DNA from: Burkholderiaceae bacterium
Lineage (GTDB): Bacteria > Pseudomonadota > Gammaproteobacteria > Burkholderiales > Burkholderiaceae_D
Assembly: GCA_019745005.1 (NCBI GenBank)
Contig: JAIETO010000256.1
Span: 1-38,446 of the forward strand
Direction of reading: 5' to 3'
Length of the DNA stretch: 38,446 nucleotides
The position numbers were made by a program, and so were the translations under genes. The notes under the pieces were generated by a model. That model did not search any database. It was not told where the DNA came from and saw only the letters and a program-made list of their open reading frames with translations. Position 1 is the first letter of the stretch; the number at the start of each line of letters is the position of its first letter. Shown here piece by piece: positions 1 through 38,446 of this stretch.

Positions 1-1823
1 AATTGTACAGCGAATTTCGCGAGTTCTTTCCCCGTAACGCGGTGGAATACTTTGTAAGTTATTACGATTATTACCAACCTGAAGCCTATGTGCCCCAGCG
101 GGACTTGTTCATTGAGAAAGATTCTGCAATTAACGAACACATCGAGCAGATGCGCTTGTCGTGCACTAAGTCGTTGATGGAACGACGCGATGTGATTATC
201 GTCGCCACCGTCTCCGCGATTTACGGTATTGGCAACCCGAACGAATATCACAAAATGATTTTGACTTTGCGCGTAAAGGACAAAGTTAGTCAACGCGATT
301 TGATTGCGCGTTTGATTCAAATGCAATATTCGCGCAATGAAATTGATTTCGGCCGTGGTACGTTTCGCGTGCGTGGCGACACCATTGATATTTTCCCCGC
401 TGAACACGCAGAACTCGCCGTACGCATCGAAATGTTTGATGATGAAATCGAGAACCTGCAATTGTTCGACCCGCTCACTGGGCGCATTCGGCAAAAAATT
501 CCTCGCTTTACCGTTTACCCCGGTTCGCATTATGTGACGCCGCGCGAAACGGTATTGCGTGCTATCGACACGATCAAAGAAGAGCTGCGGGAACGCTTAG
601 AATTCTTTCGGCGCGAGAATAAATTGATTGAAGAACAGCGTATAGAGCAACGCACGCGTTTTGATTTGGAAATGATGGCAGAAGTCGGTTTTACCAAAGG
701 CATCGAAAACTATTCTCGCCATTTGAGTGGCGCAAAAGCGGGTGAGCCGCCGCCCACTCTGGTCGATTATCTACCCGCTGACGCATTAATGTTTTTAGAT
801 GAATCGCACGTGCTCACCGGCCAGTTAAACGGCATGTACAACGGCGACAGAGCGCGTAAAACCAACCTCGTTGATTACGGATTTCGCCTGCCTTCGGCCT
901 TGGACAATCGACCTTTAAAGTTTGAAGAGTTTGAGAGCAAGATGCGCCAAACCGTGTTTGTTTCCGCCACGCCTGCAGATTATGAAAAGCAGCATGCGGA
1001 CCAAGTGGTGGAGCAAGTTGTACGCCCGACGGGCTTGGTAGACCCACGCATTGAGGTGCGCCCGGCCTTGTCGCAAGTCGATGATTTAATGAACGAAATC
1101 ACCGCCCGCGTCAAAATTCACGAGCGAGTGTTGGTCACAACGCTGACCAAACGCATGTCGGAACAATTGACCGAATTTTTGAGCGATAACGGCATCAAAG
1201 TGCGCTATCTCCATAGCGATATTGATACGGTAGAGCGCGTCGAAATCATTCGCGATTTACGTCTAGGTACCTTCGATGTGCTAGTCGGCATTAACTTGCT
1301 GCGCGAGGGCTTGGATATTCCCGAAGTCTCGCTGGTGGCGATTTTAGACGCTGATAAAGAGGGCTTTTTACGTTCTGAGCGCAGCCTGATTCAAACCATA
1401 GGCCGCGCAGCGCGTAACCTGAACGGCACGGCAATTTTGTATGCAGACAAAGTGACCGATTCAATGAAGCGCGCAATCGACGAAACCGAGCGCAGGCGTA
1501 ACAAACAATTGACGTTTAACGCGGCAAACAACATCACGCCTATCGGTATCAAGAAAAAAATCAAAGACATTATCGACGGCGTCTACAACCCGCAAGAAGC
1601 ACGTGAAGATTTAGCGGCAGCGCAAGAACAAGCTAAATACGAAGTGATGAGCGAAAAGCAAATCAGTCGCGAAATCAAGCGCATGGAAAAACTCATGCTC
1701 GATCACGCGAAGAATCTCGAATTCGAAAAAGCCGCGCAAGTGCGCGACCAACTGGCGCACTTAAAACAGCAGTTATTTGGGGCGGGTGGGGGCGATAATA
1801 TTGTGTCGATTGCTGGGCGTTAA
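1..1823 (+). CDS. uvrB: UvrABC excinuclease subunit B, 3' part (5' end outside window)
   Basis: This is the damage-verification helicase-like subunit of nucleotide excision repair; it is loaded by UvrA and recruits UvrC. The frame is already open at base 1, so the gene starts before the window. About 606 residues are visible of a family length near 670. The missing part would hold the first helicase motifs, including the Walker A loop. Visible landmarks are the beta-hairpin segment [12 protein letters not shown], the DESH box (FLDESHV), [10 protein letters not shown], the motif VI-like segment QTIGRAARN, and a C-terminal UVR coiled coil ([12 protein letters not shown]) that contacts UvrC. The TTG at base 3 given by the ORF track is not a real start. 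The gene is convergent with cphA across a 287-bp repeat-bearing spacer. Identification is very secure. Confidence 0.97.
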
Positions 1824-1824
1824 G

Positions 1825-2098
1825 TTTTTTTGCCGCAGAGACGCAGAGAGCGCAAAGGAAAAGCGATTTCTTGATATGGCGGCGTGCTTACTTGAAAAAA
1901 ACCAAACCTCTCAACACGGAGACACAGAGTCACAGAGAAGATCTGTATGGGGCGCGCAAAATTGTTTGTCTTAGGGCATACAAGACGCGGTTGGCGCAGA
2001 GAGAGGACTAAAAGTTGAAAAAATGAGGCAAAGGACGTAAATCAATATGCTCACTTTTCACCTTCTTTCTCTGCGTCCTCAGCGCCTCTGCGGCAAAG
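1825..2098. repeat. Inverted CGCAGAGACGCAGAG-type repeat pair between uvrB and cphA
   Basis: The left arm near 1829-1860 reads GCCGCAGAGACGCAGAGAGC. The reverse complement of the right arm near 2066-2098 reads GCCGCAGAGGCGCTGAGGAC, so the two are imperfect inverted copies about 200 bases apart. A further degenerate piece, CACGGAGACACAGAGTCACA, sits at about 1916-1938. The pair fills the spacer between the converging ends of uvrB and cphA. A related degenerate pair occurs near 32637-32712. I read these as a dispersed intergenic repeat, possibly with a role in 3'-end formation; no ORF in the spacer looks real. Confidence 0.65.
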
Positions 2099-2110
2099 TC
2101 TTTTATTGAT

Positions 2111-4693
2111 TTAAGCAACAACCTTCACTTCAGCAATCCGCTGCGCAATATGCGCCAAGGCTTCTTGGACTTGATCAATCAAAATCAAACACAAATCACC
2201 TTCGCCTAAGCTTTCTAGTGCGGTATCAATCGCCACAAATTCGCCGTTGATTTCTTTGACGACTTTGGTTCGCTCCGCATTGTTGAGGCCTTTGCGTAGC
2301 AGGGCGACGACCTCGCCATCGGCGCGACCGCGTTGGCATTGGTCTTGGTAGAGAATCACTTCATCAAAGGCTTTGCCGAGAATTTCTGTTTGTTGGCTGA
2401 TGTCTTCATCGCGTCTGTCACCAGCGCCGCTGATCACGACAGAACGGCGTTTGCCCGGCATGGTGCTGACGGCTTGTACCAAGGCCAAAATGGCGTCGGG
2501 GTTATGGCCGTAGTCGGCGATCAAAGTAGCACCCTTATAGTCGAACACGTTGAAGCGGCCGGGCGCGTTGTCTGCTTCGTTCGCGAAGCTGCGCAGGCCT
2601 TGGCGAATCGCATCCCAATTCAGGTTGATGCCCCAGGCTGCCGCTACAGAAGCCATCACGTTTTCTACTTGAAATCCGATACTGCCGTTGCGCGTAATGG
2701 GAATCTCAGCGAGTGGGATTTTATGGTGAATCTTGCCCTCAACGGCACAAAGATGGCCATCCTCAACGAACACGACGCGGTGCCCTTGCGCACGGTGCGC
2801 GGCCATGACGGGATGATGCTTGTCCGCCGCGAAGAAGGTCACGGCACCGGTACAGTTATGTGCCATGCCAGCCACGATGGGGTCGGCTGCGTTGAGCACT
2901 GCAACGCCGTGCTCGGCGACGTTTTGCACAATAACCCGCTTTAAAACGGCAAGGTCTTCAACTGTGGTGATGTAATTTAAACCCAAGTGGTCACCAGAAC
3001 CGATGTTCGTCACGACGGCGACCTGGCAGCGATCATACGCCAAGCCTTCACGCAAAATACCGCCGCGCGCCGTTTCAAAAACAGCGGCATCTACATCGGG
3101 GTGCGATAGGACGTTGCGCGCACTGCGCGGGCCGCTGCAATCGCCGCTATCAATCTGGCGTCCTTCGACGTACACGCCATCGGTATTTGTCATGCCGGTG
3201 CGCAAGCCGCTGGCGGTTAGTAGGTGTGCAATCAAACGCACCGTCGTGGTTTTACCGTTGGTGCCCGTTACTGAAATAATTGGAATGCGCCCATCATCAC
3301 CGTCTTCAAACATGGCAGAAATAATCGCCTCGCCGACCGCACGGCCTTTGCCAAACGAGGGCGATAAGTGCATGCGCAGGCCAGGTGCGGCATTCACTTC
3401 GACCACGCCACCGTTTTGTTCTTCGATAGGCTTTAAAACACTCTCGCACACCACGTCTACACCGCAAATGTCGAGACCGATCATGTGCGCGGCAGCCACT
3501 GCACGCGCGGCGACTTCTGGGTGTACATCGTCAGTGACGTCAGTGGCGCTGCCGCCGGTTGATAAGTTGGCGTTATTGCGCAAAATCACACGTTTGCCTT
3601 TAGGTGGCACAGAATCTGCGTCGTAGCCTTGTTTGGCGAGGCTGGCTAGGGCGATATCGTCAAACCGAATCTTGGTTAATGAAGTGGCGTGGCCGCTGCC
3701 ACGGCGCGGGTCTTTGTTAACTTGTTCGACCAATTCGCGTACCGAGTGAGTGCCGTCGCCCACCACTTGTGGCGGGTCACGCCGCGCTGCTGCAACTAGT
3801 TTGTTACCAATCACCAGTAAGCGGAAATCATTGCCGGGCAAGAAGCGCTCAACCAAAATGTCGTCGCGAAACTCGCTGGCCGCAACATACGCTGTATTGA
3901 GCTGTTCTTGCGTGGTGACGTTAACCGTGACGCCTTTGCCTTGGTTGCCATCTTTCGGCTTTACCACCACGGGTAAGCCGATTTCTAAGGCAATTTTCCA
4001 AGCGTCTTCCATGTCGACAGCGGTGCGGCCGCGTGGCACAGGTACGCCTGCGGCATGGAGTAAATCTTTGGTTAATTCTTTGTCTTGCGCGATGGATTCT
4101 GCAATGGCGCTTGTGCCATCCATCTCCGCCGCTTGAATTTTGCGTTGGCGACTGCCCCAACCAAAAGTGACTAAGCTTCCGTTGGTTAAGCGGCGATAGG
4201 GAATATTGCGCGCCAAAGCTGCATTCACAATAGAGCCAGTGGACGGCCCTAAGCGCACGTCTTCATCCAATTCGCGCAATTGCATGAGCGCGGCGGGTAA
4301 ATCAAATTCCGTATCATTCAGTGCTGCATTGCAGAGTTGTTCTGCTAAGTCTAATGCGAGACGCCCGACGGACTCTTCCGAATACTCGACCACAACTTGA
4401 AATATTCCTGCTTCTAAGGTTTGTGTCGTGCGGCTGAAGGTGACCGCGCAACCTGCTTGCGCTTGCAGCCCCAGGGCGGCTAATTCCAACACATGCGCCA
4501 TGGGAATCGCGTCGTCATTACCAGTGGTTTGTAGAGGGCCAATTTCTGGAAAACGAGCGCGTAGGCGGACTTCGAAATCGGGCAAATCAGCAACCGACAT
4601 GGCAGCCTGATTGCAATTAACGATGGCTTCAATTGCAGTGTGGTGGCTCCAGAGATTTGGGCCGCGCAGGGCACGTATGCGTGAAACTTCCAT
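2111..4693 (-). CDS. cphA: Cyanophycin synthetase (full-length CphA)
   Basis: This enzyme polymerises aspartate and arginine into cyanophycin granules using ATP, without a ribosome. At 860 residues it is of normal CphA1 length. The order is an N-terminal domain (LRGPNLWSHHTAIEAIV), an ATP-grasp domain at about 215-470 (PVVVKPKDGNQGKGVTV and DICGVDVV), and a Mur-ligase-like domain. The latter carries an intact P-loop, GTNGKTTT, at residues 477-484 and a C-terminal lobe with APGRFNVF and IADYGHNPDAI. The start is supported by an AAGGA ribosome site about 10 bases upstream. It lies downstream of cphA' on the same strand, separated by 167 AT-rich bases holding a repeat element. No cyanophycinase gene is visible in the window. 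Confidence 0.95.
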   Translation of the reverse strand: MEVSRIRALRGPNLWSHHTAIEAIVNCNQAAMSVADLPDFEVRLRARFPEIGPLQTTGNDDAIPMAHVLELAALGLQAQAGCAVTFSRTTQTLEAGIFQVVVEYSEESVGRLALDLAEQLCNAALNDTEFDLPAALMQLRELDEDVRLGPSTGSIVNAALARNIPYRRLTNGSLVTFGWGSRQRKIQAAEMDGTSAIAESIAQDKELTKDLLHAAGVPVPRGRTAVDMEDAWKIALEIGLPVVVKPKDGNQGKGVTVNVTTQEQLNTAYVAASEFRDDILVERFLPGNDFRLLVIGNKLVAAARRDPPQVVGDGTHSVRELVEQVNKDPRRGSGHATSLTKIRFDDIALASLAKQGYDADSVPPKGKRVILRNNANLSTGGSATDVTDDVHPEVAARAVAAAHMIGLDICGVDVVCESVLKPIEEQNGGVVEVNAAPGLRMHLSPSFGKGRAVGEAIISAMFEDGDDGRIPIISVTGTNGKTTTVRLIAHLLTASGLRTGMTNTDGVYVEGRQIDSGDCSGPRSARNVLSHPDVDAAVFETARGGILREGLAYDRCQVAVVTNIGSGDHLGLNYITTVEDLAVLKRVIVQNVAEHGVAVLNAADPIVAGMAHNCTGAVTFFAADKHHPVMAAHRAQGHRVVFVEDGHLCAVEGKIHHKIPLAEIPITRNGSIGFQVENVMASVAAAWGINLNWDAIRQGLRSFANEADNAPGRFNVFDYKGATLIADYGHNPDAILALVQAVSTMPGKRRSVVISGAGDRRDEDISQQTEILGKAFDEVILYQDQCQRGRADGEVVALLRKGLNNAERTKVVKEINGEFVAIDTALESLGEGDLCLILIDQVQEALAHIAQRIAEVKVVA

Positions 4694-4748
4694 AAAACTT
4701 GATCCTTTTTTGCTGTCGTATTGGCGTCGTGGTACCAGACAAAATGTT

Positions 4749-4830
4749 TATACTGCCTAAAAATCTAATGCTGATACCTAAATTTCCGCTTTATTTAAAA
4801 GCGTATTGAAATATTACTGGACTGGGTATA
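4749..4830. repeat. AT-rich ~82-bp element (copy A) between cphA and cphA'
   Basis: It begins TATACTGCC, has an internal hairpin CGCTTTATTTAAAAGCG, and ends with GGGTATA. It resembles the elements at 26741-26821 and 32482-32562 in length, end sequence and central CGCTT..ATTTA..GCG core, although its right end is diverged. It lies in the 167-bp spacer upstream of cphA and could overlap that gene's leader. It may be a small non-autonomous element or a REP-like unit. Confidence 0.5.
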
Positions 4831-4860
4831 TGTTTTTTTGGTTAATTTTTGGTTTTAAGT

Positions 4861-7041
4861 TCAAAACGTCGCCCGCTTTCGATTCGAGTCAAAAGTACGC
4901 AAACCCGCGCTAATAAAGTCGAGTGAGATGTCCATCGCCCAACTTGCAGCAACAGCAGCCATCACGCTTTCAGGCTGTTCAGCTTTGACTGGTTTCAAGG
5001 AGGTGAGCGCGATGCTGCCATGTTCGCTTTCGCCTTCGATTAACACAATCTCGTTATTGCGGAGAACCACCACGCGGCCACCTGCGGCGCGGTGTGTGCT
5101 AATCGCAGGAAGCGCTTCATCCATGCCGTAAAAAATCACGCTGCCATCACAAAGCTCGGCCAGTTCAGCCACTTGCGCATCCCCAGCGTTGAGCACCGCG
5201 GCACCTTGCGGCAAAACCACATCCACCTGTGTGCGCATCACTTTGAACATGTGCTCCGGTTCGCTCACGTAGTAGTCAGCCAATTTTTCAAGGCCTGACA
5301 TATCGGTGACGACGCCGATCAAGCATTTGTCGTAAGCGAGGCCGTCCGTCAAGATCATTTCTGCATTGGCTTCAAACACGGCGGCTTGTACTGTGCGATT
5401 CATGAGTAAATTTTGTCCTGCCCTCCAGGTCGCACAATTGTTTTTCTCCACTTGGCGCTGATCAAGAAACAAGCCGTGTTCACATGCCACGCCTGTGTAT
5501 TTGCCGCTCATCGTCAATATGCTGGCGATGAGGCGCGCGATTAAGCTGGTTCCTTTGCTTCCCGCGACACCGATCAGGGGAATACGTCCTGTTTCGTGCT
5601 CGGCGAACAGGTGATTGATGATAGCTGTGCCGATCGGGCGTGCTTTGCCGCTGGCTGGCTTTAAATGGGCAAGCAGGCCTGGGCTGGCGTTGACTTCGAT
5701 AATTGCGCCGCGCTGCTCTTCCAATGGCTTTGAAATATCCTCGGCAACCAGATCAACGCCGGCGATGTCGAGGCCAACAATGCGAGCCGCGAGCGTCGCC
5801 GCACGAGCGACTTCTGGATGCACTTCGTCAGTCACATCAAAGGCAACATTGCCATTCGGTTGGATCAGCACTTTTTGTCCGGCTAAGGGAACTGAGTAGG
5901 CCGTCATCCCTTGCCGTTCTAATTCCAAGATAATTTCGGCACCGTGCTGGGGCGCTAAGGCATTGAGTGGCGCATCTTCGGTGGTGCCGCGACGCGGGTC
6001 GGTGTTGATTTGGCTATCGACCAATTCAATAATATTGGAGGTGCCATCACCTGTTACCCAAAGCGCTTCGCCCTTTGCCGCCGCTACGACATGCTTGCCC
6101 ACCACAAGCACGCGATGTTCGTTGCCCGTAACAAAGCGTTCGACGATGACACTTTTGCTATCGCCTTTTCGCGCTGCGAGATGGTAGGCGGCGACCACGT
6201 CGGCTTCCGTCATCAAATTTAGTGAGACGCCTCGACCATGGTTGCCGTCGTAGGGTTTGACTACCACCGGTAAGCCAATATCCTGCGCTTCTTCCCACGC
6301 TTCTTCAGCGCTGCGCACCAGGCTGCCTTCAGGAACGGGCACACCGCAGGCTTGTAAAAGCGTCTTGGTTAGGTCTTTGTCACTGGCGATACTTTCCGCA
6401 ATTGCGCTTGTGCGATCCGTCTCGGCCGTCCAGATACGCCGCTGTGCGGAGCCATGCCCTAGCTGCACCAAATTCCCCTCGGTAAGGCGTATTGACGGGA
6501 TACGACGCTCGGTTGCGGCCTCAACAATATGCGCTGTGCTGGGGCCGAGGCAATAATCGTCAACGATGTCTTTTAATTCGGTAATACCTGCGGCGAGATC
6601 AAACGCCGTATCGTTAATCATCGCCATCAAAAAATTCCGTGCGAGGGTTAAAGCGGCGCGACCTACTTGCTCTTGACGTGTGCGAAACGCCATTTTGTAC
6701 ACGCCGGTTTGCGAGGTTGAGCGCGTCTGTCCAAAGCCCGTGCGCATGCCCGCAAGATTTTGTAATTCAAGCACGACGTGTTCGAGGATATGAGCAGCCC
6801 AGGTTCCTTCAATTAGGCGTTGATGAAAGCCACCCACTTCGCCCACGCCGCAGCGATGTTGCAACAGGCCGGGCAGGGCAGCGACCAGTCGCTCGGTGAA
6901 TCCAGGAATTAAGTTTGAGGGATATTCTTCAAGTGCGCCGATATCGACCCATACTTCGATGACAGGACGGTAGGTCCAAATATTTGGCCCACGCAAGTGG
7001 TTCACGCGAAGGAACTGAAGGTCTTTATTTTTTGTAGTCAT
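4861..7041 (-). CDS. cphA': Truncated cyanophycin synthetase paralogue CphA' (CphA2-like)
   Basis: It is homologous to CphA along its length and shares the N-terminal segment LRGPNIWTYRPVIEVWV. The ATP-grasp domain is well kept (PVVVKPYDGNHGRGVSL, DIAGVDLV, IIEVNASPG). At 726 residues it stops at FDSNRKRATF, just where CphA enters the C-terminal lobe of its ligase domain. The P-loop that reads GTNGKT in CphA is GSKGTS here (residues 494-499), so the usual lysine position is threonine. Second synthetases with a shortened, inactive ligase half are known in cyanobacteria (CphA2), and paired cphA/cphA' genes are known in betaproteobacteria. Which activity this copy keeps is inference; the ATP-grasp half looks functional. 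The start has no strong ribosome site. Confidence 0.9.
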   Translation of the reverse strand: MTTKNKDLQFLRVNHLRGPNIWTYRPVIEVWVDIGALEEYPSNLIPGFTERLVAALPGLLQHRCGVGEVGGFHQRLIEGTWAAHILEHVVLELQNLAGMRTGFGQTRSTSQTGVYKMAFRTRQEQVGRAALTLARNFLMAMINDTAFDLAAGITELKDIVDDYCLGPSTAHIVEAATERRIPSIRLTEGNLVQLGHGSAQRRIWTAETDRTSAIAESIASDKDLTKTLLQACGVPVPEGSLVRSAEEAWEEAQDIGLPVVVKPYDGNHGRGVSLNLMTEADVVAAYHLAARKGDSKSVIVERFVTGNEHRVLVVGKHVVAAAKGEALWVTGDGTSNIIELVDSQINTDPRRGTTEDAPLNALAPQHGAEIILELERQGMTAYSVPLAGQKVLIQPNGNVAFDVTDEVHPEVARAATLAARIVGLDIAGVDLVAEDISKPLEEQRGAIIEVNASPGLLAHLKPASGKARPIGTAIINHLFAEHETGRIPLIGVAGSKGTSLIARLIASILTMSGKYTGVACEHGLFLDQRQVEKNNCATWRAGQNLLMNRTVQAAVFEANAEMILTDGLAYDKCLIGVVTDMSGLEKLADYYVSEPEHMFKVMRTQVDVVLPQGAAVLNAGDAQVAELAELCDGSVIFYGMDEALPAISTHRAAGGRVVVLRNNEIVLIEGESEHGSIALTSLKPVKAEQPESVMAAVAASWAMDISLDFISAGLRTFDSNRKRATF

Positions 7042-7068
7042 GGAGTGGTTCGTCGCAGAGCAAATTTT

Positions 7069-7251
7069 TTAATAATGTTGTCGAATGGCGGGGTCAGGGT
7101 GTTGAATTAATTGGCAACCATCGGCGTCAGCTTTTCGCTGAAGTTGCGTGATTTCATTAGGTGTAAGAACCGCTGGGTGAAAAGGGTCTTTACTGATCTT
7201 GTCATAGCGATGATATTCTGAGCGATGCAATATGGGTTGAAAATGTGGCAT
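7069..7251 (-). CDS. Small hypothetical ORF upstream of cphA'
   Basis: This is a 60-residue ORF ending 28 bases before cphA' on the same strand. The product is hydrophilic and rich in His, Gln and Pro (ends HPDPAIRQHY). It has no membrane segment and no recognised motif. No clear ribosome site precedes its ATG. It could be a leader gene co-transcribed with cphA', or just an open frame in the divergent promoter region. The rest of the 435-bp spacer (7042-7476) must hold the promoters for cphA' and for the divergent ABC gene; I see no convincing -35/-10 pair. The overlapping ORF at 7202-7483 looks spurious. Confidence 0.3.
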   Translation of the reverse strand: MPHFQPILHRSEYHRYDKISKDPFHPAVLTPNEITQLQRKADADGCQLIQHPDPAIRQHY

Positions 7252-7476
7252 TGTTTGCGTTCAATTTAGCGGCTTTTAGCCTGATATACTGGCTCTCTTC
7301 CGTCTCGATTCGATAGAATACCGTAAATATTGGCGCAAGTGACATGCCGTTTTGTGTAGCACTTGGTCTCACGCTAGGCTTGATTGAGGCGTCAACGCGA
7401 TCGCTGATCTGCGCGTTCTGGCTACTTCCGAATATTCTTCGACCACATTCAGTATCATTTTCGAAATTTTTTAACA

Positions 7477-9750
7477 ATGACATCTAATCAACTAAGTTCT
7501 ACGTCGCTTCCCGTTGCCAATGATTTGCCCGTAGCTTGGGCGGATGAGATGCAACTGCAATTGATGTCGGGAGAGAACGTACTTAGTACACTTGAGGTTG
7601 ACCTCGATGCGAAACTTCGTTTTGTTAAGGGCGTGATTGTTGTAACAAATCAGCGTTTGCTGTCAAAAGCAGCAGGCGAAACGGGCTGGGCATCATGGAA
7701 ATTTGCACATAACTTGAGCTTGCGGCACCACGATCATGCTGGTGTTGGTCATATTGAGTTGGTGAGTGATCAGCAATGTTTGGCGCATTGGCGTTTTACT
7801 TTGGGCCAGAACTTGCATGCAATCCGCTTGATCGATCAATTCAAAGAGCAATTGCATGAGCACGTCACTGGTGAACCTGTGCAGCAAGCCGAGCAAAACA
7901 TTTGCCCTAGCTGCAAAGCGAAGTTAGAACCGGATCAAGAGGAATGTCCAGTCTGCACAAAGGTGATTTACACGCCACCTTCAACATGGACCTTGTTTCG
8001 CTTATGGCGTTTTGCGCGCCCTTATCGCGTGCCCTTAGCGATTGGCTTCATGTTGATGTTGTTTGGAACGGCAGCGCACATGATTCCCCGCTATCTCACC
8101 AAACCATTAACGGATGAGGTTCTCATTCCCTATCAAAATGGTGTTGCGGTCGATCCAAAACTTGTTGCAATGTATATCGGCGGCTTACTTGGTTCCGCCG
8201 TGGTTGCTTGGCTGCTTAGTTGGGGTAAAACCTATATTTTGGCCTTGGTCTCTGAACGAATTGGCGCAGATTTACGCACCACAACTTACGAGCATTTATT
8301 AAAACTCTCGCTCGAATATTTTGGTGGCAAGCGCACAGGCGATTTGATGTCGCGTATCGGCAGTGAAAGTGACCGTATTTGCGTGTATTTGTCTTTACAT
8401 TTATTAGACTTTGCCACTGACGTATTGATGTTTTTTATGACAGCGGTCGCGCTTTTGCAAATCAATACGAAACTTGCCTTGGTCACTTTACTGCCGCTCC
8501 CATTTATCGCTTTTATGATTCACAAAGTACGGGATAAATTACGTACCGGTTTTGAGAAAATTGATCGCGTATGGGGCGAAGTCACAAATGTGCTGGCTGA
8601 TACGATTCCCGGCATTCGAGTCGTCAAAGCGTTTGCGCAAGAAAGCCGTGAAGCAGGGCGTTTTCGCGAAGCCAATAAACACAATTTAGCAGTCAATGAC
8701 AAACTGAATAAAATCTGGTCTTTGTTTTCGCCCACCGTTTCGTTCCTGACCGACCTTGGTATTTTGGTGGTTTGGGCTTTCGGTATTTGGCAGGTTTCAA
8801 GGAATGAAATCACCGTAGGTGCCTTGGTCGCTGCCGTCGCATTTATCAGTAATTTCTATGGTCGTATTGATTCAATGAGCCGGATCGTATCTGTCACCCA
8901 AAAATCAGCTTCTGCGGCCAAACGTATTTTTGATATTTTGGACCATGTGTCCAGCGTTCCAGAACCACAACAACCTGTGAAAGTGAAGGAAGTACGGGGA
9001 GAGATTGAACTACGCGAGGTGGGTTTCCGCTATGGCAATCGTGCTGTGAATCGCGGAATTACGCTGCATATAAAACCAGGTGAAATGATAGGCTTGGTTG
9101 GACATAGCGGCTCTGGCAAAAGTACTTTGGTCAACTTGATTTGTCGCTTTTACGATGTGTCTGAGGGCGCGATTTTGTTGGATGGCGTGGATATTCGCTC
9201 GTTCACAATTGCTGATTACCGGCGAAATATTGGTCTTGTTTTACAAGAACCTTTTCTATTTTTTGGCAGCATTGCCGATAACATCGCGTACGGAAAACCC
9301 CATGCAACAAGGGCCGAAATCATTGCAGCGGCGCGCGCTGCACATGCACACGAGTTTATTTTGCGCTTGCCGCAAGGCTATGATTCGATGGTGGGGGAAC
9401 GTGGACAAGGCTTATCGGGCGGAGAACGCCAGCGTATTTCAATTGCCAGAGCTTTATTGATTGATCCGAAAATTTTGATCATGGATGAAGCCACGTCGTC
9501 TGTGGACTCGGAAACAGAAAAAGAAATCCAAAAGGCACTCGATAATCTCGTCAAAGGCCGCACGACGATTGCGATTGCACATCGCTTATCTACCTTGCAA
9601 AAAGCAGATCGCTTGGTCGTGCTAGATCGCGGTCGCGTGGTTGAGGTGGGGAGCCACGACGAATTGATGGCGCGCGAAGATGCTTATTTCCGTTTGTATG
9701 AAGCGCAAGCAAGAAACGCGGAAGCGAATGCTTCAATCGGCGGAGAATAA
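7477..9750 (+). CDS. Cyanophycin-linked ABC exporter with N-terminal zinc ribbon
   Basis: This is a fused membrane/ATPase half-transporter of the type I exporter (MsbA-like) class, 757 residues. Residues 1-140 form a soluble domain of unclear fold. A zinc-ribbon signature follows, with Cys pairs CPSC at 143-146 and CPVC at 157-160. The membrane domain covers about 178-470 and the ATPase domain the rest: Walker A GHSGSGKST (542-550), signature LSGGERQR (about 646), Walker B ILIMDEATSSVD, H-loop AIAHRLS. It diverges from cphA' and is followed after one base by a DUF1854 gene. I recall that this pair recurs beside cyanophycin synthetases in betaproteobacteria; the substrate is unknown. The ATG at 7477 lacks a clear ribosome site, and no other start lies between it and the upstream in-frame stop. 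Confidence 0.88.
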   Translation: MTSNQLSSTSLPVANDLPVAWADEMQLQLMSGENVLSTLEVDLDAKLRFVKGVIVVTNQRLLSKAAGETGWASWKFAHNLSLRHHDHAGVGHIELVSDQQCLAHWRFTLGQNLHAIRLIDQFKEQLHEHVTGEPVQQAEQNICPSCKAKLEPDQEECPVCTKVIYTPPSTWTLFRLWRFARPYRVPLAIGFMLMLFGTAAHMIPRYLTKPLTDEVLIPYQNGVAVDPKLVAMYIGGLLGSAVVAWLLSWGKTYILALVSERIGADLRTTTYEHLLKLSLEYFGGKRTGDLMSRIGSESDRICVYLSLHLLDFATDVLMFFMTAVALLQINTKLALVTLLPLPFIAFMIHKVRDKLRTGFEKIDRVWGEVTNVLADTIPGIRVVKAFAQESREAGRFREANKHNLAVNDKLNKIWSLFSPTVSFLTDLGILVVWAFGIWQVSRNEITVGALVAAVAFISNFYGRIDSMSRIVSVTQKSASAAKRIFDILDHVSSVPEPQQPVKVKEVRGEIELREVGFRYGNRAVNRGITLHIKPGEMIGLVGHSGSGKSTLVNLICRFYDVSEGAILLDGVDIRSFTIADYRRNIGLVLQEPFLFFGSIADNIAYGKPHATRAEIIAAARAAHAHEFILRLPQGYDSMVGERGQGLSGGERQRISIARALLIDPKILIMDEATSSVDSETEKEIQKALDNLVKGRTTIAIAHRLSTLQKADRLVVLDRGRVVEVGSHDELMAREDAYFRLYEAQARNAEANASIGGE

Positions 9751-9751
9751 A

Positions 9752-10219
9752 ATGACGACCTTATTTGAACTAAGCCGCAATGCATTTGGCCACCTCGTTC
9801 TCACGCAAGAAAACGGGCAGGTGATTGAAAACGTCAACCCCGTGCGTGCTTTTCCCATCCAATCGCCTAACGATGGCATCTCCTTGGTTCAAGAAGACGG
9901 GAAGGAAGTCGCTTGGATAGATGCCTTGCATGACTTGCCTGAGCCTAGCCGTACTCTTGTTTCCGAAGAGCTTGAAGGACGCGAGTTCATGCCTGAAGTC
10001 TTGCGCATTGTGAGCGTGACGAGTTACGCCACGCCGTGTACTTGGAAAGTCGAAACAGACCGGGGCGAGACTGAGTTTGTACTCAAGGGCGAAGAGGATA
10101 TACGGCGCATAGGCAGCACATCACTGCTGATCGCTGACAATCACGGCATTCATTTTTTGATCCGCGATATGTTTCAGGTCGATAAACATAGCCGCAAAAT
10201 TCTTGATCGTTTTTTATAG
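9752..10219 (+). CDS. DUF1854 family protein, cyanophycin-associated
   Basis: This is a 155-residue soluble protein without signal peptide or membrane segment. It contains NPVRAFPIQSPNDGISLV and a C-terminal stretch, HGIHFLIRDMFQVDKHS, typical of DUF1854. The ORF track starts at 9680 inside the ABC gene, but the ATG at 9752 is preferred. It has GGAG six bases upstream and sits one base after the ABC stop codon, so the two are almost surely co-translated. From context it probably assists or regulates the transporter or polymer metabolism; the biochemical role is unknown. It is convergent with the acetyltransferase gene, 36 bases away. Confidence 0.85.
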   Translation: MTTLFELSRNAFGHLVLTQENGQVIENVNPVRAFPIQSPNDGISLVQEDGKEVAWIDALHDLPEPSRTLVSEELEGREFMPEVLRIVSVTSYATPCTWKVETDRGETEFVLKGEEDIRRIGSTSLLIADNHGIHFLIRDMFQVDKHSRKILDRFL

Positions 10220-10255
10220 TCTCAATCCGATAGCTTTTGCGCCTGGCTATACCTT

Positions 10256-10771
10256 TTATGGCTTAAGAACCAAGCGGTATAGCCTCGTCTCTTCGCTGTC
10301 GCCGGACAGAAGGGTGGTTCTTTGAAAAATAAAGCCGAGTTTGATTAAAAGGCGATTTGATCGCTCATTCGTAGGCGATGTAATCGCTGCGAGTTGCTTA
10401 ATTGGCAGCGCGTTTTTTGTATGGGTGAGTACGGCAAGTGCGGCTTCATAGGCGTAGCCCTGACCACAAAATTCAGGTAAAAAAGCGTAGCCAAGGTCGA
10501 CATCATCCAAACTATCGCGCTTGGTCAAGCCACAAATGCCCATCGGTAGATGCGTGGTGCGGCCTTCTACCAAATAAAAACTAAAGCCAAATTTTTCCTG
10601 CGAGGCGAGGGTGCCGGTTTGGATAGACTCACGAGACTGATCAAGCGTGCGTATGCCTTTGTCACGAATGTTTGAGATAAACGACGGTTCATTCACTAGT
10701 CGCAAATAAAATGCGGCGTCGTCTAAACGCATGACGCGTAAATGAAGTCGCTCAGTTGAGATGATGTCCAT
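10256..10771 (-). CDS. GNAT family N-acetyltransferase (RimJ/RimL-like)
   Basis: This is a 171-residue acetyl-CoA-dependent acetyltransferase. It opens with the usual TERLHLRVMRLDDAAFY. The acetyl-CoA-binding segment resembles motif A (LGYAFLPEFCGQGYAYEA), followed by TSPTNERSNRLLIKLGF, the common ending of RimJ/RimL-type enzymes. The ORF track begins at a GTG (10780), but that codon lies inside an AAGGTG ribosome site. The ATG at 10771, six bases further on, is the better start. The substrate cannot be told from sequence. It stands alone between the converging DUF1854 gene and the chemoreceptor gene. Confidence 0.85.
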   Translation of the reverse strand: MDIISTERLHLRVMRLDDAAFYLRLVNEPSFISNIRDKGIRTLDQSRESIQTGTLASQEKFGFSFYLVEGRTTHLPMGICGLTKRDSLDDVDLGYAFLPEFCGQGYAYEAALAVLTHTKNALPIKQLAAITSPTNERSNRLLIKLGFIFQRTTLLSGDSEETRLYRLVLKP

Positions 10772-10817
10772 GTTTTTCACCTTGCGCCTGCGTCAGGTTT
10801 GCTGAAAGCGCTCAGCG

Positions 10818-12557
10818 TTAAAACTCTTCCCAGTCGTTTTCGCCCCCTTGTTCATTCTTTTTTGCAGGCGTGTCTTTCTTTGCGGAGGGCGCTTCAACTG
10901 CAATTTGTCGCGTTGGCATTCCTTTTTTTGACGCGGTTTTTACATCAGCCTTTGTTACTTTAAAGCCTTGACGAGGCAGTTCGGCGGGCTTCTCGAAGCC
11001 ACTGCTTGCAGGTAAATTGAGCTTGAAAATACTCACGGCATGAGAAAGAGCGGCGGCTTGTTCTTGCATGCTTTCTGCAGCGGCAGCAGCTTGTTCCACC
11101 AAAGCAGCATTTTGTTGCGTGATTTCATCCATTTGCGTAATCGCATGGTTGACTTGCTCAATTCCCGCGCTTTGCTCTTGGCTGGCAGCGGTAATTTCGC
11201 TCATGATGTCTGCAACGCGCTGAACCGAACTGACAATGTCGCCCATGGTGTGACCCGCATCGTCCACCAAGCGGCTGCCCGCATCCACTTTGGAAACTGA
11301 GTCGTCGATGAGGGTCTTGATTTCCTTTGCCGCACTCGAACTACGCTGCGCCAAACTACGTACTTCTGACGCGACAACAGCGAATCCGCGACCTTGTTCT
11401 CCTGCACGCGCCGCCTCTACAGCAGCATTCAACGCGAGGATATTCGTTTGGAAGGCAATGCCCTCGATTACGCTAATGATGTCAACAATCTTCTTAGAGC
11501 TTTCTTTAATTGAGCTCATGGTCGTGACAACTTCACCGACCACTTTGCCACCTTTAACCGCAACATCTGAGGCAGAGATCGCCAATGAATTCGCTTGGCG
11601 GGCGTTGTCGGCGTTTTGTTTTACCGTTGACGTCAACTCTTCCATTGAAGAAGCGGTTTCCTCAAGAGAACTTGCTTGGGATTCAGTGCGGGCGGACAAA
11701 TCGGCATTGCCAGCGGCAATCTCACTGGACGAGGTTGAAATCGTTTCGGCGCTGCGATGCACCTGCCCAATCGTCATGACCAAACTATTGTTCATATCTG
11801 CCATCGCACTCAGTAGCGAGCCGGTTTCATCGTTCGACTTAATTTGAATTTTTGCAGTCAAATCACCATCGGCAACTTGTCGCGCAACATCAATCGCTTC
11901 TTTAAGGGGATCAGTAATTGAGCGAGTAATCAGCGCTGCGAAGATCGCACTAATGAGCGTCGCGAGTACCCCTGAGATAAGCATTAAATTTCGCGAAAAT
12001 GCGATGTCGAGCTTAATTGCATCATCAGCGTCTGACATATCGGTTCTTTGCATGCTAATGATGGTTTCGATGTCTTCGACTGCTGCGTTCAAAGCAGGAA
12101 ACTGGACTTTTTCCATTAATGCCGAGGCTTCGTCACGAGAATCGAGTTCCATTAAGTCAGCAACTTGACCAAAAACGCCGACAAATTTTGTCATTGATTG
12201 ACTGAGCTTTTCGAGTGCTGCTTTTTCTTGCGGCGATTCAGCAAGATTGGTGAGCGATTTGATGAGTGCAAAACTACGCTCTTTAATTTTGTCAAATTCT
12301 GCATATTGCTTTGAACGATCCTGCGATTCTGAGGTAATAAACAGCTCCGCTGTGTTGCGCCCGTTGCGTTGAATCAGGGAGGAAATTTCTAATGCTATCG
12401 TCACGCTTACTGCGTTTTTGTCTAAGATTTGTTGGTTGCGTTTACCGATAGTATTGAGGCGATTTGCGTTCGCAAATACCATGGCGAGCATGACCAGTAA
12501 AGTTGCACCAAACGCTATCCAAAGCCTATATTTGATTCTTAAATTGCTGAACTTCAT
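10818..12557 (-). CDS. Methyl-accepting chemotaxis protein with CheR tether
   Basis: This is a 579-residue chemoreceptor. A first membrane helix (about 10-29) is followed by a periplasmic four-helix-bundle sensor (about 30-188). A second helix (about 190-212) leads into a HAMP domain ([20 protein letters not shown]). The long cytoplasmic signalling coiled coil has the conserved hairpin tip [20 protein letters not shown]. The last residues, NDWEEF, match the xWxxF pentapeptide that binds CheR/CheB, after a Lys/Pro-rich flexible linker. The ATG at 12557 follows an AGGGG ribosome site. No che or flagellar genes are nearby, so it is an orphan receptor. The ligand is unknown. Confidence 0.94.
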
Positions 12558-12969
12558 AGATTTTTCCCCTATTAGCTAACAAATATGTGGCGTTACATGC
12601 GAGTGACGTTTGTCAAAACCTCGTTTTCTGAACCTTATGATACACCGACCATAAACTGCAAATACACAGAAAAATAAATAAATGGCGTTATTTGTTGGTT
12701 TCAAGCCTTTTGATCAATGCGCCGCAACGCTTATTGTGCGGCTCATGGCACGGTTCGGTTTATCAATTTTGTTAAAAATAGTGAAATCTGATCTGTCGAT
12801 AAAAAACTTGGCCAATTTTGACTTTTTCAAATAGCGCAGTTTGGAACATGTGCGCAAGCTTGTGGGTGCCTCGGTTACCATTTGGATTTCGCGTATACTC
12901 CATGCGCGGCCTAATCTAACAGTCAAGAGTGATGAAACACCATCGCTTTGAGAAAAAACAATCCTACTT
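12558..12969. other. 412-bp intergenic region, divergent promoters
   Basis: This spacer separates the chemoreceptor (leftward) and the CysB-like gene (rightward). On the minus strand a TTGACA occurs near 12611-12616, about 55-60 bases before the chemoreceptor start, but its -10 partner is poor. The 70-residue ORF at 12714-12926 shows no recognisable protein features. I see no repeat or RNA structure here. Confidence 0.4.
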
Positions 12970-13911
12970 ATGAACCTACATCAACTGCGCTTTGTTCGCG
13001 AAGCAGTGCGTCAGAATTTTAATTTGACTGAGGCGGCGAAGGCGCTTTTCACGTCACAACCTGGGGTTTCAAAAGCCATCATTGAGTTGGAGGAAGAGCT
13101 TGGCGTCGATATCTTCGCACGACATGGCAAACGCATTCGCGGTTTGACTGAACCTGGTCGCGCTGTGTTGAAGTCGGTTGAATCTATCATGCAAGAGATC
13201 GATGGTTTAAAGCGCATAGGGAAAGAATTTGCCGCACAAGACAGCGGTAGTTTCACGATTGCGACAACCCATACGCAAGCGCGCTACGCTTTACCAAAAG
13301 TCGTGCAAGCCTTCATGCAAAAATACCCCAAAGTGCGTTTGTCTCTGCTGCAGGGAAACCCCAAACAAATTGCTGAAATGGTCTTGCGTGATCAGGCAGA
13401 TTTAGCCATTGCCACTGAGGCAATCGCAGGATTTAACGGCTTGGTTTCGTTTCCCTGCTATCAGTGGGAACATGTGGTCGTTGTACCCCTAGATCATCCC
13501 TTGTTAAAGTTGAAGGCGCTAACGCTAGAGGAATTAGCACAGTATCCGTTGATTACTTACGACGCTGCGTTTGCGGGTCGAAGTAAAATTGATCATGCCT
13601 TCGATATACGAAATCTGCAGCCAAATGTGCTTTTAGAGGCAATTGACGCTGACGTCATAAAAACCTATGTTGAACTGGGTATGGGCGTTGGCATTATTGC
13701 CGGAATGGCGTTTGATGCAGAGCGCGATAAAAATTTGAAATCAATCTCAGTGGGCCATTTGTTTGGCATGAATGTGTCGCGTGTGGCCATACGTCAGGGT
13801 GCCTATTTGCGCAGCTACATTTACTCATTCATTGAACTGCTTTCGCCGACATTAAATCGAAAATTGATCGATCAAGTCATGCAAGGCGGGCAGGAAACCT
13901 ACGATCTTTAA
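12970..13911 (+). CDS. CysB-like LysR-family transcriptional regulator
   Basis: This is a 313-residue LysR protein close to CysB/Cbl. The N-terminal winged helix begins MNLHQLRFVREAVRQNFNLT and continues with SQPGVSKAIIELEEELG, matching the CysB subgroup strongly. The C-terminal half is the effector-binding periplasmic-binding-like fold (FTIATTHTQARYALP, GLVSFPCYQWEHVVVVPLDHPL, GMGVGIIAG). CysB controls sulfate assimilation and cysteine synthesis, sensing N-acetylserine or sulfate. No cys genes lie in the window, so the target here is inferred from family only. The ATG at 12970 has a weak upstream purine stretch. The gene is followed by the methyltransferase. Confidence 0.88.
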   Translation: MNLHQLRFVREAVRQNFNLTEAAKALFTSQPGVSKAIIELEEELGVDIFARHGKRIRGLTEPGRAVLKSVESIMQEIDGLKRIGKEFAAQDSGSFTIATTHTQARYALPKVVQAFMQKYPKVRLSLLQGNPKQIAEMVLRDQADLAIATEAIAGFNGLVSFPCYQWEHVVVVPLDHPLLKLKALTLEELAQYPLITYDAAFAGRSKIDHAFDIRNLQPNVLLEAIDADVIKTYVELGMGVGIIAGMAFDAERDKNLKSISVGHLFGMNVSRVAIRQGAYLRSYIYSFIELLSPTLNRKLIDQVMQGGQETYDL

Positions 13912-14027
13912 GAGACCTAGCCAATTCCGCATCTGCGTTGCCGTCGAAGCGTCGTTGGCGGCCAATTAATTGCACGCATTACCGATTTAGTTGCAAGTGG
14001 TCTTTTTATTTTTTTCTGGAGTGTGCA

Positions 14028-14678
14028 GTGTCTGAAGTAATGAAAAATTATTATGCGCAACGTGCCGCGACTTACGAGCAAATCTATGCGAAGCCAGAAA
14101 GACAGGTCGATATTCAAGCCCTGCGGGATTTTTTAGAAGACAATTTTTTCGGTAAAGATGTTCTTGAAATCGCCTGCGGTACGGGCTTTTGGACTGAGTG
14201 TATCGCGAGGCATGCAAAATCGGTGCATGCGACAGACATTAATCAAGCGATGTTAGACATTGCGCAAAAAAAATTGAGCTGCCACAAGAACATCACGCTT
14301 GAGCTTGCTGATGTGTTTGACGAATCGCTTCATTTTCAAAAAAACTTCGATGCAATCTTTGCCGGCTTTTTATGGTCCCATGTCAAACGAGATGAGCACG
14401 CTATCGTGCTTGAGAATATGCGGCGTTTGACTGGCAAAGGAACAAGTTTCGTTTTGATCGATAACAATTACGTGGAAGGCGAAAGCAGTCCTATTGCGCG
14501 TACGGATTTAGACGGTAATACGTATCAAATTCGACAGCAAGAAGACGGCAGCCGAGTTGAAATCGTGAAGAACTTCCCAACAGATAGTTTTTTGCGGAAA
14601 AAGTTTGCGCCCTATGCTCGCGATATACGGATTCAACGTAGCAACTATTTTTGGACCTTAAGCGGCGTGTTGAAATAA
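14028..14678 (+). CDS. Class I SAM-dependent methyltransferase
   Basis: The product is about 216 residues. Motif I is VLEIACGTGFWTECIA, followed by a DINQAMLDIA acidic segment and LELADVFDE, as in small Rossmann-fold methyltransferases. The ORF track extends to 13938, but the first 30 residues look unlike protein. The GTG at 14028 (VSEVMKNYYAQRA) is preferred because GGAG lies six bases upstream. An ATG at 14040 is the alternative. The substrate is unknown. It lies 116 bases after the CysB-like gene. Confidence 0.8.
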   Translation: MSEVMKNYYAQRAATYEQIYAKPERQVDIQALRDFLEDNFFGKDVLEIACGTGFWTECIARHAKSVHATDINQAMLDIAQKKLSCHKNITLELADVFDESLHFQKNFDAIFAGFLWSHVKRDEHAIVLENMRRLTGKGTSFVLIDNNYVEGESSPIARTDLDGNTYQIRQQEDGSRVEIVKNFPTDSFLRKKFAPYARDIRIQRSNYFWTLSGVLK

Positions 14679-14805
14679 CCCAAGCGACTAATATCAGCTC
14701 GTGACGTATTGCTAGTGGTCCTTGGAGCTGTGACTCTATTTTTTTACGCGCTAAGCGTGATACATTTTTAAAGCAGTTATTTTTTATCAATGAAAGGATA
14801 TCTCA

Positions 14806-15102
14806 ATGGATTTAGCGACATGTACTGAGGCGATTCGCGCAAAAGTTGGAGCGGAAAGCGGTTTGAAGGCAACATTAAAATTCAATTGTGGCAGTGACGG
14901 CGTGATTTTTGTTGATGCGATTTCAAGCCCAAATACAGTGAGCAATGAAGATATCGATGCAGTCTGCACGATCGAAATTTCATTAGAAAACTTAAGCGCC
15001 ATGCTGGCAGGAGAATTAAATCCTGTGTCAGGATTTATGAGCGGAAAGCTGAAAGTCTCAGGTGATATGAGCGTTGCGATGCGTTTGCAAAGCGTGGTTT
15101 AA
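14806..15102 (+). CDS. Small SCP2 sterol-carrier-like protein
   Basis: This is a 98-residue protein made of one SCP2-type lipid-binding domain. The diagnostic stretches are DAVCTIEISLENLSAMLAGE and the closing MSGKLKVSGDMSVAMRLQ, where the GxLKVxGDMxxAMxL pattern is typical. It probably binds a hydrophobic ligand in the cytoplasm; the ligand is unknown. An AAGGA site sits upstream of the ATG. The gene is monocistronic in appearance and ends at a strong hairpin shared with the converging zinc-ribbon gene. Confidence 0.85.
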   Translation: MDLATCTEAIRAKVGAESGLKATLKFNCGSDGVIFVDAISSPNTVSNEDIDAVCTIEISLENLSAMLAGELNPVSGFMSGKLKVSGDMSVAMRLQSVV

Positions 15103-15118
15103 AAAAAGATACTTGCTC

Positions 15119-15153
15119 AGCCGAGAGCGATTTCTGTGTAAATCCTCTCGGCT
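15119..15153. terminator. Bidirectional stem-loop between converging genes
   Basis: AGCCGAGAG (15119-15127) pairs perfectly with CTCTCGGCT (15145-15153). Inside it GATTT pairs with AAATC around a six-base loop, leaving only one unpaired base. It lies between the SCP2 gene and the opposing zinc-ribbon gene, where a shared terminator is expected. Only short T runs follow. Confidence 0.7.
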
Positions 15154-15183
15154 TTGCTTTCGGGCTTGACGGATTCATTCAAT

Positions 15184-15537
15184 TCAATGTGGTGGTGCGG
15201 TCGCAGTTGAAACCGAATTGACCATCAATGCAGACGTGCCATCTGGATATAAGGCATCAAAACAACGAGTACATTTTGAGCAAAAAACGTGCGAGCGTTT
15301 TACATGTCTGAACTTTAATACCAGTTGTAACGGTGTTCCAGCGCAATATGGACAGGTTTCGCGCATTTTTCCCACGGGTAGTGCGTCTTCAGTCGCGTAA
15401 CCTTGGTCAAGCAAGAGTCCATCAATGATGTCGCGCGGATCAAGCTCGATCAAAGTGAATAAGGGTGCACTGGGATTTCGGCGTTCAGCGAGCGGTGTAA
15501 AGCGCGCTTCAGATTTGAGATTTTCAGCGGCAATCAT
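15184..15537 (-). CDS. Hypothetical zinc-ribbon protein
   Basis: This is a 117-residue soluble protein. The N-terminal half contains SEARFTPLAERRNPSAPLF and ELDPRDIIDGLLLDQGY. The C-terminal half has a CPYC ... CSKCTRC arrangement that should bind one zinc ion. The ORF track starts at 15579, but the ATG at 15537 has a near-ideal AAGGAG six bases upstream and is preferred. I do not recognise a named family. It diverges from the ferredoxin gene across about 244 bases, which must contain both promoters. Confidence 0.7.
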   Translation of the reverse strand: MIAAENLKSEARFTPLAERRNPSAPLFTLIELDPRDIIDGLLLDQGYATEDALPVGKMRETCPYCAGTPLQLVLKFRHVKRSHVFCSKCTRCFDALYPDGTSALMVNSVSTATAPPH

Positions 15538-15781
15538 GTCGAACTCCTTACGCGAGATACAAAGAGGAAGGTAGACCATCGGCGTAGCTTAGATAGATAA
15601 CATAGTTAAATTTCGTCTAAACCTCAAGCTAATAGATGTAAAACTTTTCTCAACTGCGTAATTCTATTTTTAGTTTAATCGTGCCGTCGCTGCTTTCGCC
15701 AAGGTGGGCCAAAGAATTTTTTTCGGTTCGTTGCCTAGGCGCAATTGATTCGGAAATGGAGAAAGTTCCGCGGAGATTTTC

Positions 15782-16051
15782 ATGACTTATTTGATACAAG
15801 TTAAAGACCTGAAGCAAAGTTTTGTGGGAGAAGTAGGATTAACAGTGCTCGAGTCGTCACTTTTAGCTGGGGTCGCTATGGCAAGTTCCTGTCGCAACGG
15901 CACATGCCGTACTTGTATCTGCAAGTTGGACTCTGGTTCAATTGATTACCAAATTGATTGGCCTGGACTAAGTCAAGAAGAAAAAGATCAAGGATGGTTT
16001 TTGCCTTGTGTAGCAGTGCCGATGAGTGATTTGGTTTTATCTTTTCCCTAA
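15782..16051 (+). CDS. Plant-type [2Fe-2S] ferredoxin
   Basis: This is an 89-residue single-domain ferredoxin. The cluster ligands follow the plant-type spacing: C37, C42 and C45 in SCRNGTCRTC, then C76 in WFLPCVAVP. It is a small electron carrier; the partner reductase or oxygenase is not in the neighbourhood. GGAG precedes the ATG by about seven bases. The gene is followed by the cold-shock gene, which has its own leader and promoter. Confidence 0.9.
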   Translation: MTYLIQVKDLKQSFVGEVGLTVLESSLLAGVAMASSCRNGTCRTCICKLDSGSIDYQIDWPGLSQEEKDQGWFLPCVAVPMSDLVLSFP

Positions 16052-16152
16052 ATATCTTTAAGTTTTTACAGATCGGCTGTTTTTTTCTCGTGATTAGCGG
16101 ATTTATTTAAGGTTTCACACGAATATTGTGTCGGGAACTTAAAAACTATGCG

Positions 16153-16269
16153 TATAATCCGAGAGTCGTTGAGATTCTAGGTGGTAGTGCAGTATCAGTC
16201 TGTCATTTGTTACTTGGTTGAGACGATCTATCGGGCACGTGCCCACATTAACTGAAATAGGAAATTGTA
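16153..16269 (+). promoter_or_regulatory. cspA-type promoter and long structured 5' leader
   Basis: A perfect TATAAT at 16153-16158 has only a weak -35 region. It gives a leader of about 105 bases before the cold-shock ATG, which fits the long thermo-regulated leaders of cspA genes. The leader includes the 12-base palindrome GGGCACGTGCCC at 16233-16244, able to form a four-base-pair stem. AGGA at 16259-16262 is the ribosome site. Confidence 0.6.
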
Positions 16270-16473
16270 ATGGCAACAGGTATTGTTAAATGGTTCAATG
16301 ATTCAAAAGGTTTTGGCTTCATCACTCCTGATGAAGGCGGCGAAGACTTATTCGCTCATTTCTCAGCGATCGTATCCGCAGGCTTCAAATCGTTGAAAGA
16401 AAATCAGCGCGTTTCTTTTGACGTGACAACTGGCCCTAAAGGCAAGCAAGCTTCAAATATTCAACCGCTCTAA
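16270..16473 (+). CDS. cspA: Cold-shock protein, CspA family
   Basis: This is a 67-residue single cold-shock domain that binds single-stranded nucleic acid and melts RNA structure. RNP1 is KGFGFITP and RNP2 is DLFAHFSAI, both intact, starting from the typical [14 protein letters not shown] lies seven bases before the ATG. It has a long leader, consistent with post-transcriptional cold control, and a strong terminator 37 bases after its stop. The paralogue number cannot be told from one copy, so the symbol is by family. Confidence 0.95.
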
Positions 16474-16509
16474 TTCGCTTGAATTTGTGACTCGTTAAAG
16501 TTGCTTAGA

Positions 16510-16537
16510 AATCCCCGATACGTCGGGGATTTTTTTT
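16510..16537 (+). terminator. Rho-independent terminator of the cold-shock gene
   Basis: AATCCCCGA and TCGGGGATT pair perfectly over nine bases around a TACG loop, followed directly by a run of Ts. It ends the cold-shock transcript just before the convergent LysR gene. Confidence 0.9.
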
Positions 16538-16543
16538 ATCTGT

Positions 16544-17455
16544 TCAATTTGCGTTGTGGCGCCAGTAATTGGGTTTGCTATACGCATGTCTTAGAAAGTC
16601 GACAAATGCGCGGATTCTCAACGGTAAATGCCGTCGCTGCGCGAAAATGGCATAAATATCGTTATCAGGCGCACTAAATTCTTCCAGGAGCGGCACCAGT
16701 TTGCCTGCTTCGATCTCGGCGCCCACTTCCCACATCGAGCGCCACGCGAGCCCTTTTCCTGCTAACGCCCAATCATGCAGCACCTCGCCGTCGTTGCACA
16801 CCATGTTTCCATCGACTTTGAGGGCATGGATTTTGCCTTGCTGCTTAAATGTCCAACCGCGTTGGCTACCATCGCTGCTAAACGTTAAACAATTATGTTG
16901 AAGTAAGTCCTCAGGCGTGCTGGGTGCACCATATCGCTTGAGATAGGCAGGTGACGCGACCACGACACGCCTGTTGCTGGCGAGCTTTACGCCAATGAGA
17001 TTGGAGTCGTTGAGGTTGGCGATTCGCACAGCGACATCAATGCCTTCACCGATCAAATCAACCACTCTATCGCTCAGATTCAGCGTCAATCTAACCTCGC
17101 GGTGCTCGCTGAGAAATGAGGGAATGAGTGGCGCAACGTGTTGCCGCCCAAACCCCGCCGGCGCTGAAATAATAAGTTGGCCGCTGGCTTTTGCGCTTCG
17201 TTCTGACACGGCGGTTTCGGCTTCCTCTAGCTCGGCCAAAATACGCTGACAATCTTCAAGGAAAGACACGCCTTCGCTCGTTAGGGCGATTTTACGTGTG
17301 GTTCTCTGTAGAAGTTTGACGTCCAAACGCTCTTCGAGTGCGTCAAGTCGACGCCCGATCATGGCTGGTGCCACACCTTCGGCGCGCGCCGCTGCAGAAA
17401 GGCTGCCACGACTTGCAACGTCAACAAAAGTCGATATTTGCTTGAAATGATCCAT
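16544..17455 (-). CDS. LysR-family transcriptional regulator (DmlR/CrgA-like)
   Basis: This is a 303-residue LysR protein. The helix-turn-helix region is FVDVASRGSLSAAARAEGVAPAMIGRRLDALEERL, and the effector domain begins GQLIISAPAGFGRQHVAP. The pattern GIDVAVRIANLNDSNLIGVKL is typical of the large DmlR/CrgA/AaeR-like subgroup. The gene is divergent from the haloacid dehalogenase gene, with two perfect dyads in the spacer, so it may regulate that gene and itself. No strong ribosome site precedes the ATG. Confidence 0.88.
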   Translation of the reverse strand: MDHFKQISTFVDVASRGSLSAAARAEGVAPAMIGRRLDALEERLDVKLLQRTTRKIALTSEGVSFLEDCQRILAELEEAETAVSERSAKASGQLIISAPAGFGRQHVAPLIPSFLSEHREVRLTLNLSDRVVDLIGEGIDVAVRIANLNDSNLIGVKLASNRRVVVASPAYLKRYGAPSTPEDLLQHNCLTFSSDGSQRGWTFKQQGKIHALKVDGNMVCNDGEVLHDWALAGKGLAWRSMWEVGAEIEAGKLVPLLEEFSAPDNDIYAIFAQRRHLPLRIRAFVDFLRHAYSKPNYWRHNAN

Positions 17456-17531
17456 GACGATTTCTTTAAAATTGGCCGCTTCGCGTTGCCGAATAGCAAG
17501 CTGCGATTGTTAAGATCAAAACCGAAGAAGG

Positions 17532-17578
17532 TCCACAGTTTTTGTGTGGAATTAAATATAGTTGATTTTTATCATCAA
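17532..17578. promoter_or_regulatory. Two adjacent perfect dyads, candidate LysR operators
   Basis: TCCACA-N7-TGTGGA spans 17532-17550 and TTGAT-N7-ATCAA spans 17562-17578, with centres about 29 bases apart. Both have the same seven-base spacer. They lie in the 265-bp spacer between the divergent LysR and dehalogenase genes, where LysR proteins normally bind. Assignment as operators is inference. Confidence 0.45.
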
Positions 17579-17720
17579 TGGCGCTTATTTTTTACTTTAA
17601 CGCATCAATCAAATGATAAATCAGGCATGATTATTGGAAAATGATTGCCTATACTGGTGCACTATTTTTGTTATCCATTTTGCCGCCCGCTAATTTGCCC
17701 GCTAACTCGTAAGGCTAAAA

Positions 17721-18395
17721 ATGACTGTTAAAGCGATCGTGTTTGACGCCTATGGGACTTTGTTTGATATCTATTCGTTGGCTGCGAATGCAGAGGCATT
17801 GTTTCCCACCTATGGAAAACAGTTAGCCGAAAAATGGCGCGATAAACAAATCGACTACACGCGTTTGCGCACGCTCAGTGGGCATTACAAGCCTTTTTGG
17901 GATGTTACGAATGACGCATTGGTGTTCGTTTGCAAGCAGCTCAAACTTAATCTTAATGATGACGATGAAAATACCTTAATGCAGGCGTACTTGCGCTTGC
18001 CAGGATTTTCAGAATCTTCGAATGTCTTGCAGGCCTTAAACGAAAAGTCGATTCCATTGGCAATCTTGTCGAATGGTAATCCAACAATGCTTAATGCCGT
18101 CGTGCAAGCAGCCGGTTACGAGAAGCATTTTCAACATTTGATTTCAGTCGATAGTGTGCAGAAATTTAAGACTGCACCAGAAGCCTATCAGTTAGTTCCA
18201 GATGTTCTAGGGCTCTCGCCAAAGGAGATCCTTTTCGTCTCTAGCAATTGCTGGGACGCGTGTGGCGCATCTTGGTTTGGATTTACAACGTTTTGGATAA
18301 ATCGAGCGCACGCACCCTTTGAGGAGCTTGGCATTACGCCGCATTATCAAGGAAGCAGTTTGCGCGACGTGCTTGCGCTCTTCCAGCAAAGTTAA
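17721..18395 (+). CDS. Haloacid dehalogenase type II (HAD superfamily)
   Basis: This is a 224-residue HAD hydrolase of the (S)-2-haloacid dehalogenase class. The nucleophile is D9 in FDAYGTLFD. Further family residues are the arginine in YTRLRTLSG, the serine-asparagine pair in LAILSNGN, the lysine in [11 protein letters not shown], and [10 protein letters not shown]. The last fits the SSNxWD motif that separates dehalogenases from HAD phosphatases. AAGG stands eight bases before the ATG. The malate synthase gene begins 55 bases downstream on the same strand with no obvious terminator between. Whether the natural substrate is a haloacid is not shown by sequence. Confidence 0.88.
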
Positions 18396-18450
18396 TCGAA
18401 TTACCTTTCACTATTTTTTCTTTCTTTTTATTTTAAGGCTGGACTACATC

Positions 18451-20037
18451 ATGACAAAAAATACCTTACCTGAAGGCTTACAAATCATCGGTGAAATGAA
18501 ACCGGGGTTCGAGAACATTTTGACTTTCGATGCGCTCAATTTGGTGGCGAAATTGACGCGCCAATTTGAACCTCGTCGGCGTGAGCTTCTTGCGGCAAGA
18601 GCTGCGCGCGCTGTGCGTTTAGATGCTGGCGAGTTACCAGACTTTCTCCCTGAAACCAAACACATACGCGAGGGCGATTGGACGGTTGCGCCGATTCCGC
18701 CTGCGTTGCAATGTCGGCGTGTCGAAATCACTGGTCCTGTCGAACGTAAAATGGTGATTAATGCGTTTAACTCTGGCGCAGACAGTTACATGACTGATTT
18801 TGAAGATTCCAATACACCGAATTGGGACAACCAAATTACGGGGCAAATCAATATGCGCGACGCAGTTCGTCGCACCATAAGCCTTGAGCAAAATGGTAAA
18901 ACCTATAAGTTGAATGAAAAGATTGCCACACTGGTGGTACGTCCGCGTGGTTGGCACCTCGATGAAAAACACGTCTTGGTTGACGGAAAACGGATTTCAG
19001 GAGGCATCTTCGATTTTGCGTTGTTTTTGTTTCACAACGCAAAGGAGCAAATCGCGCGCGGTGCCGGCCCCTTCTTTTACTTACCGAAAATGGAGTCGCA
19101 TTTAGAAGCGCGGCTGTGGAACGATATTTTTATCATGGCGCAAGATGAGCTTGGCCTACCACGCGGCACAATTAAGGCGACAGTGCTGATTGAGACGATT
19201 GTTGCAGCGTTTGAAATGGATGAAATTTTGTATGAATTGCGCGAGCATAGTTCGGGTTTGAATGCAGGGCGCTGGGACTACATCTTTTCTTGCATCAAAA
19301 AATTCAAAAGCGATAAGAATTTTTGTTTAGCGGATAGAGCAAAAGTCACCATGACGGCACCGTTTATGCGAGCCTATGCCTTATTGCTCCTGAAGACTTG
19401 CCACAAACGGAACGCCCCCGCAATTGGCGGAATGGCGGCACTGATCCCAATCAAGAATGATCCAGAGAAAAACGATATCGCAATGGCAGGGGTGCGCAAT
19501 GATAAAGCACGCGATGCGAACGATGGCTACGATGGTGGTTGGGTCGCTCATCCCGGCTTGGTCGATTTAGCGATGACTGAGTTTAAGAAGGTATTAGGAG
19601 ATGCGCCCAATCAAATGTCTAAACAGCGCCCCGACGTTGAAGTGAGTGCAAAGGATTTGCTGAACTTTCAACCGGAAACCCCCATTACTGAAGCAGGTCT
19701 GCGTTACAACATTAACGTGGGTATTCATTACCTCGGCGCTTGGTTGGCAGGTAACGGCTGCGTACCCATTCATAATTTGATGGAAGATGCTGCAACGGCA
19801 GAAATTAGCCGCTCTCAGGTCTGGCAGTGGATACGTTCGGTCAAAGGTAAGCTGGAAGACGGGCGTAAGATCACGGCGGACATGGTACGGGCGATGATTC
19901 CCGAAGAGCTAGCCAAGGTGAAAGAAACGGCAGGTAGCGGTGCAACTTATGATCGTGCTGCAGTCATTTTTGAAGAAATGTCCACCTCGGAAAACTTCGC
20001 CGAATTTTTGACTTTACCGCTGTACGAAGAAATTTAA
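18451..20037 (+). CDS. aceB: Malate synthase A
   Basis: This is the glyoxylate-shunt enzyme that joins glyoxylate and acetyl-CoA to malate. It has 528 residues, the normal length for the AceB form. Conserved stretches are [56 protein letters not shown] and the C-terminal [11 protein letters not shown]. The ORF track begins at 18319 inside the dehalogenase gene; the ATG at 18451 gives the right N-terminus ([15 protein letters not shown]). GGA lies seven bases upstream. Isocitrate lyase is not in the window. A terminator follows 40 bases after the stop. Confidence 0.96.
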
Positions 20038-20077
20038 ACGGCAACAAGAGAGATTTCGATAGAGATCGTTACGAGAG

Positions 20078-20104
20078 AAAAGCGGCCTCGTGTCGCTTTT
20101 TTTT
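20078..20104 (+). terminator. Terminator after aceB
   Basis: AAAAGCG and CGCTTTT pair over seven bases around a nine-base loop, and the Ts run on after the stem to 20104. Confidence 0.8.
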
Positions 20105-20231
20105 GTGGCTTGGCAAAACATTGGAACAAAAGAGGAGGCAAACTAAGCGTGTTTGATGCCAGTTTTCCGAAATGAACTTTCGAAAGTTTCGCAAGTCGAA
20201 GAAAGGTGAGTTATCTTTTGGGAGATTTTTA

Positions 20232-20918
20232 ATGTCTATACAATTTAAAAAACTGGCTGCAGAAAATAAAGGTTTTTTTATTTTCTTACTTTGCATGGTG
20301 CTCATGCGTAGCGCTTTTGCCGATTGGTATCGCGTTCCTTCCAGCTCGATGTATCCGAACTTATTGGAAGGCGATACAGTGATTGCGAACCGCATCGCGT
20401 ACGACTTGAAGCTGCCGTTTACGGATGTTGTGGTACACAAATTTGATGACCCCAAACGTGGCGATATCGTGACCTTTCTTTCACCTGAGGATGGCGTGCG
20501 TCTAGTAAAGCGATTAATCGCCTTGCCCGGTGATGTCGTTGAAATGCGCGACGAACAGCTCTTTATCAACGGCGTGGCCGCGCAGCTTACGCAACCAACA
20601 AACCTTGATGCGCAAAATGTCACACCAGCGAGGGAATACGCTGGACAACAACAAGTCTGGAAAGAAAATTTAGGTGAGATGGGGCATACCATCTTAGTCA
20701 TGCCAGAACGCGCCGCACTGCGGTCGTTTCCCCCTGTGACCGTGCCGCCGGGGCAATATATGATGTTAGGAGACAATCGTGACAATAGCCGTGATTCTCG
20801 CTATATCGGATTTGTAAAACGAGAACTGATTACCGGCCGCGTCAAGCACTTGCTTTACTCTTTGGATGTCGATAACTACTACTTGCCTAGATTAAATCGC
20901 ATAGGCGCAAAAGTATAA
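20232..20918 (+). CDS. lepB: Signal peptidase I (S26 family)
   Basis: This is a membrane-bound leader peptidase of 228 residues from the preferred ATG. One hydrophobic helix (about 14-29) is followed by the periplasmic catalytic domain. The serine is S39 in RVPSSSMYPNL, the general base is K93 in LVKRLIALPGD, and box E is GDNRDNSRDSRYIGFV. The ORF track starts at 20172, but GGGAG stands seven bases before the ATG at 20232. It is shorter than E. coli LepB because it has a single anchor helix. The usual lepA neighbour is absent, so it may be a second copy. It converges with the IclR gene, 12 bases away. Confidence 0.9.
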   Translation: MSIQFKKLAAENKGFFIFLLCMVLMRSAFADWYRVPSSSMYPNLLEGDTVIANRIAYDLKLPFTDVVVHKFDDPKRGDIVTFLSPEDGVRLVKRLIALPGDVVEMRDEQLFINGVAAQLTQPTNLDAQNVTPAREYAGQQQVWKENLGEMGHTILVMPERAALRSFPPVTVPPGQYMMLGDNRDNSRDSRYIGFVKRELITGRVKHLLYSLDVDNYYLPRLNRIGAKV

Positions 20919-20930
20919 AATAGGATTTTT

Positions 20931-21704
20931 TTACAGCCTTGGGACAAACCCGAGGCTGCTTGAAATCTCGTTGGCTGTCTCGATTAAATCGCCCAACCAA
21001 GCTTCTTGCAGGCGGTCGGCAGGCGCTGAAATTGATAGGCCTGCAATCATCTTCCCGCTATCGTCACGAATACCGGCAGCCATGCAGCGCACACCAAGTT
21101 CGAGCTCTTCGTTGTCTCGCGCGTAGCCATTTTCTCGCACCGCCGCTAATTCTTTTTCTAGTTTTGCTAAGTCCGTGATCGAATTTTTGTTATGGCCCGC
21201 TAACCCCGTTCGCATCGCGTAAGAGCGGATAGCTTTAGCATCATCTAAAGAGAGAAAGAGCTTACCAGTAGAGGTTAAGTGAAGCGGCGCGCGGCCACCA
21301 ATCGCGCGTACCACCTGCATGCCAGATCGTTCAGAAAAAGCCCGATCAATATAGACGATCTCATCGCCTTGACGCACCGAAAGGTTAATAGTTTGCTGCG
21401 TGCTTTTATGTAAGCCACGCATAAAATCTAAGGCAGCTTCGCGCACATCCAAGCGGCTTTTCACGACATTGCCTAACTCCAGCAAACGCATGCCTAGACG
21501 ATATAGGCCTGATTCAGAACGATCAACCAAGCGCGTCGTCACGAGATCGTTCAAAATGCGATGCGCTGTGGACGGATGCAAACTCGTCGCAAGTGCGAGT
21601 TCTTTTAGGCTGACGGGCTCTTGATAGCGCGACAAGGCGTCGAGCAAAGTAACCACTCTATCGATGACTTGTATGGCAGTGGAGGTTTTGACTTGGTTTT
21701 TCAT
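20931..21704 (-). CDS. IclR-family transcriptional regulator
   Basis: The product is about 257 residues. The N-terminal winged helix contains VVTLLDALSRYQEPVSLKELA and LHPSTAHRILNDLV. The C-terminal effector domain carries SVRQGDEIVYIDRAFSERSGMQ, PLHLTSTGKLFL, ENGYARDNEELELGVRCMAAGIRDDSGK and AGLSISAP, all standard for IclR proteins. The ATG at 21704 is preferred over the TTG at 21710. Members control aromatic, glyoxylate and other carbon pathways. A link with nearby aceB is possible by analogy with E. coli IclR, but the genes are not adjacent and this is speculation. Confidence 0.9.
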   Translation of the reverse strand: MKNQVKTSTAIQVIDRVVTLLDALSRYQEPVSLKELALATSLHPSTAHRILNDLVTTRLVDRSESGLYRLGMRLLELGNVVKSRLDVREAALDFMRGLHKSTQQTINLSVRQGDEIVYIDRAFSERSGMQVVRAIGGRAPLHLTSTGKLFLSLDDAKAIRSYAMRTGLAGHNKNSITDLAKLEKELAAVRENGYARDNEELELGVRCMAAGIRDDSGKMIAGLSISAPADRLQEAWLGDLIETANEISSSLGFVPRL

Positions 21705-22096
21705 AAGCAAAGCGGTGTGCAGCAGAGCGTACTTTATACCACATTGTGAAAACGCATGTCATGAATCAAAGTTTGTTTTGGCAGAATATGGTTTAATTGT
21801 TCTAATTAGAAACTTTTTAAAATTCTTTGCAAATCGGAATTACGCAAAATTGTTCTAGCAAGGGCGTTGTCGAAGGCAGACCTTCTTTACGACAAGGCAG
21901 CGCAACACCGCTGGGTTATTACGCGTAAGTCCTAATAAAATCAAAAAATGAGAGACCAAAGTCACCGCTGTATGGCTGTTTAAAATTACAATCACTGTTC
22001 ATTTTTACTTACACTAAAGCAGCCCCAAGCAAGTGAAACCACTTTGTAAGGTTGTGCTTTTTGTGCGTGCATAAAAAACTTAGGAACTAATAAGAC
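21705..22096. other. 392-bp intergenic region between iclR-type gene and dgkA
   Basis: This divergent promoter region contains a perfect 12-base palindrome, TTCTAATTAGAA, at 21800-21811, about 96 bases upstream of the IclR start; it is a candidate operator. The remainder up to dgkA has AT-rich runs but no convincing hairpin or gene. Confidence 0.35.
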
Positions 22097-22513
22097 ATGC
22101 AAAACGACAATCAACCTTTAGAGCATAACGAAGAGATCAGCGAGTTCAAAAGTCGCAGCGGATTTAAGCGCATCTTCGTTGCATTTTTTTATTCGGTAGA
22201 CGGTTTTAAATCGGCATGGAAGGCTGAACATGCTTTTCGGCAGGAAATGGTCTTGGTGGTCATTGGCTCGATAGTCGCGATGTTTATGCCGGTTTCCGCT
22301 TTTGAAAAATTGGTGATGATTGTGATGTTGTTACAAATTCTTGTGGTTGAACTTATCAACTCAGCGATCGAGGCTGTGGTTGATCGCGTATCCCTAAAGC
22401 GCCATTCACTTTCCAAAAATGCCAAAGACTACGGCAGTGCTGCCGTGCTGTTAACCTTGGTGATGGCCATCGCGACATGGGTTGTGATTTTATTTAATCG
22501 GTTTTTCTACTAA
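22097..22513 (+). CDS. dgkA: Diacylglycerol kinase
   Basis: This is an integral inner-membrane kinase that phosphorylates diacylglycerol to phosphatidate, recycling lipid from osmolyte and lipopolysaccharide modification. It has 138 residues with three predicted helices. The family signature VVELINSAIEAVVDR and the following NAKDYGSAAVLL are intact. The amphipathic stretch GFKSAWKAEHAFRQEM is typical. A TAGGA site lies upstream of the ATG. The N-terminus has about 20 extra hydrophilic residues compared with the E. coli enzyme. Confidence 0.95.
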   Translation: MQNDNQPLEHNEEISEFKSRSGFKRIFVAFFYSVDGFKSAWKAEHAFRQEMVLVVIGSIVAMFMPVSAFEKLVMIVMLLQILVVELINSAIEAVVDRVSLKRHSLSKNAKDYGSAAVLLTLVMAIATWVVILFNRFFY

Positions 22514-22727
22514 AACATCTTCACGAATCTTTGATGACGCCAAAGTGCGGCACTGATCAAGTCGAAGTGAACATCTTTACGCTGTGGCTATTTACGTTGC
22601 GATTATCAACTAGCTGCGTTGGTTTTCTTCGTTGCATTGCGCCTGCGCTAGTTAGGCGAAATCGTTGACCCACGGCGCGAGCGCAAATGGTGCCGCTTTA
22701 TTTCCGTGAATAAAATGGCAGGAGATT

Positions 22728-23255
22728 ATGTCGAGGATATACAAGTTCACAGCAGCCTTAGTTCTATTCACGTTTGTCGCAGTTGCACTCAGTATTTTGA
22801 CTGAATGTAAAAGTGAACTGTTATTGGGCGTCTTTGTCTTGATACCCGTATTCTGGACACTATGGATCGCTTGCGTTGTGTCTCATAAAGAGAAAACTGG
22901 AATCGCGAAATTGGTTTTACTTTGGGTATTGATTGATCTTGTTGTTCTTCTGTACTCCAGATGGGTATTTGGTAGTTTTCACGGAGTTGATCCAAAAGGT
23001 GGGGCAGAGATTGCTTGGTTGATTGAGTTTTCTCCAATGATATTGCCGATGATTTTGTTCGCTTTCATACCGCTAATCGGAACAGGGTTATCGGCTGTCG
23101 CTGATGGGGCATCATTTTTATTTCTTCCTGCTGGATCAGTTGGTGTTTTGAGGGACTGGCTGGCCGGTTCCATAATATCTGCCATTCCATCTATTACATT
23201 TATTTATCTGCGCCTCTATTGGCAAGTCATAAGAAAGTACGCGCGTTTCAACTAG
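22728..23255 (+). CDS. Hypothetical multi-pass membrane protein
   Basis: This is a 175-residue hydrophobic protein with four to five predicted helices (about 6-25, 30-52, 60-80, 103-126 and 140-163). It has a short basic tail (LRLYWQVIRKYARFN). I do not recognise the family. GGAG lies just three bases before the ATG, a short but plausible spacing. The gene stands alone; the 214 bases before it and 414 bases after it hold no other gene that I can support. Confidence 0.6.
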   Translation: MSRIYKFTAALVLFTFVAVALSILTECKSELLLGVFVLIPVFWTLWIACVVSHKEKTGIAKLVLLWVLIDLVVLLYSRWVFGSFHGVDPKGGAEIAWLIEFSPMILPMILFAFIPLIGTGLSAVADGASFLFLPAGSVGVLRDWLAGSIISAIPSITFIYLRLYWQVIRKYARFN

Positions 23256-23669
23256 TTGGCGTGAGGTGGATCACGAGTCGCGATACGCAACGGTCATATA
23301 CCTGTTGAGGTAATTACAGCTAAAGCGCCAGATAAGTGAAAGTCCTGAAAATAGAGAAAGCAATTCCTTGTACGTGGCTATTACGACCTGTGGCCGAGAT
23401 CTGTGCAAGCTGTGTTGGTTTAAAGAAAAAAATTACTGGATGCTTCAGTGATTAGCTTTACGTTCTTTTCAGTTCCTCGGCAAATCATCTCGCGCTTTGA
23501 GTTCGCTACCGCACTAAAACCGGGCTCTATTTGTCGTAGTGATAAATGGGTCAAATCCAACCATGCTACTTTTAATTCATGCAAAGCTCATACTTCCGCA
23601 TTCACAATAAACGTGCACAGCTTTCCGAGTTTCAATTTAACCTGCGCATCTTAAATATGTCTCACTCTC
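23256..23669. other. 414-bp intergenic region, nothing clear
   Basis: No convincing gene, RNA fold or repeat is seen. The ORF at 23448-23654 (68 residues) has no recognisable feature. The short open frame ATGTCTCACTCTCTTGAA near 23657 overlaps the start region of the MutS-like gene in another frame and stops after nine codons. Confidence 0.35.
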
Positions 23670-25325
23670 TTGAATTCTACGAATAAGTCCAAATCTCATC
23701 GCTCTGATGAAGAGAAACGGTACATACCCATGATGAAGGTGAGCGCGGTTCTTGCGCGCATCTATGCGCGTCTACGTTTCTTATTCCCCGCTCCGAATTT
23801 CGCGCCAAGAGACTTTCCTTTTGGGAGCCAGGAGATCGCCAAACTTCATCGAGTCACCTGCGACGAGACAGCGGCAACGATAGACGACACGACGTGGAAA
23901 GATATGTTGATCGACGAATACATCGTGCGACTGTCTCATAAAACAAGCATATTCGGCCAACAAATTTTACACAACCGCTTGCGCACAGGGCTTTGCGACA
24001 CAGATAACGATGCTTTAGGTCGGCGACTAGGAATTCTGATGGCTGACCCAAAAAAATTGGAAGAATTGCGTCTTTGCTGCCGATCTCTGCGCGATTCTGA
24101 ACAAGAAATTGCCGGCCTACTTTTTGAAGATCAAAGACCAGTTGAGCCAGTTTGGGTGCGCCACACTTGGCTATTACCCATTATGTTAATCGGCTCCATC
24201 TTCTTGGCCTTTACATGGCCGTTGGCGTGGCTACTGACTGGCATGGTGATGTATCTCATTATTTCGCTACAAATTCGTTACACCGATTTGCTTGAAACTT
24301 GGGCGGGAAAGCTTCACTCCTTACAAATGCTGCTGCGCGCAGCAAGTTTGCTGGGCGTGGGCAACCATATGCTGATGAACGAATTTGCAAAGAATCGCGT
24401 ACACGCAAGTAAGCTCAATCGCAGTCTAACTCGCTCACCGTTGCTAAGCGCAATACCAGGTAGCCGAGAGTATGCAAATTGGTTTTTACTGGCAAACATT
24501 ACGCATTATTTTCGGACCGCCAAAATCGTTTTCGAAAACGATAAATTTCTCCGTCAATGTTATTTTGATGTCGCTAATGTCGAAGCCGACATTGCTTTGG
24601 CGTTTCATCTGTTAGAGAGCGGAGTATGGTGTCGCGTGACAAAAAGAGATGTATCAAGCCTCAAATTTGAACAGGTGGTTCATCCATTTTTACTTATTCC
24701 GGCACCACTTAGTATCGAGCTCCAACAGCGAGGTGCATTTATTACGGGCCAAAACGGCATAGGCAAGAGCACATTGTTGCGCACGGTCGGCTTAAACCTT
24801 CTGGTCGCCCGCGCTTTTGGTTTTTGCTATGCCCAAGTAGCGTCTTTACCTGCAACTTCTGTTTTCTCCAGCATGCAAACTGAAGATTCATTGCTGGGAG
24901 GTGAAAGTTTATACATTGCCGAATTGCGACGCGCGAAGGAACTGCTTGCGGCCGCCCATGGCCCGCACGGCGGAATTTACATTATTGATGAGATATTTCG
25001 AGGTACCAACCACCTAGAATCTGTTTCGGCCGCTGCAGCTGTGCTGGATCAGCTAGCCCAAAAAGGCCTCGTAATCGTTTCCTCACACAATCTCATTCTT
25101 GGCGCACTTTTAAAACAGCGCTTAGTGCCACTTTGTGTTAGCGCCCCTGTTGAGGATAGAAGCCAACTACATTTAAAGCACGGCGTGCTCGAAACGACGA
25201 ATGGTATCGCGCTACTAGCGGAGCGTGGATTCGATGCAAGCATTTCAAACAATGCTGCGCGCGTGCATGCTTGGTTAGGAAAATATCTTGCGCATCCATC
25301 AGATTGTGATGAGATTTTCAAATAA
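23670..25325 (+). CDS. Membrane-anchored MutS-like ATPase
   Basis: This protein of up to 551 residues has the MutS ATPase domain but no mismatch-recognition or clamp domains. Residues 1-165 are soluble and helical. Two adjacent membrane helices follow (about 167-185 and 187-202), then a helical region. The ATPase has Walker A GQNGIGKST (360-368), the MutS-type segment EDSLLGGESLYIAELRR, Walker B IYIIDEIFRGTNHLES (compare DEIGRGT in MutS) and SSHN. MutS-related proteins of this form are annotated in many bacteria without a known role. The start is uncertain: TTG 23670 lacks a ribosome site, and ATG 23730 (MMKVSAVLAR) is the alternative. It is not near other repair genes. Confidence 0.8.
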   Translation: MNSTNKSKSHRSDEEKRYIPMMKVSAVLARIYARLRFLFPAPNFAPRDFPFGSQEIAKLHRVTCDETAATIDDTTWKDMLIDEYIVRLSHKTSIFGQQILHNRLRTGLCDTDNDALGRRLGILMADPKKLEELRLCCRSLRDSEQEIAGLLFEDQRPVEPVWVRHTWLLPIMLIGSIFLAFTWPLAWLLTGMVMYLIISLQIRYTDLLETWAGKLHSLQMLLRAASLLGVGNHMLMNEFAKNRVHASKLNRSLTRSPLLSAIPGSREYANWFLLANITHYFRTAKIVFENDKFLRQCYFDVANVEADIALAFHLLESGVWCRVTKRDVSSLKFEQVVHPFLLIPAPLSIELQQRGAFITGQNGIGKSTLLRTVGLNLLVARAFGFCYAQVASLPATSVFSSMQTEDSLLGGESLYIAELRRAKELLAAAHGPHGGIYIIDEIFRGTNHLESVSAAAAVLDQLAQKGLVIVSSHNLILGALLKQRLVPLCVSAPVEDRSQLHLKHGVLETTNGIALLAERGFDASISNNAARVHAWLGKYLAHPSDCDEIFK

Positions 25326-25353
25326 CGCAGATGAAAAGGAGTAAATAATTTCC

Positions 25354-25385
25354 GTGTTGAGCGATGGGTCAACGCAGCTTTTTTT
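25354..25385 (+). terminator. Probable terminator after the MutS-like gene
   Basis: GTGTTGA and TCAACGC pair over seven bases (one G-U) around an eight-base loop. A run of seven Ts begins at 25379, a few bases after the stem. Confidence 0.5.
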
Positions 25386-25704
25386 ATATTTTGTCTTTGA
25401 TAAAAATTGATGAAATTTTTTTGCGGCAAAGGTGGAGTGGTGATTCCCACTGGTTGTTTGAATTCTAAGATCAAGAGCGCTGCACAACTTATTGCGCGAA
25501 CGAATTTTGTACCAGCGGCATTGGCTACCGTACGCACTGCGCAGTCGCACTGATGCGCTTTTCGATACAATCTTTTACCGCTAGCAACACTTAATCAGAG
25601 CTTCCTTAAATGACTGCTCAGTACAAAAAAGTCTAACCACTCCGCGGCTGCGCTTGACGTCTGCTAAACTTCTCGCGCCGGTCATCCGATCGGCATAACC
25701 ATAC

Positions 25705-25845
25705 GTCTTCGGGGCGGGGTGTAATTCCCCACCGGCGGTAAAACTCGCAAGAGTCAAGCCCGCGAGCGCTTGCAATTGCAATTGCAAGGTCAGCAGATCT
25801 GGTGCAATTCCAGGGCCGACGGTATAGTCCGGATGAAAGAAGATG
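25705..25845 (+). ncRNA. FMN riboswitch (RFN element)
   Basis: The conserved parts of the RFN aptamer are present in order: CTTCGGGGCGGGGTGTAATT, CCCCACCGGCGGTAAA, GCCCGCGAGC, GGTCAGCAGATCTGGTG, CCAGGGCCGACGGT and AGTCCGGATGAAAGAAGA. The variable stem is a perfect 20-base palindrome at 25769-25788. Downstream, CATCGGCTTGCCGATG (25863-25878) forms a hairpin, and T-rich sequence leads to the ribB ribosome site. Those parts are the likely expression platform. The riboswitch should reduce ribB expression when FMN is plentiful. Confidence 0.95.
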
Positions 25846-25941
25846 TGCAGTAACCGTTTCCTCATCGGCTTGCCGATGCGGGAAGCTACGGCTATTTGCT
25901 TGCCCTGCAGCGTTTTTCGTTTTTTACGAGGAGCGTTCCCT

Positions 25942-26640
25942 ATGTTAGTTCATGATTTTCCCTTGCAAGACCCACCTGTGCCAAAGGATACAACCGAGGC
26001 ACTCGACGAGGTGCTCGACGAGGCACTCGACGAGGTACTCAAAAGTCGCATCCATGCGGCACTTCGCGCCATGCGTGCCGGCGTTCCGGTTGTGCTGTTA
26101 GATGATTTCGATCGAGAAAACGAGGCTGATTTAATTGTCGCAGCCGAGCATGTCACGGTCGAGACCATGGCGCTGTTAATCCGTGAATGTAGCGGCATCG
26201 TTTGCCTTTGCCTCAATGCGGAAACCGTGCGCGCACTGGCACTACCGCCGATGGTCACACAGAACGAGAGCCGCTACGGCACGCCCTTCACTGTGTCGAT
26301 TGAAGCACGCGAAGGCATCAGTACGGGTGTCTCAGCGGCAGACCGTGTTACCACGGTACGCGCAGCCATCGCACCCAATGCCAAGCCTGAAGATTTGGTC
26401 AAACCGGGGCATGTATTCCCACTATGCGCAACGACTGGCGGTGTTCTGGCGCGACGTGGGCATACGGAAGGTGCGATAGACCTAGCCGAATTGGCAGGGT
26501 TACGACCCGCTGCCGTTTTGTGTGAGCTGATGAATCCCGATGGCACCATGATGCGCGGCGCTGAAATTGACACATTCGCAGCGACCCACGGTATGCCTAT
26601 ACTAAGCATCGCGGACTTAATTGCCTGGCGCAGCAGATGA
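25942..26640 (+). CDS. ribB: 3,4-dihydroxy-2-butanone 4-phosphate synthase
   Basis: This enzyme converts ribulose 5-phosphate to the four-carbon precursor of riboflavin. The domain is single and complete: [84 protein letters not shown] and a closing [12 protein letters not shown]. No GTP cyclohydrolase II domain is fused. At 232 residues it is slightly long because of an N-terminal repeat ([15 protein letters not shown]). The ORF track starts at 25843 inside the riboswitch region. ATG 25942 has GAGGAG eight bases upstream and is the real start. A second riboflavin cluster with a ribBA fusion may exist elsewhere. Confidence 0.95.
25996..26040 (+). repeat. Tandem 12-bp repeat inside ribB
   Basis: Nearly four units of GAGGCACTCGAC / GAGGTGCTCGAC alternate in frame and encode [15 protein letters not shown]. 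Units one and three are identical, so the array may have grown by duplication of a 24-base block. It lies before the conserved catalytic core. Confidence 0.85.
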
Positions 26641-26740
26641 TTTTTATACTTTAACGGTAAGCACAGAAGACCTCGCCAAGTTGGGAGGTTTTCTCGTAAA
26701 AACCTAACGACGATATGCGAATTTCAGCATCGACGATCAA

Positions 26741-26821
26741 TATACTGCCTGTTTTTATTACTTTTTTGTGCCAATACCGCTTAATTTATGCGCGTAACAA
26801 AAAAATACATATGACGGTATA
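26741..26821. repeat. AT-rich 81-bp element (copy B) after ribB
   Basis: It begins TATACTGCC and ends GACGGTATA, an imperfect inverted pair, with the internal core CCGCTTAATTTATGCGCG and the run AAAAAAATAC. Length and ends match the copy at 32482-32562. It lies in the 278-bp spacer between ribB and the alkyltransferase-like gene. No gene is supported in that spacer. Confidence 0.6.
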
Positions 26822-26918
26822 TGAATAGACTTACAAAAATTAGGCGGCATTGCGACGCTCAGCATAAGCTGGTATTTTCGCAATCGGTATGGCAATTCGT
26901 TGAAATAAGGAACGCATA

Positions 26919-27317
26919 ATGAAGTCATGGTCGGAAAAAATGCACAGCACGAAAGCGCCACAAACAAAGCGCTTAGAGAAATCGGGTGCCGGTATGTCAG
27001 CGGGTTCTCTCATGCTGATTTCCACTCCACAAGAAATCGAGGCATTTATCAATCAAATACCTCACGGCCAATCGATCTCAGTCGCACAAATGCGCGATGT
27101 TCTGGCAAAGCAACACAAAGCAGACTGCACTTGTCCTCTCACCACAGGCATTTTCCTGCGCATCGTTGCGGAAGCAGCATTCGAGCAATTGAACACAGCA
27201 CCGAGCAAAAAGATCACGCCGTTTTGGCGCGTGATCGACGCCAATTCAAGTACAGCAAAAAAACTATCTTTTGATAGCAGCTTTATTCAGCAAAGAAGGT
27301 CTGCTGAAGGAATTTAA
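26919..27317 (+). CDS. Alkyltransferase-like (MGMT family) protein without active-site Cys
   Basis: This is a 132-residue protein. The region LISTPQEIEAFINQIPHGQSISVAQMRDVLAKQH, then CPLTTGIFLRIVAEAA, then ITPFWRVIDANS, and a closing QQRRSAEGI fits a small MGMT-fold family. In true O6-alkylguanine transferases the equivalent of TPFWRVI is PCHRVI, whose Cys accepts the alkyl group. Here that position is Phe (F102). Such proteins could bind DNA lesions without repairing them, as ATL proteins do; that is inference. AAGGA stands seven bases before the ATG. The N-terminal 25 residues are basic and poorly conserved in appearance. Confidence 0.6.
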   Translation: MKSWSEKMHSTKAPQTKRLEKSGAGMSAGSLMLISTPQEIEAFINQIPHGQSISVAQMRDVLAKQHKADCTCPLTTGIFLRIVAEAAFEQLNTAPSKKITPFWRVIDANSSTAKKLSFDSSFIQQRRSAEGI

Positions 27318-27626
27318 TACACCTATCTTATTGAACTTTCCATTCCACTATTGTGTAGCCACAAGCACATTTGCCTGGCTGCTGACAATATGAATCCTAA
27401 AAACTAAGGACGCGCAAATAAAGTTGCTGCGCGACCAAATTTTTAACCTGCGACACCCGCTACGGCATCCATTACTGGGCTCGCTGCTCAGTCGACCAAG
27501 TGCGCTTCTCAATTCATACTCTGATCACTGGTTACGCTAATTAGAGATTCCCTAGATATAATTGTGCTATGGTTGTGCAAATAACAAATTTGATTAGCAA
27601 TTTCTTCATATTTAAGACAATCAAGC
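27318..27626. other. 309-bp intergenic region, nothing clear
   Basis: This spacer lies between the alkyltransferase-like gene and the PilZ gene. I see no gene, repeat or clear hairpin with a T run. It presumably holds the PilZ promoter, but no confident -35/-10 pair was found. Confidence 0.35.
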
Positions 27627-27983
27627 ATGATAGAGCTGCGCAAAAGCCCAAGAACCAACGTCACCTGGCGTGCTGCAATCAAGCTTGATGCGGGCAATAT
27701 TGTTCCAGCCAAAGTGGTCAACGTTTCGGCCACCGGCATTCTTCTGCAATGCGCCCATCGTGTCATCGTCAATAACGAATATCAAGTCATGATGGAAGTA
27801 CCGCGTATTGACCAACCCTCGGGCGTGCCTTACCAAGTGCGCTGTAAAGTCGTGGTGTTGCACGCCATTTTGAGTGGTGATTTTTTTCGTATTGGGGTCA
27901 AATTTAGCGAACTGTCTGATTTGCACCGTAACCTCATCGCCGCGTGGCTTTCTATTGCCACCAAAATCGACCAGCTTGAATAG
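27627..27983 (+). CDS. PilZ-domain protein (c-di-GMP binding)
   Basis: This is a 118-residue stand-alone PilZ domain. Both parts of the c-di-GMP motif are intact: RxxxR as R5-K-S-P-R9 and NxSxxG as N32-V-S-A-T-G37. A beta-barrel pattern follows (YQVRCKVVVLHAI, FFRIGVKFSEL). It should bind cyclic di-GMP and relay it to a partner in motility, pilus or polymer secretion. The neighbours give no hint of the partner. The ribosome site is weak. Confidence 0.88.
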   Translation: MIELRKSPRTNVTWRAAIKLDAGNIVPAKVVNVSATGILLQCAHRVIVNNEYQVMMEVPRIDQPSGVPYQVRCKVVVLHAILSGDFFRIGVKFSELSDLHRNLIAAWLSIATKIDQLE

Positions 27984-28037
27984 GCGGTCGCTCGCGTAGA
28001 AATGCGCTCTGATTCAAACGGCAAAATCAATGCAAAC

Positions 28038-28066
28038 TTGTTGATTCGCGCTTTGCCCACTACAAT
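28038..28066 (+). promoter_or_regulatory. Promoter of the cobalamin riboswitch transcript
   Basis: TTGTTG at 28038-28043 and TACAAT at 28061-28066 are separated by exactly 17 bases. Transcription would start near 28073, just before the first conserved riboswitch segment. Confidence 0.65.
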
Positions 28067-28072
28067 GTCGCT

Positions 28073-28293
28073 GTTTTGGTGCTCACGACCATGTCCATGG
28101 TTGTAGTTAAACGGGAAACACCATGCCTCAAATCATCGATGCATTTAGTGTGCTGCCCCCGCAACGGTGCACAAGCGCTTGCTATATGCAGTTTCATCGT
28201 ATGTAGTTTGCAGCCATCCTGCTATACCACTGTGCGTTTTGCATGGGAAGGTCAGATGGTGATGCTTGTCAGCCCGGATACCGGCCAAGATAA
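28073..28293 (+). ncRNA. Cobalamin (B12) riboswitch upstream of btuB
   Basis: The typical blocks occur in order: TTTTGGTGC, ACGGGAAACACCATGCC, GTGCTGCCCCCGCAACGGT, GGGAAGGTCAGATGGTGATG and the B12 box AGCCCGGATACCGGCC. About 205 bases separate the aptamer from the btuB start. That stretch ends in a GC-rich segment and a seven-base T run near 28483-28490, just before the start codon, which could belong to the expression platform. It should lower btuB expression when adenosylcobalamin is abundant. ORFs called across it are artefacts. Confidence 0.93.
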
Positions 28294-28498
28294 GTGAAGT
28301 GCTTCGAACGGGGAAATTTCGACAGGCAACGCGGTTCAAATAGGGCTGTTCTGTATCGCTTTCTAGGTGTCTTTACGAGCTGACTGATTGCGCAGCGCAC
28401 GCTCCATAGTTCACATGCCAGTTTCAATTCTGTTCGTGGTGCTTTTTCATCACGCAGCCTACGGGGACGTTGGCAGCGGGTCTTTTTTTAATTGAACC

Positions 28499-30394
28499 AT
28501 GACAAACTTTATTCAACGATGGACAACACGTCCGACCCACGCCGTTGCTCTGGCAACGCTTTCTTTTAGTTTTTTTTCTCCCACGTTGCATGCACAAACG
28601 GTTGATAATCCGCAATCCGTTTTAGTCACGGCGGCACGGCAAGTACAAGCCGCGAAAGACGTACTTGCGGACAATGTCGTACTCAGTGCGGCCGATATTG
28701 CTAGCTCTGGTGCGACAGATTTACTCGATCTTTTACAAAAACAGCGCGGCATAGAAATTACGCGTACTGGTGGCGCCGGCACGGTGGCATCGCTGTTTTT
28801 GCGCGGTGGTGCAAATGCGCAAAATGTCGTGCTGGTAGATGGCATACGCATTGGTTCCTCCACCTCTGGTGGGGCAACGTGGTCTGCCATTCCGCTGTCT
28901 GAAATTGAGCGCGTGGAAATTGTGTATGGCCCCTTGTCCAGCCTGTATGGGGCTGATGCGCTGGGCGGTGTAGTGCAAATCTTTACCAAAAAGGGCGGCA
29001 AAGATTTGGCGCTGCAAGCGAGTCTTGCTACCGGCAGCTATCAGCTTCGGCAATTTAATCTTGGTGTATCGGGACAAATCGTCGATGGCCTGCGCTTTTC
29101 TTTGCATGCAAGTACGGAGAAAAATAAGGGATTTTCTGCCACACGCACGGGCAACTTCTCATATAACCCGGATGACGATGGCTACCAGCAAAGTAGCGTC
29201 AGCGGCAACCTCGTTTGGCAAGCTAGCAAAGACCTCGAACTGGGTTTCAATTTCTTAGAAAGTTATTTGAAAAATCAATTTGATGCGGGTTCGTTTTACG
29301 ATGATAGAGCCACGCAGCGATTGGAAACGCGGGCGATTTTCGCGAAGCTTCAAGTTAATCCGTTTTGGAGCAGCCGTGTGCAAGCCTCACAGGCGCTTGA
29401 TCGTGGTAGTTCGAACGCCTATTACGGCAGCAGCTTCAGTGACCCATTTTTGTTCTACGACGATAGCCGATTCACCACCAAACAAGAAACCTTGAGTTGG
29501 CAAAATGACGTAAAAATCGGCACCGATGTTTTACAAATTTTTGCCGAAACGCGTGACGAAAAGGTCCGCACCTCGACCGAAGAACTCAACGGCAAACGCA
29601 GCACGAATTCTTTGGCAGCGTCCTACGTATTCAAACAAGATGCCCATTTGGCGAATGCCAGTTTGCGATATGACCATAGCAGCCAATATAACGGTAAAGT
29701 CACGGGAAATCTTGCGTATGGATACCGCTTGAACCAAGCCTTGCGCGTCAATGCCAGCGTCGGCACAAGTTTTCGGGCGCCGACCTTCAATGAACTGTAT
29801 TTCCCATTTTTTGGTATTGCCAGCAATCGACCAGAGCGCGGTCGTAATGGCGAAATCGGTTTTGCTTACGACGATGGGGCTGCACAATGGAACGCCAGTT
29901 ACTACCACACCAAAGTGACGGACTTGATTGTGAGCACCAGCGTTTGCCCTATCTTGCAGGCAGAACGCCCGTTTGGTTGCGCCTATAACGTCAACCGTGC
30001 CACCTTGGCGGGCTTCACGGCGGGTGGTAGCGTGAAATTTGATCGCTTTACTTTGCGTGCGGCATTGGATTTGCAGAATCCGAAAGACGATACGACGGAC
30101 ACGCAATTGGCACGCAGAGCGAAGCAACACGCGAACTTGGCGCTCGATTATCGCTTTGATCAACTCAAACTGAGCATAGAAAGTCGGGCGACAGGCAAAC
30201 GTTATGATGATGCGGCAAATAAAAACCGCCTCGCAGGCTATGCCTTGCTAGACGTATCGGCAGAACTCAAATTGGCGAATGATTTGAGCTTGATCGGGCG
30301 TTGGAATAATGTGTTTGATCGCGACTATGAATTGATCAGAACCTACAACACGCCGGGCAGTAACGTCTTTGTGGGTTTGCGTTATCAAAACTAG
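28499..30394 (+). CDS. btuB: Vitamin B12 TonB-dependent outer-membrane receptor
   Basis: This 631-residue outer-membrane barrel imports cobalamin with energy from TonB. A signal peptide (about 1-33, ending in TLHAQ) precedes a TonB box-like SVLVTAARQ. The plug domain has RGIEITRTGGAGTVASLFLRG, NVVLVDGIRIG and IERVEIVYGPLSSLYGADALGGVVQI. The barrel follows, with FRAPTFNELYFP and a C-terminal NVFDRDYELIRTYNTPG typical of BtuB. The cobalamin riboswitch upstream and the BtuCD genes downstream support the substrate. No strong ribosome site precedes the ATG, which lies directly after a T run. Confidence 0.94.
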   Translation: MTNFIQRWTTRPTHAVALATLSFSFFSPTLHAQTVDNPQSVLVTAARQVQAAKDVLADNVVLSAADIASSGATDLLDLLQKQRGIEITRTGGAGTVASLFLRGGANAQNVVLVDGIRIGSSTSGGATWSAIPLSEIERVEIVYGPLSSLYGADALGGVVQIFTKKGGKDLALQASLATGSYQLRQFNLGVSGQIVDGLRFSLHASTEKNKGFSATRTGNFSYNPDDDGYQQSSVSGNLVWQASKDLELGFNFLESYLKNQFDAGSFYDDRATQRLETRAIFAKLQVNPFWSSRVQASQALDRGSSNAYYGSSFSDPFLFYDDSRFTTKQETLSWQNDVKIGTDVLQIFAETRDEKVRTSTEELNGKRSTNSLAASYVFKQDAHLANASLRYDHSSQYNGKVTGNLAYGYRLNQALRVNASVGTSFRAPTFNELYFPFFGIASNRPERGRNGEIGFAYDDGAAQWNASYYHTKVTDLIVSTSVCPILQAERPFGCAYNVNRATLAGFTAGGSVKFDRFTLRAALDLQNPKDDTTDTQLARRAKQHANLALDYRFDQLKLSIESRATGKRYDDAANKNRLAGYALLDVSAELKLANDLSLIGRWNNVFDRDYELIRTYNTPGSNVFVGLRYQN

Positions 30395-30423
30395 TTGAAG
30401 CCGAATTTGTCGCGTAAGCCTAC

Positions 30424-30463
30424 GCAAGCCGCGTTGAGAACACCAAAGCACGCGATGGCTTGC
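30424..30463. other. Stem-loop between btuB and btuC
   Basis: GCAAGCC (30424-30430) and GGCTTGC (30457-30463) pair perfectly, with an inner GCGT/ACGC stem. No T run follows immediately, so it is only a weak terminator candidate or an RNA 3' stabiliser. Confidence 0.3.
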
Positions 30464-30525
30464 GCGGCAAAAAAGATGAGTGCACTTTGTGCAGCGATGC
30501 ATGTTCGGAATGCATATCTTTTATG

Positions 30526-30597
30526 ATACTGCATATAGTAAATTTTTAATCCGCTTATAAATTAAGCGCAAATAGGTCTATTTTTTTGCATACTGCC
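30526..30597. repeat. Degenerate AT-rich element (copy D) before btuC
   Basis: ATACTGC occurs near 30527, the core CCGCTTATAAATTAAGCG at 30551-30568, and GCATACTGCC near 30588-30597. The core resembles copies A and B, but the right end is a direct rather than inverted copy. Membership in the family is uncertain. It may overlap the btuC promoter. Confidence 0.35.
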
Positions 30598-30629
30598 GAT
30601 TTTTTTGAATTACCTACAAGGCTCGATGA

Positions 30630-31697
30630 ATGACCCAACCCACGCAAAGCGTTCTTAGTAAACAACATGCGCTGCATGCCGCAAGGGCAAAACGCGCTCG
30701 CTGGTTGTTGTTGGCGTTGGGCGTTCTGACGTGCTTGAGCTTGGTGTTGGCATGCAGTGTGGGCTCGGTTGCGATTCCGCTAGGGGACTTATTTCCCGCT
30801 TGCTTAGAACTCGTGCGTGGTGAATCACATAGTTTGGCTGCCAGCTTGTTGCAGCTACGTCTTGGGCGCGCGTTGACGGCCTTTGTGACAGGCGGTTCCT
30901 TGGCGCTAGCCGGCGTCATGATGCAGGCGCTATTGCGTAATCCCTTGGCCGACCCCTATGTGCTCGGGATTTCTGGCGGTGCTTCTGTGGGTGCCTTAGC
31001 GGTTTTATTTTTGTTCGGCGTGTCGTGGTTCGTGGATTTGGCCGCCTTCGGTGGCGCGATGGCCGTTGCTGCGTTGTTGTTCTTGCTGGCTTACCGCGAC
31101 TTGCGCGGCATGAGTAACGGCAACGTCGAGGGCAATTCCTCAATTTTATTACTGACGGGCGTGATCATCGCGGCGGGTTGTGGTGCTCTGGTGACCTTGA
31201 TGTTATCGATTGCCGCCGATGGCCAATTGCGCGGCATGGTATTTTGGATGATTGGCGATTTATCAAGCGCAAGCGTGCGTTATTCGGCTTGGTTCATCTT
31301 GGCGCTCAGTTTTATCTTTGCATTGCGTAGTGCACGTGCCATGAACGTAGCAGCCATGCATGCAGACCATGCGGCGACTTTAGGTATTCAGATTGGCAGC
31401 TTACGTCAATCCTTGTTTGTGTTTGCATCTCTACTTACAGCCAGTGCGGTGAGCGGCGCAGGTAGCATAGGATTCGTCGGTTTAATCATCCCGCACGCCT
31501 GCCGCTTTGCCTTCGGCGCTGATCACCGACTCTTGATTCCCGCTGCGACTTTGCTGGGCGGCGCGTTTCTGGTGTTTGCTGATACCTTGGCGCGCACCAT
31601 CGTCGCGCCTCAGCAATTACCTGTGGGGGTGATCACCGCCTTGATCGGCGTACCCGTGTTCCTGCTGCAATTGCATCAGTTAAGGGTGCGCCGATGA
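30630..31697 (+). CDS. btuC: B12 ABC transporter permease (FecCD/BtuC family)
   Basis: This is a 355-residue permease with about ten membrane helices. It carries family stretches such as LRLGRALTAFVTGGSLALAGVMMQALLRNPLADPYVLG and GSIGFVGLIIPHACRFAFGADHR, the latter near the coupling helix. The role in cobalamin import is from context: btuB upstream and btuD overlapping its end. FecCD permeases also move ferric siderophores, so substrate rests on neighbours. An AAGG site lies about ten bases before the ATG. The periplasmic partner BtuF is not in the window. Confidence 0.9.
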   Translation: MTQPTQSVLSKQHALHAARAKRARWLLLALGVLTCLSLVLACSVGSVAIPLGDLFPACLELVRGESHSLAASLLQLRLGRALTAFVTGGSLALAGVMMQALLRNPLADPYVLGISGGASVGALAVLFLFGVSWFVDLAAFGGAMAVAALLFLLAYRDLRGMSNGNVEGNSSILLLTGVIIAAGCGALVTLMLSIAADGQLRGMVFWMIGDLSSASVRYSAWFILALSFIFALRSARAMNVAAMHADHAATLGIQIGSLRQSLFVFASLLTASAVSGAGSIGFVGLIIPHACRFAFGADHRLLIPAATLLGGAFLVFADTLARTIVAPQQLPVGVITALIGVPVFLLQLHQLRVRR

Positions 31698-32470
31698 ATG
31701 CAGCGGTCTTATTAGAAACCCAATCAATGATGCTCAGAACGCCAAATCGAGTGCTGCTGCGCGAGTTAGATTGGCAGGTGCGCGCGGGGGAGTGTTGGTG
31801 CATTATTGGTCGTAACGGCGCTGGCAAGAGTAGCTTGCTGCGCAGCATTGCTGGCTTGCGAGAAATTGATCAAGGCAGCATTGCCTTGCAAGGGAAAAAT
31901 TTACGTGATTGGGCATTGCCAGCCTTAGCCCGCGTGCGCAGCTATTTGCCGCAAAATAGGAGCGACCCATTCGCCTACAGCGTGATTGAAACGGTATTGA
32001 GCGCTCGTTTTCCTCATGCTGACGTGCATTTTTGGGAATCAGAAGAGGACATCGAAACAGCACAGCGCGCGCTCAAACAGATGGATGTTTTGGAGCTAGC
32101 ACAGCGCGACATACGTACGTTGTCCGGTGGCGAGCGCCAGCGTGTCGCCATCGCCGCGCTGTTAGCGCAAAGCACACCGCTGATGCTGTTAGATGAGCCA
32201 GCCAACGCGCTGGACTTAGCGCACCAAGTCAGTGTCATGCAATGCATGCAGCAACTTTGCGCACAACAGCAGCATGCAGTCATCATGGTCAGCCATGATC
32301 TGAATTTAGCTTACCAAGTCGCCACTCATGTTTTACTGTTGATGGGCGATGGCACCTGGCTTGCGGGCAGCAAAGAAGACATCATGCAGACAGAAAAATT
32401 GGCGCAATGTTTAGGCCAAGCGCTTGTACGCTTCGAGCACCAAGGGCGCGCGTTATTTCTGCCTGCTTAG
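31694..32470 (+). CDS. btuD: B12 ABC transporter ATP-binding protein
   Basis: This is a 258-residue ATPase. It has Walker A GRNGAGKS (39-46), a Q-loop in SYLPQNRSDPF, signature LSGGERQR, Walker B LMLLDEPANALD and the H-loop VSHDLN. It starts within the last codons of btuC (ATGA overlap), so the two are translationally coupled. With BtuC it would form the inner-membrane cobalamin importer. No further genes of the system follow; the next segment is repeat-rich intergenic DNA. Confidence 0.9.
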   Translation: MNAAVLLETQSMMLRTPNRVLLRELDWQVRAGECWCIIGRNGAGKSSLLRSIAGLREIDQGSIALQGKNLRDWALPALARVRSYLPQNRSDPFAYSVIETVLSARFPHADVHFWESEEDIETAQRALKQMDVLELAQRDIRTLSGGERQRVAIAALLAQSTPLMLLDEPANALDLAHQVSVMQCMQQLCAQQQHAVIMVSHDLNLAYQVATHVLLLMGDGTWLAGSKEDIMQTEKLAQCLGQALVRFEHQGRALFLPA

Positions 32471-32481
32471 TCAATCATTCA

Positions 32482-32562
32482 TATACTGCCAATTTTTTAT
32501 AAAATTGTGTATCTTTTGCGCATGTATTTAAAGCGTTATGAAAAAATACGTGTGGCAGTATA
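32482..32562. repeat. AT-rich 81-bp element with perfect 9-bp inverted ends (copy C)
   Basis: TATACTGCC at 32482-32490 and GGCAGTATA at 32554-32562 are perfect inverted ends. The interior contains GCGCATGTATTTAAAGCG and AAAAAATAC, as in copy B. It lies 11 bases after btuD. This is the best-preserved copy and defines the element. Confidence 0.65.
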
Positions 32563-32636
32563 AATTCTATATTCAAATTTAGCGTTGATAAAGCGTTTAG
32601 CCGATTTGCACGCGATGTCGATGACAATTGATGCAA

Positions 32637-32712
32637 GTCTCACTGCAAAGTCGCAAAGCTCAAAGAGAACCCATCTCATTCTTCGCGACCTCTGCGTCTC
32701 GGCGGTTAGGCT
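32637..32712. repeat. Degenerate CGCAGAG-type inverted repeat
   Basis: CACTGCAAAGTCGCAAAG on the left, and on the right the reverse complement CCGCCGAGACGCAGAGGTCG, resemble the arms of the repeat pair after uvrB. The 60-residue-scale ORFs across this stretch are not convincing. Together with copy C it fills most of the 383-bp spacer between btuD and the DUF4405 gene. Confidence 0.5.
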
Positions 32713-32853
32713 TTTGATTTTGTATGTAGCTCCCAAGACGCAATGCTGTTGTATTTGCCATCAAGCTGTGCGGCGCTAGTGGCGCATCAAGTCGCGCCTA
32801 GTTACACTCACGAACTTCAGCGCTTGCTCAAACCCAAACACACGAAAATTAAA

Positions 32854-33189
32854 ATGACTGCCTTTTTAAAAAAATACATGACCGTGATCAACCTGATTTT
32901 ATTCATGTTGTTCTTCTCTTTACTGGCCACAGGCTTGGTGTTGGAGTTACGTTTTGACGAGAGTATTAGAAACATGACCGTGGCGGGTTTTGATCGCGAA
33001 GAGTGGGGCGAAGGGCATTTTTTCTTAGCGATGTCGGTTTTGGGCGGTGTTGTGGTTCACCTGTTGAGTAATCTGAGCTGGATATTGGCTTTGTATCGTC
33101 GAAACAAACGCCTGATTTTTAGCATGATCGGTTTTTTCCTTTTGCTCGCCGCTTTGGTCGCATTTTTGCCAGCCGCATATCCGCAATGA
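32854..33189 (+). CDS. DUF4405-like small membrane protein
   Basis: The product is about 111 residues with three membrane helices (about 8-30, 50-72, 82-104). The pattern NLILFMLFFSLLATGLVLEL, then EGHFFLAMSVLGGVVVHLLSNLSWI, resembles DUF4405, a heme b-type membrane fold. The two spaced histidines are possible heme ligands. The ORF track starts at 32743 in the repeat region; ATG 32854 or 32878 is more likely. There is no clear ribosome site. The function is unknown. It lies upstream of the broken TonB receptor, possibly in the same transcript. Confidence 0.65.
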   Translation: MTAFLKKYMTVINLILFMLFFSLLATGLVLELRFDESIRNMTVAGFDREEWGEGHFFLAMSVLGGVVVHLLSNLSWILALYRRNKRLIFSMIGFFLLLAALVAFLPAAYPQ

Positions 33190-33389
33190 ACCAATGAGCC
33201 TGTGAGTTTGCGCTGTGAGTGCACTACAGCGTCCATCAGCTTTTGGTATTTGTGACAAAAAGTATCGACAGTGTTGTGCGTTGCAAGATTGAACTTTCTG
33301 TCCGGTAAAATGGTCGAAGTGATGAAAAAATTTCTTGCAATGCCCACGACGCCGTTTGTGCAAAAAAACTCCTCTTCTGATTGACACCT

Positions 33390-35679
33390 ATGCCACCACT
33401 GCCACCTTTGCTAAAGCGTTTTCGACCGTCCCAATTAACTATTGCGCTTCTCTTGGTCTACGGCGTGCCCGCTGCCGCACAACAGACAGCACCCGAGGCA
33501 GAAAAACCTGTCGCCACAAACAAACCCGTCGAAACAAAAACACCCGTCCCAGCAACCGCCCCAACACCAAAGCCTGCGAATCCGGCTGCTGGTGCTGGTG
33601 TACAAAAAGTCGAAATCAGCGGTGCCAAAGGCTATGACGAAAGGCGGCAAGATACCGCTAGCAAGATCGTCGTCACCCAAGAAGAGATTTTGCGCTACGG
33701 TGATACCAATATCGGCGATGTGTTGAAACGCCTACCTGGTGTCACGATAGGCGGCGTGCAAGGGCGGGGAGGCGGGATTCGTTTTCGCGGCTTAGGTAAT
33801 GGCTATACCCAAGTGTTGTTGAACGGCGAACCGAGTCCACCGGGGTTTTCGTTAGATTCGATTTCGCCCGACATTATCGAGCGCATTGAAATCATTCGCG
33901 GAGCTAATGCCGAACTCAGTAATCAATCGATTGCCGGTGCGATTAATATCGTTTTGCGCAAAGCGATCTCTACTGCACAACGCGAAGTAAAACTCGGCGG
34001 CCAAGAAGAGAATGGCCGCTTCGGTGGTAACGCCAGTGTGCAATTGTCAGACAAGGCAGGGCGGCTTTCGTATTCCATATCCGGCAATTTAATCCGCGGG
34101 AATTTTAAGCGACCATCGCAAATTCAGCGTATTGGCACAGATAGTAATGGGCAAGTTGATGAGTTGAGCAATACCGACGCGCTAAGCATCGGCAATTTCA
34201 CCGGAATTGGTTTGGCGCCGCGCATTAATTGGAACTTGGAAAATGGCGATACGATTACCAATCAATCGTTCCTAAACGCTAATCGCTTTATTGGTAGTAC
34301 AACCGAAGTAGATAAAGTGACTTTGGGGCCGTTGCCACCGTATTCCTACGATAACCAACGAAGTAAATCGGAAGCAATCAACTTTCGAAGCAACCTCAAT
34401 TGGGTGCACAAGTTGGCCGATAGCGCAAAGTTAGATGTGAAGTTTGGTGTTGATTTCAATAAGCGCAATACGGACACGACCTTATTAGGTTTTTGACGAA
34501 AACAATGCTCCCAACTTGCAACGTACCTCAGAGTCAAGTTCCACGGACAAAGGATTTACGTGGGTAGGCAAATACACGGCGCCATTTTTTACCGACCATT
34601 CTTTTGTCGCGGGCTGGGATGGCGCGTTCAGTAAGCGCAGTGATATCCGTGACCAGGTCGATGTTTTGTTAGGCACGCAAAATCGCCTACGCCCAATTAA
34701 TTTGAACGAAGATTTCGACGCCGATGTATTGCGTATTGCCGCTTATGCGCAAGATGAATGGGCAGTCAGCAAAGCGTTTTCTGTGTATTTTGGCTTGCGT
34801 TGGGAAGGCTTAACCACGCGCAGTGCGGGCAACACTTACGCCAAGGTGCGCAACACCTCTAGCGTGTTTAGTCCCGTTTTACAAACCTTGTGGAAGCTGC
34901 CCGACAGCAAAAATGATCAAGTGCGCTTTGGTATTTCGCGCACCTACAAAGCACCCAGCACAAATAGTTTGATCCCGCGTCGAAACATATCAAATAACAA
35001 CACAGCTACGAGCGCAGACAGCATCGGTAACCCCAACTTGAAACCCGAATTAGCTTGGGGCGTGGATACCGCGTTTGAACATTTCTTAACCGATGGCGGC
35101 TTGCTCAGCGCGAATATCTACTTCCGCCACATCAACGACATCACACGCACCATCTTGACGTTTCAAAATGGCTTGTACACCAACACACCACAAAACGTGG
35201 GCATCGCCAATACCTACGGCCTAGAGCTAGAGGCAAAGTTCCCTTTGCGCTCAATAATTAAGGATGCACCGAACATTGAATTCCGTTCGAACTTGTCATT
35301 CAACGGCTCACGTCTAAGCACTGTACCGGGGCCGAATAATCGTCTCGACTCACAAACACCCGTCAGCGCTAACATAGGCTTGGATTACAAATTTGATTCA
35401 ATCCCGCTGACCGTGGGCGGCAATTTCAACTTCCAAAACGCGGGACAAGTGCGTATTTCAGAAACCCAAACCAGTTACGGCACACCAAAGCGTGTGCTTG
35501 ATCTTTATGGGCTATGGAAGTTTTCACCAAAAACCAGCCTACGTCTCTCAGCAGGCAACGCGCTGCATCAAGACAATATTGGCGAAAACACGTTTACCAA
35601 CCAAGCTGGCTCACTGCGGCAAATTAATACAACACCGACCCACGTGGCTTTGCGGGCTTTGTTGGAGATGCGGTTTTAA
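33390..35679 (+). pseudogene. TonB-dependent receptor split by a +1 frameshift
   Basis: Two ORFs, 33390-34496 and 34516-35679, join into one receptor of about 763 residues. Removing one T from the run GGTTTTTGACG at 34490-34494 turns LLGF-stop into LLGFDENNAPNLQRTSES, which runs smoothly into the second ORF. The first half has a signal peptide (LLLVYGVPAAAQ), a Pro/Thr/Lys-rich linker (residues about 35-75) and a plug domain (VLKRLPGVTIGG, GYTQVLLNGE, IERIEIIRGANAELSNQSIAGAINIVL). The second half is the barrel (VSKAFSVYFGLRWEGL, NPNLKPELAWG) ending in ALLEMRF. It resembles siderophore receptors; the substrate is unknown. The shift may be a real mutation, a switch or a sequencing error. Confidence 0.85.
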
Positions 35680-35704
35680 AGACTGATCTACGAAGTAAAA
35701 CTGA

Positions 35705-35728
35705 AGTGGGCGAAAGCCCGCTTTTTTT
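35705..35728 (+). terminator. Terminator after the TonB receptor
   Basis: AGTGGGC and GCCCGCT pair (one G-U) around a GAAA tetraloop, followed by seven Ts. Confidence 0.88.
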
Positions 35729-35837
35729 AAGTGATTTAGCAATTTGTGCCGTTAGATGCATGTGAATTGATTTTTGCTTACACGCATTTTTAGAATTTTA
35801 GGTCACGCTCAATTGCGCGTCACTTACAAACGTATGC

Positions 35838-36248
35838 TTAGTCCTCATTGAGCTTGCTACATAGGTAATGAGAAATTTCCACGCCAATTCCTGTTTTTGC
35901 CGCAAGTTTGATAAAGTTTGGTGGAAAATAAGAGGAATGACTAAAGTATCCTTCATAAGTTGATACACCGAAATCGAGATCGGCATTTTGTACACCTGGA
36001 AACGAAATCATTTTTAAAATGGATGGAGTGTGAATTTCCAAGAATTCAGTTGCGTCTTGAATTTGCTTAGAAAAATCATCAAAATCAGCATCACTAGCTA
36101 AAAAACAGGCACCTGAGTTTTCGTGAAATTTCCCCTTAAGAGTACGTGACTCGCCTCTCTTCCAAGTACGATAAGCATACAGCGAGGATTCCGCTAACAG
36201 CAAATCTATATTCAGTGTCTCGCCTGATATACGCAATATACTACTCAT
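35838..36248 (-). CDS. Hypothetical protein, possibly DUF4279-like
   Basis: This is a 136-residue soluble acidic protein. It begins MSSILRISGETLNIDLLLAE and includes YRTWKRGESRTLKG and FPGVQNADLDFGVSTYEG. The opening RISG...I..LL pattern and the following basic KRGE segment recall DUF4279, but I hold that loosely. The gene is more AT-rich than its neighbours, which may mean recent transfer. It starts 31 bases after the pilin gene on the same strand, so the two may share a transcript. No strong ribosome site is seen. Confidence 0.55.
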   Translation of the reverse strand: MSSILRISGETLNIDLLLAESSLYAYRTWKRGESRTLKGKFHENSGACFLASDADFDDFSKQIQDATEFLEIHTPSILKMISFPGVQNADLDFGVSTYEGYFSHSSYFPPNFIKLAAKTGIGVEISHYLCSKLNED

Positions 36249-36279
36249 AGTCGATTTCTATCTTCAAAAAGTAATTGCT

Positions 36280-36768
36280 TTACTTAACGCGCCGCCGACA
36301 AATCAAAGGCAATTGTTCTGGTTTCAGCGTGGTTTTATCCACCCCTTTTATCGTCATTTTCTCTGGGGCTTCTGCGTCGGCACATACCCAAACCACGGGC
36401 ACGATAGGCGCGTCAACAACCACAGCAGGGCGCAGCGTGAGCACTTTGCCTTTGATTGCGCCACTCGCGCGATTGCCAAAAGTGATGTTGATTGCGCCAT
36501 CTTGCACTTGCACGTTGCTCACATAGCTGTTGACGATTTTATCTGCGTCTGGAAGCCCGGCGGCAGTGTTGTCAATGGGCAGCGTTTGTTTTGCTAACCA
36601 CTCCGCCGCAATGGGCTTTTTGACGAAATCTGTGAGGGTGATGGCGCTTTCAATTTGCTCGCGCAACACGCGGAACAAATAGGAAGGCACAGCAAGTGCA
36701 GCAAGAATGGCGATCACTGCGACCACTGCCATCATTTCCAGCATCGTAAAACCAAGGATTTTTTTCAT
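36280..36768 (-). CDS. Type IV pilin-like protein
   Basis: This is a 162-residue prepilin. The leader MKKILG ends at the prepilin peptidase site G|FTMLE, with the conserved Glu at mature position 5. The hydrophobic helix MMAVVAVIAILAALAVPSYL follows. The globular part has two distant cysteines (VWVCADAE and PLICRRRVK) able to form the C-terminal disulphide loop of PilA-type pilins. It stands apart from any pil cluster here. It could be a major pilin or a minor pseudopilin; sequence alone does not decide. No good ribosome site precedes the ATG. Confidence 0.82.
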   Translation of the reverse strand: MKKILGFTMLEMMAVVAVIAILAALAVPSYLFRVLREQIESAITLTDFVKKPIAAEWLAKQTLPIDNTAAGLPDADKIVNSYVSNVQVQDGAINITFGNRASGAIKGKVLTLRPAVVVDAPIVPVVWVCADAEAPEKMTIKGVDKTTLKPEQLPLICRRRVK

Positions 36769-37010
36769 AGCGTGTTAGAAACAAAAATAATTTGACTGAT
36801 GGTGTGAGAACCAGCGACTTTCAGCATCATCTTACCGCAGAGTGATCAAGCAATTGCTAAATGCCGCAACGAAAAAACAAAAGCGCGAGACACAAGTAAA
36901 AAACGAGCGCTGTACCCTTCGCGACACTGCGGCAAAGGCTATCTAAACAATTGGCGAGCGTTTGAGTTAATTCTTGAACGATTGAAAAGTATGTTTTGAT
37001 CACACTTGTC

Positions 37011-37112
37011 ATTCCATTTCCAAATCAATGGTGTCTAGGCGACGAGCCGCAGACAGTGCTGTAGCACGGCAAGGCGAAGGCAACAACGACACGATTGATT
37101 TAGAAGTGGAAT
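37011..37112. repeat. 102-bp inverted-repeat element upstream of pnuC
   Basis: The left arm (37011-37035, beginning ATTCCATTTCCAAATCAATG) and the reverse complement of the right arm (37088-37112, ATTCCACTTCTAAATCAATC) match at 21 of 25 positions. The 52-bp centre is GC-richer and contains GTGCTGTAGCAC, a further hairpin. It sits in the 408-bp spacer between the pilin gene and pnuC; the rest of that spacer shows no gene. It may be a MITE-like element or a strong RNA structure. Confidence 0.65.
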
Positions 37113-37176
37113 CAGTCATAATACCGCTCTTTTGCGACCCAATTTCAATCATTTCCGCTCCGTTCTAACTCACTGC

Positions 37177-37794
37177 ATGAATCAAACTTTCCCCTTGTTT
37201 TTTGGCCTTGTAACGACACCGCTTGAATGCTGGTCGTTTGTGTTGTCGCTGATCACCGTCTATTTAAACATTCGACAAATTCACTGGGCATGGTTGTTTG
37301 CGATCTTATCGTCTGGTTTGTACGCTTTCGTTTTCTTCGATGCAAAACTTTATGGCGATATGGGGCTGCAAGGCTTGTTTATCTTGGTTTCTGTTTGGGG
37401 TTGGATGTTGTGGTGGCGCGGTTCGGCGCGCCCTCAAGCTGTGGTGACGGAGTCGGAATCAGCGCTTGTTGTTACGCGATTACAGCGTTCGCAACAATTT
37501 TTCTCTTTACTTGCATGGTTGCTCGGGTTTTTTGTTTTTGCATGGTTCTTAAAAACACAAACTGATACCGATGTGCCTTTTGCAGATGGGTTTTTAACGG
37601 CGGGAAGCGTACTGGGGCAAGTGCTTTTATCGAAGAAAAAAATTGAAAATTGGTTGGTTTGGATCGTGGTCGATGTCTTGTACGTCGCGTTGTACATTCA
37701 TAAGGACTTGATGCTGACAGCGTTTTTATATGCCGTCTTCGTCGTGATGGCGGCGCTTGGTTGGCGGGTTTGGAGTAAAACATGTCAGCGCTAA
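37177..37794 (+). CDS. pnuC: Nicotinamide riboside transporter PnuC
   Basis: This is an inner-membrane facilitator for nicotinamide riboside, about 205 residues with seven predicted helices. Family stretches include LNIRQIHWAWLFAILSSGLYAFVFFDAKLYGDMGLQ, VWGWMLWW and ENWLVWIVVDVLYVALYIHKDL. The ORF track starts at TTG 37132; the ATG at 37177 (MNQTFPLFFGLVTTPLECW) gives a typical N-terminus. It overlaps the following kinase gene by 13 bases, which couples uptake to phosphorylation and so traps the substrate inside the cell. Confidence 0.92.
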   Translation: MNQTFPLFFGLVTTPLECWSFVLSLITVYLNIRQIHWAWLFAILSSGLYAFVFFDAKLYGDMGLQGLFILVSVWGWMLWWRGSARPQAVVTESESALVVTRLQRSQQFFSLLAWLLGFFVFAWFLKTQTDTDVPFADGFLTAGSVLGQVLLSKKKIENWLVWIVVDVLYVALYIHKDLMLTAFLYAVFVVMAALGWRVWSKTCQR

Positions 37795-38351
37795 AAACGA
37801 CGGCGCAAGGCGGCATCAAATCAGAAGAAACCTTGGTACAACGCGTCGCCATACTCGGTGCAGAATCGTCCGGCAAATCGCTATTGGCAGAAGCTTTGGC
37901 GAAACAATTCAATACCTGTTGGGTACCGGAATATCTACGAGAATTCGTCGAAGAGAAGCAGCGTGTACCAAAAGCCGAAGAGCAAATTCTGATCGCACGC
38001 ACACAGTTGGCGCGTGAAGATGCGTTAGCAAAAAATGCCCGCGATTGGCTGTTTTGCGATACGACGCCATTGATGACGGCGCTATATAGCCGCTACTATT
38101 TTGGCGAAGCAGATGCAGCACTCGCTGCACTTGAACAGGCGCATCATTATGCGTTTACCATCGTCACGGCAACCGACATTCCGTGGGTGCCCGATGGCTT
38201 GCAAAGGGAATCAGCCGCCACGCGTCAGCGGGTGCATGACGAGCTGATTAGCACTTTAGATGAACGCGAGATCCCGTTTCTGATGGTGGAAGGCAGCGTG
38301 CACGAGCGGGTTGAGCAGGTGCAATTCGCGCTGTCTTTTCTCATGGCATAA
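37782..38351 (+). CDS. nadR: NadR-type ribosylnicotinamide kinase
   Basis: This 189-residue P-loop kinase matches the C-terminal kinase domain of NadR. The P-loop is GAESSGKS and the substrate-site region is WVPEYLREFVEEK. Also present are FCDTTPLMTALYSRYYFG and DIPWVPDGLQRES. There is no N-terminal helix-turn-helix and no NMN adenylyltransferase domain. It should convert nicotinamide riboside to NMN, to be adenylated elsewhere. GGAG lies seven bases before the ATG, inside the pnuC 3' end. The symbol is by domain; this is not a full NadR. Only 95 bases follow, with no feature seen. Confidence 0.88.
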   Translation: MSALKTTAQGGIKSEETLVQRVAILGAESSGKSLLAEALAKQFNTCWVPEYLREFVEEKQRVPKAEEQILIARTQLAREDALAKNARDWLFCDTTPLMTALYSRYYFGEADAALAALEQAHHYAFTIVTATDIPWVPDGLQRESAATRQRVHDELISTLDEREIPFLMVEGSVHERVEQVQFALSFLMA

Positions 38352-38446
38352 ATTTTATAGCGCGAACAGCATTCAAATTTTTAGAGCATTTCGAGTAGGT
38401 CAAAAATCGACTTGCGCAGAAAATTTATATACGCGTGGTGCGCCAG

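Follow-up and report, generated by a model that had tools for sequence, protein, structure and literature searches.

The best-described relatives of the proteins analyzed here are the cyanophycin synthetases CphA1 and CphA2. The N domain of SuCphA1 is a slow endo-cyanophycinase, with a Cx19HxxEH motif as its catalytic site, that cuts cyanophycin into (beta-Asp-Arg)4 and makes primers; it can supply a primer-dependent CphA1 in trans, with somewhat better performance when the synthetic sites lie in its own chain (PMC9262961). An engineered SuCphA1 heterodimer, N-G+M+ / N+G-M-, yields polymer in vitro (PMC9262961). CphA2 lacks the ligase P-loop and lid (PMC9427784). Adjacent synthetase genes are known in the beta-proteobacteria R. 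eutropha H16 (Adames 2013, via PMC8560796) and Sideroxydans (PMC5178258). Overexpression of synthetase homologs from R. eutropha H16 reportedly gave no cyanophycin (Adames 2013, via PMC8560796).

The window, a stretch of 38,446 nucleotides from a Burkholderiaceae bacterium, carries two adjacent synthetase-like genes on the minus strand, together with two plus-strand genes that match cyanophycin-associated models:

2111..4693, minus strand: cphA, 860 aa, with the ligase domain and aspartate pocket intact
4861..7041, minus strand: cphA', 726 aa, with an N domain, an ATP-grasp G domain and a ligase core without lid
7477..9750, plus strand: "cyanophycin metabolism-associated ABC transporter" (NF052233, 1385 bits, cut-off 880)
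9752..10219, plus strand: "cyanophycin metabolism-associated DUF1854 family protein" (NF052234, 238 bits, cut-off 150)

CphA' is 43% identical to the neighboring CphA, which is its sole other close relative in the genome; no further copy of CphA' was found there. Against TIGR02068, the CphA1 equivalog, CphA scores 986 bits and CphA' 696 bits, below the curated cut-off of 850. Both exceed the curated cut-off of 877 for NF010623 / PRK14016 "cyanophycin synthetase" (1256 and 1011 bits, respectively), a model that lumps the two proteins under an identical NCBIfam name and of which CphA' covers profile positions 1-720 of 871. Pfam Mur_ligase_M and Mur_ligase_C match CphA at residues 475-686 and 712-837; neither matches CphA'. 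The genome of the window (G000) also holds three cyanophycinase-family matches of the long, CphE-like kind (C164, C201, and C54), in frames of 434-476 aa.

Active sites of CphA' and CphA

Residues whose roles are known from structures or mutants were scored on SuCphA1 numbering (PMC9262961, PMC9427784) in 102 CphA', 99 paired CphA, and 21 other CphA1s, including proteins from f80, another family of the class. The corresponding features of CphA' in the window are as follows:

6778..6852, minus strand: N-domain hydrolase motif Cx19HxxEH (C64, H84, E87, H88), complete in 102/102 CphA'
6229..6249, minus strand: G-domain phosphate loop DGNHGRG (residues 265-271), intact in the window and destroyed in f80 CphA'
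6070..6072, minus strand: Gly324, replacing the Asp-binding R323 of CphA1
5842..5847, minus strand: V399/A400, junction left by the loss of five residues (LSTGG) from the large loop that holds the incoming Asp
5671..5673, minus strand: Leu457, replacing the Asp-binding R458 of CphA1
5539..5562, minus strand: former ligase P-loop GSKGTSLI (residues 494-501)
4861..4893, minus strand: C-terminal end shortly past the core/lid boundary, including the stop codon

Of the active sites, only the N-domain site (C59, H79, E82, H83) is shared by all 102 CphA'. It is complete in 19/21 other CphA1s and in none of the 99 paired CphA. Metal ligands, general base, and second shell (C59, H79, H83, E82, H57, E87) are all invariant in CphA'; the sequence-only reading of this locus had not mentioned this hydrolase site. 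That reading had described the ATP-grasp half as well kept, which holds for the ATP/acyl-phosphate residues (K220, K261, H267, R309, D431, E450; complete in 88/102 CphA') and fails for the aspartate pocket. The aspartate-binding residues R323, S396, and R458 occur together in 0/102 CphA', 99/99 CphA, and 21/21 other CphA1s; the LSTGG large loop, present in 99/99 CphA, is deleted in 101/102 CphA', and the remaining one has a larger deletion.

In the ligase (M) domain, CphA' indeed reads GSKGTSLI (window 5562-5539) where CphA reads GTNGKTTT (3265-3242), and K499 and the D585-H586 pair (SuCphA1 numbering) are gone in most CphA'. The protein also stops before the C-terminal ligase lobe, as had been noted, 9 residues beyond GLRTF, the motif at the end of the ligase core. 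We agree that this is tidy domain loss and not decay: the open reading frame is kept genus-wide, ligase function is lost in 81/91 relatives, and all 81 of these terminate 1-32 residues past the same domain boundary. A frameshift, sequencing error, or assembly artefact was ruled out as the cause of the CphA' end, which is the same throughout the genus, and so was a lid remnant between cphA' and cphA, for which the 167-bp gap is too small. All 102 CphA' share two ligase-core residues, 603 Arg and 607 Asp, that line the N-site polymer groove, which would account for retention of the dead core. The AlphaFold model of CphA' (mean pLDDT 82, pTM 0.67) places a final helix at residues 707-716 before a disordered end and resembles a lidless CphA1, with TeCphA1 and SuCphA1 as the top structural matches and CphA2s ranking lower; this resemblance is partly built in, since the alignment feeding the model consisted mostly of CphA1s.

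The partner CphA has the opposite pattern, with two features that mark it:

3242..3265, minus strand: intact ligase P-loop GTNGKTTT
4481..4519, minus strand: remains of the N-domain site (NDDAIPMAHVLEL), with the C59/F67/R70 loop absent and H83 replaced by Leu

The N-domain loop of paired CphA was removed by a clean excision, usually of net nine residues. In each paralog, then, a loop has been cleanly excised from a site that is intact in the other: the N-domain loop in CphA, LSTGG in CphA'. Separately, position 267 in the phosphate loop of the G domain, a catalytic His, is Gln in 88/90 paired CphA and His in 20/21 other CphA1s. The idea that Gln267 goes strictly with the split was abandoned, since f80 CphA are mixed His/Gln at this position.

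Distribution and history of the pair

The CphA'/CphA pair is a fixed feature of the genus: 40/40 sampled genomes match, with gaps that correspond to fragmented assemblies, and the complete CphA' of the genus that we examined are 720-726 aa long, with one exception. Across Burkholderiales, the pair occurs in about 108/299 sampled genomes, and of the 117 genomes in which the family is present, about 108 keep CphA'. It is also found in 12/36 genomes of f80. A plasmid collection contained classical CphA1s only, with no CphA' found.

These plasmid-collection CphA1s served as outgroups for a FastTree phylogeny of the N+G columns, in which CphA' and CphA each formed a clade (support of 100 for both) and were sisters (98). 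The pair therefore goes back to a single duplication. All CphA' have lost the aspartate pocket, including ten (L097, L100, L103, L105, L107, L113, L115, L121, L122, and L127; about 813-883 residues) that retain catalytic ligase residues, with an intact P-loop, D585-H586, and a lid that is whole or partly shortened. It follows that the ligase was lost later, and more than once; well-supported branches force at least 4 changes of ligase state, and the resolved tree requires 15 losses if regain is impossible. Erosion has gone further in f80, in which ten CphA' lack the G-domain phosphate-loop sequence, each with a perfect N site. Among f80 proteins, E450 and H267 are missing from L164, and L220 (G117) has a wholly destroyed ATP-grasp site, with ~60 residues deleted; the N site is perfect in both.

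Other arrangements of CphA homologs were also observed. At L212 (G557; also G365 and G535), a second cluster comprises two full-length, oppositely oriented CphA1s adjoining CphB, both without the N site. Two proteins of CphA2-like size found outside cyanobacteria, L204 and L205 (G023; 629 and 585 aa), partly keep the ATP-grasp residues and lack the ligase P-loop and the N site. Unpaired CphA1s (L207, L208, L213, L214, and others) frequently precede a second Mur-ligase-like protein, about 580 aa long. Deinococcus deserti has two CphA genes (L219 and L322) on two plasmids, with no cyanophycinase adjacent to L219 and no N-domain site in it; this is possibly a second case of divided labor.

Interpretation of the pair

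Because the two paralogs are adjacent, arose in one duplication, and have complementary sites, we conclude that CphA and CphA' are probably the products of a reciprocal functional split. An ancestral, self-sufficient, three-site CphA1 would have duplicated once. CphA would have kept the ATP-grasp site, which adds Asp, and the Mur ligase, which adds Arg, and lost the N-domain hydrolase loop; CphA' would have kept the N-domain zinc-hydrolase (endo-cyanophycinase) site and lost the aspartate pocket, ligase P-loop, and lid. CphA is then predicted to polymerize, and CphA', presumably binding zinc, to cut the polymer into short primers for an otherwise primer-dependent CphA, with cyanophycin as the likely product. 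CphA' would most likely be a subunit of a mixed complex with CphA, or at least act in trans. The earlier suggestion of a partner subunit for CphA survives in this modified form, to which adjacency, a single duplication, and complementary active sites all point.

Patterns of conservation argue for the split. Within the genus, the N domain of CphA' (mean identity, 0.79) is conserved like the G domain (0.79) and far above the M core (0.64), and CphA is least conserved in its N domain (N, 0.78; G, 0.89; M core, 0.84); in addition, f80 CphA' have lost the ATP-grasp site too, with the N site perfect. On the other side stand the better performance of the SuCphA1 N site in cis with synthetic sites, the Gln that replaces His267 in most paired CphA, and the ATP residues kept in most CphA', which a pure hydrolase would not need and which leave another ATP-dependent role open. 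The R. eutropha H16 homologs, as relayed in PMC8560796, gave no cyanophycin, and therefore the product may differ. If the split is real, it would explain the loss of the N site in paired CphA, and CphA expressed without CphA' should need a primer.

The role of CphA' could extend beyond priming, although we regard this as tentative and rather doubtful: a hydrolase derived from a synthetase may serve both as primer-maker and as the missing intracellular cyanophycinase of beta-proteobacteria, so that two paralogs would run synthesis and breakdown.

It is unlikely that CphA' serves chiefly a structural or regulatory function within a CphA-CphA' oligomer, with the ATP site as sensor or scaffold and the N site as a polymer anchor and not a hydrolase. 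Tandem paralogs probably have common oligomer surfaces, the ATP residues are usually kept, and the CphA1 N domain also anchors polymer (PMC9262961); however, the invariance of all six N-site residues goes beyond what anchoring needs, and the ATP site is dispensable in f80.

A role chiefly in degradation, in bacteria without CphB and with priming secondary, seems distinctly improbable, even though CphB distribution is suggestive. Among Burkholderiales genomes with an unpaired CphA1, in which the N site is kept in 6/6 sequences examined, CphB is present in 8/8 (233-251 bits), vs CphB of that strength in about 4/108 paired genomes, three of these four beside additional full-length CphA1s; the association with the unpaired state has a Fisher p of about 8e-10, a plain count that ignores descent and in which the unpaired genomes come from two families only. 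The missing cyanophycinase of CphA1-bearing beta-proteobacteria is, moreover, a noted puzzle (PMC10206079). Yet the known N-domain activity is slow and yields four-unit pieces, not dipeptides, and the genome of the window has its own CphE-like matches.

The sequence-only reading had likened CphA' to CphA2 and proposed that it joins beta-Asp-Arg dipeptides at a single ATP-grasp site, which we now consider very unlikely. For comparison, we took three homologs from cyanobacterial genomes (L312-L314), of which L312 matches the CphA2 structures 8FXH (1082 bits) and 7TA5 (719 bits). The parallel holds in the M domain, where P-loop and lid of the ligase are absent from both CphA2 and CphA'; the two also have R458 altered, and the ATP/acyl-phosphate residues are mostly kept in CphA'. 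It breaks down in the G and N domains, which are opposite. The solved CphA2s (7TA5, 8FXH) keep R323 and the N394/S396 large loop (ANLSSGG/ANISAGG), both lost in CphA'. The three homologs likewise keep R323 and an ANLSSGG-type loop, have H267 and R458 changed, and lack the ligase P-loop and the N site, which is never found in CphA2 and always in CphA'. Nor do f80 CphA' have an intact ATP-grasp loop. A CphA2 identity was accordingly rejected on G-domain and N-domain residues. Decay of CphA' as a duplicate on its way to a pseudogene is suggested by a faster-evolving ligase core and P-loop residues lost in many lineages but is effectively excluded by conservation, the reading frame being kept genus-wide and in about 108/117 Burkholderiales genomes having the family, with an invariant N site and well-conserved N and G domains.

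Comparison with known systems

CphA' shares with CphA1 (SuCphA1, TeCphA1) the N-G-Mcore fold, a complete N-domain hydrolase site, and the ATP residues of the G domain. Unlike CphA1, it lacks the aspartate pocket, the ligase P-loop, and the lid, and therefore it should catalyze neither synthetic reaction, at least by the known route. CphA2, the beta-Asp-Arg polymerase of cyanobacteria, is about 20% identical to CphA' in structural alignment, and in PDB alignments queried with CphA', L204, or L205, CphA1s outrank CphA2s. As judged from their residues, CphA' and CphA2 appear to have converged in the ligase domain only, which removes most support for a beta-Asp-Arg polymerase.

A similar organization is seen in the cphA1/cphA2-named pair of Sideroxydans, which, like CphA/CphA', consists of two adjacent synthetase genes without CphB (PMC5178258). 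In the texts consulted, such pairs of beta-proteobacteria are described as two synthetases, with no note of a site partition. The gene pair was thus already known; in the literature that we searched, we found no description of a reciprocal partition of its three active sites. Databases call both proteins "cyanophycin synthetase," and counts of CphA1s without the N site may include split halves.

If our reading is correct, cyanophycin synthesis in these bacteria is divided between a polymerase and a distinct primer-maker, both derived from one self-sufficient enzyme, in a clean case of reciprocal subfunctionalization that also bears on the lack of a recognizable cyanophycinase in most synthetase-bearing beta-proteobacteria. 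A close analog is the engineered N-G+M+ / N+G-M- heterodimer (PMC9262961), in which working sites are distributed over two chains as in CphA/CphA'. The heterodimer was built with laboratory point mutations, whereas CphA/CphA', known from sequence, would be a natural version with loop and domain deletions; by this analogy, the pair may be the natural counterpart of an arrangement hitherto only engineered.
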